From Aurantiacibacter gangjinensis (GTDB lineage: Bacteria; Pseudomonadota; Alphaproteobacteria; Sphingomonadales; Sphingomonadaceae), in NCBI RefSeq assembly GCF_001886695.1, contig NZ_CP018097.1, forward strand, positions 496,001-560,000: DNA of 64,000 nt. The letters run 5' to 3'. The translations under genes and the position numbers were made by a program. A model generated the notes under the pieces. The model ran no database searches and had not been told where the DNA came from. It saw nothing but the letters and a program-made list of their open reading frames with translations. Below are positions 1 to 64,000 of this stretch, in pieces. Every line of letters starts with the position of its first letter. The first letter of the stretch is position 1.

Positions 1-1
1 C

Positions 2-457
2 GATGATCGCATGCGGGTGGACGATGCCATGTACCGCGGCAGTGACGCGCAAGGCCGGCCCTTCTCGCTCGTTGCGGGCGAAGCCGTGCAGCGGAGCAAC
101 ACCGTGCCGCTGGTGGAAATGCAGGAATTGACCGCGCGCATCGTGCTGAGCGGCGGGCCTGCCGTGCTCAGCGCGCCGCAGGGCACCTACGCCATCGACG
201 AGGAGCAGATCGGCATACCCGGTATGCTGCAATTCACCGCCGCCGACGGTTACGAAATCGCCGCGCGCAACGTCACCGTGGACCTCCCCAGCCAGACATT
301 GCTGGGCAATGGCCGCATCAGTGGCGTGATCCCGGCTGGCGTGTTCTCCGCCAATTCGATCCGCGCCGATCTGGAAAACCGCACCATTGCCCTCGTCGGC
401 AATGCACGTCTCACCATGACGCCGGGCCGCCTGCAACTGCCTGCGGAAATGCGCTGA
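2..457 (+). CDS. lptC: LptC, LPS-export periplasmic protein (C-terminal part, gene cut by window start)
   Basis: The frame is open from the first bases, so only the last ~151 residues are present and the N-terminal membrane anchor lies outside the window. What remains is the beta-jellyroll (OstA/LptC fold) repeat pattern, with stretches such as APQGTYAID and NGRISGVIPAGVFSANS that match LptC. LptC is held in the inner membrane and passes LPS from LptBFG to LptA. The gene is followed after 28 bases by lptA, the usual alphaproteobacterial order. The call rests on fold-like pattern plus this neighbour. Confidence 0.8.
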   Translation, partial: DDRMRVDDAMYRGSDAQGRPFSLVAGEAVQRSNTVPLVEMQELTARIVLSGGPAVLSAPQGTYAIDEEQIGIPGMLQFTAADGYEIAARNVTVDLPSQTLLGNGRISGVIPAGVFSANSIRADLENRTIALVGNARLTMTPGRLQLPAEMR

Positions 458-485
458 GAACAATGCCATGACAAAAGAGGCCGAT

Positions 486-1043
486 ATGACTGTTCCTGCC
501 CGCCAATCTTCGCTGAAGGCTCTCGCCACGCGCGGGCTGGTTGGCGGCCTCATCGCCGGTGGCCTTGCGTCGCTGGCTTTCGGCTCGGTCGCAGGCGCGC
601 AGTCGATTGCCGGGTTCAATTCGAACCAGCCCGTGAATTACGCCGCCGATCGGATCGAATTGCAAGACCGGCAGAACCGCGTCGTACTGTCGGGCGATGT
701 CGTGATCGACCAGGGCGATTTGCGTATGACCGCAGGCCGCACGACCGTCGCCTATACCGATAGCGGCACGCTGCGCATCCAGCGCATCGATGCGACGGGC
801 GGCGTAACGGTCACCCGCGGGAACGAGCGGGCGAGTGGGGATACCGCCGTCTACGATTTCAATCGCCGCGTGATCGTGCTGTCGGGCGGAGTGGCGCTGC
901 GCCGTGGCTCCGACACACTGGATGGCGGGCGACTGACCATCGATCTCAATTCGGGCTTGTCCAGCGTCGATGGGCGCGGCTCGCGCGCGGGCGAGAATTC
1001 GGGCCGCGTGTCGGGCACCTTCGCCGTGCCGCAGGGCGACTGA
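486..1043 (+). CDS. lptA: LptA, periplasmic LPS-transport protein
   Basis: This 185-residue protein has an N-terminal signal sequence (hydrophobic stretch followed by AGAQS) and an OstA-type core: NYAADRIELQDRQNRVVLSG, then GDLRMTAGR and DTAVYDFNRRVIVLSGGV. LptA forms the periplasmic bridge for LPS between LptC and LptD. I chose the ATG at 486 because AAGAGG lies 5 bases upstream; an in-frame ATG at 468 has no such site. lptB, which often follows lptA in this class, is absent: the next gene is convergent. Confidence 0.88.
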   Translation: MTVPARQSSLKALATRGLVGGLIAGGLASLAFGSVAGAQSIAGFNSNQPVNYAADRIELQDRQNRVVLSGDVVIDQGDLRMTAGRTTVAYTDSGTLRIQRIDATGGVTVTRGNERASGDTAVYDFNRRVIVLSGGVALRRGSDTLDGGRLTIDLNSGLSSVDGRGSRAGENSGRVSGTFAVPQGD

Positions 1044-1052
1044 GCGAAAGCG

Positions 1053-1763
1053 TTAGGCGGGGCAGTCGCCCGGCCAGAACCGCGCCGCGGCAGCCTCTTC
1101 GCCATCCCGGCGATACTGCTCCGCCAAGGCCCGTAGCTGTCCGCACGGCAGATCGGCATCGAGTTCCAAAGCCTGCTGCATTACGTCGGCGAACAGGTCC
1201 GGCGTGACCGCCGCTGCGGCAAGGGGAATGGAATTTACCTGCCAGTGCCCGGCAGCCGCATAGCGCTCAGCCATGGCGCGGCGGCCGTCAGGTGTGCGCA
1301 CCAGCCGCCCGAAGAGGTCCAGCGCCTGCGGTTGCAGGTCGCCGGTCGCCAGAAGGGCCGCGACGCGCCCTGCCGCTGCCTCGACATCGCCCGATTGCAG
1401 AGCGCCTTCCCCGGCCGCCAGTTGCGCCAGCGGATCGCGCCAACCTCGCCGCGCCGCCTCTTCAAGCGCGGCGAGTGCCATGTCGCTATCGCCTGAAAGA
1501 TTGGCTGCGACAGCTAGCATGGACAAGCTCTCGGCAGGAATCGGACGCAGCCGGATCTGCTGGCGCGCGGCAGCCAGAGCAGCCTCCGTCTCACCTGCCA
1601 GCACCGCCTGCTCTACCCGCAGACCCGATGCATTGGCTGCAAACGCATCGGGAATTGTCGAAGCCAAATGTGGCTCGCTGCGCGATGCGCGGTCGAGCTG
1701 CGCCATGGTGAGCGCGCACGCCAGAACTATTAGCGATGCGATAAAAGCTATGCGTGCCATCAT
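1053..1763 (-). CDS. Membrane-anchored TPR-like protein next to an O-antigen ligase
   Basis: 236 residues. An N-terminal hydrophobic anchor (about residues 3-20, ARIAFIASLIVLACALTMA) is followed by alanine-rich paired helices of the tetratricopeptide type (EAALAAARQQIRLRPIPAESLSMLAVAANLSGD and similar). TPR domains bind proteins; no enzyme motif is visible. The ATG at 1763 overlaps the stop of the upstream polymerase/ligase gene by 4 bases (ATGA), so the two are translationally coupled and the protein probably works with that membrane enzyme, for instance in chain-length control. Its role is inferred from context only. Confidence 0.65.
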   Translation of the reverse strand: MMARIAFIASLIVLACALTMAQLDRASRSEPHLASTIPDAFAANASGLRVEQAVLAGETEAALAAARQQIRLRPIPAESLSMLAVAANLSGDSDMALAALEEAARRGWRDPLAQLAAGEGALQSGDVEAAAGRVAALLATGDLQPQALDLFGRLVRTPDGRRAMAERYAAAGHWQVNSIPLAAAAVTPDLFADVMQQALELDADLPCGQLRALAEQYRRDGEEAAAARFWPGDCPA

Positions 1764-3124
1764 ACCGCCTCCTCCCGCGAGGCGGTCAGCAGCATCAGCG
1801 CCAAGATCGCCGAAATGCACAGCAGCGTTTGCGCGCGTAGCGGATAATCGAGGAGGGATTGCGCAGCGATACAGGCGATCCCGAGGGCAGCAGCGAAGCC
1901 TTGCCATTCGCGCTTTCGCAATGCCGCAATAGTTGCCCAAACCAGCCAGAGCAGAGCCAACGCCAATCCCGGCACACCGGCCTCCAGCGCCAGCTCCAGA
2001 TAGTCGTTATGCGCTCTGCCGGCACGCCGCTGGCTGACATATTCGAGCGACTCGGTAACCTGGAAAGTATCGTTGAACGCCCCCATGCCCGCGCCGACCG
2101 GAGCGAACTGGCCTGCAGCAAAGGCGGTATCCTCCCACATCTCCAGCCGGTCGGTCTGGACCACGCCGAACCGGTCGAGAGCATCCGCCACGCGCCCGCC
2201 TGTCATCGCCGATGCGGCGAGTGCGATAGCGAGGAGGCCGGCCACTCCTGACGCAGCGATCCACGGCTTGCCAAATCGCGCTGAAGACTCATCATCGGAG
2301 GACCTCGCTCGCACGATAGCCCGAATTGCGATGACCGCCAGAACGACTCCGAGAAGCACCATTCCGCTGCGCGATTGCGTGAGCACGCTCCCGAAAACAA
2401 GCATCGCACACGCAGCCGCGGTCATGAGGCGCCCCGGGCCGGTTCGCGCAACAGGCAAAGCTGCCAGCATCACGAGCGCAAGCACGAAAAACAGGGCGGT
2501 GCTGTTGCGGTTGGCAAAGGTCCCGTAAAGCACTGAGCGATCGATCTGGTCATCGAAGAGAATTCCGGCGCTAGTTCCGCTCGCCAGTTGGACTGCGCCC
2601 AGCAAAACCGCTCCGAGAGCACAGCCGATGATGCACCGCATGAGTGCGTAGCGTCCGCCAGTCGGCAATGTCGCGCCAACCGACAACACGGTCACTGGCA
2701 CTACCAGCGCCCCAAAGGCGATGAGCGTGCGCATGGGATCGAGGCTGAAAGGCATCCAGACATCCGCACCGATGCCGGCAATCGAAAGACTCGTGGCAAT
2801 CAGGTCTCTCCCGGGCAGTTCCTGCCACAAGACTGGCGGAAGCGAGACAAGCTGCAGCAGCGGAAGGGCAATGGTGGCCACGACGAGCCACAGCAAGGCT
2901 CGCGGCGCACTGGCAATGAAGCCGAAAACCCGCGCGCGATGGAGAGCCAAGATCGCAAGGGCCAGCAATTGTACGGCGAGATTTCGCAGCGGGTAGTTGC
3001 TGCCACCGCCGCCCAGCAGGACAGCTGTCACAATCAGCACTTGCAAGTGAAAGACAGGGCTCGTTACGCCCCAGCGCAAAGCACTGGCCCGGCCGGACAA
3101 GACGGCGTCAGAAACCAAGGTCAA
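1760..3124 (-). CDS. O-antigen ligase/polymerase family membrane protein (Wzy_C)
   Basis: 454 residues, with about ten or more hydrophobic segments and the Wzy_C/WaaL signature near the C-terminus (GMGAFNDTF, then RAGRAHNDYLELALEAGVPG). The family joins or polymerises polyprenol-linked glycans at the periplasmic face of the inner membrane. The start appears to be TTG at 3124; an ATG start would need a shorter protein. It is coupled to the downstream TPR gene. It is the first of two such proteins in the locus (the other ends at 21320), so one may be a polymerase and the other a ligase; sequence alone does not decide. Confidence 0.85.
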   Translation of the reverse strand: MTLVSDAVLSGRASALRWGVTSPVFHLQVLIVTAVLLGGGGSNYPLRNLAVQLLALAILALHRARVFGFIASAPRALLWLVVATIALPLLQLVSLPPVLWQELPGRDLIATSLSIAGIGADVWMPFSLDPMRTLIAFGALVVPVTVLSVGATLPTGGRYALMRCIIGCALGAVLLGAVQLASGTSAGILFDDQIDRSVLYGTFANRNSTALFFVLALVMLAALPVARTGPGRLMTAAACAMLVFGSVLTQSRSGMVLLGVVLAVIAIRAIVRARSSDDESSARFGKPWIAASGVAGLLAIALAASAMTGGRVADALDRFGVVQTDRLEMWEDTAFAAGQFAPVGAGMGAFNDTFQVTESLEYVSQRRAGRAHNDYLELALEAGVPGLALALLWLVWATIAALRKREWQGFAAALGIACIAAQSLLDYPLRAQTLLCISAILALMLLTASREEAV

Positions 3125-3170
3125 CGCCTTTGATGATCAGTCATGCGTCAGTCGTATATACGAGGCGCTA

Positions 3171-3482
3171 TCAGGTGCCGGGCGAAGCGAAGAAGTCGCC
3201 GTCCTCACCGTCTTCCAGAAGGATAACGAATAGAGCCATCACGCCAGCCGCGCCCAAGACCCACAGCCAGCCCCCGCCGCAGTCATCATCGCCATCGAAC
3301 TCGTCGATATCGAGGTCGTCTCGCTCGCATGCCTCGTCATCCTCATTGTCGAAGATCCCGGCAGGAGCCGCTGCAAGACCGGCCAGCGATACGCTCGCAT
3401 CGGCAGCCCGCGTGTTCGCTTGCGCCGATAGCGGAGCCAGCGCGAGTGAAAGCGCGGCAAATGCGGCAATAGGCGTTTTCAT
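3171..3482 (-). CDS. Small secreted or anchored acidic protein with a C-terminal membrane segment
   Basis: 103 residues: a signal peptide (KTPIAAFAALSLALAPLSAQA), a strongly acidic middle (DNEDDEACERDDLDIDEFDGDDD) and one hydrophobic segment (GGGWLWVLGAAGVMALFVILL) before a short acidic tail. Two cysteines flank the acidic run. I recognise no family. The acidic run could bind divalent cations at the membrane surface, but this is inference. It lies 46 bases upstream of the polymerase/ligase gene on the same strand and is likely co-transcribed with it. Confidence 0.6.
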   Translation of the reverse strand: MKTPIAAFAALSLALAPLSAQANTRAADASVSLAGLAAAPAGIFDNEDDEACERDDLDIDEFDGDDDCGGGWLWVLGAAGVMALFVILLEDGEDGDFFASPGT

Positions 3483-3587
3483 CGGGCGTCTCCTGAACAG
3501 GCGCGTGATTGCAGTGTACTGGAAAGCGGCAAAACGCGCAACGCGCTGTAAACCGAGGGAAGGACCAACGCGCTGACGGCCTTCCTG

Positions 3588-4049
3588 TTACTCGACAAGC
3601 GGCGCGTAGCCATCGATATCCCCTCCGACAACAACATGCTCGCCGTAAGTCAGCCAGGCATGTGCACCGAATGGCTTGCCGTCCCCCCGCTGTGCGCCGA
3701 TCACCAGCTGCGTGGCTATACCTTTTGCTGCCAGCCAGCGCTGCGCGGCCAGAGCCTGCACGAGGCAATCCGCCCTCCATGGCACGCGCGCTGCAACGCG
3801 CGGCATGGCGAATGCGACGCAGGACACCATCGCATGATCATCTGCGGCCGCTTGGTCATGCTGACGATGTGCCGCGGCGATGCGCCGGTTATCCGCCAGC
3901 ATCGTCGCCGGATTTCGCTGCTCGAAATGGTGGCGCGCGCGAGCCAGTTCCAGCGTAGCCCTGGCAACGAACGGGGCGATCCTAGCCAGACCTCCAGGCG
4001 AAAGCGCATAACTGTCGCTGCTGCGCAGGTGAAAGGGATCGCTATCCAT
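3588..4049 (-). CDS. Lasso peptide B2 protein: transglutaminase-like leader peptidase
   Basis: 153 residues, the usual length for a stand-alone B2 protein. The C-terminal half has the catalytic pattern: RADCLVQALAAQRWLAAKG (nucleophile Cys), then GAHAWLTYGEHVVVGGD (His of HAW and a following Asp). B2 cleaves the leader from the lasso precursor so that the cyclase can form the ring. A longer frame starts at 4136, but the ATG at 4049 gives the family length and leaves 113 bases of divergent control region before the oxygenase gene. Unlike the rest of the cluster it is on the minus strand. Confidence 0.85.
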   Translation of the reverse strand: MDSDPFHLRSSDSYALSPGGLARIAPFVARATLELARARHHFEQRNPATMLADNRRIAAAHRQHDQAAADDHAMVSCVAFAMPRVAARVPWRADCLVQALAAQRWLAAKGIATQLVIGAQRGDGKPFGAHAWLTYGEHVVVGGDIDGYAPLVE

Positions 4050-4162
4050 TGCGATACCTGCTGGCACGGATCGCGGCGAGTGCCAAGCATGGCCACAGCC
4101 CTTGAGGATTGGGCGTGCAGGTGTCACCCTAGCCATTCGCCATCCTTACAAGCTGATCTACG
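4050..4162. promoter_or_regulatory. Divergent intergenic region of the lasso cluster
   Basis: These 113 bases separate the B2 gene (minus) from the oxygenase gene (plus) and must hold the promoters for both arms unless transcription enters from outside. I can point to TTGAGG at 4102-4107 as a possible plus-strand -35, but no good -10 follows at the right spacing, and the ATG at 4163 has no strong Shine-Dalgarno sequence. The function comes from position, not from a clear motif. Confidence 0.45.
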
Positions 4163-5029
4163 ATGCAAACCGCCAATTTGTCCGAAAAACTGAAGGATCC
4201 AGCCTATCTGGACCGGCATCTCGTTGCTGCGACAATCGTCCGACAGCTTAGCGCGCTGGACTGGTACGATTCCCTGTTCCTGCGCCACTGGGTCGCCGCG
4301 CGCCGCTATCTCGCCATCGTCCGGCCAGACCGGCTGGCGCAGTTCGAAGACGGCTTCCTCGCCTTGAAACCGGCGGCGGGATTCGAGCCGATTATCCTTC
4401 GAGACATGCTGGGAGAAGCGCGCCGGAGCGAACTCGCGCAGATCGTGAGCGCCATGCCGCCGTCGCTTTTGGAAACACATGAACTGTCGAGCTTCGGTCG
4501 GTATGTCGTGCATGACCACCCGCCTTTCAGCGCCTTGCAGCAGGAATTGCTGCCACTGGTAAGCGATCATGCCGGGATGGCGCTGGAGGCAGGATACAAT
4601 TTCCTCAGCCTCTACGGAGCCGAAGGGCGCTGCCCGCCGCACATGGACCAGCCGATATCGATGTTCACACTCGATTATTGCATCGATCAGGATGGCGAGT
4701 GGCCGATCCACTTCAGCCAGATGGTCGAGTGGCCGGAACTGGGTAAGGACCAGGCTTTGGCGATACACGAGATTGCAAGCGACGAACGCCTGCAGTTCCA
4801 GTCCGTCACTCTCCAGCCTGACGATGCCGTGTTCTTCTGCGGAAGCTCGCAATGGCATTATCGCGATCCCAAACCGGCCAGCGGCCACTGCCACTTGCTG
4901 TTCTTCCACTATTTCCCAGAAGGCTGTGCAGACCTGGTGACACCGTCTTCCTGGCCGCGCCATTTCGACTTGCCCGAGCTGGAACCGCTGCTGGACCTGC
5001 TGGCCGAAACTGGCGCTGCGAGCGACTGA
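4163..5029 (+). CDS. Putative 2-oxoglutarate/Fe(II)-dependent oxygenase, lasso-cluster tailoring enzyme
   Basis: 288 residues. The C-terminal half has a cupin/2OG-oxygenase-like pattern: an HxD motif at His160-Met-Asp162 (in RCPPHMDQPIS), a strand-rich centre, and a distal histidine in GHCHLLFFHYFP (His242 or His244). Around it are DDAVFFCGSSQWHYRDP and PISMFTLDYCID. The first ~80 residues are helical and may bind peptide. Such enzymes hydroxylate side chains, and related oxygenases in other lasso clusters hydroxylate Asp. It opens the plus-strand operon and ends 9 bases before the cyclase. The family assignment is moderate; the lasso role comes from context. Confidence 0.62.
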   Translation: MQTANLSEKLKDPAYLDRHLVAATIVRQLSALDWYDSLFLRHWVAARRYLAIVRPDRLAQFEDGFLALKPAAGFEPIILRDMLGEARRSELAQIVSAMPPSLLETHELSSFGRYVVHDHPPFSALQQELLPLVSDHAGMALEAGYNFLSLYGAEGRCPPHMDQPISMFTLDYCIDQDGEWPIHFSQMVEWPELGKDQALAIHEIASDERLQFQSVTLQPDDAVFFCGSSQWHYRDPKPASGHCHLLFFHYFPEGCADLVTPSSWPRHFDLPELEPLLDLLAETGAASD

Positions 5030-5038
5030 CTGGCGCAA

Positions 5039-6943
5039 ATGAGCGGTATCGCAGCCATCTTCCATGCCGACGGCGCGCCGGCCGATATGGCGGCTCTGCG
5101 CCGCATGGTAGACGCTATGGCCTATCGCGGGCCGGACGGTAGCGAGATTGCCGAACACGGCTGCGCCGCGCTGGCCCACTTGGCACTGCATATCGACCCG
5201 GATGACAGGACGGTAAGCCAGCCAGTCGCATCGGCAGACGGGCGGCACCTTCTGGTGCTGGATGGCTTTCTCATCAACGGGCCGGAGCTGTGCCGCGATC
5301 TTGAAGAGCTGGGCGTCCCGCTTCGCGGCCGGTCCGATGCGGAAATCGTCGTGCAGGGCCTCGCAACCCGGGGCGAGGAAGCGGTCGAGCGGCTTGAGGG
5401 AGAGTTCGCCTTCGTCTGGGTCGATCTCGCCGAGCAGCGCGTGCTGTGTGCGCGCGATCATTATGGGCTGCGCCCACTCACCTATCATTGGGATGGCCCG
5501 CGGCTGATTGTGGCATCGGACGTTGCCGGCGTTCTGGCTGCGCTCGATCACACGCCACGGCCCAATCCGGGCTATCTCGCCGAGCATATCGCCAACGCCT
5601 GGTACACCCGCGACGAAACGCCGTGGGAAGGCGTCAAGAAGCTGGAACCGGCGCACGCCCTGACACTGGCGAGAGGCGATAGCAGCCCGGCTTTGCGCGA
5701 ATACTGGCGCGTGCCCACCCAGGTCGATATCCGCTATCGCAGCGATGCCGAATATGCCGAGCATTATCGCGCCATGCTTGACGAGGTCGTCCGGCGCTGC
5801 GCCACCAGCGATCAACCGGTAGCATTCGAAGTCAGTGGCGGGCTGGACTCATCCGCAGTCTTCGGCCTCGCCCATGCAGCCGCACAGCGCGGGGAACTGG
5901 CCGCGCCCGGCATGGCGGGTTATGCGTTAAAAGGCGTGCCGGGCGATCATTCGGACGAGCGCCGATATTATCGCGCCGTGTCGGAGCATACCGGTCGCAC
6001 GATCAACGAGATAGACCTGCCTGCCACTCCGCTGCCGGCCTTCATTGCACAGGGTATAGCCGACGGGACGCTATCCTTCCCGCCGAATACGGAAATGCTC
6101 GGCGCGCTCCTGGCAAACGCACGCAGCAATGGCAGCCGCATCTGCCTGACCGGCCAAGGCGGCGATATCTGGCTCGATGGATATGAGCGCCATTATGCAG
6201 AAAGCCTGCGCATCGGCGATTATTCCGGGCTTGGCATGGGTTGGAACGCCGACCGGCAATCGCGTGGCAGTGCAGCGGCGACGCTACGCCTCTTACGCTA
6301 CGGACTTTTGCCGCTGGCTCCGGAAGCGCTCAAGAAGGGAGCGCGCCGCCTGCGGCCGATCCGCCGCGACCCGCTTTCCGACCATCTATGGTTGTCCCCA
6401 CGCCTTCGCGAAATGCTGGAGAAGCGCAAGCGCCGCTTCGAGGCGCAATTCGATAAGATCCCGTACCCTGCCGCACGCAAGATGCGAAAAATGATGAATC
6501 CTCATGTCGGCCTGTCGCTCGAAATGCTGGACCTGCTCGCCGCGCGCCTCGGCATGGAGTACCGGCATCCGATGATGTCGCGCTGCTTCGTGGAGTTTGC
6601 TGCGCGCACGCCCGAGCACCTTCGCTTGCGCGGCACCACCCGGCGCTACCTGCACCGCGAGGCGATGCGCGATGTGCTGCCGGAACTGGTTCGCATCCGA
6701 CGCAGCAAGGCCATCTTCGATACGACCTTCCTGCGTCTGGAGCGCGACATGGAGACTTTCTGTCTTGATGCCGCCGGAAACGCGCCTTTCAGCGAGTGGA
6801 TCGATCGCGCTGAAATGACCGCTTTGTTCGATCAATGTCGCGGCGCAGCATTTGACGAACAGGCCATTTGGGAGCTATGGGGAGTATTCACCGCCGCAGC
6901 GTTTTCACAAGTCGTGCGGCGCGAAAGTTCCGCTGGAGATTAA
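5039..6943 (+). CDS. Lasso peptide cyclase (C protein), asparagine-synthetase homologue
   Basis: 634 residues, the normal length. The N-terminal glutaminase-like domain begins MSGIAAIFHADG, so the Cys2 nucleophile of true asparagine synthetases is replaced by Ser; YRGPDGSE and the RDHYGLRPL region are kept. The synthetase domain has the pyrophosphatase-type ATP loop SGGLDSS at residues 266-272 and LTGQGGDIWLDGY further on. Lasso cyclases adenylate an Asp/Glu side chain in the core and let the freed N-terminal amine attack it; they need no glutamine. The gene sits 4 bases upstream of the precursor ATG. With the B1, B2 and precursor genes alongside, housekeeping AsnB is unlikely. Confidence 0.9.
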   Translation: MSGIAAIFHADGAPADMAALRRMVDAMAYRGPDGSEIAEHGCAALAHLALHIDPDDRTVSQPVASADGRHLLVLDGFLINGPELCRDLEELGVPLRGRSDAEIVVQGLATRGEEAVERLEGEFAFVWVDLAEQRVLCARDHYGLRPLTYHWDGPRLIVASDVAGVLAALDHTPRPNPGYLAEHIANAWYTRDETPWEGVKKLEPAHALTLARGDSSPALREYWRVPTQVDIRYRSDAEYAEHYRAMLDEVVRRCATSDQPVAFEVSGGLDSSAVFGLAHAAAQRGELAAPGMAGYALKGVPGDHSDERRYYRAVSEHTGRTINEIDLPATPLPAFIAQGIADGTLSFPPNTEMLGALLANARSNGSRICLTGQGGDIWLDGYERHYAESLRIGDYSGLGMGWNADRQSRGSAAATLRLLRYGLLPLAPEALKKGARRLRPIRRDPLSDHLWLSPRLREMLEKRKRRFEAQFDKIPYPAARKMRKMMNPHVGLSLEMLDLLAARLGMEYRHPMMSRCFVEFAARTPEHLRLRGTTRRYLHREAMRDVLPELVRIRRSKAIFDTTFLRLERDMETFCLDAAGNAPFSEWIDRAEMTALFDQCRGAAFDEQAIWELWGVFTAAAFSQVVRRESSAGD

Positions 6944-6947
6944 GGCC

Positions 6948-7079
6948 ATGCAGATCAAGGATCACAAGAAGAAGCCGTATAAGCGGCCTGAACTGACTGT
7001 GTTCGGTAGCGTGCGCAATCTCACGGGCGGCAGCGCTGGTCGGATGAACGGCGACGGCGGATTCATGACGATGGTCTGA
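6948..7079 (+). CDS. Lasso peptide precursor (43 residues)
   Basis: The ATG at 6948 follows the cyclase stop by 4 bases, with GGAG at 6935-6938 (9-base spacing). The leader has the lasso pattern Y11-x2-P14-x-L16-x3-G20-x5-T26: YKRPELTVFGSVRNLTG. Thr at the penultimate leader position places cleavage after Gly27, giving the core GSAGRMNGDGGFMTMV. The only acidic residue in the core is Asp9, so the predicted macrolactam is Gly1-Asp9 (9-residue ring, 7-residue tail). The core has one Arg (5), three Met (6, 13, 15), one Ser (2) and one Thr (14). A Rho-independent terminator follows at 7106. The gene is shorter than common gene-finder cut-offs. Confidence 0.88.
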   Translation: MQIKDHKKKPYKRPELTVFGSVRNLTGGSAGRMNGDGGFMTMV

Positions 7080-7105
7080 TCGCGAAGAGCCTTTGATAGT
7101 GTTTG

Positions 7106-7129
7106 AAGAGCGCCTTTTGGCGCTCTTTT
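7106..7129 (+). terminator. Rho-independent terminator after the lasso precursor
   Basis: A perfect 9-bp stem, AAGAGCGCC (7106-7114) and GGCGCTCTT (7119-7127), closes a TTTT loop; the T-rich run continues to 7129. It lies 27 bases past the precursor stop. Partial termination here would make precursor mRNA more abundant than the downstream tailoring-gene mRNA, a common arrangement in RiPP operons. Confidence 0.85.
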
Positions 7130-7198
7130 CGTCTCTATCGATGACTTTATCCGGCACAGACCTTGCGACAAGCGCCCGGTCGCAGCAGACAGCTTTTC

Positions 7199-8323
7199 AT
7201 GGCGCGTATCCTCGATGAACATTATGGTTATCTGTCGCTGAAAGGCCGGGCCGAGGCTTTCGGCCGCGCTTTTCGGGAGATTATCCGGCCGGGAGATGTC
7301 GTCGCGGATCTCGGCTGCGGGTTCGGCGTATTGGGCCTGCAAGCCATAGAGGCTGGCGCATCGCATGTATTCGGTATCGACCAGTCCGACGCTATCGAGA
7401 TCGCCCGCGAAACCATAAGGCGCGAAGGGCTGGAGGATCGCTACACCACCATAAGGGGGCGGACATTCGAGGTGGACTTGCCCGAGAAGGTCGATGTCCT
7501 GATCTGCGATCATATCGGTTTTTTCGGCGTGGACTACGGTCTGCTTGCCATGCTGGCGGATGCGCGGACGCGGTTTCTCAAACCCGGCGGACGGATCGTG
7601 CCTGCAGCAATCGAGCTTTTGCTTGCCCCCGCTCAGAATAGCGATGCGCGCGCGAAGGCCGACCGCTGGACGCGCGACCCGGTGCCAAGTGCTTTCCACT
7701 GGCTCGAGAACCATGGCGTCAATTCGACTTTCCCGCATCAGTTCGAAGCAAGCGACCTGCTTGGAGACGCGCAGCTTGTTGCCCAGATCGACCTGACGCG
7801 GGGCACGCCGGAGAGCCTCTCCTTCGCAGGTGAGCTTAGGATCGCGAGAGGTGGGATATTCCATGGCCTTTCCGCTTTTTTCAGAAGCACGCTTGCCGAA
7901 GGGGTCGCACTGACGAACGCGCCCGGGCGTGCAGAGGCCATCGCCCGGCCCCAGCTGTTCCTGCCCTGCCGCGAACCTTTCAAGGTGGCACCAGGCGAAC
8001 GTGTCGCAGTCAAGCTGACGATCGCGCACGACCCCCTATTTCTCAATTGGAGCGTCACTCCCCCGGCTGCCGATCGTGCGCAACATATGTCGACATGGCA
8101 CGCGGCCATCCTGACCGAACACGACCTGGCGGCGAAGACGGGTGAGAAGCTGTCCCGCGGTCGTCAGGCCGAAGCGCGTTTCGCGCTGCTGCGATTACTC
8201 GATGGCACGCGCAGCCGGGACGAGGTCGAAACGGCCATGCTCGATCTGCACTCGGACCTGTTTCCCTCTTCGAGGGCACTGCGCGATTTCATCCGCCGCG
8301 AACTGCCGGAAAATCTCGCGTGA
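7199..8323 (+). CDS. PRMT-like class I SAM methyltransferase of the lasso cluster
   Basis: 374 residues from the ATG at 7199; a TTG at 7163 would add 12. The N-terminus (HYGYLSLKGRAEAF) and motif I VADLGCGFGVLG (from residue 35) lead into DQSDAIEIARE and then DVLICDHIGFFGVDYGLL, the counterpart of the protein-arginine-methyltransferase double-E loop, with Cys-Asp-His where PRMTs have Ser-Glu-x. A beta-rich C-terminal half and a final helical piece (LLRLLDGTRSRDEV) follow. PRMTs methylate Arg guanidines, and the lasso core has one Arg; but the altered loop means another acceptor is possible. It is translationally coupled to the kinase gene (GTGA). Confidence 0.75.
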   Translation: MARILDEHYGYLSLKGRAEAFGRAFREIIRPGDVVADLGCGFGVLGLQAIEAGASHVFGIDQSDAIEIARETIRREGLEDRYTTIRGRTFEVDLPEKVDVLICDHIGFFGVDYGLLAMLADARTRFLKPGGRIVPAAIELLLAPAQNSDARAKADRWTRDPVPSAFHWLENHGVNSTFPHQFEASDLLGDAQLVAQIDLTRGTPESLSFAGELRIARGGIFHGLSAFFRSTLAEGVALTNAPGRAEAIARPQLFLPCREPFKVAPGERVAVKLTIAHDPLFLNWSVTPPAADRAQHMSTWHAAILTEHDLAAKTGEKLSRGRQAEARFALLRLLDGTRSRDEVETAMLDLHSDLFPSSRALRDFIRRELPENLA

Positions 8324-9168
8324 CCTATTGCATCGAGATTGCATCTCCGCGCGCGCAAATCGCCTTGCAGGGTAGACCTTACGACCGCTGGATAACGCCG
8401 TCAGGCGCGGTGATGGCCGAATTCTATAGGGAGAATGATGCGATCCGCATTCGCTTTGCCGAACAAGCGGATGTGCTGGTGCGCGCCGGTATCGCTACCT
8501 GCTACCCGGCCGAAGGGGTTTTGCAGGACGATTTGGAGACTCTGGTCGCCAATTCGCTGCGCCCACTGCTCGCCAATCATTCCGGCGACCTTAATCTGCA
8601 TGGCAGCGCCTGCGCCACACCCTTCGGTGCCCTAGCTTTCGTCGGACAATCACGCCTCGGGAAGACAACGCTCGCTGCTGCCTGCGCCCGCGCAGGGCAT
8701 CCCTTCCTTGCCGAAGACACCATCGCTCTGGAAAAGCAGGATGGCACCTACCTGGTCCTGCCACAGCGCCCGATCATGCGCCTGTTTGCCGACAGCGCGC
8801 AGCATCTGGGCCTCACAACTGATGGGGCTCGCGCCAGTGACGACAAGAGGACGGTTCACGCCAGCGCAAAGCTGCCTTTCGCCGGTGGCCCGGCGCCGCT
8901 CGCCGCCATCATGGTTCTCGGCCCCGGCGACGCGACCGCTCCGATTTTCCAGCCGCTGGACCCGCAGCCCGGACTGGCTGAAATCATGTCGCAGGCTTTC
9001 GTTCTGGATGTGGAAGACAAACCCCGGCTTCGCTCCCATTTCGGGCGGCTGACCGACTTGGCCCTCGCAGTGCCGTTTATCGCCCTTGATTACCCGCGCA
9101 ATTATGCGATTTTGCCCGAAGTGGTCGCCGCACTGGTGGATCGCATCGCGGAAATGCAAGGGTCGTGA
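8320..9168 (+). CDS. HPr-kinase-like Ser/Thr kinase of the lasso cluster
   Basis: 282 residues, start GTG overlapping the methyltransferase stop (GTGA). The C-terminal domain is of HprK type: LHGSACATPFGALAFVG leads to the P-loop GQSRLGKTT at residues 109-117, then GHPFLAEDTIAL, the usual Asp-containing strand. The HPr-binding signature of true HprK is not apparent. Homologues in lasso clusters phosphorylate the C-terminal Ser of the core. The core here ends in Val with its only Thr two residues earlier, so the substrate residue is not obvious and another role is possible. Confidence 0.75.
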   Translation: MTYCIEIASPRAQIALQGRPYDRWITPSGAVMAEFYRENDAIRIRFAEQADVLVRAGIATCYPAEGVLQDDLETLVANSLRPLLANHSGDLNLHGSACATPFGALAFVGQSRLGKTTLAAACARAGHPFLAEDTIALEKQDGTYLVLPQRPIMRLFADSAQHLGLTTDGARASDDKRTVHASAKLPFAGGPAPLAAIMVLGPGDATAPIFQPLDPQPGLAEIMSQAFVLDVEDKPRLRSHFGRLTDLALAVPFIALDYPRNYAILPEVVAALVDRIAEMQGS

Positions 9169-9170
9169 CG

Positions 9171-9449
9171 ATGGATTCCGAGACTGTGATTGCCAGGAAC
9201 GAAGATATCGTCGCGCGTGAAGTGGGCGGGGAAACCGTCCTGCTCGACCTGCAAGGCGGCACCTATTACGGCCTTAATGAAGTCGGGGGCAGGATTTGGG
9301 CCATGCTCGAAACAGACAGCCATTCTATCGCTGCGATCTGCGACGTGCTGGAAACCGAGTTCGATGCAGCCCGTGGCGAGCTCGAGGCCGATGTAAAAGC
9401 GCTGACCGCCGATCTGAAAGAAAACGGCCTCGTCAGTTTAACCGGCTAG
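9171..9449 (+). CDS. PqqD-like lasso B1 protein (RiPP recognition element)
   Basis: 92 residues, the normal B1/PqqD size. The winged-helix pattern is clear: IVAREVGGETVLLDLQGGTYYGLNEVGGRIWAMLE, then repeated helices ending in ALTADLKENGLVSL. This domain holds the precursor leader (the YxxPxL part) and delivers it to the B2 peptidase and cyclase. The ATG at 9171 has AAGGG 8 bases upstream; a GTG at 9165 that overlaps the kinase stop is too close to that site. It is the last plus-strand gene of the cluster and meets the nucleotidyltransferase gene tail to tail with a 4-base overlap. Confidence 0.9.
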   Translation: MDSETVIARNEDIVAREVGGETVLLDLQGGTYYGLNEVGGRIWAMLETDSHSIAAICDVLETEFDAARGELEADVKALTADLKENGLVSLTG

Positions 9450-10603
9450 CTTCGCCGCTTGCTGCCACTTGCCAGCCCTATCGCTTTCGATATGACGTAA
9501 CGCAGTTTGAGAAGCGCAACGGGCCAGCCAGCTGCCTGCGGGAACGCCTCACGCAGTTGGTCGTCGCTTGGCGATGCCATTGCTGCGAGAAAATGCGCTT
9601 TTCGGCGGAGACCGGATGAGGCCAGAAAATCCCGCTTGACCCTTTCGAGGCGATCCGCGCTCGCAAGGTAGCGCAATATTCGATGGTCGGATGGAGCGCT
9701 CCGGAGGGGTGCGAGTTGCTCCTCTCCCACCGGAACGCCCAGTCTGGCCGACGCATCTGCGACGGCCTTTGCGAGCAAGGGTCCAATGCCGCTCTTCCGC
9801 GCGGAGCGGTGCAACACGGCCCAGTCGGTAGGCCCCATCGCGCGCAACAACAGAGCCGTGTCATAGGTCCAGATGAGTCGGCGCGGTCCGGTCATTCTTT
9901 CACCGTCGATATAATAGCCCAGGATAGCGTGATATTCCGCGTTGAGCGCAAGCTGTATCAGACTGTCTGCATAGCCGAGGCTGCGTGCGCCCTCGTGAAG
10001 ACCCGGTAGCGCGATAGTACGCTCCAGCACCTCTTCCATCGGCAGGGCGCGCTGGAGCAGCGGGGAATCCACGACCTGCCAGTGCAAGTCGACGTCGTGA
10101 GTTAATCCGCCAGCATCCTCAATGGACCAGCTTTCCTGGAAGAGAACGCCATGCGGCGGTGCCTCGCGTTTAAAGCCACGGCTGCTCAACACTTCGCGCG
10201 CCGCCTCGACCTGCGCCTCCGGTATCAGCACATCGCTATCGCCGCGGGTGCGAGCGGCGGGGTTGGCGTATAGCGCGTAAGCAAACGCCGTGCCCTTCAT
10301 CATCACCGGCGAAATGCCGGCATCGCCAAACTGCGCAAGCAGGGGCGTAATGGCGTGTCGATGCGATGCCTCCCAGTACTCGCGTTGCATCGCTTGGCGG
10401 CGCACCGTGATTGCGACATCTTCGGGCAATTTCGCAAATGCATCGGCACTGTCGACCAGCAGATGTGCGATCCCGTGATAGGCTATGCGCCGCGAAATTG
10501 TCTGCGATGAGCATCGCGCCGGAACTGGTGTCTGGCCAACCGATCTCCCAGCGCCGCGCAGCAAGGCAGCCAGCCAGTCGTCGATGATCTGCGCTTCGCC
10601 CAT
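9446..10603 (-). CDS. Nucleotidyltransferase-fold protein associated with lasso/RiPP loci
   Basis: 385 residues from the ATG at 10603; a TTG at 10639 would add 12. The motif PVMMKGTAFAYALYANPAARTRGDSDVLI holds the DxD-type metal site of the 'uncharacterised nucleotidyltransferase' family, followed by a second acidic stretch THDVDLHWQVV. The family often accompanies PqqD, HprK-like and asparagine-synthetase-like genes, and one member has been linked to sugar addition on a phosphorylated lasso peptide. Here it could act on the kinase product; that is inference. It is convergent with the B1 gene. Confidence 0.75.
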   Translation of the reverse strand: MGEAQIIDDWLAALLRGAGRSVGQTPVPARCSSQTISRRIAYHGIAHLLVDSADAFAKLPEDVAITVRRQAMQREYWEASHRHAITPLLAQFGDAGISPVMMKGTAFAYALYANPAARTRGDSDVLIPEAQVEAAREVLSSRGFKREAPPHGVLFQESWSIEDAGGLTHDVDLHWQVVDSPLLQRALPMEEVLERTIALPGLHEGARSLGYADSLIQLALNAEYHAILGYYIDGERMTGPRRLIWTYDTALLLRAMGPTDWAVLHRSARKSGIGPLLAKAVADASARLGVPVGEEQLAPLRSAPSDHRILRYLASADRLERVKRDFLASSGLRRKAHFLAAMASPSDDQLREAFPQAAGWPVALLKLRYVISKAIGLASGSKRRS

Positions 10604-10736
10604 ACCCAGCGGTGTGCCGGTAGTGCCGCCTATTGGCAATGGTGAGCACGACCACCGCCGCGATCACGGTTGACCCGCCTTCTCGCCGCTGCAATGCAAC
10701 GGCCATGGCAGCATCGGCTTCGGGACGGGACAGGGC

Positions 10737-11618
10737 ATGACACGTAAGGGGATTATCCTAGCCGGTGGGTCCGGCACGCGGCTCTATCCGCTGACGCGCG
10801 GCGTCTCGAAACAGCTGATGCCGGTCTACGACAAGCCGATGATCTACTACCCGCTCAGCACGCTAATGCTGGCGGGTATTCGCGATATCCTGATAATCAC
10901 CACGCCTGAAGACCAGCCGCAATTCCAGCGCGTGCTGGGTGACGGTTCGGATTTTGGCGTCGCGCTCAGCTATGCCGTGCAGCCGAACCCGGACGGGCTG
11001 GCGCAGGCCTTTCATATCGGCGCGGACTTTATCGGCGGCGACGCCAGCGCTTTAGTGCTGGGCGACAACATTTTCTACGGCCACGGCCTGCCCGAAGTGC
11101 TGCATTCCGCGCATGCGCGTGACGCCGGCGCGAGCGTGTTCGCCTATCGGGTGAAGGATCCGACCGCCTATGGCGTGGTCGCTTTCGACGCGAACGGCCG
11201 TGCTTCCTCGATCGAGGAAAAGCCCGAAAAGCCGAAATCGAATTACGCGGTCACGGGCCTGTATTTCTACGATGACACGGTGGTGGAGCGAGCACGCGCG
11301 TTGAAGCCATCGGCGCGCGGCGAACTGGAAATCACCGATCTCAACCGGCTCTACATGGATCACGGCCAGCTCAATGTGGAAATCATGGGACGCGGTTTCG
11401 CTTGGCTCGACACCGGCACGCATGCCTCGCTGCTCGATGCGGCCAGCTATGTGCGCATCACCGAGGAGCGGCAGGGCCTGAAAATCTGTTGCCCGGAGGA
11501 AATCGCTTGGCGGCAGGGTTTTATCGACGATGCCGGGCTGGAAGCGATTGCCGCGCCGCTGCAGAAGTCAGGCTATGGCGACTATCTGATGGCGCTGCTG
11601 GATGAAGGGCGCGGCTGA
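10737..11618 (+). CDS. rmlA: Glucose-1-phosphate thymidylyltransferase
   Basis: 293 residues, full length. The nucleotide-binding start [17 protein letters not shown], then [28 protein letters not shown] and [20 protein letters not shown] are diagnostic for RmlA. It makes dTDP-glucose from dTTP and glucose-1-phosphate, the first step of dTDP-L-rhamnose synthesis in the cytosol. AGGG precedes the ATG. It opens the rmlACDB operon; its stop overlaps the rmlC ATG by one base (TGATG). Confidence 0.97.
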
Positions 11619-12163
11619 TGCAGGTGATCCCCTGCGACATCGAAGGGCCGCTAATTATAGAGCCGGACGTGTTCGGCGACGAGCGCGGCTTCTTTTTCGA
11701 AAGCTGGAATGCGGACCGCCTCGCCGAGTACGGCCTGCCTTCGCATTTCGTGCAGGACAATCACTCGCGCTCGCAAAAAGGTGTGCTGCGCGGCCTTCAT
11801 TTCCAGAACCCCGGCCCGCAGGGCAAGCTGGTGCGCGTTGTGTCAGGTGCCGTTTTCGATGTCGCGGTGGACCTGCGGCGTAGCTCGCCGACTTTCGGCA
11901 AGTGGACCGGCACGAAGCTGAGCGCAGAGAACAAGCGCATGCTCTGGGTGCCACAAGGCTTCGCCCACGGTTTCCTGACGCTGCAGGACGACACCGATTT
12001 TCTCTATAAATGCGACGCGCCCTATGCCCCGGAGCATGAGCATACCCTAGCTTGGGACGATCCCGATATCGGCATAGACTGGCCGCTGGACGGCGTGGGG
12101 CCGATTCTGTCCGCCAAGGACGGCGAAGGGCAGTCGCTGGCGAGCGTAGCGACCTTCCCATGA
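11618..12163 (+). CDS. rmlC: dTDP-4-dehydrorhamnose 3,5-epimerase
   Basis: 181 residues, cupin fold. Motifs: EPDVFGDERGFFFESWN, HFVQDNHSRSQKGVLRGLHFQ (catalytic His region), LWVPQGFAHGFL and FLYKCDAPYAPEHEHTLAWDDPDIGIDWP. It epimerises dTDP-4-keto-6-deoxyglucose at C3 and C5. Third step of dTDP-L-rhamnose synthesis. It overlaps rmlA by one base and rmlD by four (ATGA), showing tight translational coupling. Confidence 0.97.
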   Translation: MQVIPCDIEGPLIIEPDVFGDERGFFFESWNADRLAEYGLPSHFVQDNHSRSQKGVLRGLHFQNPGPQGKLVRVVSGAVFDVAVDLRRSSPTFGKWTGTKLSAENKRMLWVPQGFAHGFLTLQDDTDFLYKCDAPYAPEHEHTLAWDDPDIGIDWPLDGVGPILSAKDGEGQSLASVATFP

Positions 12164-13008
12164 AAGTGCTCGTCATCGGATCGGGCGGACAGGTGGGCTG
12201 CGCATTGCTGGCGACGGCGCCCAGCGCATTTACGATCACCCACGCGAGCCGCGCCGAGTGCGATCTTGCCGATGCAGATGCGGTGCGCGCGCTCATTGGC
12301 GATGCCTCGCCCGCTATTGTCATCAACGCAGCCGCTTACACGGCAGTTGATGCAGCAGAGAGCGACGAAGAGGCTGCCCGCGCAGTCAATGCCGAAGCAG
12401 TCGCCAATCTTGTTGGGGCGCATGCGGGCAAGCTAGTGCAAATCGGTACCGATTTCGTGTTCGACGGCAGCGCAAATCGTCCATACCAGCCAGATGACGA
12501 GCGCGCGCCACTTTCGGTCTATGGCGCGACAAAGGCGGCAGGCGAAGACCACCTTCGTCCCACCGATCTGCTGGTCCGCACCAGCTGGGTCTATGGCGCG
12601 GGAGGGCGCAATTTCGTGACCACCATGCTACGCCTCATGCGCGAAAAGGACGAGGTTCGTGTCGTGTCCGACCAGATTGGCTCGCCGACATGGGCAAACG
12701 GCCTTGCCTCCACGATCTGGAAGCTTGTCGGGAAGGAAGCCGCCGGCACTTTTCATCATAGCGATGCGGGGGTTGCAAGCTGGTACGATTTTGCCGTCGC
12801 CATCCAGGAAGAAGCGCGCGCCATGGGTTTGCTGGACCGTTCCGCTCCGATAATCCCGATTCGCACCACCAATTATCCGACAGCTGCGCGCCGGCCGCCT
12901 TTTTCCGTTCTGGACAGCAGCGCCACGCGCGCTCTTCTGCAGGATGGCTATACGCACTGGCGGCTGAATTTGTGGCACATGCTGCGCGAGGAGAAAGCAC
13001 TTGGCTAA
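12160..13008 (+). CDS. rmlD: dTDP-4-dehydrorhamnose reductase
   Basis: 282 residues from the ATG at 12160, which overlaps the rmlC stop; the longer open frame upstream is a shadow of rmlC. The Rossmann start KVLVIGSGGQVGCALL, the NAAAYTAVDAAE motif, QIGTDFVFDGS and the YGATK catalytic Tyr-Lys pair are all present. It reduces the 4-keto group to give dTDP-L-rhamnose. Last pathway step, although rmlB comes after it in the operon. Confidence 0.96.
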   Translation: MKVLVIGSGGQVGCALLATAPSAFTITHASRAECDLADADAVRALIGDASPAIVINAAAYTAVDAAESDEEAARAVNAEAVANLVGAHAGKLVQIGTDFVFDGSANRPYQPDDERAPLSVYGATKAAGEDHLRPTDLLVRTSWVYGAGGRNFVTTMLRLMREKDEVRVVSDQIGSPTWANGLASTIWKLVGKEAAGTFHHSDAGVASWYDFAVAIQEEARAMGLLDRSAPIIPIRTTNYPTAARRPPFSVLDSSATRALLQDGYTHWRLNLWHMLREEKALG

Positions 13009-14056
13009 TTTGCTGGTCACTGGCGGGGCCGGGTTTATCGGCGGCAATTTCGTGCACTATTGGGCGCAGCAAAACCCGGGCGACGCCGTCGCCGTGCTCG
13101 ACAGCCTGACTTATGCCGGGAATGAAAGCACAATTGCCGGCGTCGAGCAGGCCGAACTGGTCAAAGGCGATATTCGCGACACCGCGCTGGTCGAAGCGCT
13201 GCTGCGCGACCGCGACATCGCCAGCATCGTCCATTTCGCGGCGGAGAGCCATGTCGATCGCTCGATCAGCGGGCCGGACGCGTTTATCGACACCAATATC
13301 CTCGGCACGAACAGCCTGTTGAAGGCGGCGCGAACAGTGTGGCTGGACGAGGGAAGCGGCAAGCCGCATCGATTCCATCACATCTCCACCGACGAGGTGT
13401 ACGGATCGCTGGGGCCCGACGATCCGGCGTTCAGCGAGACTCACCAATATCAGCCGAACTCGCCCTATTCGGCATCGAAGGCGGCCTCGGACCATCTGGT
13501 ACGCGCCTATCACCACACATTCGGGCTGGAGGTGACGACCAGCAATTGTTCGAACAATTACGGCCCGTACCAATATCCCGAAAAGCTGATCCCGCTTTTC
13601 CTGCTCAATGCGCTGCACGGGCGCGACCTGCCCATCTATGGCGATGGCATGAACGTGCGCGACTGGCTGCATGTCGAGGATCATTGCCGCGGCATCCATG
13701 CCTGCCTTACGCGCGGCCAGCCGGGCGAAACCTACAATATCGGCGGCGGCGCGGAATTGCCGAACATGGCGGTAATCGACCACATCTGCACCTCGGTCGA
13801 CCGCGCTTTTGTTGAGATCGCCGGCTTGGCGGACCGTTACCCCGATGCTCCCGCCGCAAAGGGGCGGTCGACCAACGAGCTAAAGACATTCGTGACCGAC
13901 CGGGCCGGGCATGACCGGCGATATGCGATCGATGAAACCAAGGCCCGCGCCGAACTGGATTACGCACCCTCGCACAGCTTCGAAGGCGGCATGGCGCACA
14001 CGCTGCGCTGGTATCTCGAGAATGAAAGCTGGTGGCAGCCGCTGCTTCGAGGTTAA
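13001..14056 (+). CDS. rmlB: dTDP-glucose 4,6-dehydratase
   Basis: 351 residues. The start is TTG at 13001, overlapping the rmlD end by 8 bases, with GGAG about 10 bases upstream. Motifs: LLVTGGAGFIGGNFV (NAD-binding), HFAAESHVDRSI, HISTDEVYG, SPYSASKAASDHLV (Tyr-Lys) and SNCSNNYGPYQYPEKLIPL. It converts dTDP-glucose to the 4-keto-6-deoxy intermediate, the second pathway step. The C-terminal stop interlocks with the stop of the convergent rhamnosyltransferase gene. Confidence 0.96.
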   Translation: MANLLVTGGAGFIGGNFVHYWAQQNPGDAVAVLDSLTYAGNESTIAGVEQAELVKGDIRDTALVEALLRDRDIASIVHFAAESHVDRSISGPDAFIDTNILGTNSLLKAARTVWLDEGSGKPHRFHHISTDEVYGSLGPDDPAFSETHQYQPNSPYSASKAASDHLVRAYHHTFGLEVTTSNCSNNYGPYQYPEKLIPLFLLNALHGRDLPIYGDGMNVRDWLHVEDHCRGIHACLTRGQPGETYNIGGGAELPNMAVIDHICTSVDRAFVEIAGLADRYPDAPAAKGRSTNELKTFVTDRAGHDRRYAIDETKARAELDYAPSHSFEGGMAHTLRWYLENESWWQPLLRG

Positions 14057-15312
14057 GCGAGCTGCGCTGACACAGCCTCTGCCAGTTCGGGCATGAATGG
14101 ATAAGCGTCATCGCGCGTGAATGTCGGATCGGGCGCGAGAACGGGCGCTTCGGGCCACATGTCGCAAGCCTGTGCTATGGCACGCGACAGGGGATCCGCT
14201 TGAATGGAATCGACCGGAAAGATGTTCGGATGGCCATTCTCCCACGATTTGCACGTAAAGCGGTTCGTGATCGTGCGCAGGCCGAAATTTGCCATCTCCA
14301 ATGGCGGATAGCTGGGATGGGGCGATGACATCAGACTCACGCCAACCGAACTTTGCAACAGGACTCGCGCGTAATCCTCCAGCGTCAGCTTGCCTAGCGA
14401 CTGGATGCGCTTGCCATTCCCGAGTTCGATATCCGCATGCGCCGCGCCGGCCGACGCAATTTCCCATCTATCGCTTCCCGGACAATCACGCGCCCATGCG
14501 CGCAAACCGCGAACCAGAGCCGGAAAGCAATTGCGCGCGATGGAAGGGCGGCCATAAATGAGGATGCGTCGCTCACGTGTCGCGCCGGCCGCTTGCGCGA
14601 GAGCCGGTCGCAGAGCTTCGTTCATCACCGGTTCGAAAACAAAATCGCGTTCCGCCGTATGGCCCTGCAAGCAAGTGTAGGCCTGCAGATTTTTGCTATT
14701 AAAAATACGCCATAGCCGATCTGGAGAATCAAGCGCTTCGCGGGCCAGATTGAGCGCAGACGAAAACGGCATCATGTGCGGCTCGTAATCCTGCACCAGG
14801 TAGATGAGGGGCTTCGGCTGTGTCTCGAACTCGGTGGCCTGCTGTCGCAAGAGGGGCGAAATATTCAGCGTCGTCCACCAATTATACGTGAGAAACATTT
14901 CCCTCCGGCGAACGGGGATGACTGCATCATTGCCGCGAATGGCAAAGTGCTCGATGCGATGTTCACTAATGTCGGCAGCGGCGGCTGCCTTGTCGAAAAT
15001 GTCGAAATCCGATTGCATCGTCGGGTTTGCTAGAATGACACGCAACGACACGCCGGGTGCGAGCTTCTGCAGTAGCCGTAAGGTCAGATCGATCCCGGTC
15101 GATATGCCGCCGTACAATTCCGACTGGGCCAGGTTCGGGAGCACGAAACTCAATCGTGGTTCTGCGCTGTCGTCCCTCTCCATCCGGTAATCCGCCAGGA
15201 CCACGTCGTCGATCGGCGGTGGCGCGATCGCACCGCGCACGCCGCGAACTGCCCTGACAAGAGGGTGGGGGAGATTGCGTTTGAGCGCTTCTCGTATCTT
15301 GGGAAAGATCAT
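14053..15312 (-). CDS. WsaF-type rhamnosyltransferase (glycosyltransferase)
   Basis: 419 residues. The N-terminal domain (RLSFVLPNLAQSELYGGISTGIDL) and the C-terminal GT-B half (RRILIYGRPSIARNCFPALVRGL, then VGVSLMSSPHPSYPPLEMA with its acceptor-loop Glu, and GLRTITNRF) resemble WsaF, a rhamnosyltransferase. It would use the dTDP-rhamnose made by the convergent rmlACDB operon and act at the cytosolic face of the inner membrane. Its ATG overlaps the upstream methyltransferase stop (ATGA). Linkage and acceptor cannot be read from sequence. Confidence 0.8.
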   Translation of the reverse strand: MIFPKIREALKRNLPHPLVRAVRGVRGAIAPPPIDDVVLADYRMERDDSAEPRLSFVLPNLAQSELYGGISTGIDLTLRLLQKLAPGVSLRVILANPTMQSDFDIFDKAAAAADISEHRIEHFAIRGNDAVIPVRRREMFLTYNWWTTLNISPLLRQQATEFETQPKPLIYLVQDYEPHMMPFSSALNLAREALDSPDRLWRIFNSKNLQAYTCLQGHTAERDFVFEPVMNEALRPALAQAAGATRERRILIYGRPSIARNCFPALVRGLRAWARDCPGSDRWEIASAGAAHADIELGNGKRIQSLGKLTLEDYARVLLQSSVGVSLMSSPHPSYPPLEMANFGLRTITNRFTCKSWENGHPNIFPVDSIQADPLSRAIAQACDMWPEAPVLAPDPTFTRDDAYPFMPELAEAVSAQLA

Positions 15313-16355
15313 GCGAGCGTCGCTTCAAGCGTAAGAAATTCTGCATTATCCAGCATTTGCGCCGGTGCTCGACGCATCGCGGCGCGCATGCCCTCTCTCT
15401 CGGCTTCGGGCGCGGCTTCCAGCGACGCCTCCCACATCCATGGGCGCACGGATTTTCGCAGATATTCACGTTTTATAACAAGGCCTGCAAAATCCAGCGC
15501 GCTGTGAAGGCCTCTCCGTGTTGGAATCGCCAGATGCCGGGGAGCCTCCAGGCCGCGCCAGTAGCGTCCAAAGATTTGTTGGCCGGTTGCAGCTGCATTG
15601 GGTGTTTCGATGAAAATTCGCCCGCTCGGTTTCAAAAATCGCGCCAATTGCCGCAGCACCAGGCGCGGCTCTGGCAAGTGCTCTAAAACATGCCCCAGAG
15701 TGATATGATCGAAACGGGCCTGCCAAGCCTCTTCCGGCAAAATCTCGGGCATGCAAACACGCAGCCCCAGTTGCTCAAGCCTGGTTACCACCCTCCGGTC
15801 GAAATCGACCCCCGCTACACGGTGACCAAGAGCCTGAAGCCGCAACAGAAAGCCGCCGGAACCGCAGCCGTAATCAAGCACCTCCCCCGGCGGCGGCGAC
15901 ACGAACCGATAGCGTGCGTCGGTCTCTGCGCGATTGCTGCTGACCAGCCGGTACAGGAGACTGCCTAGAGCGACGGTCAGTTCACTGCTCCCCCCGAACC
16001 GGCGCGCGATATAGGCGCGGCGCATCCAGCGCTTCATGCCGGGCGCGGCGTCATCGTCCAATTCTTCGTCATGGGTGTGATACCCTTTATATGCGGACTG
16101 GAGAGCCTCCGCAGTCGGTCGCTGCGGCTGCACAAGGCTGGCACACGCACCGCATCGTGCAAAATCGGTGGTGAAGGAGGCGGCGGCGAAAAACACGTCC
16201 GGCACCGCTTCGATCTCGAAGGCAAGCTTACTGCAACTGCAAAAAGGGCAGGCCTCGACCCTTTCGAAACAGCTATCCGGCCATTCCTGCCGAGCTTTTG
16301 TGTCGCGTGGCGCAGTCACGATCCCGTGCCGTTGACCCGCGACCGAGCGCGCCAC
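15309..16355 (-). CDS. SAM-dependent methyltransferase with N-terminal zinc-ribbon-like region
   Basis: Up to 348 residues. A two-pair cysteine region (ACPFCSCSKL ... FARCGACASLVQPQ) is followed by a class I methyltransferase core: GEVLDYGCGSGGFLLRLQALG, then VAGVDFDRRVV and ITLGHVLEHLPEPRLVLRQL. Proteins of this shape occur in polysaccharide loci and methylate sugars or glycan ends; methylating a chain terminus could stop polymerisation. The start is uncertain: ATG at 16355 or GTG at 16319. It is coupled to the downstream rhamnosyltransferase gene. Confidence 0.8.
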   Translation of the reverse strand: MARSVAGQRHGIVTAPRDTKARQEWPDSCFERVEACPFCSCSKLAFEIEAVPDVFFAAASFTTDFARCGACASLVQPQRPTAEALQSAYKGYHTHDEELDDDAAPGMKRWMRRAYIARRFGGSSELTVALGSLLYRLVSSNRAETDARYRFVSPPPGEVLDYGCGSGGFLLRLQALGHRVAGVDFDRRVVTRLEQLGLRVCMPEILPEEAWQARFDHITLGHVLEHLPEPRLVLRQLARFLKPSGRIFIETPNAAATGQQIFGRYWRGLEAPRHLAIPTRRGLHSALDFAGLVIKREYLRKSVRPWMWEASLEAAPEAEREGMRAAMRRAPAQMLDNAEFLTLEATLA

Positions 16356-16450
16356 CTGTCCATAGCTACGAAGGCGAACTTGCCGGACGACGCCTTAGCA
16401 GCCATTCCGGTTCTGGACTGCTGCAACCACTGCATTCGATCGGCCATAAA

Positions 16451-17908
16451 ATGCGCCTCGCGACAAACTCATTCTATTCTCTGCTCGGGTCGGCTGTTCC
16501 GCTCTTGCTAAGCGTGCTTACCGTACCTCTTTTCGTCGAGCAGATAGGCATGGAACGGTACGGCGCGCTAGCCCTTGCATGGCTGTTTCTCACTTACTTC
16601 GGAAATGCAGATTTCGGCTTTGGCCGTTCGGTGACCCAGCGCCTCGCTTCGACCATAGGGCGCGGAGACGCCGACAGGGCGGCAAATATCGTGTGGACTG
16701 CGATCGTCACGATAGCGGGCTTCGGCATATTGCTGGCATTGCTCTTATACGTCGCGGCGCGAACCTATTTCGCAGGTCCCTTCGATGCCGCGCCCGATAT
16801 CAGTGCGGAAATGCTGGCGGCCGTTTGGCTGCTCGCTCTCGGGAGCCCCATAGTCGCTCTTAGCGGAGTTTTGGGTGGAGCGCTGATGGGTATCGAGCGG
16901 TTTAGGCTGGTTGCATCCAGCGCGATCATCGCCAATTCCGGCGCGCTGCTTTTCCCTCTGGCCATTGCCTATCTGTATTCTGTGGACCTGCGGTGGCTGA
17001 TTCTAGCGACACTCGCGGCCCGCCTTCTCGGGTTGCTTCTGCTTGCATCCGGAGTGTGGCAGACGTTTCTTCGGCGCGCTGTACCGCGCTTTTCCGTCGA
17101 GGAATTCCGCAAGCTCGCAAGCTATGGCGCGTGGATCATGGTCACGGCCATCGTCGGGCCGCTGATGGTGGCGGGAGACAGGATGGTGATCGGCGCGGTG
17201 CTGGGCGCAGCGGCGGTCGCCGCCTACGCGATCCCCTTCCAGATTGCGTCGCGAACCCTCTCGTTGCCGATCGCGATCGTGCAGGCCCTGTTCCCCCGCT
17301 TCGCCAGCGAGGATGGCGAGGCGTCTCGCGCGCGGTGCGGCACCTTCACCATTGTGGTCGCGCAAATCTACACGCCGCTGGTGATCGGCCTGATCCTGTT
17401 GGCCGGTCCGCTCCTGTCGCTATGGCTGGGTGACAATCTTGACGAACGCTCGATCCTTGTCGGCCAGATCCTCATGGCAGGCTTCTGGACCAACGCGCTC
17501 GCCAACGTGCCCTATGCCTACATCCAGGCGCGCGGGCAGCCGCGCTTTACGGCGCTTCTGCACCTCGCCGAATTGCCATTCTATATCGCCTTGCTGTTCG
17601 GGCTGGGCGCGACATTCGGCCTTGCCGGGATAGCTGCTGCATTCGCGCTTCGCTGCGGTATCGATATGCTCGCCCTGATGACGAAGGCAGGCGCGATGGG
17701 GATCGATATCTGGCGGAAAGTGGCGGTGCAGATGGCGCTCGTTCTCGCCGCCCTGATGCTTGCCCACTCGATAATGTCGTGGGCTTGGCTGGCGACATCG
17801 GCATTGGCGCTGGCGGCGCTATCGCTCACCGCCACGGCTTGGCAGATGCCGCCAGAGATCAAGGCGCAATTGCGCGTGCTGCTCGCTCGTTTTCGGAAGG
17901 CCGCTTAG
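16451..17908 (+). CDS. Wzx-type polysaccharide flippase (MATE/MOP family)
   Basis: 485 residues, about 12-14 hydrophobic segments. The N-terminus RLATNSFYSLLGSAVPLLLSV, the early motif QIGMERYGALALAWLF and GDRMVIGAVLGAAAVAAYAIPFQI are typical of O-antigen/exopolysaccharide flippases. It turns undecaprenyl-linked repeat units across the inner membrane for polymerisation. I chose the ATG at 16451 because the upstream extension is hydrophilic and overlaps the divergent methyltransferase gene. Its stop interlocks with that of the convergent beta-helix gene. Confidence 0.9.
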   Translation: MRLATNSFYSLLGSAVPLLLSVLTVPLFVEQIGMERYGALALAWLFLTYFGNADFGFGRSVTQRLASTIGRGDADRAANIVWTAIVTIAGFGILLALLLYVAARTYFAGPFDAAPDISAEMLAAVWLLALGSPIVALSGVLGGALMGIERFRLVASSAIIANSGALLFPLAIAYLYSVDLRWLILATLAARLLGLLLLASGVWQTFLRRAVPRFSVEEFRKLASYGAWIMVTAIVGPLMVAGDRMVIGAVLGAAAVAAYAIPFQIASRTLSLPIAIVQALFPRFASEDGEASRARCGTFTIVVAQIYTPLVIGLILLAGPLLSLWLGDNLDERSILVGQILMAGFWTNALANVPYAYIQARGQPRFTALLHLAELPFYIALLFGLGATFGLAGIAAAFALRCGIDMLALMTKAGAMGIDIWRKVAVQMALVLAALMLAHSIMSWAWLATSALALAALSLTATAWQMPPEIKAQLRVLLARFRKAA

Positions 17909-19911
17909 GCCACCGCGCCTTTGGCAGCCGATGCGCCACGGCGAGCGCCGTGGAGATCGAAGGCGAGCAACGCCGGTGCCGGATTGGCAAGCAAGTCGCC
18001 TGACGGGCGAAAGTCGCCCGTCGCCGCGTCGACAAACAGGTTGTCGGCATCGCCGCCCACGCTCGTACCGCTGGACGAGGCCGGGACGTCCGCTCCGGCA
18101 TGCAAATGGTTGTCGCGCAGCACCAGATCGCTGTCGGCGGCGCTTTGCCAGACGATCGCCGGGAAGACATTCGCTGCGAGAAGGCAGTAACCGTCCGGAT
18201 TGTAACGCCGCACGCCGGTGAAGTCGGTCCGTAGCGCGAGATACTGGTTCGGGAAGCTGTTATGGACGGCCACAACATGGCTTTCATCGCCGCCGAGCTG
18301 GTTGATAAGCATACCGAAATCGAAATCTGCTTCATCCGAGTGCAGGGCATTATTTGCAAAAACGAAATCGGAATACGGATGGGCACCGAGCGCAAGATTC
18401 TGCAGCGCGACACGATAACCGCGTGTCCCCCATACGATGATGTTTTCGCCGTGGCCGGACACGCTCTGCCAAAGATCGGAATGGTGATCGAACCATGTCG
18501 TCACGGTGAGGGCGGACGACTTGGCGTTCGTTGGCGGCATCGTATTGCCGTACAATGCTGCGGCACGGCGTGTGTCATCGAGAAGCGTGGCCGACCAGTC
18601 CGCTAGCGATGCATTTACGAAGTTCACCAGATCGCTGACCCAGTAATACCCGCTGGAAGGATTGTCGCGGTCGATCGTAAAGGTCGCAACGGAAGCGCCG
18701 TTCTCCCGGAAGGTGACAACCCGGTTCGACGTGTTGTTCAAGCCTGAAATCTCGATCGTGGCCGAGTTTGCGATCCCACCATATTGCACTGTCAGCGCGT
18801 CGAGCGGGGTGCGCAAGGCGCCACTTGTCCAATTCTCGACGACGTTGTTGATAGCGAGATTCGCGCCCGAAAAAACATCGCGAAAGCCACGCCGAAAAGT
18901 GCAGCCGCGTACGAGAGATGCGCCGTTTGCAGCGTCGTTGATCCCCTCCACGTATACTTCGGTAAAATAGGCTGCATCGCGGCACATATAGAGGAACGGT
19001 TTGACATTCCCGTCGACCAGCATCTCGCGAGGCCGGGCATCAACGAACCGGCATCCGTCGAACCAGTGCTGCCGCTGGGTTGGGGACTCGTGATATACCT
19101 GCGTCATCGTGCTGGCATCGAAGGTAAGGTTCTCACCCTGCCAGTGCAGCCCGTCATATTGCAGGCGAAGATAGCCGAGCGATGTCGCTGTAAGCGTTAC
19201 CGGCTCGCTCGCCCGGATGGTACAATATCCATCGCCTTCGTAATTTCCGCCGATTGACGTGACATCGTGGATGCCGCCCTCGGTAACAGTCACCAGGGGA
19301 TTGCGCGCCGATTGGCTTCGCAGCCAGTTGACCGCGGCCGATATGCTCTGGAAGCGCGTGCCGGTAACAGCCGGCCGCGACGGCGCGACCTCGACGCTGA
19401 AATCGTGAAGCTGGGCGGAAGGAAAGAAGCTGAAGGGGCCGATCACCCGGTTCTGCATCGATCCATCGCGCGGCACGGCTTCGAAAAAGACCTGCGCTTC
19501 GCCGTCCTGGCCGTGATGCGAAAGGGTGATCCACCAGCCGGGATAGGTCCGCGCGACGCCGTTGGCATCGGTGATGGTGTGCAGGGTGGGCCGCAGGATT
19601 TCTTGGCTAGTACCTTCGCAGTGCACGATAACCATGGTGAGGCCCATCGTATCGAAAAGGCTGCCCCGGTCATTGGCCATCGCCAGCACGCCAATAGTCA
19701 AGCCGTCCGTGTAGAACTGGTTGGGCGGCGTGAGCAGGCGCATGGCGGGCTTGGCTGTGACGCGAATCGGATCGACGGGCGTGGAAGCAAAGCCGCTGCC
19801 CGCCGTCCCCGTCCATGACGCGGAAGGCGCTATGCTCGGCAGCGCTCCTGCTTCGCCCAGCGTAGATGGCGAGCGGCTATGGCTCGAAAACCCGAAGCCG
19901 AAACCGGGCAT
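17905..19911 (-). CDS. Large, probably right-handed beta-helix protein, candidate spike/adhesin partner of a GTA-type spike base
   Basis: 668 residues without a signal peptide or membrane segment. The N-terminus is Gly/Phe/Ser rich (MPGFGFGFSSHSRS), followed by a beta-sandwich-like part (VDPIRVTAKPAM ... YPGWWITLSHHGQDGEAQVFF). From about residue 200 there is a repeating turn-and-strand pattern (LRLQYDGLHWQGENLTFD, FDGCRFVDARP, SLVRGCTFRRGF, NNVVENW, LNNTSNRVV) as in parallel beta-helices of phage tailspikes and polysaccharide lyases. Its ATG overlaps the spike-base stop (TAATG), so the two are made together. Lyase or hydrolase activity is possible but no catalytic site is identifiable. Confidence 0.6.
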   Translation of the reverse strand: MPGFGFGFSSHSRSPSTLGEAGALPSIAPSASWTGTAGSGFASTPVDPIRVTAKPAMRLLTPPNQFYTDGLTIGVLAMANDRGSLFDTMGLTMVIVHCEGTSQEILRPTLHTITDANGVARTYPGWWITLSHHGQDGEAQVFFEAVPRDGSMQNRVIGPFSFFPSAQLHDFSVEVAPSRPAVTGTRFQSISAAVNWLRSQSARNPLVTVTEGGIHDVTSIGGNYEGDGYCTIRASEPVTLTATSLGYLRLQYDGLHWQGENLTFDASTMTQVYHESPTQRQHWFDGCRFVDARPREMLVDGNVKPFLYMCRDAAYFTEVYVEGINDAANGASLVRGCTFRRGFRDVFSGANLAINNVVENWTSGALRTPLDALTVQYGGIANSATIEISGLNNTSNRVVTFRENGASVATFTIDRDNPSSGYYWVSDLVNFVNASLADWSATLLDDTRRAAALYGNTMPPTNAKSSALTVTTWFDHHSDLWQSVSGHGENIIVWGTRGYRVALQNLALGAHPYSDFVFANNALHSDEADFDFGMLINQLGGDESHVVAVHNSFPNQYLALRTDFTGVRRYNPDGYCLLAANVFPAIVWQSAADSDLVLRDNHLHAGADVPASSSGTSVGGDADNLFVDAATGDFRPSGDLLANPAPALLAFDLHGARRGASAAKGAVA

Positions 19912-20180
19912 TACGACAACCCAACGATATCAGCGGCTGTCGTGCCCGTTGCCGCCACTGCGCGCGTGCGCACATCGAGGATGCTGCCCGAGGCAACATT
20001 TCGGAAGACGACCGGCGCGTCATTGCCCACGGCAATGAGAGCGACATCACCTCCCTCGCCGACATACAGCGCCTTCGTGGCCTGCGGCAGGTCGGCGTTG
20101 TCGGCCGGGATGATGGCAAAACAGAATTCCGCCGGAGCGAGCGGGCTCTGGGCGAACTGGTCGAACGGGTCGTTGATCAT
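19911..20180 (-). CDS. Spike base protein, RcGTA rcc01079 (GhsA)-like
   Basis: 89 residues from the ATG at 20180; an in-frame start at 20225 adds 15 with no support. The pattern NDPFDQF...PAEFCFAIIPADNADLPQATKALYVGEGGDVAL...VVFRNVASGSILDVRTRAVAATGTTAADIVGL is the small domain found in the gene-transfer-agent head-spike base of Rhodobacter capsulatus and related phage-like proteins. There the spike binds the recipient capsule. Here the gene is alone with its beta-helix partner: no capsid, portal, terminase or tail genes are nearby. Seeing it in a capsule locus suggests glycan binding, which is inference. Confidence 0.75.
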   Translation of the reverse strand: MINDPFDQFAQSPLAPAEFCFAIIPADNADLPQATKALYVGEGGDVALIAVGNDAPVVFRNVASGSILDVRTRAVAATGTTAADIVGLS

Positions 20181-20268
20181 GGCATGGTGTCCTTTCAGGG
20201 GTTCGAAAGGCGGCGTCCAAGCCATGAGGACTAACGTGTAGGACAGTCTTTTCTGCTAGCGCGAGGTC

Positions 20269-21174
20269 CTACCGGTATCCGCCCCACCATCGCCACGGCA
20301 TCAGTACGGGTCGCCAGAAGGCGCGCATTAGTGGGTGAGGTTGCAGGCGCGCGATCGACAGCATGCAGCCCTTCGCAAGGCGGAGTGTGTTACCGAGCCC
20401 GTGTACCGCTAGAAGCAGGCGCGAGATTAAAGGCCCGTGATGCTTACGGTAATAATGCGCAACGCCCTTCAGCAAGAACCCGATGCGCTGCGGTGCCAGG
20501 GGGTCTCCACTGCCGATGTCGTGCAGGATACGGGCGGCGGGAACAAGCATCGTGCTACCCCCTGCATCGCTATGTCGCCGGCAAAAATCCAGCTCTTCGG
20601 CATAGAGAAAAAAGCTGTCGTCCATGCCGCCAAGGTGTTCCCACCTTCTCCGGCGAACTAGCATGAAAGCACCACTTACAGCATCGACTTCGATGCCACC
20701 CGAAGTCGCAGATTGGTCCAGCTTGCGATGAAAGCCTATGGCCTGGCGGAATGTTCGCCACAGTGTCGGAAAGTGAAGAACCGAACGGCTGTCTATATTG
20801 CCGTCGGCATCGACCGTAACACCGCCGAAAACATCGACATGCGGATAATGCTCGGTCGCTCGTAACAAGGGGCTGATCGCATCCGATAACAGAATGGCAT
20901 CCGGATTGAGCAGCAAGAGCCAATGTCCGCCCGCATGACGGGCGAGGTAATTATTCGCCGCGGCAAAGCCGATATTGCCCTGCGATGGCAAAACCCGCGC
21001 ATCGGGCATTAATTCTGCAACGAGACTTTCGGAATCATCGGTGCCGTTATTTATGAAAAGCACTTCGCAATCGATATCGTTCGTCGCTTCTGCAAGCGAA
21101 GCGAAGAGGGGTGGCAGGAATGCTCGGGAATTGTGGCCGACCACCAGAATGCTTATGTCCGGGCTATGCTTCAT
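20269..21174 (-). CDS. Family 2 glycosyltransferase (rhamnosyltransferase-like)
   Basis: 301 residues, GT-A fold. DISILVVGHNSRAFLPPLFASL opens the nucleotide-sugar domain; VLPSQGNIGFAAANNYLARHAGGHWLLLLNPDAIL holds the DxD-equivalent NPDA; AVSGAFMLVRRRRWEHLGGMDDSFFLYAEELDFCRR holds the acceptor-loop ED motif. The NPDA/GGMDDSFFLYAEELD combination is common in rhamnosyltransferases of the WbbL type. It sits at the cytosolic membrane face and adds a sugar to the lipid-linked repeat unit. It lies 88 bases upstream of the spike-base gene on the same strand. Confidence 0.9.
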   Translation of the reverse strand: MKHSPDISILVVGHNSRAFLPPLFASLAEATNDIDCEVLFINNGTDDSESLVAELMPDARVLPSQGNIGFAAANNYLARHAGGHWLLLLNPDAILLSDAISPLLRATEHYPHVDVFGGVTVDADGNIDSRSVLHFPTLWRTFRQAIGFHRKLDQSATSGGIEVDAVSGAFMLVRRRRWEHLGGMDDSFFLYAEELDFCRRHSDAGGSTMLVPAARILHDIGSGDPLAPQRIGFLLKGVAHYYRKHHGPLISRLLLAVHGLGNTLRLAKGCMLSIARLQPHPLMRAFWRPVLMPWRWWGGYR

Positions 21175-21319
21175 CGCAATTCGATATCCGCCGTATGCGA
21201 AGGAAGCCGCTTTTGATAACGCATAATGTCAAATCCGTAGGCGGAGCATATCCCTGCAACCGACTGTCACACAATGTTACGAATAGACCGCACGCTTGCA
21301 GAAGGGGCGACGCTGATAC
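21175..21319. other. Intergenic region between GT2 and polymerase genes
   Basis: This 145-base spacer is less GC-rich than its surroundings by eye. It must hold the promoter of the minus-strand GT2/spike group, but I could not pick out convincing -35 and -10 elements, a terminator or an RNA gene. Confidence 0.4.
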
Positions 21320-22654
21320 TCACGTGGCGAAGCTCCGGCCTTGGGTTGGCTTGTCAGCTGGCGGCGCGGCGTCGGAGTTGCGCGTGAGGTCTGCGGAGCG
21401 AAACTCCTTAGCATAGCTTACCGATGCGCCGCACAACATGATTATCCAGGTATGCAAGCCTTCCCAGAGGTGAACTGAGAAACCGGAAAAGATCACACAT
21501 GAAAGCAGTATCGCGAGCGCGACTGCGAGATACTGATCTCGCGCGCTTCTGCGGCCGCTTGTCTTGACCAAAAGAGTAACTGTGCCAACCATCACAGCGG
21601 CGCTCGCTATCGATGCTGGGAAGCCATATCTCAGCGCGAGGTAGAGCCAGTACGAATCGACCGAGTCTCCCATCCAGTCTTGCCGCGTCCAGTCGCGCAG
21701 GCCAATTCCGACCCAAGGGTGCGCCACTGCCTCGGCCCCGGCATATTGCCAGATCAACATGCGATAATAGCCCGTGCTTGGATCAAGCGTGAAATTGCGC
21801 ACGAAGAAGCTGACAGGTCCGCTTTCCGAGACCACCGAAAGCATCAGGTATAGCAGGATGGCGTAAAGGCCTAGGAGGAGAAAGACCGGCACCCGCGAAA
21901 TGCGCTGCACGGTATAGGCGCCCATCATGAAAGCGGCGAGCGCGAAGGCCAGGACCGCCGTCGCGCTCACAACAAAGAAGGAGGAAACCGCCACGAAAGC
22001 CGCCGGCGCCAGCTGCCGCCAATTACTTGTGAAATAGACCGCGAGCGGAAGGATTGTGGCGAGGAACACGCCGCCCAGAATGGGATGCGGAAACGGTCCG
22101 GCTGCGCGCACCAGCCCCCAGCGCACCCGTGAAACCAGCACCGGCTCGGGCTTTCCAAGGATGTCCGCAATGAGCGGCCGCAGGAAGATGTCGTGCGATA
22201 TACTCTCATAGGCGAGGATCACTGCCACCACGGCAAGGCCGGGCAGCGTGTAGTAGAAAATCGTGCGCAAGTCGTTGGCGGAGCGGATGAAGGCCCTGCC
22301 GATCAGATAGGCAAAGCCGAAGTCTAGCGCGAGCGATGTGCCGGTAATCAGCGCCGTGACGGGCGTCGTCGTGACGAATAACGCGAGCACGAACCAGATC
22401 GATGCAAAGCCTGCGAAAAGATCGATGACCGATGGCTGCACGGGGCGCGCCAACAGGCGCGCGACCGCAATCGGCGCGAGAGCGAAAAGAGCAATGCGAT
22501 AAGGGAACAGATTTGCGCCGGCGAGGTCCAGCGACAACTCGCGCGGCAACAGCGCCGCGTAGACCAGGATAAGCACTGGCGCGAGCCGCCGCGTAAGGCG
22601 GGGCCTGAAGGTGCTATGCCAAGGAAGGCGCGGCAGGGCAGGGAGCGCGCTCAT
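21320..22654 (-). CDS. O-antigen/exopolysaccharide polymerase (Wzy-like membrane protein)
   Basis: 444 residues from the ATG at 22654, which overlaps the upstream glycosyltransferase stop (ATGA). About a dozen hydrophobic segments occur, with a large periplasmic part carrying FFVRNFTLDPSTGYYRMLIWQYAGAEAVAHPWVGIGLRDW, the loop typical of exopolysaccharide Wzy proteins. It would polymerise flipped repeat units in the periplasm. It belongs to a minus-strand operon with wza, wzc and a GT4 gene, which argues that this one, not the ligase-like protein near 1760, is the main polymerase. Confidence 0.85.
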   Translation of the reverse strand: MSALPALPRLPWHSTFRPRLTRRLAPVLILVYAALLPRELSLDLAGANLFPYRIALFALAPIAVARLLARPVQPSVIDLFAGFASIWFVLALFVTTTPVTALITGTSLALDFGFAYLIGRAFIRSANDLRTIFYYTLPGLAVVAVILAYESISHDIFLRPLIADILGKPEPVLVSRVRWGLVRAAGPFPHPILGGVFLATILPLAVYFTSNWRQLAPAAFVAVSSFFVVSATAVLAFALAAFMMGAYTVQRISRVPVFLLLGLYAILLYLMLSVVSESGPVSFFVRNFTLDPSTGYYRMLIWQYAGAEAVAHPWVGIGLRDWTRQDWMGDSVDSYWLYLALRYGFPASIASAAVMVGTVTLLVKTSGRRSARDQYLAVALAILLSCVIFSGFSVHLWEGLHTWIIMLCGASVSYAKEFRSADLTRNSDAAPPADKPTQGRSFAT

Positions 22655-23844
22655 GCCGAGACTGCCGCGCGCAGACCGGATGCGAATACGCGCGCTATCG
22701 CGGGACGCTGGAAGGCTGTGGCCGCCTCGGATGACTGCCATCGGGCTAGGCTAGCCTTAAGCGACATTTCCTCATCACGAACATGATGCATCGCGTCAGC
22801 GATTGCCGACGGATCGCGCGCATCGACACGGATGGCGAAAGGGCAATCGTCGAAATAGCCATCCACCGCTGCGCCTGCCGGATAGATAATCGGCAAACCG
22901 GCAAAGAGCGCTTCGATAAATACAAGGCCAAAGCTCTCGCGTTTCGACGGAAGGACAAAGCCGGTCGCGGCGTTGAGTTCGCGCGCAAGAGATCTGCGCT
23001 CTCGCGGCCCGAGCAGCGTGATGTCGCTTCCCGCGATAATGGCCTCGCATGCGCGAATATCGGCTGCATCCCCGCCACCGATGACGTCGATGGGCGCGGC
23101 CTGCTGCGCGCGAAGCAGCCGCGATGTCGCGGCAATGGCCCGCAGGTTCTTCACCTTGCGGTTCTTGAGGTGAAACACCGAAACGAAGCGCCCGTTTCCT
23201 GCGACGGGCGCTTGCGGCGTATCCAGATCGGTCGGCGCGGGAAGCATGTGGACCGGTCCGGTGCGCGGTCCCAGAAGCGTCTCCGCCAAAGCAAGCGACC
23301 AAGGCGCAAAAGGGAAAACCACCGCCGCACCATGAAAGACCTTTGCGAAGCGCCTGCGCAAATCGGGTCGGGCTGCGAGAATCATGCCGTCCGTATTGCC
23401 CTGGATGGCGACCGCGTAAGGGACCCCCAGCGCTTTCGCGGCCCGCGCCACCGCAAGGCCCTCTACAGTAAGCTTATGCGCCGCCAGCAGGTCCGGCCGC
23501 GGGCCAGCCGCTATCTGGGCAGCGAGCCAACTTCCGAGCCGGTCGAGGCATGTGGCGTGGGCGATCCCAAACCCCGGCGCGGTGTATTGCGCCGCGATGC
23601 CACCATCGAATGCTCGGCGCGCATCCACGATACCGGGCATGGCTGCAAAAGCACCCGGCGAGCGACGGTTCAGCGAGATGACATATTGGTCGAACGCTTC
23701 GCGAACCGAAGAAATGTGGTCACGGATGACAGGGGTCTTGTCCGGCGCAAAGCTGTCCGGATAATCGGCTGTGATATGCACGATGCGCGGCTTCGCAGCA
23801 TCGGTCGGGAAGGTCCGGAAGGGGTGGGAAGGCTGCGCGCTCAT
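22651..23844 (-). CDS. Family 4 glycosyltransferase
   Basis: 397 residues from the ATG at 23844; the longer frame upstream lies in the wzc gene and is a shadow. GT-B fold: N-terminal RIVHITADYPDSFAPDKTPVI, middle GRFVSVFHLKNRKVKNLRAI, C-terminal GFVLPSKRESFGLVFIEALFAGLPIIYP with the ExxxxxGxP nucleotide-sugar motif. It adds a hexose to the growing repeat unit at the cytosolic side. It overlaps the polymerase gene and follows the wzc gene by 22 bases, so it is part of the wza-wzc-GT-wzy operon. Sugar specificity cannot be read. Confidence 0.88.
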   Translation of the reverse strand: MSAQPSHPFRTFPTDAAKPRIVHITADYPDSFAPDKTPVIRDHISSVREAFDQYVISLNRRSPGAFAAMPGIVDARRAFDGGIAAQYTAPGFGIAHATCLDRLGSWLAAQIAAGPRPDLLAAHKLTVEGLAVARAAKALGVPYAVAIQGNTDGMILAARPDLRRRFAKVFHGAAVVFPFAPWSLALAETLLGPRTGPVHMLPAPTDLDTPQAPVAGNGRFVSVFHLKNRKVKNLRAIAATSRLLRAQQAAPIDVIGGGDAADIRACEAIIAGSDITLLGPRERRSLARELNAATGFVLPSKRESFGLVFIEALFAGLPIIYPAGAAVDGYFDDCPFAIRVDARDPSAIADAMHHVRDEEMSLKASLARWQSSEAATAFQRPAIARVFASGLRAAVSA

Positions 23845-23866
23845 CGGTGCGGCGTGGCGAACCCTG

Positions 23867-26086
23867 TCAGGACGCCTTCTGCTGGTAGTTATAATAGGAA
23901 TAGGTGTAGGAGTAATCGCCTGCCGCCTCCAGCGCGCGGAACTTTGCCAGCACGGCGCCCACGATATTGGCCCCAACCTGCCGCAGCCGGCTGATTGCGG
24001 CCTTCGCCTGCCCGTTATGCGCGACATTCGCCTCGACCACGAAAACCGTCGCATCGACCGCGCGAGCCAGCAATGGCGCATCGGCGATGCCCATGACGGG
24101 CGAGCTGTCGAGCAATATAATGTCGTAATTTGGCCGCTGGCTTTGGATGAACGCGGGTAGCAGCCCCGAGGACAGCATCTCGACCGGCTCATTAGGCAAC
24201 GCTGCCAGGCCCAGCACGTCGAGGCTATCGTCCCCGCCTTTAAGAATTGCCTCATCGAAGGTCGCCTCTCCCATCAGCACTTCGGTGAGGCCCTTTGACG
24301 GACGCTCGCCCAGCAATTGGCGCGTCACGCTGGGGCGGCGTAGGTCGACATCCATCAGCAGGACTTTGCGATCCAGCATGGCATAGCGGCGTGCAAGCGC
24401 GATCGCGGTGGTGGTCTTGCCTTCTCCTGCACCGCTGGAGGTGACCTGGATTACGCTGTGTCGACCCTTGGCAAGGCGATAGTCGAGCGTTGCGCGGATC
24501 GACGCATAGGCCTCGCTCAAATGGCTGAACGTGTCATCGATATCGCTTGCGATATCGGCTTCATCGATGTTGGGCGTGTGGCCGAGCGCCCGCACGCCCA
24601 GCACCCGCTCCACATCTTCGGTGGATCGAAGCCTGTCGTCCAGCACTTCGCGCAAGATGGCCAGCGCAACGGCCAGGCCTGTACCAAGCACGAACGCGAT
24701 CACCAGGTTCTTGAACAGGTTCGGCGCCACCGGCGCATCCGGCACCACGGCCTGTTCCAGCAGCGTGGCATTACTCGATTGAAGATTGGCCGCAGACGAT
24801 ACCTGGTTGTATCGGGCCAATAGAGCGGCAAGCTGGCTGCGCCGTGCCTGCACTTCGCGGTCCAGAAGGTTGAACTGGACGCGCCGGTCCTGCTCGTCCA
24901 GTGTAACACTGGATTGCCGCTCAAGCTCCCCGGCCAAGGCACGCTCCTGCCGCAGGGCAATCGTGTAATCATTGCGGATCGACGCTTTGATCTCCGCGCC
25001 GGCGGTGGCGATGTCGCTACGCAGCGTCGCTATGCGTGCCTCAAGCTGGCGGATATCGGGATAATCATCCTGATAGCGCTCGCGCAATTGGACGAGATCG
25101 GCCTGCGCTTCCGCCAACTGGCCGCGCAACTGCTCTACGTAAGAGCTGGTCCGCACTTCAGGCAGCTGCGCGGGCGGGATATCGCGCACCGATCGCCAGC
25201 GCTGTTCGGCGGCAATCCGCTCGGCGCGTGCTTCGGTGTAGGTCCGATTGATATTGCCGAGGTTCGCAGCGGAAAGGGTCGCCGGGGCGCCTGCATCGTC
25301 GCCGTTATCGTCCTGGCTTTGCAACGCCTCGCCTACCAGCCTGTTGGCACGCGCGTAATTGATCGCCGCCCGCTCCGCATCCTGCAGTTCGGCGCGCAGT
25401 TCCACGATCTGCTCGTCGAGAAATTCCAGCGCGTAGGAGTTGGCCTCCAGCGCACGCTCGATATCGCTCGAGAGGAAATTGGTGGCGTAGGCATTGGCGA
25501 CTGCCGCCGCGATCTCTGGATTGGGCGATTCGTAGGTCATGCTGATGACGCTGGTCATCAGCGGCACCTCGACTTCTAGATTGCCCTGCAGCATGGCGAT
25601 GGCGGTTTGCTCTCGCCGCGCCTCGCCTTCGGCGGGGAGATGGCCGTCCACCACATCGCGCTCCAAGCCGAGAAACGCCGCGTTGTTGGCAAGATCGAGC
25701 TCTTCTTCGACCTTCAGTGCCATGTCGCGGCTGGTCACCTCATGCGTAAGGGTGAGCAAATAGCGGTCGATCTCGTTTGCGCCAATATACGGATTGACCA
25801 GTTCCTGCCCCTCGATCAGCTGGTCCGGCTGGGAATCGACCCGCACCGACGACGTCGCTGCGTAGATCGGCGTCATCAGCATGGTGATGACGAGGCCCGC
25901 CAGCAGCGCTGCGCCGACCAAGCCAGCCAGCACGAACCGCTGGCGCCACAGCATCGCTCGGATAACACCGAAATTGACGAGCTTGCCGCGCCCATAGGGG
26001 TTGCCGTCGGCCACGAAATCCGGATCGTCCCAATAGGGATCGACATTGGGATCGCCTTCGCCGCGCAGGCTGATCTGTTCGTTCAT
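23867..26086 (-). CDS. Wzc-type polysaccharide co-polymerase and tyrosine autokinase
   Basis: 739 residues. The N-terminal Wzz domain has a membrane segment near residues 52-73 and a long coiled-coil periplasmic part (EFLDEQIVELRAELQDAERAA ...), with a second membrane segment near residue 455. The cytosolic BY-kinase domain has Walker A TSSGAGEGKTTTA near residue 550, Walker A' VLLMDVDLRRPS, Walker B DIILLDSSP near 657 and a C-terminal Tyr cluster YSYTYSYYNYQ. It controls chain length and, with Wza, export; cycles of autophosphorylation are needed. No Wzb phosphatase gene is seen in the window. Confidence 0.95.
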   Translation of the reverse strand: MNEQISLRGEGDPNVDPYWDDPDFVADGNPYGRGKLVNFGVIRAMLWRQRFVLAGLVGAALLAGLVITMLMTPIYAATSSVRVDSQPDQLIEGQELVNPYIGANEIDRYLLTLTHEVTSRDMALKVEEELDLANNAAFLGLERDVVDGHLPAEGEARREQTAIAMLQGNLEVEVPLMTSVISMTYESPNPEIAAAVANAYATNFLSSDIERALEANSYALEFLDEQIVELRAELQDAERAAINYARANRLVGEALQSQDDNGDDAGAPATLSAANLGNINRTYTEARAERIAAEQRWRSVRDIPPAQLPEVRTSSYVEQLRGQLAEAQADLVQLRERYQDDYPDIRQLEARIATLRSDIATAGAEIKASIRNDYTIALRQERALAGELERQSSVTLDEQDRRVQFNLLDREVQARRSQLAALLARYNQVSSAANLQSSNATLLEQAVVPDAPVAPNLFKNLVIAFVLGTGLAVALAILREVLDDRLRSTEDVERVLGVRALGHTPNIDEADIASDIDDTFSHLSEAYASIRATLDYRLAKGRHSVIQVTSSGAGEGKTTTAIALARRYAMLDRKVLLMDVDLRRPSVTRQLLGERPSKGLTEVLMGEATFDEAILKGGDDSLDVLGLAALPNEPVEMLSSGLLPAFIQSQRPNYDIILLDSSPVMGIADAPLLARAVDATVFVVEANVAHNGQAKAAISRLRQVGANIVGAVLAKFRALEAAGDYSYTYSYYNYQQKAS

Positions 26087-26104
26087 AAGAGCGCCCGCCG
26101 CATG

Positions 26105-26818
26105 TCAAAGCCCGACATTGGTAAAAACTCCCAACACCGGAACGGCGCGCAGCGCATCCTGATAGAGCTGCGCCAGTCCATCGGTGCCGACCACGATGCG
26201 ATCGCCGGGGCGCAGCACCGGATCGATCATCGCGCCGGAACTGACGGCGCGGTAATCGAACCGCGCGACTTCGAGACCGTTTTCGGTCTGGCGGAACACG
26301 GCGATATCGTCGCGGTCGGCCACGCGTGTCAGGCCCTTGGCAAGTAGCAGGCCGCCGGAAAGCCGGGTGCCTGGCGCGAACTGGTAGACGCCCTGCTCGG
26401 TCACCTGCCCTTCCACCGTCACCAGGTGCGATCGGTAATCGACGATGTTGACGGCAACGTCCGGCTGGCGAAGATATCGGCTGCCCAGCACCTCTTCGAT
26501 GTCGCTCTCGATCCGGTCCAGCGAATATCCGGCGACGCGGATCGGGCCTACCATAGGCAAGGAAACGGCCCCGTCAGCGGAAACGATGACCGATTCCAGC
26601 GACAGGTCCGGCTCGCGAAACACGGTGATCCGCAGCTCGTCTCCGGCGCGCACGATGTATGTCTCGTCGAGATTGGCCGCATAACCCTGCTGACCGAGTT
26701 CCGGCGACACCGAGGTATCGACCGGGCCAACGACAGGCGGCGTGCTGGCGCAGCCGGACAGCGCGAGCCCTGCAAGGGTCGCGGCATATATGCCGGTGCG
26801 CGTTGGCGCTGCCTTCAT
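26105..26818 (-). CDS. Wza-type outer-membrane polysaccharide export lipoprotein
   Basis: 237 residues from the ATG at 26818, which places a lipobox LSGC after a proper signal sequence. The Poly_export domain YIVRAGDELRITVFREPDLSLESVIVSADGAVSLPMVGPI and one SLBB-like domain (VTVEGQVTEQGVYQFAPGTRLSGGLLLAKGL) follow. It is much shorter than E. coli Wza (about 380 residues), as in many sphingomonads, so the outer-membrane helix barrel may be formed differently. First gene of the wza-wzc-GT-wzy operon, 18 bases before wzc. Confidence 0.92.
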   Translation of the reverse strand: MKAAPTRTGIYAATLAGLALSGCASTPPVVGPVDTSVSPELGQQGYAANLDETYIVRAGDELRITVFREPDLSLESVIVSADGAVSLPMVGPIRVAGYSLDRIESDIEEVLGSRYLRQPDVAVNIVDYRSHLVTVEGQVTEQGVYQFAPGTRLSGGLLLAKGLTRVADRDDIAVFRQTENGLEVARFDYRAVSSGAMIDPVLRPGDRIVVGTDGLAQLYQDALRAVPVLGVFTNVGL

Positions 26819-26869
26819 CGTTTTCGATCCCATCCAGGCCGCTTTTCGCGCGGCTGCAACCATTGCACT

Positions 26870-26898
26870 TTGTTACCCCCCGTAGCACTGCGTAACAA
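26870..26898. promoter_or_regulatory. Inverted repeat TTGTTAC-N15-GTAACAA ahead of wza
   Basis: A perfect 7-base inverted repeat (26870-26876 and 26892-26898) lies between the divergent wza and membrane-protein genes, 52 bases before the wza ATG. Its position fits an operator or factor-binding site for the export operon. No regulator gene is nearby to name as its partner. Confidence 0.4.
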
Positions 26899-26940
26899 GG
26901 GTAGCGGCGCAGTTTTGCCGCGCAGGAGCGGGAGTTTACC

Positions 26941-27480
26941 GTGGCCAGCAGCTTGAGCCTTGGTGCGGCTGTAATTTACGGCGCAACCGCGCTCGCCTGT
27001 CTGGCTGCCGCGCACATAGCAAGAAAGGCTTCTTACCAAGGTGCTATCCGACGCGGTTGGGCGCTATGCGCAGGCGGCTATCTTGCGCTCTTAGTCGTCC
27101 GGTTGATCGACGGCGAGGACCGCATTCGCGACGCGCTTCGTGCATGGGCCTACGCTGCTGACATCTATCAGGGGCGCGAGGGCCTTCAGACCGTTTTCGT
27201 TCTGCTGTTCGTCGTCACCGCGGTCTTGGCGCTCGCCATGGTATGGCGGTTGTGGCGGCGCAAGCGGCATTCGCCCGACCAGGCTCTCCCCTGCCTCGCC
27301 AATTGCGCCCTGCTCGGTTTTGCGCCCTTATACGCGCTGCGGATCGTCTCGCTGCATGTCACCGACATGCTGCTCTACACAGGGCCAATCCGCCTGAACT
27401 GGGTCATCGACCTCAGCCTTACCGGCATCTCGCTTGCCTGCGCGCTGCTCTTCCTGCGGCTCGGCGGGGCTCGCCGCTAG
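26941..27480 (+). CDS. Small integral membrane protein of the polysaccharide locus
   Basis: 179 residues, about five hydrophobic segments (starts SLGAAVIYGATALACLAAAHI, then GWALCAGGYLALLVVRLI, TVFVLLFVVTAVLALAMVW, and two more). Start is GTG, preceded by a purine-rich AGGAGCGGGAG. No known family is recognised. It is divergent from wza and convergent with the GT4 gene, sharing an interlocked CTAG stop pair. A role in the polysaccharide pathway is suggested only by place. Confidence 0.65.
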   Translation: MASSLSLGAAVIYGATALACLAAAHIARKASYQGAIRRGWALCAGGYLALLVVRLIDGEDRIRDALRAWAYAADIYQGREGLQTVFVLLFVVTAVLALAMVWRLWRRKRHSPDQALPCLANCALLGFAPLYALRIVSLHVTDMLLYTGPIRLNWVIDLSLTGISLACALLFLRLGGARR

Positions 27481-28721
27481 CTTTCCAAAGCCTTGGCATA
27501 GGCCGCGAGGAGCGGCTCGACCTGGGTGTTCCAGTTGAGCTGCGTTTCCACCCGGGCGCGTCCGAATGCGCCCATGCGCTCCCTGCGCTCCGGATCATCG
27601 AGCAGTTCGGCGATCTTCTCAGCGAAGTCCTTCGGATTGTTGGCCTTCGCATAGAGCGAAGCGTCCTGAGCGGAGAAGCGGCCCTCGGTCACATCGAACT
27701 GCACCATCGGTTTGCCAAGCGCCATGTATTCCATGATCTTGTTCATGGTGGACTTGTCATTCATTGCATTCACCCTGTCGGGGTTTACGCCGATATCCAT
27801 CGTCGAGAGCACTTCGAAAAGCTCCTGGTCGGGAGCGCGACCGGTGAAGTGGATCCATTCGCCCAGATCGCGGCGCGCGACATCGGCCTGCAGCTTGGCG
27901 AGGCTCGGCCCACCGCCCACCAGCACGAAGCGGATGTCGCGGCGATCCATGTCGTGCACTAGATGCTCGACCGCATCGATCAGCAGGTCGATCCCTTCCT
28001 GCTCGCCCATCACACCGACATAGCCGACGAGGAATGTCTTGCCGTCTTTCAGCGCCGGGACAGGGGGCACCGCCTGCAGGCGCGAGAGGTCAGGGCCGGA
28101 GCGCACCACGAACACCCTGTCCGCCGCCATCCCGCCGCGCGTAAGTGCGATTGTCCGATAGCTTTCATTGGTCGCAATGGAGACGTCGGCCGTCTTGAAA
28201 GTCAGCTTTTCGAACAGCCCCATCAACTTCCAGAAAAAGCCGCGCGTTCCGAACTTAGCCTCGTAAAGCTCGGGATTGATGTCGTGGTGGTCGAAAATGT
28301 ATTTCACCCCCAGCAGCTTGAACGGCAGCGCCACCAGGAAGATCAGGTCGGGCGGATTGCATCCCTGGATGATGTCCAAGCCGCGTTTGAAATAGATGCG
28401 CCATGCCAGCACCGTCTCCCAGACTAGCGCCGCGCCATATTCCAGCAGGAAACCGAGCGCGCCTTCGGCCTCGATGGGCAGCGGGTGGCGGTGGATATGG
28501 ATGGCGTCGATCACCTCGTATCGCTTTTCATATCCCTTTCCGGTCGGGCAGATAATCGAGACCGTGGCTCCTGCCGCTTTAAGCGTGCGCGCTTCCTGCC
28601 ATACGCGCCTGTCGAACGGTAGCGGCAGGTTCTCGACGATGATGAGCACCGATTTGCCGGCGAGCGGCTGGCCCTCGATACGGCTGGGGAAGGCAAAATC
28701 CTGTGGCGGCGGAGCTGTCAC
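27477..28721 (-). CDS. Family 4 glycosyltransferase
   Basis: 414 residues from the GTG at 28721, which overlaps the dehydrogenase stop (GTGA). The longer open frame upstream is a shadow of that gene. Motifs: SVLIIVENLPLPFDRRVWQEARTL, KYIFDHHDINPELYEAKFG, FLVGYVGVMGEQEGIDLLIDAV and NDKSTMNKIMEYMALGKPMVQFD (the catalytic Glu and sugar-binding loop). It resembles WbuB/WecB-like GT-B enzymes that act early on lipid-linked units. It is third in a priming transferase-dehydrogenase-GT4 operon. Confidence 0.9.
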   Translation of the reverse strand: MTAPPPQDFAFPSRIEGQPLAGKSVLIIVENLPLPFDRRVWQEARTLKAAGATVSIICPTGKGYEKRYEVIDAIHIHRHPLPIEAEGALGFLLEYGAALVWETVLAWRIYFKRGLDIIQGCNPPDLIFLVALPFKLLGVKYIFDHHDINPELYEAKFGTRGFFWKLMGLFEKLTFKTADVSIATNESYRTIALTRGGMAADRVFVVRSGPDLSRLQAVPPVPALKDGKTFLVGYVGVMGEQEGIDLLIDAVEHLVHDMDRRDIRFVLVGGGPSLAKLQADVARRDLGEWIHFTGRAPDQELFEVLSTMDIGVNPDRVNAMNDKSTMNKIMEYMALGKPMVQFDVTEGRFSAQDASLYAKANNPKDFAEKIAELLDDPERRERMGAFGRARVETQLNWNTQVEPLLAAYAKALES

Positions 28722-29986
28722 GGCGCAGCACTGAGATCGATGATGTCGCCATCGCCCAGATCGAGCGTATCGACCAGCCGATTGGTCGCGACGATTCGGG
28801 CATAGGTGCCGCCTTGCGCGATATCGCGGTCCACCAGTAGCGTTTCGATAGTCGGCAGGTATGCGAAAGCGTAGCCGAGATTCTGCCCCACAAGCTGCTC
28901 CGGTTCCAGGCCGGGATCGTAGATGTCGAGCTGATAGCCTGCATCCAGCAATTTGCGTGCGAGATCGACCGCAGGGCTTTCCCGCAAATCGTCCGTATCC
29001 TGCTTGAAGGCCAGCCCCACGAGGAGAACCTTCGCTCCCGGCGCAAGCCCGTCGGTCACCCGCAGGAATTGATGATGCTTGTGCGCTTCGTTGGACCGGA
29101 TCAATGCGTCCACCAGATGCGTATTCGCCCCGATATCGCTGCCGATATATTGCAGGGCGCGCACGTCCTTGGGTAGGCACGACCCGCCGAAAGCGCCCCC
29201 GGGCCTGAGATATTGGGCGGAGATATTGAGCTTCGTGTCCGAGACGAAAATCTCGTGCACCGCCTGCGCCGAGATATTGAGCGTTTCGCACACGCGGCCG
29301 ATTTCATTGGCGAAGGCGACCTTTAGCGCGTGCCACGAATTGTCGACGAATTTGGTGAGCTCGGCCTCGCGGAAACCGACATGGAAGGTCGGAGCGTCGA
29401 TCCCTTCATGCAGCATCTCCATCGCCTCTGAACGCGACCCGTCGCGCGTCCCGATAACGATCTTGGGCGGGTCGAAATAATCGCGAATGGCGCTGGCTTC
29501 GCGCAGGAATTCCGGATTGTAAACCAGCTCCACCAGGCCTGCAGCAGCATCGCCGTGACGCGCCTGGAATATAGGTGCGATGATGTTCTCCATGGAGCCG
29601 GGCCGCATGGTTGACCGGTAGGCGACGGTGAGCGACTTTGCCCGGTCCGGCTGAACAGCCTCGGCGATGTCGCGCGTCACCTGTACGATAAAGCGCATGT
29701 CATGCGCTCCGTCGACACCGCTCGGCGTGCCCACACAAACAATGGCGAGTTCGCAATCGCCAAGCGCCTCCCCGATCTCGGTGACCGCGCTCAATCGTCC
29801 TGCATCGCGCGCATCGGCAATCATGTCTGCCAAACCCGGCTCACGGACAGGGCTTTCGCCGCGATTAATGGCGTCGACTTTCGCATCGGCCACATCCACG
29901 CCGACGACTGCATGCCCCTGGCTCGCAATGCAGGCGGCTGCCGTGCTTCCGACATAGCCAAGACCGAAGATTGCGACTTTCACCAT
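28718..29986 (-). CDS. GDP-mannose (or UDP-glucose) 6-dehydrogenase, AlgD-like
   Basis: 422 residues. NAD-binding start VKVAIFGLGYVGSTAAACIASQGH, then VCVGTPSG, NPEFLREASAIRDYFDPP, catalytic FGGSCLPKDVRAL and GLAFKQDTDDLRESPAVDLARKLLDAGY. The match to AlgD of Pseudomonas is close in the catalytic region (RPGxAFGGSCLPKDVRAL, TDDLRESP), favouring GDP-mannose over UDP-glucose as substrate. The product would be a uronic acid donor (GDP-mannuronate). No alginate polymerase or epimerase genes are near, so the acid probably enters the Wzy-made polymer. Confidence 0.82.
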   Translation of the reverse strand: MVKVAIFGLGYVGSTAAACIASQGHAVVGVDVADAKVDAINRGESPVREPGLADMIADARDAGRLSAVTEIGEALGDCELAIVCVGTPSGVDGAHDMRFIVQVTRDIAEAVQPDRAKSLTVAYRSTMRPGSMENIIAPIFQARHGDAAAGLVELVYNPEFLREASAIRDYFDPPKIVIGTRDGSRSEAMEMLHEGIDAPTFHVGFREAELTKFVDNSWHALKVAFANEIGRVCETLNISAQAVHEIFVSDTKLNISAQYLRPGGAFGGSCLPKDVRALQYIGSDIGANTHLVDALIRSNEAHKHHQFLRVTDGLAPGAKVLLVGLAFKQDTDDLRESPAVDLARKLLDAGYQLDIYDPGLEPEQLVGQNLGYAFAYLPTIETLLVDRDIAQGGTYARIVATNRLVDTLDLGDGDIIDLSAAP

Positions 29987-30083
29987 CAGCTCCCATTGCG
30001 CTGCGCGAGCCGTGTTAACCGCGACAATCGGGCGGCGCTACGGGGGAAGCCTATTGCCTTGCGCAAAACCGGGCGGCGCCATG

Positions 30084-31580
30084 CTAGAAAGCTCTCTCAT
30101 GCACCAGCACGGTGACGGTCCGCAGCAGGATTCGCACATCGCGCATCAGGCTCCAGCCATTGAGGTATTCAAGGTCTGCATCCAGCCTGCTGCTGAGATC
30201 GCCTTCGGTATCCGTTGCCCCGCGAAAGCCGCGCACTTGGGCAAGGCCTGTTATGCCGGGGCGAAGGCCGTGGCGCTGCCAGTATTTGCGATCGACCTGC
30301 CAGAACAGCTTCTCGCCCGCCCGCGATCCCAGCGCATGGGGACGGGGACCGACGAGGCTCATATCGCCTTTCACCACGTTGATGAGCTGCGGCAGCTCGT
30401 CGATGCTGGTGCGGCGGATGAATCGTCCAACCGGCGTAATGCGCTCGTCATCGCGGCTGGCAGAACGAGCGCCATCGCTGTCGTCTTCGCGCATGGAGCG
30501 GAACTTGTAGATTGCAAAAAATCCGTTGCCGCGGCCCATACGGCGTTGGCGGAAGAAGATGGGGCCGCCATCCTGCAGTTTGATCGCCGCCGCCGTCAGC
30601 ATCATGACGGGGCTCAGCGCGATCAGCGCAGCCAGCGATATGGTCAGGTCGAATACCCGCTTCATCGCCCGTGCGCGAAGGCCCAGATGGCCGTTCGATA
30701 CCAGCAGTGACGACATCCCGATATCGTCATGCTTCACCACGCCCACCGCCCCGATAGCGCGGGTTGCCTCGTCGATCACTTCGCCGTGCAGGCCGGTGCC
30801 TTTTAGAACCTCGGCCCACGCGGCACGGTTCTCCCGCGAACTGCTGACGACGATCTGGTCCATATTGCGCAAGTACTGCGACAGGCGATTGAGCGAAGCC
30901 GGGTCTGCCCTGTCGGGTCGCAGCCCATGCTCGCGCGCGTCGATATGTATGGAATCGGGCAGGGAGAACTTTGGCCCGCCCGCCTGGATAACCAGCCGGT
31001 TGACAGCGCCGCGGCCCCAGCGCGCGGTCAGCCTGCGGGCAAGAAAGCGGCGCATGGCCACGATCACTGCGCCCGTCAGCACGATGCCGGCGGTGAAGAC
31101 CACGCGCGAGAATTCGGCGTTCATCTTGGCGAAGAATGCGAAGAAATTGAGAAGCGCCGCCGAGATAGCGAGCGCCGCAATCGCCTTGGCACCTGCTTGG
31201 CGCCAATCGGTCAGCCCCGCACGCGAATAGGTGCCGTTGTAGAGTGCGATGGTCAGGAAGAGCGGCAGCAGCAGGAACGCCGGTTCCGCCCCCTGTCGCA
31301 CGCCTGCAAAATCGCCGCCCGGGCCCAGATAGGCAGCCGCAATGGCAGAGAAGCTCGCCAGAAGGATAAAGCCATCCATCGCCACGAAAAGCAGGTAGGC
31401 CTGCAACCGCCGCCGTTCCAACGACGGGACCAGCCCGTTTCGCGGTGCCGGCGGAAGCGATGCTTGATGTGGACGCGCGGCATCGCCCGGCATCTCGACG
31501 GACGAGTCGAAATCCAGTTGCGCAGTATCAATTTCTGGCCGAGCCAGATCGTCCATGCGTAAACCCGTCCTTGCCGACAT
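30084..31580 (-). CDS. Polyprenyl-phosphate sugar-1-phosphate transferase (priming enzyme, WcaJ type)
   Basis: 498 residues. An N-terminal region with about four membrane segments and a CoA-binding-like domain leads to the catalytic domain: KRVFDLTISLAALIALSPVM, FFRQRRMGRGNGFFAIYKFRSMRED, RRTSIDELPQLINVVKGDMSLVGPRPHA and GLRPGITGLAQVRG. It moves a hexose-1-phosphate onto undecaprenyl phosphate, starting each repeat unit. ATG at 31580; another ATG at 31556 (MDDLARPE) would shorten it by 8. First gene of its operon and the right-hand edge of the polysaccharide locus. Confidence 0.93.
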   Translation of the reverse strand: MSARTGLRMDDLARPEIDTAQLDFDSSVEMPGDAARPHQASLPPAPRNGLVPSLERRRLQAYLLFVAMDGFILLASFSAIAAAYLGPGGDFAGVRQGAEPAFLLLPLFLTIALYNGTYSRAGLTDWRQAGAKAIAALAISAALLNFFAFFAKMNAEFSRVVFTAGIVLTGAVIVAMRRFLARRLTARWGRGAVNRLVIQAGGPKFSLPDSIHIDAREHGLRPDRADPASLNRLSQYLRNMDQIVVSSSRENRAAWAEVLKGTGLHGEVIDEATRAIGAVGVVKHDDIGMSSLLVSNGHLGLRARAMKRVFDLTISLAALIALSPVMMLTAAAIKLQDGGPIFFRQRRMGRGNGFFAIYKFRSMREDDSDGARSASRDDERITPVGRFIRRTSIDELPQLINVVKGDMSLVGPRPHALGSRAGEKLFWQVDRKYWQRHGLRPGITGLAQVRGFRGATDTEGDLSSRLDADLEYLNGWSLMRDVRILLRTVTVLVHERAF

Positions 31581-31685
31581 CGTGCCGGTTACGGGTTTTT
31601 ACCTAGCACACATTTCCTGAAGATTCAGTGCGATTCGCCCGATATCCGCGCTAATGTGCCGCATTATGCAACCAGGGCGGGCAGT

Positions 31686-32720
31686 CTACCGACGCACGAC
31701 CGCATAACGGGCGATTTGCGCCAGCTCCTGCGCAAGGATCAGCTCTGCCATCTGGCTGTTGGCAAGCAGGTTGCGATGCAGTTCGGCGAGGCGCGGAACA
31801 AGCCTCTCCAGCTTTCCGCCGTTCCATTTGCCCAGCTGGTCGATCACTTCGCGGTGGTCTTTCCAGAACACACCGTTTGCATTGAGGAAACTTTTCATAT
31901 CCTCGCCGGGTCGCATCTTCGATGCCAGCACGGCGAGTTGGGCAGCACGTCGCTCCATCGCAAGCGCAACGGCCACGGCGTTCAGCCCGACTTCGCGCAT
32001 CCGGCGCAATTCGCTAGGCAGCTTGCGCGTCTCGCCGGAGAGCGCTGCATTGACGAGCGGCATGAAGCCGTCCTCCTCGGTCGATGCGCCGATGACGTCG
32101 AAATCGGCGGGCTCGGCCTGTTTGGGCGATTGCGGCGAGGCATCGAGATAGAGCGCCAGCTTGTCGACTTCCGACTGGGCGAGGCGCACGTCGAGCCCGG
32201 CGGCATGGGCGATCCGCTCTGCCAGATTGCCGTTGAGGCGCAGTCCCGCGGCGTCCGCCATGGCGCGCACATCGCCGGTGACGGAACGCAAGTCTGGCGG
32301 ATAGAACACCGCGACCAGCGCATCACCGCGCTTGACCAGCAGTTTTGCTGTGCGTGACTTGTCGGTGGCGGCAGTCGCAACGATGAAGATCGGCCAGGCA
32401 TTATCTGCCTCGCCGCGATCGGCCAGCTCGGTATAGGTCTTGATGGCCTCCAGCGCCTCCTCGCCCGAGGCGCGCACGAGGATATGCCTCGCATCGCCGA
32501 AAAGGGATGTGGAGCGCGCCTCGTCGACCAGCCTGACGGGATCGGATTTCAGGTCTTGCCCGGTGAGCTCCAGCCGCTCCCCGGGGTCGTGCAGTGCGCC
32601 GATCAGCTTCTTGGCCGCTGCGCTGGCTCCTGCTTCATCGGCGCCGCAGAGAAGGTGGATGCGCAGTTTCCCCTGTGCCTTCTGCGCCGCTTGCGCGTAG
32701 TCGCGCTGGGTCGCCTTCAT
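31686..32720 (-). CDS. holA: DNA polymerase III subunit delta
   Basis: 344 residues, normal length. The HolA pattern is visible: IHLLCGADEAGASAAAKKLIGAL (degenerate P-loop), VRLVDEARSTSLFGDARHILVR, FIVATAATDKSRTAKLLVKRGD and a C-terminal helical collar. Delta opens the beta clamp during clamp loading. Its ATG overlaps the lptE stop (ATGA). The order leuS-lptE-holA is conserved in alphaproteobacteria. Confidence 0.93.
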   Translation of the reverse strand: MKATQRDYAQAAQKAQGKLRIHLLCGADEAGASAAAKKLIGALHDPGERLELTGQDLKSDPVRLVDEARSTSLFGDARHILVRASGEEALEAIKTYTELADRGEADNAWPIFIVATAATDKSRTAKLLVKRGDALVAVFYPPDLRSVTGDVRAMADAAGLRLNGNLAERIAHAAGLDVRLAQSEVDKLALYLDASPQSPKQAEPADFDVIGASTEEDGFMPLVNAALSGETRKLPSELRRMREVGLNAVAVALAMERRAAQLAVLASKMRPGEDMKSFLNANGVFWKDHREVIDQLGKWNGGKLERLVPRLAELHRNLLANSQMAELILAQELAQIARYAVVRR

Positions 32721-33223
32721 CGGCTCTCGCGCAGGGTGCGGGTGATGCGCACCAGAATCTGGTCTGCGACTTCCTGCGAGAGATTTTCAAGCGCCGTCTG
32801 CTCGGCTGCAATGGTCGCGAATTCGGAGCCGACGACGTCGATCCCCGCATCCGACCCTGCCGTCGCGTCGACCAGGATGGTGCCGGTTGCGGTATCGACC
32901 AATTGGTAGCGGGCGCGCAGGATGCGGCGCTGGCGGCCGATAGTGTCGTCGGTCAGCAGGCCGAGGCCTTCGAGCTGGTCGTCCAGCACCACGTCCAGCC
33001 GGTATTGCGAGCCGGTCATCGCTTCACCGCGGCCCAGCCTGTCATTGAGGGCATTGCGCACCAGCCAGCCTTCGCGGCCCGGGATCGGGGCGACCTCGAT
33101 GGAGGCCAGTTCGCGGGCGACGACGCCGTTGGCACCGCCGGCATAGATCGGCTGGAGACCGCATCCGGCAAGGGGCAGGGAAAAGGCGGCAAGGGCCAGA
33201 CAAAGGCGCGTCGCGCGCTTCAT
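32717..33223 (-). CDS. lptE: LptE, LPS-assembly outer-membrane lipoprotein
   Basis: 168 residues from the ATG at 33223, which overlaps the leuS stop; the longer frame upstream is a leuS shadow. Signal with lipobox LAGC ([14 protein letters not shown]) and the LptE pattern GLQPIYA ... [15 protein letters not shown] ... YRLDVVLDD. It plugs LptD, completing the LPS route begun by LptC/LptA at the left end of the window. It is coupled at both ends to leuS and holA. Confidence 0.92.
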
Positions 33224-35847
33224 GTGACGATATTGACCAACCTGCCGGGCACCACGATCACCTTGCGAATTTCCGCGCCATCGATCGAACGCTGGACCTT
33301 CTCGCTCGCCAATGCAAGCGCCTCCAGATCCTCTTTCGAGGCGTCCTTGGGCGCCGTCAGCGTGTCGCGCAATTTGCCTTTGTGCTGCACGGCGATGGTG
33401 ACCTCTTCCTCCACCAGCAGCGCGTCGTCCACTTCGGGCCATGCGGCCATCGCGGCCAGCCCCTCGCCGCCCATCGCGGCCCAGCCTTCTTCGGCAAGGT
33501 GGGGCATCATGGGGGAGGCCATCAGCAGGATGGAACGGATCGCGTGGTTGCGGCTGGCAGAAGGCTTGGCTTTCTCCGCAGCGCTCGTGAGTTCGTAAAG
33601 CCGTGCGACCGCCTTGTTGAAGGCCAGCGCCTCGATATCGGACGCGACTGCAGCGATCGTCTGGTGGGTCTTGCGGGCCAGCGCCATATCTTCGCCCGAT
33701 GCGCCAGCATCGTACTGGCCGAACAGCCGCCAGAGGCGCTGGACGAAGCGGCCGCAGCCTTCGATGCCGGCTTCGGACCATGGCAGGTCGCGTTCGGGCG
33801 GGCTGTCGGACAGCATGAACCAGCGCACCGCATCGGCACCGTAATCGCGGATGATGTCCTCCGGGTCGACGACGTTCTTCTTCGACTTAGACATCTTGAC
33901 GACCTTGCCGATCTCGACCGGTTGTCCATCGGAAATCAACGCTGCGGAATCGGCCGATCGCTCGATCTCGGATGGCGGGTAGAAAATCTCGCGCGGGCCA
34001 TCCTTGCGGCTGTATGTTTCGTGCGTCACCATCCCCTGCGTGAACAGGCTGGCGAAGGGCTCTTTCACATCGAGAGTGCCGACGTGTGCCAGAGCGCGAG
34101 TCCAGAAACGGGCATAGAGCAGGTGCAGGATCGCATGCTCGATACCGCCGATATATTGGGCGACCGGCATCCATTGCGCGACTTCGGCGGCATCGAAAGG
34201 CTTGTCCGCCGGCTGGCTGGCGAAGCGCAGGAAATACCAGCTGGAATTGACGAAGGTGTCGAGCGTGTCTGTTTCGCGCCGCGCCGCGCCGCCGCATATC
34301 GGGCAGGCGACGTTCTTCCAGGTCGGATGCCGCTCCAGCGGATTGCCCGGCGTGGAGAAATCGACATCGTCCGGCAGTTTCACCGGCAGGTCCGCCTTGG
34401 GCACCGGCACCACGCCGCAAGCATCGCAATGAATGAAGGGAATGGGCGTGCCCCAATAACGCTGGCGCGACACGCCCCAGTCGCGCAGGCGCCAGACGGT
34501 GGTGCCCTCGCCCCAGCCTTCGCTCTCGGCACGAAAGATTACGGCGTCGACAGCTGCTTTACTCGAGTAAAACGGAGCTGGGCCGCATTCTTCATTCAAC
34601 AACCGCCGCATATCTGGATTCAGATACTCATACTCTACGCCGTGAGTAGGTTTTGTTTCCAAAGCTTCCTTTCGAAAGTCATGGTAGAATTCGAGTTCCC
34701 AATCATCCTCGCCTGAGGGCCCCGGGATAACGTAAAATCCGGCATTTTTATCTAGTTCAGCGCCTTCGAACACGAATTGCTCGCTGATGGGAAGTCCGTA
34801 TTTCGTGGCGAATTCGAAATCGCGCTGGTCGTGGCCGGGCACCGCCATCACCGCGCCGGTGCCGTATTCCATCAGCACGAAATTGGCGATGTAAACGGGC
34901 AAGGCCTCGCCGGTGAACGGATGCTTGGCCGTGATGCCGGTATCGAAACCCAGCCTTTCTGCCGTCTCCAGCTCAGCTGCGGTGGTCCCGCCCTTCTTGC
35001 ACAGGGCAATGAAGTCGCGCGCCCCATCGCTGTCCAGCGACTGCGCCACCGGATGGTCGGCTGCCACCGCCACGAAGCTCGCCCCGAAAATCGTATCGGG
35101 CCGCGTGGTGTAGACCGGCAGTTTCTCGCCATTCGACAGGTCGAAAGCGAATTGCAGGCCCTGCGATTTGCCGATCCAGTTGGCCTGCATCAGCTTCACT
35201 TTTTCGGGCCAGTCCTCGAGGCTGTCGAGGCCCTCCAGCAACTCGTCGGCAAATTGCGTAATCTTCAGGAACCACTGGTTGAGCTTGCGCTTCTCGACCT
35301 CTGCGCCGCTGCGCCAGCCCTTGCCGTCCACCACCTGCTCGTTGGCGAGCACGGTCATGTCGACCGGATCCCAATTGACCTCGCTTTCCTTGCGATAGAC
35401 GAGGCCCGCTTCGTACATGTCGATGAATTGCGCCTGTTCGTGACCGTAATAATCCGGATCGCAAGTGGCGAATTCGCGGCTCCAGTCGAGTGCGAAGCCC
35501 AGCTGCTTGAGCTGGCCTTTCATCGTTGCGATATTCTCATAGGTCCAGCCGCCGGGATGGACGCCTTTTTCCATTGCCGCGTTTTCGGCGGGCATGCCGA
35601 ACGCGTCCCAGCCCATGGGGTGCAGCACTTCGTCACCGCGCATCTTGCGATAGCGCGCGAGCACGTCGCCCATCGTGTAATTGCGCACATGGCCGATATG
35701 GATGCGCCCGCTGGGATAGGGGAACATCTCCAGCACGTATGTCTTAGGCTTGTCGCTGGTGCTGTCTGCCTCGAAGCAGCGAGCCTCGTCCCACGCACGC
35801 TGCCAGCGCCCGTCGGCTACGGACGGATCGAATCGTTCATTGCTCAT
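33220..35847 (-). CDS. leuS: Leucyl-tRNA synthetase
   Basis: 875 residues, full length. HIGH-type motif in [15 protein letters not shown], editing-domain pieces ([17 protein letters not shown]), [19 protein letters not shown], the zinc-like [15 protein letters not shown] and CPICGG region, and [13 protein letters not shown] (KMSKS loop, near residue 652). The enzyme charges tRNA-Leu. Odd feature: the stretch before the [14 protein letters not shown] block is unusual in sequence and codon use and lacks the usual NSGxFxGL-like motif (see the patch at 34561-34800). Confidence 0.97.
34561..34800 (-). other. Low-GC, odd-codon patch inside leuS
   Basis: By hand count 116 of these 240 bases are G or C (about 48 percent), against clearly higher GC on both sides. 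On the coding strand the codons are unusual for this genome (CTA, AAA, AAT, ACT, CCT, AGT, TTT). The patch encodes [20 protein letters not shown] ... [20 protein letters not shown] and takes the place of the segment before [14 protein letters not shown] that in E. coli LeuS holds GVLFNSGEFNGL. The frame is intact, so leuS is not broken. It looks like a local replacement or a lineage-specific insertion. Confidence 0.65.
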
Positions 35848-35866
35848 GAAAGCCCCCTAGGGGAGA

Positions 35867-36316
35867 TCAGTTGACAGTTGAACGCCGCAAATCGCGCGCC
35901 TGGGTGAGGATGATATCCTCCAGCCGCTGCACGGTTGCCGCCTGCACCGGAGCATCGACCCACTGGCCGTTCGTCAGCACCTGCCGCGTGGCACCCACGC
36001 GCAGCGCATCGGCGCGTAGATCCTGGTCGAGAATGGCGACCGAGATTTTCACCCGTTCGTTCGGCGAATTGGGATTGGCGTACCAGTCCGTCACGATCAC
36101 GCCACCGGCACTGTCCGTCTGCGCCAGCGGGGCGAAGCTCAGCGTTTCGAGCGATGCGCGCCAGAGATAGGCATTCACGCCGATGGCAGTGACCTGCGAT
36201 GCGGCGATATCGGCGCGCAGGCGATCGTCATTACCGCCGCCGCAGGCAGCCAGGCCGAGTGTGGCCAGCCCCAGCAGGGATGCACGGGCGAAAGCGGAAG
36301 CGTTGGTAAGTGCCAT
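35867..36316 (-). CDS. DUF3576 lipoprotein
   Basis: 149 residues from the ATG at 36316. Lipobox LAAC (GLATLGLAACGGGND) after a short signal, then INAYLWRASLETLSF-like (VNAYLWRASLETLSFAPLAQTDSAGG) and DWYANPNSPNERVKISVAILDQDLRADALRV, the conserved core of DUF3576. The function is unknown. The gene regularly sits before leuS in alphaproteobacteria, here 19 bases upstream, and probably opens the DUF3576-leuS-lptE-holA operon. Confidence 0.88.
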   Translation of the reverse strand: MALTNASAFARASLLGLATLGLAACGGGNDDRLRADIAASQVTAIGVNAYLWRASLETLSFAPLAQTDSAGGVIVTDWYANPNSPNERVKISVAILDQDLRADALRVGATRQVLTNGQWVDAPVQAATVQRLEDIILTQARDLRRSTVN

Positions 36317-36641
36317 TATCGGTCCTGTAATCGATGAAAATCGCTGCAAGCAGCCTCTATAGCGAGCATGCCCGCCCCGGCAAGGCGCGAGGAAGGCGTT
36401 GGCCACAAAAGCGCCGCTTCGGCGTGAACCGGTGCTTAATGCCATCGTTTGCACGAAGCGCCCCTGCGCGCTGTTTCGTATGTGGATTGCGGGCAACACC
36501 GCGGACAAAGTCGAGCGATGACAGCACTATGTCTGGAAAATGTCATGCAAGGGGCCTAGAAATATCGCTGGATCAAAACGACTCGCAGCGGGAACGCTTA
36601 TGTTCATGGCGAGTCCAGTTGATGGGAAAGATAAGGGCGGC
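36317..36641. other. Divergent intergenic region, 325 bases
   Basis: It must contain the promoters of the DUF3576-leuS operon (minus) and of the exported protein at 36642 (plus). One 6-base inverted repeat, ATGACA (36518-36523) with TGTCAT (36541-36546), is visible. I see no tRNA, small RNA, riboswitch or convincing protein-coding frame. Confidence 0.45.
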
Positions 36642-37412
36642 ATGAAAAAGGCACGCACAAGTCTGGCAGGCAAGGTGACGCTCGGCGCGTCTGCCGCGCT
36701 GCTGGCTGTGGCCCTTCCCGCTGCCGGCCTCGCCTTTACCAGCGGTGCAAACAGCGCGCTGGTGGAAGATAGCGATGGCCTTGTCGCATTTACCCCTGCC
36801 AATGCCGATCCGCGCCTTGCGCGCCTTGTTGCCGAACGCGGCGGCGATGCCGGTATGATGCGTTTCACACCTGCTGCAAGTGCTTCGTCCACCCAGCCGC
36901 GCTCGATCACCGTCGCCGTTCGTGTCGACCGGACGCTGGCCGATGTGCTTTCGGGCCGCTCGGTCGGTGCCGAAAGCACAGTCACCAGCCGGCCGACGCC
37001 GCTGCGTGTCACGCCGACGCGGTTCAATCTCGGCCTCGCTCGCGGCTATGGCAGCTTCGCACAGGAAGAGGCACCTGCTGCGCGCAGCGTGACGCCGCAG
37101 CTTTCCGGCACGCTGTCGCGCGCCAACATTCCCGATCTGGCGGACCTCGCGCGTCCGTCAGCACGGCGTGACGAGCCGGGCCGGTTTGGCGCGCGCATCG
37201 CGCTGGATGAGGGTCGCGATCGCGATGCCACTGTTTCCGGCGAAACCGTGTCCGACCAGCTGCTGGATATCGGTGGCAGCTACAGCCTGACGCGCAATTT
37301 CGATATTACCGCAGGCGTCCGGTACGAGCAGGATCGCGACCTCGTGCCCGTCCCCAATCTGGACCAGCAGGACAGCCAGGCCGTTTACGTCGGCACGCAA
37401 TTCCGCTTCTGA
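36642..37412 (+). CDS. Exported protein, possibly outer membrane, of unknown function
   Basis: 256 residues from the ATG at 36642; in-frame starts further up extend into a region with no signal. A signal peptide (KKARTSLAGKVTLGASAALLAVALPAAGLAF) is followed by a Pro/Arg/Ala-rich middle and a C-terminal part of alternating residues (YSLTRNFDITAGVRYEQDRD ... AVYVGTQFRF) ending in Phe, as outer-membrane beta-barrel proteins do. The barrel would be partial. No family is recognised. A strong terminator follows at 37434, so it is a single-gene unit. Confidence 0.7.
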   Translation: MKKARTSLAGKVTLGASAALLAVALPAAGLAFTSGANSALVEDSDGLVAFTPANADPRLARLVAERGGDAGMMRFTPAASASSTQPRSITVAVRVDRTLADVLSGRSVGAESTVTSRPTPLRVTPTRFNLGLARGYGSFAQEEAPAARSVTPQLSGTLSRANIPDLADLARPSARRDEPGRFGARIALDEGRDRDATVSGETVSDQLLDIGGSYSLTRNFDITAGVRYEQDRDLVPVPNLDQQDSQAVYVGTQFRF

Positions 37413-37433
37413 TTTCTCAGACATTCGTATGCG

Positions 37434-37460
37434 AAGCCCCGCTGCGGCGGGGTTTTTCTT
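37434..37460 (+). terminator. Rho-independent terminator
   Basis: CCCCGC (37437-37442) pairs with GCGGGG (37447-37452) over a TGCG loop; AAG before and TTT after can extend the stem, and a TTTTTCTT run follows. It ends the transcript of the exported protein and insulates phaB. Confidence 0.85.
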
Positions 37461-37477
37461 TGCGCGGGTGCCGCCCG

Positions 37478-37506
37478 TTGTCTTAAGACGTTCGCACAAA
37501 ATACGA
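37478..37506 (+). promoter_or_regulatory. Candidate phaB promoter with palindrome
   Basis: TTGTCT (37478-37483) and ATACGA (37501-37506) are 17 bases apart, acceptable -35 and -10 elements. The perfect 10-base palindrome GTCTTAAGAC (37480-37489) overlaps the -35 and could be an operator. It is 28 bases upstream of the phaB ATG. Confidence 0.45.
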
Positions 37507-37533
37507 CCCGAAGAAAAAACAGGAGAGAGATGT

Positions 37534-38256
37534 ATGGCACGCGTAGCAGTCGTCACCGGTGGTACCCGCGGTATCGGAAGGGCCATTTGCGAAATGCTGA
37601 AGGATGATGGCTTCACCGTCGTCGCGACCTATGCCGGCAATGATGAGAAGGCGCGCGCCTTCACCGACGAGACGGGCATCGCGGCCTACAAGTTCGACGT
37701 GGGCGATTTCGATGCCGTGCAGCAGGGCTGTGCCAAGATCGCAGAGGAGGTCGGCCCGATCGACGTGGTGGTCAACAATGCCGGCATCACACGCGACGGT
37801 ACGCTGATGAAGATGAGCTATGACGACTGGAACGACGTCATGCGCACCAATCTGGGCGGCTGCTTCAACATGGCGAAAGCGGCGTTCGAAGGCATGAAAG
37901 AGCGCAAGTGGGGCCGCATCGTCAATATCGGCTCGATCAACGGGCAGGCGGGCCAGTATGGCCAGGTCAACTACGCCGCCGCCAAGTCCGGCATCCACGG
38001 CTTTACCAAAGCGCTGGCGCAGGAAGGCGCGCGCTACGGCATCACCGTCAACGCCATCGCGCCGGGCTATATCGACACAGACATGGTCGCCGCCGTGCCG
38101 GAGAACGTGCTGGAAAAGATCGTCGCCAAGATCCCCGTTGGCCGTTTGGGCCAGGCGCACGAGATCGCCCGCGGCGTGAGCTTCCTCGCCTCGGAAGACG
38201 GCGCGTTCGTCACCGGCTCCACCATGAGCATCAATGGCGGCCAGCACATGTATTGA
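37534..38256 (+). CDS. phaB: Acetoacetyl-CoA reductase
   Basis: 240 residues, short-chain dehydrogenase. TGGTRGIGRAICEML (cofactor loop), NNAGITRDGTLMKMSYDDW, NIGSINGQAGQYGQVNYAAAKSG (Ser, Tyr-x3-Lys) and the ending TGSTMSINGGQHMY are diagnostic for PhaB. It reduces acetoacetyl-CoA to (R)-3-hydroxybutyryl-CoA with NADPH for polyhydroxybutyrate. An AGGAGAG site lies 6 bases before the ATG. No phaA or phaC is nearby. Confidence 0.95.
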   Translation: MARVAVVTGGTRGIGRAICEMLKDDGFTVVATYAGNDEKARAFTDETGIAAYKFDVGDFDAVQQGCAKIAEEVGPIDVVVNNAGITRDGTLMKMSYDDWNDVMRTNLGGCFNMAKAAFEGMKERKWGRIVNIGSINGQAGQYGQVNYAAAKSGIHGFTKALAQEGARYGITVNAIAPGYIDTDMVAAVPENVLEKIVAKIPVGRLGQAHEIARGVSFLASEDGAFVTGSTMSINGGQHMY

Positions 38257-38319
38257 TGGCGGCGCGCGGGAGGGGCTGGTTCGAGCCGCCGCCTCCTGCT
38301 GCCCTCGCCTATTCTTTCC

Positions 38320-38369
38320 TTGCATTGATGTAAGTAAGGATATAACTGACATTCGTGTAACTAACGGAT
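38320..38369 (+). promoter_or_regulatory. Candidate promoter with repeated operator-like sites before the desaturase
   Basis: Two similar sites, TGTAAGTAAGGAT (38329-38341) and TGTAACTAACGGAT (38356-38369), lie just before the desaturase ATG at 38376. A TATAAC (38341-38346) between them may be the -10. In addition CTGACATTCG and CGGATGTCGG form an imperfect inverted repeat across 38347-38373. Such layout fits a repressor, for example TetR type; no regulator gene is adjacent. Confidence 0.4.
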
Positions 38370-38375
38370 GTCGGT

Positions 38376-39209
38376 ATGCAGACGCGCGAAATCGAGAAAC
38401 AGGTGATCGCCACGGTGCGCGGTCTCGAAGTCGGCATTGCATGGCCGACCATCGTCCTTGCCGCCGCGATCATCACCGGCTGGAGCGCCACCGTGCTCGC
38501 TGCGGCTACGGGATGGCTGCCGCTTTGGGCTGCGCTGCCGATCAATGCGGTCTTCGCGTACCTTGCCTACACCCCAGCGCATGACAGCACGCACGGCTCC
38601 ATCGCACGCGGGCGGCATGAGTGGTTGAACTACGTGGTCGGCTTCACGGCGGTCTTTCCGCTGCTGCACAACATCTCGCTGCACCGGCTGACGCATCTGG
38701 CGCATCACCGCCATCTCAACGATCCGGACATGGATGCCGATCACTGGGTCGCAGGCGAGCGGTGGTGGAGCGTGCTGCTGCGCTGCATGACGGTGGTTTT
38801 CTCGCATTATCGCATTGGCTGGCGGCTGGCCGACAACCGCACCCGCGCGCTCGCCGTGCTGGAGAATACCGCCAGCCTCGCCGTTCCGGTTGTCGTTACA
38901 GTCACCGCCGGATGGCAGGTCGCGCTGTTTGTCATCCTCCTTCCTGCGATCATCGGGATGACGCTGCTGTCATTCCTGTTCGATTACCTCGTCCACGCGC
39001 CTTACACCGGCGAGGGCCGCTTCGGCGCGACCCGCGCTTTCATCCTGCCGCGCCGCTGGCACCGTATCGGGTCGGCGCTGTGGATGCAGCAGAATTACCA
39101 TCTGGCGCATCATCTCTATCCGTGGATCCCGTTCTACCGCTACCGGCAGGTGCTCGAAGCGGCAGAACCTCTGGTCGAAAGGCGCGGCGGAGCGATTATT
39201 CGGCTATAG
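38376..39209 (+). CDS. Membrane fatty-acid desaturase/beta-carotene-hydroxylase-type di-iron protein
   Basis: 277 residues, about four to five membrane segments. The three histidine boxes are present: HDSTHGS, HRLTHLAHHRH and HLAHHLYPWIPFYRY. These bind the two irons of membrane desaturases and hydroxylases. The box spacing (HxxxH, HxxxHH, HxxHH) is that of the fatty-acid-desaturase superfamily, which also contains carotenoid hydroxylases and ketolases; I cannot tell which. It may be controlled by the repeated sites upstream. Confidence 0.85.
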   Translation: MQTREIEKQVIATVRGLEVGIAWPTIVLAAAIITGWSATVLAAATGWLPLWAALPINAVFAYLAYTPAHDSTHGSIARGRHEWLNYVVGFTAVFPLLHNISLHRLTHLAHHRHLNDPDMDADHWVAGERWWSVLLRCMTVVFSHYRIGWRLADNRTRALAVLENTASLAVPVVVTVTAGWQVALFVILLPAIIGMTLLSFLFDYLVHAPYTGEGRFGATRAFILPRRWHRIGSALWMQQNYHLAHHLYPWIPFYRYRQVLEAAEPLVERRGGAIIRL

Positions 39210-39216
39210 CGCCGTG

Positions 39217-39465
39217 ATGCGCGACATTTATCATCCGCCGGTCAAACGCTCGGTCGAGATTGCCGGACACAAGACATCCATCAGCCTCGAACCGCTGTTC
39301 TGGGACATGCTTCAAGATGCTGCTGCGGAAGCACGGCTGCCGCTCAACGCGCTGGTCGCGCGTATCGATGCCGAACGGATCGAGGCCGAGCGTCCGCCCG
39401 GCCTCGCAACTGCCATCAGGTTGTGGCTGGCCGCCGAACTAGCGGCAGCCGAAGCGCCTCAGTAA
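39217..39465 (+). CDS. Ribbon-helix-helix protein (RHH_4 type)
   Basis: 82 residues from the ATG at 39217 (a GTG directly before is also possible). VKRSVEIAGHKTSISLEPLFWDMLQDAAAEARLPLNALVARIDAER is the RHH_4 pattern seen in many alphaproteobacteria. The fold binds DNA in some members, but the cellular role of this group is unknown. It follows the desaturase gene by 7 bases and is likely co-transcribed. Its end overlaps that of the convergent small-protein gene. Confidence 0.82.
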   Translation: MRDIYHPPVKRSVEIAGHKTSISLEPLFWDMLQDAAAEARLPLNALVARIDAERIEAERPPGLATAIRLWLAAELAAAEAPQ

Positions 39466-39701
39466 TTGGCAGGCGGATCGCTGGCCGGGGTTGCCTCGTC
39501 GCTTTCTTCGTCGACCTGGTCCCACGTGTCCTTCATGGGCGGATCGCGCATGGCGTCCGGTCCGGCATCGCGGACCTGCGCAAAGTTCTCGCCGCCCGCC
39601 TGGTTATCGGCAAACGCCTCGTTCCGTTGGCGGTTCTGGCTGTCGTAATAGCGGTACCCGGCGTAGCCGAGGGCACCTAGTACTGCGAGCTTGATAAGCA
39701 T
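39459..39701 (-). CDS. Small membrane-anchored protein of unknown function
   Basis: 80 residues. One N-terminal hydrophobic segment (LIKLAVLGALGYAGYRYY) is followed by a hydrophilic, acidic tail (DSQNRQRNEAFADNQAGG ... DQVDEESDEATP). AAGGAC lies 5-10 bases upstream of the ATG. The Gly-Tyr-Arg-Tyr-Tyr end of the anchor resembles small cell-envelope proteins of sphingomonads, but I recognise no named family. Confidence 0.65.
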   Translation of the reverse strand: MLIKLAVLGALGYAGYRYYDSQNRQRNEAFADNQAGGENFAQVRDAGPDAMRDPPMKDTWDQVDEESDEATPASDPPANY

Positions 39702-39805
39702 GGTTGAAGTCCTTTCACCGCCTCAACGCATGAAAGCAGACAAAGGTTCGCGCGGCGCTCGAACAGGCGGTTGACCACGCCCGCCGCGCTCTGCACTAAA
39801 CGCGC

Positions 39806-40681
39806 ATGACCACTCGCAAACCCATTCGCAAGGCCGTGTTCCCCGTGGCGGGGCTCGGCACACGTTTCCTGCCCGCGACCAAGGCCATTCCGAAAGAATT
39901 GCTGCCCATCGTCGATCGCCCGCTAATCCAGTATGCGGTGGACGAAGCGCGCGAGGCGGGGATCGAGCAGATGATCTTCGTGACCGGGCGCGGGAAGACG
40001 GCCATCGTCGAACATTTCGATGTGGCATACGAGCTGGAAACCACGATGGGGGAGCGCGGCAAGGACCTCTCCGTTCTCGACTCCAGCCGGTTCACGCCGG
40101 GCGACATCATCACCGTGCGCCAGCAAGTGCCGATGGGGCTCGGCCACGCGATCTGGTGCGCCCGTGCCATCGTGGGCGACGAGCCTTTCGCCATCCTCCT
40201 GCCGGACGAGATAATGGTGGGTGAACCGGGCTGCATGGCGCAGATGGTGAAGGCCTATGAAGAGGTCGGCGGCAATCTTATATCTGTGCTGGAAGTGCCG
40301 CGCGACGACGTATCGAGCTATGGCGTTATCGACCCCGGCGAAAGCAAGGGCGCGCTGACCGAAGTGAAGGGCCTGGTCGAGAAGCCGCCGGTGGATGAGG
40401 CGCCGTCGAACAAGATCATTTCCGGGCGCTACATTCTCCAGCCCGAAGTCATGCGGACGCTGGAGAACCAGGGCAAAGGCGCGGGGGGCGAGATCCAGCT
40501 GACCGACGCCATGGCGCGCATGATCGGCAACCAGCCTTTCCACGCCGTGACCTTCGAAGGCCGCCGCTTCGACTGCGGCAGCAAGACAGGCTTTGTCGAA
40601 GCGACGCTGGCCCTCGCGCTGGAGCGTGAGGACATGGGCGACGAAGTCCGCGCGATCGCGCAGCGCCTGCTCGCGCAATAA
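39806..40681 (+). CDS. galU: UTP-glucose-1-phosphate uridylyltransferase
   Basis: 291 residues, full length. KAVFPVAGLGTRFLPATKAIPKELLPIVDRPLIQYAV is the nucleotide-binding start; LLPDEIMVGE, LVEKPPVDEAPSNKIISGRYIL and FDCGSKTGFVEATL follow. It makes UDP-glucose, needed for the polysaccharide locus and for lipid and LPS sugars. It stands alone, ending at a strong terminator. Confidence 0.96.
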   Translation: MTTRKPIRKAVFPVAGLGTRFLPATKAIPKELLPIVDRPLIQYAVDEAREAGIEQMIFVTGRGKTAIVEHFDVAYELETTMGERGKDLSVLDSSRFTPGDIITVRQQVPMGLGHAIWCARAIVGDEPFAILLPDEIMVGEPGCMAQMVKAYEEVGGNLISVLEVPRDDVSSYGVIDPGESKGALTEVKGLVEKPPVDEAPSNKIISGRYILQPEVMRTLENQGKGAGGEIQLTDAMARMIGNQPFHAVTFEGRRFDCGSKTGFVEATLALALEREDMGDEVRAIAQRLLAQ

Positions 40682-40706
40682 CGCATGCGATAGCGCGCAA
40701 AAGAAA

Positions 40707-40731
40707 AAGGCGGGCCGCGAAGCCCGCCTTT
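40707..40731. terminator. Bidirectional terminator between galU and the M23 peptidase gene
   Basis: AAGGCGGGC (40707-40715) and GCCCGCCTT (40722-40730) form a perfect 9-bp stem with a CGCGAA loop. There is an A-run before it (AAAAGAAAAAGG) and T after it, so it can work in both directions for the convergent genes. Confidence 0.85.
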
Positions 40732-40757
40732 GTCTCTATCCGTCCAAGGATGAACTC

Positions 40758-41456
40758 TTATTCTTCGGGGCCACCGCCACGGCCAAGGCGCTCGCCATTG
40801 GCAGCTTCGGCTTCGAGGTCCGCAAGCATGTATGGAATGGGGTTTACCGGCTCTCCGGCAACGCGCACTTCATAGTGCAGGTGCGGGCCAGTGGAGCGGC
40901 CGGTCGAGCCGACATAGCCGATCAGATCGCCCTTGCGGACCTGGTCGCCGGCGCGAACCGTATAGCGCGAGAGGTGCGCGTAACGGGTCTCGAGATCGCC
41001 CATATGGCCGATCTGCACATAGTTTCCATAGGAGCCGAAATAGCGGGCCGATTCGACGACGCCGTCAGCCGTTGCGTAAACAGGCGTCCCGGTCGGCGCG
41101 GCAAGGTCGACACCATTGTGGGCGCGGCGCTGGCGCAGGACCGGGTGGTTGCGCATGCCATAGGCGCTCGACATGCGATATTCGTTCACCGGCATGCGAG
41201 ACGGCACGGAATAGGCGGTGCGCGGTGCAGCGGTGATATCGCCGGTCGCGGTAACACGGGCGCCCTGTTCCAGGCTTTCCCAGCTGGCGAACAGTTCGTT
41301 GAACTCTTCTGCATCGGCGTTTGCCGCGTCGGCAGGTGCTTCAGCGACGGCCGTCAGGTCGATAACGCCATCGGCAATTTCGGTTTCATCGGCCAGTGCG
41401 GGCGAGGCGATGGCCATCGAACCCACGGCAATAAAGCTGGCGAATTTGAGTAGCAT
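40758..41456 (-). CDS. M23 family metallopeptidase (LytM domain)
   Basis: 232 residues. Signal peptide ending SPALAD; a variable acidic middle; LytM domain with YGMRNHPVLRQRRAHNGVDLAAPTGTPVYA (first His and Asp ligands), RYAHLSRYTVRAGDQVRKGDLIGYVGSTGRSTGPHLHYEVRV (HLH ligand). It cuts peptidoglycan cross-links or is a divisome/EnvC-type activator in the periplasm. All metal ligands are visible, so it is probably active. Confidence 0.92.
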   Translation of the reverse strand: MLLKFASFIAVGSMAIASPALADETEIADGVIDLTAVAEAPADAANADAEEFNELFASWESLEQGARVTATGDITAAPRTAYSVPSRMPVNEYRMSSAYGMRNHPVLRQRRAHNGVDLAAPTGTPVYATADGVVESARYFGSYGNYVQIGHMGDLETRYAHLSRYTVRAGDQVRKGDLIGYVGSTGRSTGPHLHYEVRVAGEPVNPIPYMLADLEAEAANGERLGRGGGPEE

Positions 41457-41606
41457 GCGATCCCTCTTTGCTCTCTTCAGGCGCGCCGGAACGCGCCATC
41501 GTCAGTTGAACTCGGCGACACGATCCGTCGCTTCGTCGTATATTTTTGAGGGAGGCCGGAACCACCCCTCCGCGTCTTGATTGTGAGGTATGCGGGCAAA
41601 TCTTAA

Positions 41607-42392
41607 CTAAGCAACACCGGCGTAGAATTCGCGCGGCAAACCGGCTGCAAGACGCGCTGAGTCGTTGAATGGTGGCTTCAGGCTCCCGCGAAAATGGCGT
41701 TTCACCAGCATTTTCCAATGTTTTTCGGGAACTTTTCCGTTTGCACGGCAAAGTGCGTCGAAATGGCTTGATCCCGCCGAAACGTGGCGGATTTCATCGT
41801 CAAGGATTCGTTCGAGGATTGCCGCACCGCGCGAATCGCCCTGCGCGCGCACCCGTTCCAGCGTGGCAGGCGTTACATCCAGCCCGCGCGCTTCCAGCAC
41901 CATCGGCACCACGGCAAGGCGTGCGCCGGCATCGTGTGCGGTCTCCTGCGCAGCCTGCCACAGCCCGCCATGCACGGGCAGGTCGCCATAAGTGGCCCCC
42001 AACGTGGCAAGGTGCCGCTCGATCAATGCGAAATGCATCGCTTCGTCCGCGGCGACGGCGAGGAAGTCGGCGATAAAGTCGGGGCCCATTTGTCCACCGA
42101 AACGTCCGACGATATCGAGCGCGAGATCGATGGCGACGAATTCGATATGGGCGAGACTGTGCCACAGCGCGATGCGGTTGCGCTCTGACCCGCCTCTGCC
42201 GCGTTTGGGCATCTGGCCTGGCGGGCGAACGTCGAGATTGCCCGGCCAGGCGGGATGGTCGGGCATGGTCACGTCGAACACAGGTGTGAGCCGGCCGAGG
42301 CGATAATCGCGCACAAGCCGGCGGGTCTTCATCACCTTGGCGCGTTTGTCACCGATCAGCAGCGCATCGCGGATGGCCTGAGAAAGGGTCAT
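41607..42392 (-). CDS. DUF455 ferritin-like protein
   Basis: 261 residues from the ATG at 42392; the upstream frame is a peroxiredoxin shadow. Two helical pairs carry metal-ligand patterns: LWHSLAHIEFVAIDLALDI with AVAADEAMHFALIERHL, and RILDDEIRHVSAGSSHF. These ExxH motifs are those of the di-iron ferritin-like superfamily (DUF455, COG2833), distantly like MiaE. The substrate is unknown. It lies 14 bases after the peroxiredoxin gene, a pairing common in sphingomonads. Confidence 0.85.
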   Translation of the reverse strand: MTLSQAIRDALLIGDKRAKVMKTRRLVRDYRLGRLTPVFDVTMPDHPAWPGNLDVRPPGQMPKRGRGGSERNRIALWHSLAHIEFVAIDLALDIVGRFGGQMGPDFIADFLAVAADEAMHFALIERHLATLGATYGDLPVHGGLWQAAQETAHDAGARLAVVPMVLEARGLDVTPATLERVRAQGDSRGAAILERILDDEIRHVSAGSSHFDALCRANGKVPEKHWKMLVKRHFRGSLKPPFNDSARLAAGLPREFYAGVA

Positions 42393-42406
42393 GGAGTGAA
42401 TGCGAC

Positions 42407-42883
42407 CTAGAGGCTGCGGGCTGCTTCCAGCACCTCTTCCACGTGGCCTTTCACTTTTACCTTGCGCCAGACGCGCGCGATGCGGCCTTCGGCATCGACC
42501 AGATAGGTCGTGCGCTCCATGCCCATGAAGGTCTTGCCGTACATTTTTTTCTCGACCCAGATGCCGAGTGCATCGGCAATGCCGTCCTTCTCCGGATCGG
42601 AGGCGAGCGGGTTGGCGAGATCGTGCTTGGCGATGAATTTCTCGTGCCGCGCATAAGGATCTTTCGAGACGCCCAGCAACGCGGTGTCCGCCGCTTCGAA
42701 GTCGGCCCTGGAATGCGTGAACTCGATATTTTCCGTGGTGCAGCCCGGCGTCATGTCTTTCGGGTAGAAGAACATCACCAGCTTGCGCCCGCGAAAGTCT
42801 GACGGCTTGATGGTGGCGCCATCGGCACCTTCCATCGCCGTGTCGGGCATCATGTCTCCGGTATCCGGCCGGCTGTCGCTCAT
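42407..42883 (-). CDS. bcp: Peroxiredoxin of the BCP/PrxQ group
   Basis: 158 residues from the ATG at 42883, overlapping the glnE stop (ATGA). The peroxidatic site is FFYPKDMTPGCTTENIEF. In most PrxQ proteins a second Cys follows five residues later; here it is absent, so the enzyme looks like a 1-Cys form. It reduces hydroperoxides with thiols in the cytosol. It is in an operon with glnE and the DUF455 gene. Confidence 0.92.
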   Translation of the reverse strand: MSDSRPDTGDMMPDTAMEGADGATIKPSDFRGRKLVMFFYPKDMTPGCTTENIEFTHSRADFEAADTALLGVSKDPYARHEKFIAKHDLANPLASDPEKDGIADALGIWVEKKMYGKTFMGMERTTYLVDAEGRIARVWRKVKVKGHVEEVLEAARSL

Positions 42884-45543
42884 CTCTCGATCTCCAGTGT
42901 TTCGCCGAAATGCTCGGCCCATTGCGCAGCGATGCTTTGCCTTGCCTCACGCAGCCGATGCAACAGGGCCAGGTAACTTTCCTCGCCGCATGCCTTCGCC
43001 AGCACATTGGCGGTCGCGGGCACCGGCTCTGCGCCGTCGGGCGCGAACAGGCGATTGGCGACTAGGTAGCGCGTCAGGGTGAGGTGGTTTGCGGCATGGC
43101 CTCCTGGCAGCAGGTCGGCATCGGCCAACGCGGCAATGGCCTTTTCCAGTGCAGGCTCTAGCCCAACGCCCTCGCGCAATTGCAAATAGTGGATCAGGAA
43201 CTCGCTATCGACGAGTCCGCCGCGCATCAGCTTCACATCGAGCGGACCGGCTGGCGGCTTGGCGGCAAGAATGTCGGCGCGCATGGCCAGCACTTCGCGG
43301 CGCAGCTTGGCCGCATCGCGCTTTTGGCAGAGCGTATCGCGCACCAGCGCGGCGAGGCGCTCTTTCGCCAAGGGCGAGCCATAAATCGGCCGCGCGCGGG
43401 CGAGCGCCATGTGCTCCCATGTCCAGGCCGATTTGCGCTGGTACTTGGCAAAGGCATCGAAGCTGACGGCGAGCGGGCCCTGCTTTCCCTGCGGTCGCAG
43501 CCGCGTATCGACATCGTAGAGCGCGCCTTCTGCCGTGGGCACGGAAAGCGCTGCGGACACCCGCGCAGCAAGGCGGTTGTAATAGAGCGAGGTCGAGAGC
43601 GGGCGCGGCCCGTCGGACTCGCCGCCAATCTCGCCGGTGAAGAGAAACACGATGTCGAGGTCGGAGGCATGGGTCAGCGCGCCGCCGCCCAGCCGCCCGA
43701 GCCCGAGGATCACCAGTTCGCTATCGGCGATTTCTCCATGGGTGGCGCGAAATTCGGCGATGGCGGCATCCGCGCCGGTTTGCACGGCGGCCTCGGCGAC
43801 GCGGCATAGCCCCTCGGCGATGGCGAGCGGATCATGCGCACATTCCACCATCTGCGCGCCGAGAGCGAAGCGTTCCTCCCCCACAACCTGCCGCAACCGG
43901 TCGAGCCGCGCTTCATAACCGCTGTCCTCGCTTGCTTTTATGCGCGCGGCCAATTCGTCGACGCTTCCCGGCAGTGCCAGCGCGCCCGGGTCGATCATCG
44001 CGTCGAGCAGCTCGGGCCGCTGCGCCAACGCGTCGGCGAGCGGGCGGGCCAATGTAAGGATGCGCAGTACACGCTCGAGCAGGCCGGGGCGCTGTTCGAA
44101 CAGGCGGAACAGGTTGATGGCGCTCGGCAAGCGGGTGAGCAGTGTCTCCCACCGGGCGAGCGCGTGATAGGGATCGGGGGCCGCGGCCAGCGCTTCGAGC
44201 AGGTCGTCCTGCATGGCATCGAACGCCTTGTTCGCTTCGCTCGATCTCAGCGCGCGCAGATGGGCGCGCCAATTGTCCACTCGCGCCTCGAAACGGTCGC
44301 GAAAGGCATCGGGCACGCTGCCCGTGCTGCGCGTTTCCTCCGCATCCTCGCCCAGCAGATCGTCATAGCGCCGCGCCACTTCGCCGGTGATGCTGGACAG
44401 CTCGGCAATCAGCGCCGCGCCATTCGCCATCCCGGCGAGCCGCGCGACATTGTCGATGCTCTCGGGCCGATCGGGGACGCTGTGCGTCTGCCGGTCGTCG
44501 ACCATTTGCAGGCGGTGCTCGATAACGCGCAGCCTGTCATAACTTTCCCCCAGCACGCGGGCATCCTCGGCCTGGATGATGTCGGCAGCGGCCAGCGCAT
44601 CGAGGGCGGCGCGCGTGCCGCGCTGGCGCAAGGTTGGATCGCGACCGCCATAGATGAGCTGGTGCGTCTGGGCGAAGAATTCGATCTCGCGAATGCCGCC
44701 GCGCCCCTTCTTGATGTCGAAGCCCGGTCCCACCTCGCGCGGCCCCTTATAGGCTTGCCGGATGCGCGCGGTAAGTCGCCGCACCTCCTCGATGGCGGTG
44801 AAATCGAGGCTGCGCCGCCACACGAAGGGGCGGATATCGTCGAGGAAGTCTTCGCCCGCTGCGATGTCGCCCGCAGCAGCGCGCGCGCGGATGAAAGCGG
44901 CCCGTTCCCATGTTAATGCAGAAGATTCGTAGTGGCTGATGGCGGCGTTGAAGCTTACGGCCAGCGGCGTGACTTCGCTCGCCGGACGCAGCCGCAGGTC
45001 CACCCGCAGCACATAGCCTTCCGCCGTCATCTCGCCCAGCAATTGCACCAAATGCCGCGCATAGCGTTGCGCCGCCTCGCCCGGTTCATCCCGCTCGCGC
45101 CGTGCCAGCCGCTCCGGATCGAAGAGCAGGATCGGATCGATGTCGGAGGAATAATTGAGCTCGTCCGCGCCCTGCTTTCCGAGCGCCAGCGCCGAAAAGC
45201 CGTCGGTGTCCGCGCCGTCTACGCGGCGCTGCACCACAGCCTGCATCGCGCGGTCCAGCGCATCGTCCGCAAAAGTGGAAAGCTCGCGCATGACACGGGT
45301 CACATCGAACCTGCCGGCAAGGTCGCCAACGCCCAGCACCAAGGCCAGCGAAAGGCGCTCCCGGCGGAGCGCGACGCCGGTGTCGCTCTCGCCTTCGCCT
45401 GCCGCTCGCGCTGCGGCCAGCGCATCTTCTCCCCGGCCTTCCGCCAGCATTCCGGCCAGCTCCGGCCGTCGCTCCAACGCTCGGCGCAGGAAGGGGGAGT
45501 GGGCGCGGGCGCGCTCCAATGCGGATTGCCAATCGGGATCCAT
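42880..45543 (-). CDS. glnE: Glutamine synthetase adenylyltransferase/deadenylase
   Basis: 887 residues from the ATG at 45543; in-frame starts further upstream run into the divergent peptidase gene. Two nucleotidyltransferase domains with GxxDxD-type sites are present: GKQGADELNYSSDIDPILLFD and GRLGGGALTHASDLDIVFLFTG, each followed by its helical GlnD-UR domain (for example VRRLTARIRQAYKGPREVGPGFDIKKGRGGIREIEFF). It switches glutamine synthetase off and on in response to nitrogen. It starts a glnE-bcp-DUF455 operon. Confidence 0.95.
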   Translation of the reverse strand: MDPDWQSALERARAHSPFLRRALERRPELAGMLAEGRGEDALAAARAAGEGESDTGVALRRERLSLALVLGVGDLAGRFDVTRVMRELSTFADDALDRAMQAVVQRRVDGADTDGFSALALGKQGADELNYSSDIDPILLFDPERLARRERDEPGEAAQRYARHLVQLLGEMTAEGYVLRVDLRLRPASEVTPLAVSFNAAISHYESSALTWERAAFIRARAAAGDIAAGEDFLDDIRPFVWRRSLDFTAIEEVRRLTARIRQAYKGPREVGPGFDIKKGRGGIREIEFFAQTHQLIYGGRDPTLRQRGTRAALDALAAADIIQAEDARVLGESYDRLRVIEHRLQMVDDRQTHSVPDRPESIDNVARLAGMANGAALIAELSSITGEVARRYDDLLGEDAEETRSTGSVPDAFRDRFEARVDNWRAHLRALRSSEANKAFDAMQDDLLEALAAAPDPYHALARWETLLTRLPSAINLFRLFEQRPGLLERVLRILTLARPLADALAQRPELLDAMIDPGALALPGSVDELAARIKASEDSGYEARLDRLRQVVGEERFALGAQMVECAHDPLAIAEGLCRVAEAAVQTGADAAIAEFRATHGEIADSELVILGLGRLGGGALTHASDLDIVFLFTGEIGGESDGPRPLSTSLYYNRLAARVSAALSVPTAEGALYDVDTRLRPQGKQGPLAVSFDAFAKYQRKSAWTWEHMALARARPIYGSPLAKERLAALVRDTLCQKRDAAKLRREVLAMRADILAAKPPAGPLDVKLMRGGLVDSEFLIHYLQLREGVGLEPALEKAIAALADADLLPGGHAANHLTLTRYLVANRLFAPDGAEPVPATANVLAKACGEESYLALLHRLREARQSIAAQWAEHFGETLEIER

Positions 45544-45628
45544 CGCCGCCGCTCCTGCCCGCATCGCATCTTGCCCGCAAGCCTCGCGGGTGCCACACAT
45601 GGCGCGCTTTTTCTGGAGAGAGCGTTTC

Positions 45629-47284
45629 ATGTTGCGTTTCACCACCTTGCTCGCCGGCCCCGTGGCCGCCCTTGCCCTCACCGCCTGCGCCGAAACCACG
45701 GCGCAGCAGCCCGCCGCAGTCGAAATTTCCGAAGCGCGCATGCAGGAGATGGTCCGCACGCTGTCCTCCGACGAATTCGAAGGCCGACTGCCGGGCACGC
45801 CGGGCGGGGAGCGGACCGTCGCCTACCTTATCGAGCAATTCGAGGCTGCCGGACTGCAACCGGGCAATAATGGCGCGTGGACGCAGGAAGTGCCGCTGGT
45901 GGAGATCACCGGCAGCGATTTCGCGCCGCTCACCGTGGGCGATGAAGAATTCACTTATGGCGAGGACTGGGTCGGCGTCAGCTATCGCCAGACTGCGGAA
46001 ACCTCGCTGGAGAATAGCGAGATCGTATTCGTCGGTTATGGGATCAACGCGCCGGAACGCGGCTGGAACGACTATGAAGGCGTGGACATGACCGGCAAGA
46101 CCGCGCTGATCCTCGTCAACGATCCAGATTTCAATGAGGAAGGCCTGGAAGGCACATTCGATGGCCGCGCCATGACCTATTATGGCCGCTGGACCTACAA
46201 ATACGAGGAAGCCGCGCGACAGGGCGCAGCAGCGGCCATCATCGTACATGAGGATTTCGCCGCCAGCTATGGCTGGAACGTCGTCGAGGGCAGCTGGTCG
46301 GGCGCACAAAGCTATGCCGATACGGGCGGGGACGGCAGCGACCAGACGCTGATGAATGGCTGGGTATCTAACGAGACCGCCCGAGCGATTTTCTATGCGG
46401 CCGACATGGATTTCGACGAAATGGCGATGGCTGCCAGCTTGCCCGACTTCGAAGCTGTGTCCCTCGGGGTGGAAGCTTCCACAAGCTTCAACAACACGTT
46501 CCGCCGCTATACCTCCAACAATGTGATCGGCATCTTGCGCGGCACGACGGCGCCGAACGAATATATCATCCACACCGCGCATTGGGACCATCTGGGCATC
46601 TGCGCCCCGGATGAGGAAGACAGCATCTGCAACGGCGCAATCGACAATGCGACCGGCACGGCGGCGCTGGCCGCTCTTGCCGAAGCGCATGTCGCTGCCG
46701 GCCCGCCGGAACGCAGCCTGGTGTTCCTTGCCGTGACTGCAGAAGAGCAGGGCTTGCTGGGCGCGGAATATTACGCCGCCAACCCCGTTTTCCCGCACGC
46801 CAATACGGTTGCGGGCATCAATATGGATGGCATCGCCGTGCGCGGGCAATCCCGCGATGTCGTGGCGCGCGGCGCGGGCAAGAGCGAGCTGGACGCCTTT
46901 CTAGAGGATGCGCTGGCAGAGCAAGGCCGCACGCTATCGGCGGATCCCGCCCCGCAGGCAGGCTATTACTACCGGTCCGACCACTTCCCCTTCGTGAAGC
47001 GCGGCGTGCCGATGTATTACGTGAAATCCGGCCTCGACCTCGTCGAAGGCGGCGTGGAAGCGGGCGAGGCGGCGGAAGCAGCCTACCGCGAAAACGCCTA
47101 TCACGCGCCGGGCGATGAATATGACGAGAGCTGGGACTGGTCCGGCATCATGCAGGATCTCGACCTGTATTACAGCTTGGCGCGAATGCTCGGCAATTCG
47201 GGCGACTGGCCAGCGTGGAATGCAGGCGACGAGTTCGAGGCCGCGCGGCAGCAAAGCTGCAACGCCTCGCGCAGCGGCTGCTGA
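45629..47284 (+). CDS. M28 family zinc peptidase, lipoprotein
   Basis: 551 residues from the ATG at 45629, with GGAGAG 8 bases upstream; the lipobox LTAC then follows a normal signal. Domain order: N-terminal cap, PA (protease-associated) insert near DMTGKTALILVNDPD ... AAAAIIVHED, then the catalytic part with HTAHWDHLG (His, Asp), CNGAIDNATGTAAL (Asp), AVTAEEQGLLGAEYY (Glu-Glu) and NMDGIAVRG. It is a periplasmic, membrane-anchored aminopeptidase for nutrient peptides. The aguA gene follows after 5 bases. Confidence 0.93.
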   Translation: MLRFTTLLAGPVAALALTACAETTAQQPAAVEISEARMQEMVRTLSSDEFEGRLPGTPGGERTVAYLIEQFEAAGLQPGNNGAWTQEVPLVEITGSDFAPLTVGDEEFTYGEDWVGVSYRQTAETSLENSEIVFVGYGINAPERGWNDYEGVDMTGKTALILVNDPDFNEEGLEGTFDGRAMTYYGRWTYKYEEAARQGAAAAIIVHEDFAASYGWNVVEGSWSGAQSYADTGGDGSDQTLMNGWVSNETARAIFYAADMDFDEMAMAASLPDFEAVSLGVEASTSFNNTFRRYTSNNVIGILRGTTAPNEYIIHTAHWDHLGICAPDEEDSICNGAIDNATGTAALAALAEAHVAAGPPERSLVFLAVTAEEQGLLGAEYYAANPVFPHANTVAGINMDGIAVRGQSRDVVARGAGKSELDAFLEDALAEQGRTLSADPAPQAGYYYRSDHFPFVKRGVPMYYVKSGLDLVEGGVEAGEAAEAAYRENAYHAPGDEYDESWDWSGIMQDLDLYYSLARMLGNSGDWPAWNAGDEFEAARQQSCNASRSGC

Positions 47285-47289
47285 GCATC

Positions 47290-48279
47290 ATGCCCGGCAT
47301 TCGCATGCCCGCCGAATGGGCGCAGCAGGACTGGATCTGGATCGGCTTTCCCGCCCATGCCGACTTGTGGGAAGAGAACCTCGTCCCCGCGCAGGAGCAG
47401 ATGGCGGCGTTCGCCAATGCGGTTGCGGAAACCGGCCAGCAGGTGCGGCTGGTGGTGCGCGACGCCGCGGCGGAAGCGCGCGCACGGCGATTGGTGAGCA
47501 GCAGCGTTGTGATGGAGCGCCACCCCTATGGCGATATCTGGCTGCGCGACACCGGACCGATCACTGTGTTGGACGGTGATGGCGAACGGCGCGCGCAGGG
47601 CTTCGGTTTCAATGGTTGGGGCGGCAAGTTCATCATGGAAGGCGATCAGGAAACGGGCGCGTCGCTCGCTGAAGCAGCTGACCTGCCTTATTCACGCGCG
47701 GACTGGATTCTCGAAGGCGGTGCGATCGAAACCGATGGCACCGGCCTCGTCGTGACGACAGAGCAATGCCTGCTGAACCCGAACCGCAATCCCTCACTCA
47801 GCCGCGAGGATATCTGGGCGAACCTCCAGCGCGATCTCGGTTTCGAGCGCGTATTGTGGCTGGGTGACGGCCTCGCGGGCGATCATACGGATGGCCATGT
47901 CGATAATCTCGCGCGCATGGTCGCCGAGAACGCCATCGCTATCCCGCGTGCCTCAACGCCGGACGATCCCAACCGCACGGTGTATGACGATGCCCGCGCC
48001 CGCGCGCAGGACTTCGGGCTGACGGTGCATGACATCCCCTCACCCGGCTGGATGGGTGAAGGCGATGAGGCGGAGCCCGCCAGTTACATGAACTTCGCCA
48101 TATGCAATGATGTGGTGGTCGTGCCCACATACGGCTCGGCGCATGACGATGACGCCGTGGCGGCCATCGGCGATCTTTTCCCGGGCCGAGTAGCCGTGGG
48201 CTTGCGCGCCGATGCCGTGCTGACGGGTGGCGGCAGTTTCCACTGCGCCAGCTGCCACGTTCCGGCGAAACCCTCTTAA
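47290..48279 (+). CDS. aguA: Agmatine deiminase family protein
   Basis: 329 residues. MPAEWAQQDWIWIGFPAHADLW, DIWLRDTGPITVLDGDGERRAQGFGFNGWGGK, ILEGGAIETDGTGLVVTTEQCLLNPNRNP and GDHTDGHVDNLARM are typical agmatine deiminase blocks. The catalytic Cys is in GGGSFHCASCHVPA, where the usual ending is HCITQQQP; the second Cys is unusual. It turns agmatine into N-carbamoylputrescine, a route to putrescine. The aguB partner is not in the window. Confidence 0.9.
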   Translation: MPGIRMPAEWAQQDWIWIGFPAHADLWEENLVPAQEQMAAFANAVAETGQQVRLVVRDAAAEARARRLVSSSVVMERHPYGDIWLRDTGPITVLDGDGERRAQGFGFNGWGGKFIMEGDQETGASLAEAADLPYSRADWILEGGAIETDGTGLVVTTEQCLLNPNRNPSLSREDIWANLQRDLGFERVLWLGDGLAGDHTDGHVDNLARMVAENAIAIPRASTPDDPNRTVYDDARARAQDFGLTVHDIPSPGWMGEGDEAEPASYMNFAICNDVVVVPTYGSAHDDDAVAAIGDLFPGRVAVGLRADAVLTGGGSFHCASCHVPAKPS

Positions 48280-48313
48280 CTTTTCGTTAGGGATTGGCCC
48301 CGATAATGGCCTC

Positions 48314-48439
48314 ATGGCCAAAGCCGTCGCCTTTACCCGCAAGACCATCGCATTGCCTTTCGAGAGCGCGCGCGGCGTTATAGTTGCGGGCTGCGCAATC
48401 GCGCTGATCGCGGCGGGCCCGGCCATCCCCTTCATGTAA
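48314..48439 (+). CDS. Very small hydrophobic protein (41 residues)
   Basis: MAKAVAFTRKTIALPFESARG is followed by one hydrophobic helix (VIVAGCAIALIAAGPAIPF). It starts 34 bases after aguA and ends before a hairpin with arms CGGAAATG (48458-48465) and CATTTCCG (48484-48491). Reasons to accept it: basic N-terminus, single helix, non-overlapping place. Reasons to doubt: length and lack of a clear ribosome site. Confidence 0.4.
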   Translation: MAKAVAFTRKTIALPFESARGVIVAGCAIALIAAGPAIPFM

Positions 48440-48507
48440 CCTTCCCTGCATGAAAAGCGGAAATGGTCCTTAACATTCAGGGGCATTTCCGTTTGCGAAG
48501 GCTCGTT

Positions 48508-49245
48508 CTAGCTCACCAGCTTCCACAGCGCGCCCAGCGTCGCGCCGCCCAGCACCATCGCTGTGGCGACTTGCCACTGCGTCGTGGTGACACGGCCGAA
48601 AGCGCGGTGACCGAACCAGTCGCCCAGCAGCACGGCGGGAAACAGCGCCAGCGCCAGTAGCGCCTCCTCGCGGCCACCGATGCCGAGCGCTATGAACAGC
48701 GCGGCCGATAGCGGGGTCACCATCAGAAAGATCGCCATCATGCTGGCACGCGCGGCTTTCGGCTCCAGCCGCCCGCGCAGGTAGAATGGCGCCATGCCCG
48801 GCCCGGGCATTCCGGCAAATCCGCCAAAGAACCCTGTAAAGAAGCCCGACAGCGCCATGGCGGGCTTTCGCGCCAGCGTCACCTTGCCAAGCGGCACCAC
48901 GACCAGCACGAATGCGCCAAGCGAGACCATGGCGATCAGGACTCGCGCCCATTCGGGCGGGAGCGCAACCAGCGCCCACAGGCCCAGCGGCATGCAGGCG
49001 AGCGCGACAAGCGTGATCGGGATGGCGGATCGGTCCGCATCGCGGCGGATGCGACCGATATCGGTGAGGCCAATAAGAAATAGCGAGATGATACCGACCA
49101 GCACGGCAGCGCTCGGTGCGATGGCCAGCTGGAGTACGGGAACCAGCACGACCGACAGCCCGAACCCCGCCAGCCCGCGCACGAAGCCGGCAGCAATGGC
49201 AGCCCCGATTGCAGTGAGGATGATGTCGGCGGAAAACCCGAGCAT
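48508..49245 (-). CDS. TauE/SafE family permease
   Basis: 245 residues, about eight membrane segments. AAGFVRGLAGFGLSVVLVPVLQL is the family's first repeat signature and SGFFTGFFGGFAGMPGPGMAPFYL the second. Members export sulfite, sulfoacetate or other anions, or import them; substrate not readable. It lies 10 bases after a paralogue with the same layout, a tandem duplication. Confidence 0.88.
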   Translation of the reverse strand: MLGFSADIILTAIGAAIAAGFVRGLAGFGLSVVLVPVLQLAIAPSAAVLVGIISLFLIGLTDIGRIRRDADRSAIPITLVALACMPLGLWALVALPPEWARVLIAMVSLGAFVLVVVPLGKVTLARKPAMALSGFFTGFFGGFAGMPGPGMAPFYLRGRLEPKAARASMMAIFLMVTPLSAALFIALGIGGREEALLALALFPAVLLGDWFGHRAFGRVTTTQWQVATAMVLGGATLGALWKLVS

Positions 49246-49255
49246 CGGCCTGTCG

Positions 49256-49999
49256 CTATAGCTTCAGCAGCGCGGCCAGCGCCGCCGCGCCCAGCACCAC
49301 GCCGACGAAGCCGCGCCAGACCGGATCGCTCACCTTGCCGAAGACCAGCGAGCCCAGCCAATTGCCCAGCGCCATCACGGGAAAGAGCAGCAGGCCGAAA
49401 ACCACCATATGCCATTGCAGCAGGCCCGTCACCGCGCCGGAGGTCAGGCTGGCGAGCGCCGATACGCCGAACACGCCGATCATGCTCGCTTTCGCCGTTA
49501 CGCGCGCCATGTCCTGCCGCACGTAATATGGCACGACGGAAATGCCCGGCATGGCGGCGAACCCCGTCATCAGGCCTGCAACAAGACCCGTGGCGCCAGT
49601 CGTCACGCGCCCCGGCCGGAAGGCGGTGCTGCGCCTTGGCAGGATGACGATCAGAAATGCGGCGAGCGCGGCCAGCGCGATCAGCACGCGGGCAAGCGCA
49701 GGCGGCGTGGCCGCAAGCAGCATCAGGCCCGGCAGCGTCGTCAGCACCAGCGCCGCCATGATCCAGTAGGCGGACCTGTCTGCCTCGCGCAGCACGTAGC
49801 GCACCTCGCTCAGTGCCAGCATGAAGGCAAGGATGTTGACCACCAGCACCGCTTCCACCGGGGCCAGCGCCAGCGCGATGATCGGCGTCAGCAGGAAACC
49901 GAAACCGAAGCCCGTCAGCCCGCGCACGAAAGACGCGCCCAGCGTCGCGGCGACCGCGACCCCGATCTGCGCAGTCGTGAAGTCGGCGGGCAGTTCCAA
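49256..49999 (-). CDS. TauE/SafE family permease (tandem paralogue)
   Basis: 247 residues. The two signature repeats are GASFVRGLTGFGFGFLLTPIIALALAP and TGLVAGLMTGFAAMPGISVVPYYV. It matches its downstream neighbour in length and motif spacing, so the two likely arose by duplication and may form a heterodimer or act on related anions. It follows thrS by 5 bases on the same strand and could be read from the thrS promoter. Confidence 0.88.
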   Translation of the reverse strand: MELPADFTTAQIGVAVAATLGASFVRGLTGFGFGFLLTPIIALALAPVEAVLVVNILAFMLALSEVRYVLREADRSAYWIMAALVLTTLPGLMLLAATPPALARVLIALAALAAFLIVILPRRSTAFRPGRVTTGATGLVAGLMTGFAAMPGISVVPYYVRQDMARVTAKASMIGVFGVSALASLTSGAVTGLLQWHMVVFGLLLFPVMALGNWLGSLVFGKVSDPVWRGFVGVVLGAAALAALLKL

Positions 50000-50004
50000 G
50001 CCGG

Positions 50005-52023
50005 TCAGCTTTCGCGCAGGTCCGGCGGCGTGGCTTCGGCGCGGATCAGCGCGACGGCTTCATCGGCGGAGAGGAACTGCTGCTGCTTCTCGCCCAGCGT
50101 GCGCATGGCGACGGTGCCTTCCTCCGCTTCGCGCTTGCCGATCACGAGGATATGCGGAACCTTGGCCAGCGAGTGCTCGCGCACCTTGTAATTGATGCTT
50201 TCGTTACGGAAATCGCTGTCCACCCGCACGCCCGCCGCTTCCAGCTTGGCGATTACCTGTTTCGCGTAATCGTCCGCATCGGAAACGATGGTCGCCACTA
50301 CGACCTGCGTCGGCGCAAGCCACACGGGCAAGCGGCCGGCAAAATGCTCGATCAGGATGCCGATGAAGCGTTCGTAACTGCCGAAGATCGCGCGATGCAG
50401 CATGACGGGGCGGTGCTTCTCGCCATCCTCGCCGACATAATTCGCATCGAGGCGATCGGGCAGCACGCGGTCGCCCTGAATCGTGCCGACTTGCCAGGTG
50501 CGACCAATGGCATCGGTGAGGTGCCATTCGAGCTTCGGCGCGTAGAACGCGCCTTCTCCCGGCAATTCCTCCCAGCCATAGTCGTCATTGTCCATGCCCG
50601 CTTCGGCCACGGCATCGCGGAGTTCCTGCTCGGCCTTGTCCCAATCGGCGTCGCTGCCGAAGCGCTTCTCCGGCCGGAGCGCCAGCTTCACGTGATACGA
50701 GAAGCCGAAATCCTTATAGACGCTGTCGGCCAGCTTGCAGAAGGCGCGCACTTCCTCGACCACCTGATCCTCGGTGCAGAAGATGTGGGCGTCGTCCTGC
50801 GTGAACTGGCGCACGCGCATCAGGCCATGCAGCGCGCCATGCGGCTCGTTGCGGTGGCAGCAGCCCATTTCGCCCAGCCGGATGGGAAGGTCTCGGTAGG
50901 ATGTGATGCCCTGCTTGAAGACGAGCACATGCGCCGGACAATTCATCGGCTTCATCGCCAGCCAGCCGGCATCCTCGGCCACCTTGGGCGCGGCTGGCCC
51001 TTCGCCCAACCCGTCCACCTCAGGCACGATATCGGGCACGGCGAACATGTTCTCGGCATATTTGCCCCAGTGGCCGGACTGCTCCCACTGGCGGATGTCC
51101 ATCAATTGCGGCGTCTTGATCTCGCGGTAGCCCGCGACATCCATCTTGCGCCGCATATAGGCTTCGAGCTCGCGCCAGATGCGATAGCCCTTGGGGTGCC
51201 AGAAGACAGAGCCGTGCGCTTCTTCCTGCAGGTGGAACAGGTCCATCTCGCGGCCCAGCTTGCGGTGGTCGCGCTTGGCGGCTTCCTCAAGATTGTGAAG
51301 GTGCTGCTTCAGCTGCTTCTTGTTGAGCCAGCCCGTGCCGTAAATGCGTGTGAGCTGTGCATTGCGCTGGTCGCCGCGCCAGTATGCACCGGCCACGCGC
51401 ATCAGCCTGAAAGCCTGCGGATCGAGCTTGCCGGTCGACGCAAGGTGCGGGCCGCGGCACATATCCAGCCAGTCTTCGCCTGATCGGTAAACCGTCAGCT
51501 CCTCGCCTTCGGGCAATTCCTTCGCCCATTCGGCCTTGAAACGCTCGCCATCTTTTTCCCACTTCTCGATCAGCTGCTGCCGGGTCCACACCTCGCGGGT
51601 CAGCGGCTTGTCGGCAGCGATAATCTCGCGCATCTTTTCCTCGATGGCGGGCAGGTCTTCGGAGCTGAAGGGCTCGCGGCTTTCGGGCGCCATGACATCG
51701 TAATAGAAGCCGTCGTCCGTCGCCGGGCCGAAAGTGATCTGCGTACCCGGATACAGCGCCTGCACCGCTTCGGCGAGGACGTGAGCATAATCGTGGCGCA
51801 CCAGTTCCAGAGCTTCGGCTTCGTCGCGCGATGTGATCAGGGCCAGCTCGCTATCGCCGTCGAACGGCCTGTTGAGATCGCGCACCTCGCCGTTTACCCG
51901 CGCGGCAAGCGCCGCCTTGGCAAGGCCTGGGCCGATGGCAGCAGCGACATCGGCAGGCGTGGAGCCTGCCTCCATCTCGCGCGTGGAGCCATCGGGCAGG
52001 TTGATCTTCAAAAGTTCGGTCAT
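50005..52023 (-). CDS. thrS: Threonyl-tRNA synthetase
   Basis: 672 residues from the ATG at 52023. TGS domain ([17 protein letters not shown]), editing domain with [11 protein letters not shown] and [14 protein letters not shown], class II core with [44 protein letters not shown], and the anticodon-binding C-terminus ([27 protein letters not shown]). It charges tRNA-Thr and edits Ser. A Thr-rich leader peptide 133 bases upstream suggests control by threonyl-tRNA supply. Confidence 0.97.
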
Positions 52024-52123
52024 TGCACCATCGCTTTGTTCGTGTCGCATCGCGCCATGGCACAAGCCTGCGCGCGCTTGAAGAGCGGCGTGACAATCTG
52101 CCGGGATCGAAGGTGGAACGCCG

Positions 52124-52145
52124 CGCCACCCTCACCCGGGTGGCG
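52124..52145 (-). promoter_or_regulatory. Hairpin between the Thr leader peptide and thrS
   Basis: CGCCACCC and GGGTGGCG form a perfect 8-bp stem. On the thrS transcript, the GGGTGG of this stem (52131-52126) can also pair with the Thr codons of the leader (CCACC, 52194-52190) or with CCACC at 52116-52112. Mutually exclusive pairings are the logic of an attenuator. No T-run follows, so a simple intrinsic terminator is not present. Confidence 0.5.
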
Positions 52146-52156
52146 ACGATCGTGCG

Positions 52157-52228
52157 TCAGCCCACGACCGACCGCCCCCGGTTTTCCGAGGTGGTAGTGA
52201 ACGTGGTGGTAGTCACACGGTTGGCCAT
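52157..52228 (-). CDS. Threonine-rich leader peptide of thrS (23 residues)
   Basis: MANRVTTTTFTTTSENRGRS plus three more residues: seven Thr codons in a run of eight (residues 6-13, broken only by one Phe), all ACT, ACC or ACG. It is read in the same direction as thrS, ends 133 bases before it and is followed by alternative hairpins. A good -10 (TATCTG) sits 6 bases before the ATG, so the mRNA probably begins at or next to the AUG and the peptide is read from a leaderless message, as for TrpL in alphaproteobacteria. Stalling at Thr codons when charged tRNA-Thr is low would raise thrS. I infer function from pattern. Confidence 0.7.
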   Translation of the reverse strand: MANRVTTTTFTTTSENRGRSVVG

Positions 52229-52234
52229 GCGCGG

Positions 52235-52264
52235 CAGATAGGCGGCAGGCGTGGTTTTGTCCAA
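52235..52264 (-). promoter_or_regulatory. Candidate promoter of the leader peptide-thrS transcript
   Basis: On the minus strand TTGGAC (52264-52259) and TATCTG (52240-52235) are 18 bases apart, a reasonable -35/-10 pair. The expected start of transcription falls at or near the leader ATG (52228). The alpha/beta hydrolase gene on the other strand begins 43 bases beyond the -35. Confidence 0.5.
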
Positions 52265-52306
52265 CACCCTCTTGGCTTGACGGGGCATGCGCGGCATGGG
52301 TGCGGC

Positions 52307-53041
52307 ATGACAGATACACTCGAAGTGAGCGGGCAAAGCATCGCCTACCGCCACAATCCCGGCACCGGCGCGGAGACAGGCCCGGCCATCGTCTTCCTGC
52401 CCGGCTATATGTCCGACATGGCCGGCGGCAAGGCGACCGCGACCTTCGACTGGTGCACGGCGCGGGGGCGCGAGTGCCTGCTGCTCGATTATTCCGGCTG
52501 CGGAATGAGTAGCGGCGACTTTGCCGATGGCACGCTGTCTGGCTGGCGCGACGAAGTGCTGGCGGTGATCGACACCAAAGTGGCGTCCGACAGGGTCATC
52601 ATCGCAGGCTCATCCATGGGCGGGTGGCTGATGCTGATGGTGGGCCGCGAGCTAGGCGGTCGCCTGCATGCGCTGGTGGGCATCGCCGCAGCGCCCGACT
52701 TCACCGATTGGGGTTTCGACGAGACGCAGAAGGCGCAGCTGCGTGCTGGCGAGACGATCTTCGAGGATAGCGATTATGGCTACGATCCCATGCCGACCCA
52801 TGCCCGCTTCTGGCACGACGGCGAAGCAAATCGCCAGCTGACCGCCATCATCCCCATTACGTGTCCGGTGCGCCTGCTGCATGGGCAGGAAGACCGCGAT
52901 GTGCCGAGCGAAACCTCGCTCCGCCTCGCCGCAGCGCTTGCCAGCGAGGATGTGCAGGTCACGCTAGTAAAAGGCGGCGATCATCGCCTCTCGCGCGACA
53001 CCGACATCGCCTTGCTGCTGCAAACCTACGCCACGCTTTGA
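52307..53041 (+). CDS. Alpha/beta hydrolase (ABHD10/carboxylesterase type)
   Basis: 244 residues from the ATG at 52307. GPAIVFLPGYMSDMAGGKA (oxyanion region), LLLDYSGCGMSSGDF, nucleophile elbow IIAGSSMGGWLML, the acid in RLLHGQEDRDVP and the His in LVKGGDHRLS give a full catalytic triad. Homologues cleave esters or thioesters, such as acyl groups on proteins. Substrate unknown. Confidence 0.88.
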   Translation: MTDTLEVSGQSIAYRHNPGTGAETGPAIVFLPGYMSDMAGGKATATFDWCTARGRECLLLDYSGCGMSSGDFADGTLSGWRDEVLAVIDTKVASDRVIIAGSSMGGWLMLMVGRELGGRLHALVGIAAAPDFTDWGFDETQKAQLRAGETIFEDSDYGYDPMPTHARFWHDGEANRQLTAIIPITCPVRLLHGQEDRDVPSETSLRLAAALASEDVQVTLVKGGDHRLSRDTDIALLLQTYATL

Positions 53042-53160
53042 TCCGGCGATACGCTGAACGCCGATCTAGTTTCTCCTGAAACATTTCACTCGCATCTGCA
53101 TAACAGCCCGATTAAGGCGCGCGGGAACTTGTCGACCCTGCTATCGCTGGAGTCGGAAGG

Positions 53161-53187
53161 GGCACCGGGAGGAGCATCTCCCGTGCC
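53161..53187 (+). promoter_or_regulatory. Strong hairpin in the 5' untranslated region of the glutamate dehydrogenase gene
   Basis: GGCAC-C-GGGAG (53161-53171) pairs with CTCCC-GTGCC (53178-53187): ten GC-rich pairs with one bulged C and a GAGCAT loop. It ends 6 bases before the GAGGAG ribosome site (53194-53199) and 23 before the ATG. It may protect the mRNA or affect initiation. Confidence 0.5.
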
Positions 53188-53209
53188 GGCTGAGAGGAGA
53201 CAGTCGAGC

Positions 53210-56200
53210 ATGGCAGCCAAGGGCAAAGCGTCCGCCGCATTCACGGATTTGAGCCAGCAGGAGCGCGCGTTCGCCAAGGTGCTGGGCGACCGTATCAGCA
53301 ATTCCCTGCTGCCGGGCGAGACACCATTGGAAGGCGAAAAGCTGGATAATGCCACGGCTTTCACGGTCGAGGCTGCGCGCCAGCGTGAGGACGGAAAGCC
53401 CGCTATCCTCGTGCGCTCCGCCACCGATGGCCACCGGTTCATGCGGATCGCCATCATCAATAAGGACATGCCTTTCCTCGTCGATTCCATCGGCGCGACC
53501 ATGGCGGCACATGGTCTGTCGATCGATGTGCTGGCCCACCCCATCCTGCCCGTGCGGAGGGAAGGCGGCGCACTGAAAGACCTGCCAAAGGGCGACGGCA
53601 CCGGCGAGAAGAAGGAAAGCTGGGTCTATCTCGAAACCGCGCGCATCGATGCGAAGGAACGCCGCGCGCTGGAAAAGGATCTGGCAGAAGCGATCCTCGA
53701 TGTGCGCGCGGCGGTGGTCGACTGGCCGCAAATGCGCGAGATGATGCAGGACGATGCCGACCGGCAGAGCGATGCCGAAGGCGCGGCCCTGCTGCGCTGG
53801 CTGGCGGGCGGCATGCTGACGCAGCTGGGCCATCTTACCCGCACCCGCGACGGCAAGCAGAGCGACATACTGGGCATTTGTCGCCGCTCCACGCCCGAAC
53901 TGATGGCAGACGAAGCCTGCGAGCGCGCCTTTGCCTGGTTCGATGGAGAGCTGGAGCGCCAGCAGGGCAAACCCGGTCGCGTGCCGCTGATCGTAAAAGC
54001 CAACAAGCTTTCCAAAGTGCATCGCCGCGTGCCGCTGGACCTGTTCATCGTCCCGATCATCGAGAAAGGCCGCGTCGAAGCGCTCAGCATCCATGCTGGT
54101 ATCTGGACAAGCGCCGCGCTGGTGTCTCCGCCCGATACTGTGCCGGTATTGCGCCAGCAATTGCAGACGATCATGGACCGCCTCGATTTCGAGCCCGGCA
54201 GCCACGATTACAAGGCGCTGGTCCACGCGCTGACCGCGTTGCCGCACGATCTTATCATCAGCTTTTCCGACGATGACATCACCCGCGTGGCCACGGCGAT
54301 GATGGGCCTTGCCGACCGGCCGCGCCCTCGCGCTACGCTCGTCACCGCGCCGCTCGGACGCCACGTGTTCGGCTTCGTATGGCTGCCGCGCGACATGCTG
54401 TCGACCTCGGCGCGCCTACAGGTGCAGGGACTGCTCGAACAGTCCACCGATGCCGAAACGCTCGACTGGAGCCTCATGGTCGAAGGCGGCAATCTGGCCT
54501 TGCTGCGCTATGTGCTGGATTATCGCGGCAAGAGCGCAGGGCCCGATGGCGAAGCGATCGACCAGGCGCTGAACGACATGCTGCGCGGCTGGACCGACGC
54601 GGTGGAGGATGCGCTTGCCGATACGGACGATGCCTCGCGCGCCGCCGCCCTTGCATTGCGCTACGCCGACAGTTTCCCCGCCTTCTACCGCGCGAGCTAT
54701 GGCGCTGCGGAAGCCGCCACCGACATCCATCGGATGCGCCAGCTGGCCGCCCATGCAGAGGATGCAGGCCAGGGGCGCGACACGCGCCTCTATCGCGCGC
54801 CAGGTGACGATGAGGGTCAGCTGCGCCTGAAAGTCTACCAGCATCATGGCGCGCTTCCGCTGTCAGACGCTGTGCCAGCGCTCGAAAATTTCGGCTTCCG
54901 CGTGATGTCCGAAGTGCCCACGCGCCTCGAAGGCGAAGATGCGGGCACGATCCACGATTTCACGCTTGGCCTGCCGCCGGGCGTCGAACCGGCAGAGGTG
55001 CTGAAACGCGCGAGCGACATCGAGGCGGCCATCACCAATGTGCTGAACGAAGGCAGCGAGGACGATGTCTTCAACCGCCTCGTCGTAACATCGGGACTGG
55101 TGGCGCAGGAAACGGACTGGCTGCGCGCCTTTTACCGCTATGCCCGCCAGTCCAATACGGCTTTCACCATCTACACGGTGGTCGATGCGCTGGCAGGCGC
55201 GCCCAAGGTTACGCGCGGCCTGATCGACCTGTTCACCGCGCTGCACGATCCTTCCGCCAAGGGTGATCGCGTCGCTGCGGCGGACGAGATCAACGCCGCG
55301 ATCAAAGCCGGCCTTGCCGAAGTCACTGCCATCAATGACGATCGCATATTGCGGCTGTACTGGCACACCGTCCGGGCCATCCTGCGCACCAATGCCTTCG
55401 CTCCGGCGGCATCCGAAGCGCTGGCGTTCAAGCTCGATTCCAACCTTGTGCCGGGCCTGCCCAAGCCCGTGCCGTGGCGCGAGATCTTCGTCTATTCTCG
55501 CCGCGTCGAAGGCGTTCACCTGCGTGCCGGGCCAGTGGCGCGCGGCGGCCTACGCTGGTCAGACCGGCGCGACGATTTCCGCACCGAGATCCTCGGCCTG
55601 ATGAAGGCGCAAAAGGTGAAGAACGCCGTGATTGTGCCGACCGGCGCAAAAGGCGGCTTCTATCCCAAGCGCCTGCCCAACCCCGCGATCGACCGCGATG
55701 CGTGGTTCACCGAGGGTAAGGAAAGCTACAAGCTCTTCATCCGCACGCTGCTTTCCATCACCGACAATATCGTGGACGAGAAAGTGGTGCATCCCGAAAG
55801 CGTCGTGATCCACGATGGCGAAGACCCGTATTTCGTGGTCGCTGCCGACAAGGGCACGGCCACATTCTCCGACACCGCCAATGCCATCGCAATGGAACGC
55901 GAATTCTGGCTGGGCGATGCCTTCGCCAGCGGCGGCTCCAACGGCTACGACCACAAGGCCATGGGCATCACCGCGCGCGGCGGCTGGGTATGCGTGCAGC
56001 GCCATTTCCTCGAAATGGGCGTCGATATCCAGACAGATCCGGTGCGCGTGGCCGGCTGCGGCGACATGTCGGGCGACGTGTTCGGCAACGGCATGCTCTT
56101 GTCCAAGTCGATTAAGTTGGTGGCCGCTTTCGACCACCGGCACATCTTTATCGATCCCGACCCCGATCCCTCCGCCAGCTGGAAAGAGCGCAAGCGGCTG

Positions 56201-57952
56201 TTCGACATGGACCGGTCCAATTGGGGCGAATACGATAGCAAGGTGATGAGCAAGGGCGGCGGGATTTATCCGCGCACGCTCAAGCGCATCGAGCTGACAA
56301 AGACGGCGATGAAAGCGCTCGGCATCACCGACGCCGACTTGACCGATGGCGGTATCGATCCCGACGGCCTCATCAAGCTGATCATGAAAAGCCCTGTCGA
56401 CCTCATCTGGTTCGGCGGCATCGGTACGTATGTGAAGAGCTCGGACGAGACGAATGCCGAAGTGGGCGACCCTGCCAATGACGGGCTTCGCGTCAATGCC
56501 GAAGACGTGCGCGCCAAGGTGATCGGCGAAGGTGCCAATCTCGGCGCAACGCAGGCAGGCCGCATCGAATTCGCGCTGCATGGCGGGCGGGTGAACACCG
56601 ATTTCATCGACAATTCGGCAGGCGTGGACTGCTCGGATAACGAGGTGAATATCAAGATCGCGCTGACCGCCGCACGCCGCGCCGGTCGCCTGTCCGAAGA
56701 ACGGCGCAACGCCATCCTGAAGGAGATGACCGAAGAGGTCGCCGCGCTGGTGCTGGAAGATAACCGCCTCCAGTCGCTCGCCCTCTCCATCGCGCAGCAG
56801 GGCGGCAGCCGTACGATCGGCGCGCATGCCCGGCTGATCGAAACGCTGGAAGAAATCGGCGGGCTCGACCGCGCGAATGAAGGACTTGGCGATGCAGTCG
56901 AACTGCAGCGCCGCGCAGCGGACGGCAAGGGCCTGACCCGGCCGGAGCTTGCGGTGCTGATGTGCTATTCCAAACTGGTGTTGCAGGACGCGGTCGAAGC
57001 CAGCCCGCTTGCCGATGACGATGCTGCCGATGCGCTGGTGCTGAACGACTTCCCGCAGCAGATGCAGGACCAGTTCAAGAACCAGCTCCTCACCCACCGC
57101 CTGCGCGAAGAGATTGTGGGCACGGTGGTCGCCAACACCGTCGTCAACCGGATGGGCATGCTGCATCCCTTCGAGCTGGCCGAAGAAGAAGGCGCAGGGC
57201 TGGAAGCCATCGGCAGCGGCTTCGTCGCCGCGACCGGCCTGCTCGGTATGGAAGACATCTGGGCCGCGCTCGACACGGCGAAGATGCCCGAAACCGCGCG
57301 CCTGATGCTGTTCGATCAGGCGGCGCTCGCCCTTCGCGGCCATATCGCAGACCTTTTGCGCGCAGGGGGCGGCCAGGTGTCGCCATCCGAACTTCGTAAG
57401 GAAATCGGCCCGATGGTGGGCGAGCTGGTAGACCAGGTCGACACGCTGATGGGCGATGAAGCGCGCAATCATGTCGATGCCATTGCAGCGAAAATGGTAA
57501 AAAAGGGCGCGCCGCAGAAACTGGCCGACAATGTCGCAAGGTTGTTCGCGGTGGACGGCGCCATCGGCCTCGCGCGCCTTTCGGCGGACACCGAGATAGC
57601 GCCCATCGAACTGGCGGGCGCGTTCATCGAATTGGGCGCACTGCTGGGCATCGACTGGGCGCAATCGCATGCCGCCATCATGTCGCCTGCCGACCCGTGG
57701 GAGCGGCTGCTGGTCGCAGGCCTCGCGCGCGATTTCCAGGCCATGCGGCTGGAATTCCTGCGTCGTCTGGCCCGTAAGCGTGGCAAGTCGGCCGGCGATC
57801 CGTCCGCGCTGCTGGGCGAGTGGGCCGATCGCAACCAGAAAGCCATCGCCCAATTCCGACGGATGGTGTCTCGCGCCAAGGCGGCAACGCCGGTCGCGCC
57901 TGCCATGTTGGCGCAGATCGCCAGCCAGGCGCGCAATCTGTTGCACGGCTGA
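53210..57952 (+). CDS. NAD-specific glutamate dehydrogenase, large (180-kDa) type
   Basis: 1580 residues from the ATG at 53210, which has GAGGAG 10 bases upstream; an in-frame TTG at 53129 would add 27 unlikely residues. The long N-terminal part carries ACT-like regulatory regions (FMRIAIINKDMPFLVDSIGATMAAHG); the catalytic domain starts near residue 760: GPVARGGLRWSDRRDDFRTEILGLMKAQKVKNAVIVPTGAKGGF (substrate Lys), GGSNGYDHKAMGITARGGW, DMSGDVFGNGMLLS and WFGGIGTYVKS. It oxidises glutamate to 2-oxoglutarate plus ammonia with NAD, a catabolic entry to the TCA cycle. Confidence 0.95.
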   Translation: MAAKGKASAAFTDLSQQERAFAKVLGDRISNSLLPGETPLEGEKLDNATAFTVEAARQREDGKPAILVRSATDGHRFMRIAIINKDMPFLVDSIGATMAAHGLSIDVLAHPILPVRREGGALKDLPKGDGTGEKKESWVYLETARIDAKERRALEKDLAEAILDVRAAVVDWPQMREMMQDDADRQSDAEGAALLRWLAGGMLTQLGHLTRTRDGKQSDILGICRRSTPELMADEACERAFAWFDGELERQQGKPGRVPLIVKANKLSKVHRRVPLDLFIVPIIEKGRVEALSIHAGIWTSAALVSPPDTVPVLRQQLQTIMDRLDFEPGSHDYKALVHALTALPHDLIISFSDDDITRVATAMMGLADRPRPRATLVTAPLGRHVFGFVWLPRDMLSTSARLQVQGLLEQSTDAETLDWSLMVEGGNLALLRYVLDYRGKSAGPDGEAIDQALNDMLRGWTDAVEDALADTDDASRAAALALRYADSFPAFYRASYGAAEAATDIHRMRQLAAHAEDAGQGRDTRLYRAPGDDEGQLRLKVYQHHGALPLSDAVPALENFGFRVMSEVPTRLEGEDAGTIHDFTLGLPPGVEPAEVLKRASDIEAAITNVLNEGSEDDVFNRLVVTSGLVAQETDWLRAFYRYARQSNTAFTIYTVVDALAGAPKVTRGLIDLFTALHDPSAKGDRVAAADEINAAIKAGLAEVTAINDDRILRLYWHTVRAILRTNAFAPAASEALAFKLDSNLVPGLPKPVPWREIFVYSRRVEGVHLRAGPVARGGLRWSDRRDDFRTEILGLMKAQKVKNAVIVPTGAKGGFYPKRLPNPAIDRDAWFTEGKESYKLFIRTLLSITDNIVDEKVVHPESVVIHDGEDPYFVVAADKGTATFSDTANAIAMEREFWLGDAFASGGSNGYDHKAMGITARGGWVCVQRHFLEMGVDIQTDPVRVAGCGDMSGDVFGNGMLLSKSIKLVAAFDHRHIFIDPDPDPSASWKERKRLFDMDRSNWGEYDSKVMSKGGGIYPRTLKRIELTKTAMKALGITDADLTDGGIDPDGLIKLIMKSPVDLIWFGGIGTYVKSSDETNAEVGDPANDGLRVNAEDVRAKVIGEGANLGATQAGRIEFALHGGRVNTDFIDNSAGVDCSDNEVNIKIALTAARRAGRLSEERRNAILKEMTEEVAALVLEDNRLQSLALSIAQQGGSRTIGAHARLIETLEEIGGLDRANEGLGDAVELQRRAADGKGLTRPELAVLMCYSKLVLQDAVEASPLADDDAADALVLNDFPQQMQDQFKNQLLTHRLREEIVGTVVANTVVNRMGMLHPFELAEEEGAGLEAIGSGFVAATGLLGMEDIWAALDTAKMPETARLMLFDQAALALRGHIADLLRAGGGQVSPSELRKEIGPMVGELVDQVDTLMGDEARNHVDAIAAKMVKKGAPQKLADNVARLFAVDGAIGLARLSADTEIAPIELAGAFIELGALLGIDWAQSHAAIMSPADPWERLLVAGLARDFQAMRLEFLRRLARKRGKSAGDPSALLGEWADRNQKAIAQFRRMVSRAKAATPVAPAMLAQIASQARNLLHG

Positions 57953-57990
57953 CTTGACGCGGGCACGCTTTGTGCCCCACCGCTGACGGC

Positions 57991-59214
57991 ATGACCCGCT
58001 ATGACGTAGTCATCGTCGGCACAGGGCATGGCGGCGCACAGGCTGCCATCGCCCTGCGCCAGAACGGCTTTACCGGCTCGATCCTGATGATCGGGCGCGA
58101 CCGCAATCCGCCCTATGAGCGCCCGCCGCTTTCCAAGGAATTTCTCGCAGGCGAAAAGCCTTTCGAGCGCATCCTTATCCGGCCGGAACAGTTCTGGGCG
58201 GACAAGGAGATCGGCCTCGCACTGGGTGAAAGTGTGGCCAAGGTCGATCCGGAATTGCGCGAGGTGCACCTCTCGAGCGGCACGGTGATCGGCTATGACA
58301 GGCTGATCTGGTCGGGAGGCGGCGATGCGCGTCGCCTGTCATGCCCGGGCGGGCATCTGGACGGCGTGCATGCCGTTCGCGACCGCCGCGATGTCGATGC
58401 GCTGAAAGGCGACCTTGCCGCAGGCGCACAACGTTATGTCGTCGTCGGCGGTGGTTATATCGGGCTGGAAGCGGCAGCCGTGCTGCGCAAGCTGGGCCGC
58501 GACGTCACCGTCGTGGAAGCGACAGACCGCCTCCTTTCGCGCGTCGCGGGCGAAGACATGTCGCAATTCTTCCTCGAAGAACACCGGCGGCAGGGCGTGG
58601 ATGTGCGCCTGTCATCGAAGGTCGCCCGCCTTGAAGGCGAAGCTCGCGTGACCGGCGTGACGCTGGAAGATGGCGAGACCATTGCCTGCGACTGCGTGGT
58701 TGTGGGCATCGGCATCGTGCCTGCCGTCGGCCCGTTAATCGCTGCTGGTGCCGCTGGCGCGAACGGGGTCGATGTGACCGACACCTGCCACACCAGCCTC
58801 GAGAAGGTCTATGCCATCGGCGACTGTGCAGCGCACGCCAATCCCTATGCGGGCGGAGAGGTCATCAGGCTGGAAAGCGTGCAGAATGCGCATGACATGG
58901 CCACCACCGTCGCCAAGGCGATCTGTGGCGAGCCGGAGCCCTACAAGGCGCTGCCCTGGTTCTGGTCCAATCAGTACGATTGCAAATTGCAGACGGCGGG
59001 AATCAGCCTGGGTCACGACACCGCCGTGCTGCGCGGCGATCCGGCGGAGCGCAGCTTTTCCGTTATCTACCTGCGCGACGGGCAGGTGATCGCCGTCGAC
59101 GCGGTGAACCGCACCAAGGATTATGTGCAGGGCCGCAAGCTGGTGGAGCTGGAATGCAAGATCGAGCCCAATCGCCTTGCCGATGCGGAAACGGCGCTCA
59201 AGGAGATGATGTAA
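57991..59214 (+). CDS. Ferredoxin-reductase-type FAD/NAD(P) oxidoreductase
   Basis: 407 residues from the ATG at 57991. Two dinucleotide folds: FAD site [23 protein letters not shown] and NAD site [29 protein letters not shown], with [14 protein letters not shown] at the flavin and a C-terminal [15 protein letters not shown], the dimer domain of rhodocoxin/putidaredoxin reductases. It passes electrons from NADH to a 2Fe-2S ferredoxin, often for a P450. No P450 or ferredoxin gene is adjacent. Its last 17 bases overlap queG. Confidence 0.92.
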
Positions 59215-60247
59215 GGCGCGCGTGCGCCCAGTCGGCGGCTTCGGCCACGATAGCGTCGGGGTCGTCGCGCAGTGCGTGCACTTGCGGCAGCAGCCCGGCA
59301 TCGGCGCTATTGCCCGCGGCGATCAGGCAGTTGCGCACGAAGCGGTCGCGCCCCACGCGCTTGATCGGCGAGCCGGAAAATTTCGCGCGGAATCTCGCAT
59401 CGTCGAGAGCCAACAGGTCGGCGAGTGGCGGATCGATCAGCTCCTCGCGCGGGGCGAGCTTCTGCGCCCGCGCCGACACATCGGCGAACTTGTTCCAAGG
59501 GCAGACCGCAAGGCAATCGTCGCAGCCATAGATGCGATTGCCGATCGCCTCGCGAAATTCGAGCGGGATCGGCCCTTTGTGCTCGATGGTCAGGTACGAG
59601 ATGCAGCGCCGCGCATCGAGCTGGTAGGGCGCGGGAAATGCATCGGTGGGGCAAGCATCTTGGCAAGCGCGGCACGAACCACATCGGTCCGTGTGCGGTT
59701 CGTCAGCTGAAAGCTCAAGCGTGGTATAGATCGCTCCGAGAAACAGCCAGTTCCCGTGCTCGCGGCTAACCAGATTGGTGTGCTTGCCCTGCCATCCAAT
59801 CCCGGCTGCCTCGCCAAGCGGCTTTTCCATGACCGGCGCGGTATCGACGAAGACTTTAAGCTGCATTTCCGGTTCGCGCTCCACCAGCCAGCGGGCAAGC
59901 ACCTTCAGCGCCTTTTTCACGACATCGTGATAATCTCGGCCTTGCGCATAAACCGAAATCTTCGCGTCCGCCGGTGCCAGCGGATCGACATCGGGCGCAT
60001 AGCTCATGCCGAGCGCTATGACGCTCCGCGCATCCGCCCACATCGATTGCGGACCCTGCCGGACGTCGGCCCTGTCCGCCATCCACGCCATCTCGCCATG
60101 ATGGCCCGCATCCAGCCATTCGTGCAACCGTGCCGCGCGCGTCGGATCGTCGGTAGCAGGCGCGATGCCGATGGCGGCAAAGCCCAGCTCGCGCGCTTTC
60201 GCCTTGAGAGCATCCTCAAGCGAGCTAGTATCGGCTGCGTTAACCAT
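59198..60247 (-). CDS. queG: Epoxyqueuosine reductase
   Basis: 349 residues. The N-terminal cobalamin-binding part ([13 protein letters not shown] ... [16 protein letters not shown]) is followed by two 4Fe-4S clusters: [16 protein letters not shown] and [14 protein letters not shown]. The C-terminal HEAT-like helices end the protein. It reduces epoxyqueuosine to queuosine in tRNAs with GUN anticodons. Convergent with the flavoenzyme gene, overlapping it by 17 bases. Confidence 0.95.
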
Positions 60248-60292
60248 AAGAGGGTGGCATCCCGTTCACGGGATCGCACTAGCGCATGCGGG

Positions 60293-61285
60293 ATGGATAT
60301 GGCGACAGGTGAATTTGCAGCGCGCGCGAGTGCGGCTCCGGCAGCGGATGCCCCGCTGGCAATCGAGGCGCGCGGGCTCGTCAAACGGTTCGACGGGCAG
60401 CTGGCGGTCGACGGCATCGACATCTCCGTGCCCGAAGGCGCGATTTACGGCATTCTTGGCCCCAATGGCGCGGGCAAGACCACCACGCTTCGCATGCTGC
60501 TGGGCATTATCGACCCGGATGAAGGCACGCGGCGGGTGCTGGGCGCGGACAACCCGCAGGATGTCGCGCGGCGCATCGGATACCTGCCTGAAGAACGCGG
60601 ACTCTACCCTTCCATGAAAAGCTATGAGGCCATCGCCTTCATGGGCGCGCTGCGCGGGTTGCCGCTGGATGAAGGGCGCGCACGCGGCAAGGATCTGCTG
60701 GACGGTCACGGCCTCGGCCACGCGGTCGACAAGCAGATCCGCCAATTGTCCAAGGGCATGGCGCAGACGGTGCAGCTGCTCGGCACGCTGGTTCATCGCC
60801 CGAAACTCGTCGTGTTCGACGAGCCGTTCAGCGGACTGGACGCGATTAATCAGGGCAGGCTGGAGCAGTTGATCCGCGGTCTTGCCGATGACGGCACGAC
60901 AGTCATTTTCTCCACCCACGTCATCGCCCATGCGGAGCGGCTTTGCGAAGGCATCGCCATTATCGCAGGCGGCAAGGTGCCCTATGCCGGAAGCGTAGAG
61001 GAAGCGCGCGACCGTATTCCTGCACAGGTGCGTTTGGAAACGCGCAATGCCGAGGGGCCGTGGCGCGCAGCCCTGCCAGCCGACACGCGCCGCGTCGGGG
61101 ATTTCTGGTATTTCCCGCTGCCCGAAAGCGGCATCGAACCGCTGCTGAAAGCACTGATGGATGGCGAGGCGGGCATCCAGTCGCTTTCCATCGAGCGGGC
61201 CGGGTTGCACGATGCCTTCGTCGCCATTGCAGGCGAAGCCGCCGCGCGCGACATGGTGGCCGACAACACGGGAGAACCGGCATGA
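60293..61285 (+). CDS. ABC transporter ATP-binding protein (NatA-type)
   Basis: 330 residues from the ATG at 60293 (60299 is possible). ABC domain: Walker A GILGPNGAGKTTTLRML, Q-loop YLPEERGLYPSMKSYE, signature RQLSKGMAQTVQLL (LSKGM), Walker B LVVFDEPFSGLDA, H-loop FSTHVI; a C-terminal DUF4162-like domain follows. It drives the permease encoded directly downstream (ATGA overlap). The pair resembles sodium or drug exporters of the NatAB type. Confidence 0.92.
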   Translation: MDMATGEFAARASAAPAADAPLAIEARGLVKRFDGQLAVDGIDISVPEGAIYGILGPNGAGKTTTLRMLLGIIDPDEGTRRVLGADNPQDVARRIGYLPEERGLYPSMKSYEAIAFMGALRGLPLDEGRARGKDLLDGHGLGHAVDKQIRQLSKGMAQTVQLLGTLVHRPKLVVFDEPFSGLDAINQGRLEQLIRGLADDGTTVIFSTHVIAHAERLCEGIAIIAGGKVPYAGSVEEARDRIPAQVRLETRNAEGPWRAALPADTRRVGDFWYFPLPESGIEPLLKALMDGEAGIQSLSIERAGLHDAFVAIAGEAAARDMVADNTGEPA

Positions 61286-62544
61286 GCATCAAGGACGGAG
61301 GGCGCCTCTCGCTCTGGAAAGCCGCCGCCGTGGTCGCCCGGCGCGATTTCACCGCGATCCTTTTCAGCAAGGCGTTCATCTTCTTCCTGCTCGGTCCGCT
61401 CTTCCCCGTCGCCGTAATGGCGCTGGCGGGCGGCGTGGGCGCGCAAGTGCAATCCGAAGCGCGCGTCGCCAATGTCGGCATTGCGATGGAAAGCGCGGAC
61501 GTCGACGCCATGCTTGCCGCGCGGGAGCGCGTGCACACGGTGGTGGGTGACGCCGTGCCCACCATGGTAGAAGCCGCACGCATCATTCCCGGCGACGCTT
61601 ACGATCCAGCCGATGTTTTGGAGAACCAGGAAGGCAACCTCGCTGCCCTCGTCACTGGCACACCGGAGGAGCCGACGCTGACGGCCACGGACGGGCGTCT
61701 CGTGCGCTGGCAGGGCGTGGTCGGCATGGTCGCTGCCGAGGCCGCCAATCCCGGCGCGCAGACCTATCCCGAAGTGCAGACGCAGGCCGTGGGCACCAGC
61801 GGCGCATCGCAGAACACCGCACGCCTGCAAACGGCGCAAGGCGGACAATTGCTGCTGTTCCTGCTCATCATGCTGCTCGCCAGCATGGTTCTCTCCAACC
61901 TGGTGGAAGAGAAGGGCAACAAGATCATCGAGATCCTCGCCGCCGCCATCCCGATGGACGCGGTCTTCCTCGGCAAGCTGTTTGCCATGCTCGGCATTTC
62001 GGTGGTCGGCGTCGCGGTGTGGGGCAGTGTCGGTTTCACCGTGTTACGGGCGGGCGGCGTGTCGCTATCCGATTATGCCAATCCTGGCGTCGGCTGGCCC
62101 GCCTTCTTTGCCTTGTTCGCCCTGTATTTCGGCATGGGCTATCTGCTGCTCGGATCGATTTTCCTCGCGGTCGGATCGCTCGCCAATACGGTGCGCGAGG
62201 TGCAGACTGTCTCCATGCCCGCCACCATGTTCCAGATCCTGGTATTCTTTTTCGCCAGCCTCGCTGTAACCGCCAGGGGGGGATGGATCGAATATACAGC
62301 CATGGCATTCCCGCTTTCATCGCCCTTTGCCATGGTCGCCCGCGCCGCCACGGATGAGGCCATCTGGCCGCATCTGCTGGCGCTGGCATGGCAGGCTGTA
62401 TGGGTGGCGATTTTCATCCGGCTGGGCGCAAGCCTGTTCCGCCGGCGGGTGATGAAATCCGGTCCGCAGGGGGCTCGAAAGGGCAGCTTGATCGGACGGG
62501 CCTTCGCGGGAATGTTCAGGACAGGTTCCAGGACGACCCCGTAA
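61282..62544 (+). CDS. ABC transporter permease (NatB/ABC-2 type)
   Basis: 420 residues. One N-terminal membrane segment (AFIFFLLGPLFPVAVMALAGGV), a large periplasmic loop and five further segments at the C-terminal half, with LSNLVEEKGNKIIEILAAAIPMDAVFLGKLFAML, the hallmark of NatB-like ABC-2 permeases. It is coupled to its ATPase by the overlapping start. The substrate is probably an ion or a small hydrophobic molecule. It is not close enough to the lasso genes (50 kb) to be assigned as their exporter. Confidence 0.9.
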   Translation: MSIKDGGRLSLWKAAAVVARRDFTAILFSKAFIFFLLGPLFPVAVMALAGGVGAQVQSEARVANVGIAMESADVDAMLAARERVHTVVGDAVPTMVEAARIIPGDAYDPADVLENQEGNLAALVTGTPEEPTLTATDGRLVRWQGVVGMVAAEAANPGAQTYPEVQTQAVGTSGASQNTARLQTAQGGQLLLFLLIMLLASMVLSNLVEEKGNKIIEILAAAIPMDAVFLGKLFAMLGISVVGVAVWGSVGFTVLRAGGVSLSDYANPGVGWPAFFALFALYFGMGYLLLGSIFLAVGSLANTVREVQTVSMPATMFQILVFFFASLAVTARGGWIEYTAMAFPLSSPFAMVARAATDEAIWPHLLALAWQAVWVAIFIRLGASLFRRRVMKSGPQGARKGSLIGRAFAGMFRTGSRTTP

Positions 62545-62554
62545 GGCATTTGCC

Positions 62555-63055
62555 ATGAAAACATCGCTGAAAGACCGCCGCGCCGCACTCGCATGGCTGG
62601 GGGCCGGAACATCGGCAACCGCGCTCGCCGCCTGCGGCAGCAGCAAAGAGGTGCGCGCGCGCGACTATCGCATTTCCTATTCCGAAGCCGAATGGCGTCG
62701 CCGCCTCTCGCGTGAGGAATATCGCGTGCTGCGCGAAGCCGGCACGGAGCGCCCCTTCTCCTCGCCGCTCGACAATGAAAGCCGCCGCGGCACGTTCGTC
62801 TGCGCAGGATGCGGCAACCGGCTCTATTCCAGCGCGCACAAGTTCGACAGCGGCACGGGCTGGCCAAGTTTCTGGCAGCCGGTCGATAGCGGCGCGGTCG
62901 GCTATTCGACCGATTACAATCTCGGCTATGCTCGCCGAGAAGTGCACTGCGCCGATTGCGGCGGACATCTGGGCCATGTGTTCAACGATGGCCCGCGCCC
63001 GACCGGGGAGCGGCACTGCATCAATGGCGTGGCAATGGATTTCCGGCCCGGCTGA
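62555..63055 (+). CDS. msrB: Methionine-R-sulfoxide reductase B, lipoprotein form
   Basis: 166 residues. An N-terminal leader with a twin arginine (KDRRAALAWLGAGTSATALAAC) and a lipobox LAAC point to export and lipid anchoring; MsrB is usually cytosolic. Catalytic domain: zinc pairs CAGCGNRL and CADCGGHLGHVF, substrate loop FDSGTGWPSFWQPV, catalytic RHCINGVAMDF. It reduces Met-R-sulfoxide in proteins, here likely in the periplasm or at the outer membrane. It follows the permease gene by 10 bases. Confidence 0.93.
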   Translation: MKTSLKDRRAALAWLGAGTSATALAACGSSKEVRARDYRISYSEAEWRRRLSREEYRVLREAGTERPFSSPLDNESRRGTFVCAGCGNRLYSSAHKFDSGTGWPSFWQPVDSGAVGYSTDYNLGYARREVHCADCGGHLGHVFNDGPRPTGERHCINGVAMDFRPG

Positions 63056-63064
63056 TTCCGTGCG

Positions 63065-64000
63065 TTATCGCACACGGTAGACGCGTAGCGATCCCGCGCT
63101 GAAAGTCTCGTCCAGCTCCAGCCATTCTGGCGGGGTATCGGACAATAGAACGTTGGCGAAATTGCCGTCCGCCGCCGTGCGATAGAGCGCGATATCGGCC
63201 GCCGATCCGCAGGCGATCACGTAGTCCGCTCCGTAGCTTTGCACGACGGTCTGGGCCTCGGCAGGCGGTCCCGTAAACGCCAAAAGCACGTCGCGCATCG
63301 GACCCTGATTGCGATGATAGCTGGCGGCGATGATCGTGTGGTTCGTTAATCCAAGGATTTCAGGTCCGGCGTCGAGCGGCACCAGCACCAGTCCCGGCTC
63401 CAGCGAGACGAGGCGACTGTAATCGCATTCCCCGCGCTCGATGAGCGCGAGGACATCGGGCCGCATCGTGGCTGCGGGGAAGCGTGAGTCCAATGGCTTG
63501 GCCAGCGCGCTCGCCGCCATGGGCGTGGCGAGGCCGAACACGGCGAGCGTGGCGAGAATACGCGGCACGGCCGACGCCAGCGCCCGCGCTCTGGGCAGGT
63601 AATGCGCCAGCAGGATCGCCGCAGCAGGGATGGCGAGAAGCTGCGCGATCACGCCGGCGCGCATTAGCAGGAGCGAATAGGCACCCGCTGCCAGCGCGAT
63701 GAGGAAGTAAAGCCGCCATTGGATCGCGCGCTCAGCGCCCAGCCATGTGTCGCGCGTGGTCCACGCTGCCGCCAACACGATAAGGATCGTCCACAGCGTC
63801 ATCAGCATGACCGAGACCGGCTGCCGCCAGGCGGGCAGACCTTCGGTGATGTAGCCATGCCAGTAAGTCTGCAGCACCGGATCGAGCTGCTGCATCGGGT
63901 TGGCGAGGCACGGGCCGAGCGTAAGCCATGCCGCAGGAAGCGCGAAGGCGGGCACCAGCAACAGCGCGAGGAACCGTTTCGCAGGTGTGGCTTGGCCCGG
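63065..64000 (-). CDS. Multi-spanning membrane protein with soluble C-terminal domain (N-terminus beyond window)
   Basis: The frame is open to the last base of the window, so the start is missing; the last ~311 residues are here. At least five hydrophobic segments (for example QPVSVMLMTLWTILIVLAAAW, WRLYFLIALAAGAYSLLLMRAG) precede a periplasmic-like domain: MRPDVLALIERGECDYSRLVSLEPGL ... HTIIAASYHRNQGPMRDVLLAF ... DYVIACGSAADIALYR. The shape resembles GT-C or PMT-like membrane proteins with a soluble tail, but I do not recognise the family. Confidence 0.65.
   Translation of the reverse strand, partial: PGQATPAKRFLALLLVPAFALPAAWLTLGPCLANPMQQLDPVLQTYWHGYITEGLPAWRQPVSVMLMTLWTILIVLAAAWTTRDTWLGAERAIQWRLYFLIALAAGAYSLLLMRAGVIAQLLAIPAAAILLAHYLPRARALASAVPRILATLAVFGLATPMAASALAKPLDSRFPAATMRPDVLALIERGECDYSRLVSLEPGLVLVPLDAGPEILGLTNHTIIAASYHRNQGPMRDVLLAFTGPPAEAQTVVQSYGADYVIACGSAADIALYRTAADGNFANVLLSDTPPEWLELDETFSAGSLRVYRVR

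Follow-up and report, generated by a model that had tools for sequence, protein, structure and literature searches.

A split-B lasso-peptide cluster in an Erythrobacteraceae-like genome and relatives whose precursors continue into a Peptidase_S74 domain

Results

The window, by which we mean the whole analysed stretch of 64,000 nucleotides, holds a split-B lasso-peptide cluster of an Erythrobacteraceae-like genome. The first-pass annotation had placed eight genes in this locus, and all eight were recovered as open frames at those positions; for the methyltransferase its assignment to the PRMT family stood, while the proposed TTG start at 7163 gave way to the ATG at 7199 as the most likely one. 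The features are as follows.

3588..4136, minus strand: B2 leader peptidase, transglutaminase-like (PF13471, NF033537; each above cut-off)
4163..5029, plus strand: OXY, 2OG-Fe(II)-oxygenase-like (AF2 model, Foldseek, invariant H160/D162/H232)
5039..6943, plus strand: C, lasso cyclase, Asn-synthetase-like (PF00733, NF033535)
6948..7079, plus strand: A, 43-aa precursor (open frame and conservation)
7105..7128, plus strand: terminator-like 10-bp hairpin 3' of the precursor (z -4.0, 64-nt stretch)
7199..8323, plus strand: MT, methyltransferase of the PRMT family whose clamp residues are changed to D104 and Y113 (profile match to PRMT structure)
8320..9168, plus strand: HprK-like kinase (intact P-loop; Pfam match below cut-off)
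9165..9449, plus strand: B1, PqqD-type RRE protein (PF05402)
9446..10639, minus strand: NT, nucleotidyltransferase-like (PF14907)

The claimed lasso core set of B2, cyclase, precursor and B1 was borne out, with Pfam matches above cut-off for B1, B2 and C. B2, the sole match to Transglut_core3 (PF13471) in the genome, scores 77 bits on that model (cut-off 26) and 64 bits on NF033537 (cut-off 33). The cyclase, in which Ser replaces the N-terminal Cys, reaches 122 bits on Asn_synthase (PF00733; cut-off 21) and 249 bits on the NCBIfam lasso cyclase model NF033535, under its cut-off of 525, and B1 scores 69 bits on PqqD (PF05402; cut-off 23) and 57 bits on the lasso PqqD model NF033536, under its cut-off of 80. 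No ABC transporter gene lies in the window locus, and a search elsewhere in the genome for an exporter of the peptide gave just ABC proteins of 28-35% identity, which were rejected as candidates. PADLOC returned nothing but an overlap with a general methyltransferase.

Lasso leaders carry the motif YxxPxLxxxGxxxxxT with Thr at -2, and the leader of the window precursor (residues 1-27) fits it, including the Thr at -2, while scoring 18.1 bits on the lasso leader model NF033521, just below the cut-off of 19. The frame at 6948-7079 and its leader pattern were confirmed as proposed, and the leader stretch GSVRNLTGGS was found again in relatives. The predicted core, GSAGRMNGDGGFMTMV, has 16 residues and ends in Val; median core length is 16 among 34 unfused and 18 among 16 fused precursors (see below). 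Relatives were selected with the leader motif, so that its presence among them is by construction; the acidic core residue played no part in that selection. An acid nevertheless occupies core position 8 or 9 in all 46 tabulated cores, at position 8 in 40 and at position 9 in six including the window, and position 9 is the rule in the window's own clade. The Gly1-Asp9 ring, initially regarded as unambiguous if cleavage follows Gly27, is supported as the best prediction. Absence of the precursor or of Asp9 from close relatives with the cyclase, B1 and B2 had been named beforehand as the refuting outcome; it was looked for, and because leader and acid recur the observation was not refuted. The search at two related cyclase loci, L066 and L067, found no precursor. 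The mass given by hand for the unmodified lasso core, 1568.65, was reproduced on recomputation (1568.653; [M+H]+ 1569.661), and we infer from sequence that the product is a threaded lasso.

The OXY fold, PRMT-family, HprK-like and NT-family assignments of the four remaining genes were each supported. The initial view that their co-occurrence is unusual was not supported: MT, OXY, HprK and a strong NT form a recurrent set found together in 7 of 45 other tabulated loci, or in 10 of 45 when three loci with weak NT matches are included. OXY drew no match in a Pfam scan and no relative in a sequence search among solved structures, and its AF2 model (mean pLDDT 90) matches 2OG oxygenases and halogenases in Foldseek at probability 1.0, with H160, D162 and H232 unchanged across 11 aligned rows. 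The model thus has a double-stranded beta-helix with an HxD...H arrangement, and 2OG-dependent activity is putative. The lasso cluster for canucin likewise includes a gene for an oxygenase of 2OG type, CanE, which acts on a C-terminal Asp whereas the window core ends in Val; OXY is likened to it by enzyme type (PMC9266682, as far as its available text goes).

MT is above cut-off on several general methyltransferase models, and in a profile search it matches a PRMT structure over the catalytic and barrel parts (E 3.5e-34). The arginine clamp of these enzymes consists of two glutamates; both are changed in MT, to Asp104 and Tyr113, and the replacements are invariant in 16 rows. Arg is present in 7 of 25 cores whose loci carry MT, against 18 of 21 without MT, and on the tree the contrasts are split, with 1.3 the same way and 1.4 opposite out of 4. 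Since the clamp is lost and 18 of the 25 cores lack Arg, arginine methylation by MT was rejected, and the window enzyme may have left arginine as a target. Met follows the ring acid in 23 of the 25 cores whose loci carry MT, but in just 2 of the 21 whose loci lack it (uncorrected p 1e-8); four well-supported independent contrasts on the tree, with 2.4 the same way and 0.1 opposite, are too few to bring this association to significance.

The HprK-like protein scores 15.7 bits on its Pfam model, below the cut-off of 33.3, but has an intact P-loop, GQSRLGKTT. NT scores 96 bits on PF14907 (cut-off 31). We take PsmN of the pseudomycoidin cluster to be a PF14907 protein as well. B1, B2, C, an HprK-like kinase and a nucleotidyltransferase-type protein are common to the window and to the split-B clusters of paeninodin and pseudomycoidin, and the window might accordingly be an ordinary cluster of that type, its kinase phosphorylating and its NT glycosylating a C-terminal Ser. 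The same kinds of protein occur there, and the kinases of paeninodin type target the C-terminal Ser (both from the accessible part of PMC9266682), but such a Ser ends just 2 of 46 cores and not that of the window. Of the readings that we weighed this is the least probable. The window further differs in having no ABC gene, in adding a PRMT-family protein and an oxygenase, and in having relatives with S74-fused precursors. The mass shifts of +79.97 and +14.02 that had been suggested as targets in spectra presuppose the usual substrates, whereas the C-terminal Ser is absent and both clamp glutamates are lost.

The window belongs to an Erythrobacteraceae lasso family with short and long precursor forms, and has the short form, with a stop codon at the end of the core. 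The long form was seen in three genera, 16 precursors in all; its frame runs past the core into a Peptidase_S74 (intramolecular-chaperone autocleavage) domain of about 75 aa that is related to phage proteins. One example is the fused precursor of Aurantiacibacter sp. D1-12 (contig NZ_JAPJZJ010000002.1, about 555323-555679), in which the Ser and Lys described below are Ser45 and Lys50. PF13884 was above its cut-off of 22 in all four of the 16 that were scanned (27-34 bits), and its match begins at the Ser directly behind the core. The Ser at the catalytic position of the domain is the first residue past a core of normal length, and Ser and Lys stand five residues apart in every fused precursor, the spacing of S587/K592 in MyRF and S911/K916 in endoNF (PMC8326128, in the text available). 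A fused-precursor model has pLDDT 86-91 for residues 51-110, and the top two fold matches of the S74 model in Foldseek are the MyRF ICA domain, at an E of just 0.017; a single profile finds MyRF ICA at E 1.8e-5 and also has a weak match to the TbiA lasso leader, at E 0.57. Upstream of the S74 domain a loose leader pattern is found in 16 of 16 fused frames against 4 of 115 other S74 domains (distinct, at least 20 bits, among the matches listed in examined loci), these four being taken as chance because all lie in frames of 475-637 aa; in a later subset of loci it is 1 of 91. Fused cores begin with Gly-Ser in 13 of 16 cases and have Asp8 or Asp9 in all; in the other three the first residue is Thr or Asn, and the same three have lost the S74-motif Arg at +3. 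For the L014 core the predicted lasso mass is 1492.66.

The S74 domain is under strong purifying selection, with dN/dS of 0.08-0.16 where computable (10 of 11 chosen pairs), these ratios being rough because dS is high (0.77 to 1.71) in most pairs compared. The domains share Pfam family, Ser-Lys spacing and fold with endoNF and MyRF, but are short and lie behind a RiPP core of 15-30 residues rather than a beta-helical stalk. They stop 8 residues past the VDY position (15 of 16) or 12, which leaves no room for the C-terminal trimerising coiled coil; it is absent. Several short phage-type S74 forms stop at the same place past VDY. Cutting of MyRF requires trimers, driven mainly by that coiled coil (PMC8326128, same text).

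These observations leave some room for a lasso-protein as the product. In that case S74 would stay uncut and serve, folded at the C-terminus, either as a plug or as a carrier, holding the tail in its threaded state or bringing several lassos together. Strong selection on a C-terminal domain and the missing coiled coil that would trigger cutting both fit this reading, as does the absence of an ABC exporter, noted in 9 of the 12 fused loci and in 6 of the 34 unfused ones, as if the product were intracellular; on the tree that trend has 1.8 for and 0.1 opposite over 4 independent contrasts, too few for significance. We nonetheless regard an uncut domain as unlikely, if the strongest competitor: Ser and Lys are invariant in all 16 while adjacent residues vary, and the S74 start coincides exactly with the end of unfused cores.

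Gene content bears on a second alternative, that fused precursors are degenerate or recruited elsewhere and form no lasso, the peptides coming from short-form loci only. Among the 12 fused loci that have a cyclase, one of those with B2 being L114, 5 lack a B2 of their own, and leader removal in these must therefore come from elsewhere or not occur (the genomes concerned carry a B2-like and ABC pair elsewhere; on the tree, fusion against B2 absence gives 0.6 for and 0.2 opposite, too few contrasts for significance), and 4 of the 16 fused genes are orphans, no cyclase having been found within the 20-kb stretch; a TauD-like gene lies next to an orphan precursor. Degeneration is made improbable, however, by the retained leader, Gly-Ser start and ring acid, and by the 12 of 16 loci that retain cyclase and B1; orphan genomes G041 and G487, moreover, have a cyclase locus at another place. 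In the other two, G1029 and G1093, a second precursor match was seen and nothing further.

The cyclase tree requires 4 changes of the fused state, and the unfused clade to which the window belongs has the largest fused clade as its sister. The window genome has no match to PF13884 and the window no S74 pattern, and an S74 remnant in the window was rejected on these grounds. Loss in the window lineage and gain in the sister clade both stand as readings. In the S74 tree, 14 of 16 fused domains fall below one fork (83/85), with L116 and L117 across a weak root; the tree has few columns and retains L162, a poor fragment whose end branch is 4.91, and a single origin is neither excluded nor proven. 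Fusions outside the family were sought in 385 genomes of the class (E 1e-5) and 269 of the phylum (E 1e-8); among the matches listed, the only full-length fused ones were G103 and G041.

In these counts, L049 duplicates L014, L057 duplicates L017 and L128 duplicates L019; L128 was kept in one gene-content table and L019 in the core table. The cyclase tree has 45 rows and omits L126, L067, L128 and L019. A false leader match in L125 was removed. L122 and L126 each have a second precursor, which the table of 46 omits, as it does the four fused orphans. The D match of L122 was counted as present though more than 7 kb from the cyclase, and NT and D matches are weak or otherwise placed in L052, L054, L062, L229 and L231.

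Discussion

We propose, with a probability of about 0.6, that the window encodes a lasso peptide and that in relatives with the long form the S74 domain most likely cleaves itself off before its Ser and so fixes the C-terminus of the peptide. What was observed is the gene set and its conservation, together with the fusion, the place where it lies, its Ser and Lys and the selection acting on S74; the self-cleavage and all of the tailoring chemistry are inferred. Several findings weigh against the proposal: the missing coiled coil, the fused loci without B2, the three cores with a Thr or Asn start and a lost Arg, the modest Foldseek E for MyRF and the high dS behind the selection ratios. In the short form B1 would bind the precursor leader, B2 would cleave behind Gly27, and C would link Gly1 to Asp9 to give a threaded core of 16 residues, which the OXY- and MT-like enzymes may decorate, the Met-rich tail being one possible place; the kinase-like and NT proteins would act at unspecified sites. 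In the long form the S74 domain would fold, oligomerise and cut just ahead of its own Ser, freeing a core whose C-terminus would resemble that set by the stop codon in the short form. At roughly even odds, a phage-type self-cleaving chaperone was captured as a follower of the lasso precursor, plugging the tail during ring closure and then cutting itself to set the C-terminus.

Lasso clusters in the Erythrobacter group are already known, a pan-genome paper having predicted them in several Erythrobacter species, while the available text of that paper does not describe their precursor, gene content or an S74 fusion (PMC9723273). Our literature search returned no report of an S74-type maturation route for any RiPP, and the S74 fusion behind a lasso precursor suggests a new way of setting a peptide end. 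How the lasso tail is held in place during ring closure is hard to study, and a natural precursor with a folded, possibly self-removing domain behind the tail offers a built-in tool for that question, which would also be useful for building lasso-protein fusions. The window lineage, with its locus free of S74, forms a natural with/without pair with its fused sister clade, and it offers a PRMT-family enzyme with a possibly altered target for which a 16-residue substrate core can be predicted. The related lasso loci mostly adjoin the same polysaccharide genes.

Lasso precursors fused to a Peptidase_S74 domain

Several relatives of the window's unfused precursor have no stop after the lasso core, and their frame continues for ~75 residues into an extension that was identified by Pfam as Peptidase_S74 in all four precursors scanned (27-34 bits, cut-off 22). 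Profile searches recovered 16 such fused precursors from three genera together: the window's genus contributed nine (40 genomes searched), a second genus four (114 genomes) and a larger third genus three (129 genomes). Sampling the family evenly (397 genomes) gave five, all already within the 16, and outside the family none was found, at the E limits used, among 385 genomes from the class and 269 from the phylum. The cyclase adjoins the fused precursor in 12 cases. The remaining four are orphans at one conserved site, between genes that we take to be symporter-like and TauD-like dioxygenase genes, and their 20-kb loci show no cyclase:

Loci L118, L226, L227 and L228, near position 9800: orphan fused precursor, beside the TauD-like dioxygenase gene

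Our searches of open-licence papers found no report of a lasso precursor joined to an S74, intramolecular-chaperone or endosialidase domain, or of any RiPP precursor joined to an S74 peptidase, and key words gave no mention of a lasso-S74 fusion in a 2026 review (PMC13352647). Predicted lasso clusters in Erythrobacter species are already in print (PMC9723273), and tables for Erythrobacteraceae-related genomes list a tail fiber protein and a lasso B2 protein, each as its own gene cluster (PMC10040529).

The S74 domain of the fused precursors looks functional. Its serine is the first residue after the core, which spans 15-30 residues (median 18) in fused and 14-26 (median 16) in unfused precursors, and a lysine lies five residues from this serine in all 16 domains. 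The same spacing is found in the known S74 proteins MyRF and endoNF, with reported pairs S587/K592 and S911/K916 (PMC8326128), and the MyRF cut is described as falling between P586 and S587 (PMC8326128; PMC3742443). The S74 part gave dN/dS of 0.08-0.16 in all 10 pairs, out of 11 compared, for which the ratio was computable, with high dS; in those pairs core values ran from 0.08 to 1.31, several cores being constrained too. AlphaFold modeled a fused precursor with block means of 86-91 over residues 51-110 and below 50 in the core, and the top two Foldseek matches of this model were chains of the MyRF intramolecular chaperone (ICA) domain (probability 0.97 with E 0.017, and 0.96 with E 0.03). 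MyRF ICA was likewise matched by a profile of all 16 precursors (E 1.8e-5), which also hit the long tail fibre of a phage (E 0.011) and gave a weak match to the lasso leader of TbiA (E 0.57). A loose leader pattern lies upstream of S74 in 16 of 16 fused precursors versus 4 of 115 other S74 domains, all four in long frames. We infer self-cutting of the fused precursors, ring formation and modification.

Several features bear against cutting or lasso maturation in the fused form. The S74 domains end 8-12 residues past VDY and therefore no coiled coil follows, whereas MyRF trimerises and cuts by means of one. Among the 12 cyclase-bearing fused loci, B2 is missing in five and the ABC gene in nine, and three fused cores have Thr or Asn as first residue. 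The genomes of the five loci lacking B2 retain a B2-like and ABC gene pair at another place. In L232, L233, L234 and L236 no recognisable cyclase accompanies such a pair, which may be a remnant or may act as a supplier in trans; L232 additionally has B1- and NT-like genes there, and L235 holds a fuller second cluster.

As to origin, the top-scoring other S74 domain found (46% identity) ends a frame of 368 aa on L252, a viral contig. Matches also occurred in eight phage records, whose annotations include virion, tail spike and injection proteins, and on 29 Rhizobium or Neorhizobium plasmids, where the 15 listed are named tail fiber domain-containing. One fork of the S74 tree contains 14 of the 16 lasso domains; the other two sit next to a poor-quality fragment, and support is weak. 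The cyclase tree requires four changes for the fused state, and its largest fused clade, of six rows, forms the sister group of the four-member unfused clade that includes the window, with joint-group support of 100/99.

The window cluster and its relatives

Each of the eight genes described in the first-pass annotation is an open frame at its claimed position, and recomputing the core mass gave the same value. The window's B2, cyclase, B1 and nucleotidyltransferase (NT) passed Pfam cut-offs; with NCBIfam lasso models, B2 was over its cut-off and the cyclase, PqqD and leader models were below theirs. Two small frames are:

6948-7079: precursor, 43-aa frame with a strong hairpin behind it
3171-3482, minus strand: small secreted-looking protein

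The ABC gene is missing from the window locus. Of the other 45 loci in the table, 31 have it, in most cases placed between B1 and NT; the only ABC proteins found in the window's genome (2.72 Mb assembly) are 28-35% identical.

At E 1e-60 or better the cyclase query matched 7 of 249 family and 27 of 396 order genomes, counting the window's own; Aurantiacibacter, Erythrobacter and Porphyrobacter were the named relatives to surface, and six cyclase loci came from named contigs. Our table holds 46 cyclase loci, including the window and L128, a repeat of L019. Presumed O-antigen-ligase-like and dTDP-glucose-type genes are present in 40 and 33 of these, and the family of the small secreted-looking protein in 38, as a rule adjoining the O-antigen-ligase-like gene. 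L066 has cyclase, MT, HprK, B1, ABC and NT, with neither B2 nor precursor found there. In L019 and L059 the cyclase is accompanied by a precursor whose core contains two Cys (DQFC...DCF); no other family genes were found within the ~20-kb stretch.

We tabulated 46 cores, one precursor per locus, in a set differing slightly from the locus table (three loci added, three omitted). Residue 1 is Gly in 41, and an acidic residue occupies position 8 in 40 and position 9 in six. The four members of the clade to which the window belongs (window, L122, L047, L123) have it at 9. Because relatives were selected via the leader pattern, the acid alone is an independent test. Tandem precursor pairs occur in L122 (9476-10088), of the window's clade and near-identical, and in L126 (1006-1360), where Cys replaces Gly at the leader end and each core has two Cys.

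Tailoring genes

The first-pass annotation had regarded four tailoring genes in one lasso locus as unusual; MT, OXY, HprK and a strong NT co-occur in the window and seven other loci, so the set is recurrent. OXY had no match in a Pfam scan and no solved relative by sequence search; Foldseek matched its model (pLDDT 90) to 2OG oxygenases and to halogenases at probability 1.0, and its HxD...H triad is invariant. The window HprK-like protein has a P-loop. The lasso-cluster kinases PadeK and PsmK are described as using a C-terminal Ser (PMC9266682), whereas this residue is missing in 44 of the 46 cores here.

By its sequence MT belongs to the PRMT family (E 3.5e-34). PRMTs hold arginine by two glutamates; in their place MT has Asp104 and Tyr113, both invariant. 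Arg occurs in the core of 7 of 25 loci with MT versus 18 of 21 without, and Met in the core tail of 23 of 25 versus 2 of 21; on the tree just four supported independent contrasts are available, in which Met leans the same way and Arg is even.
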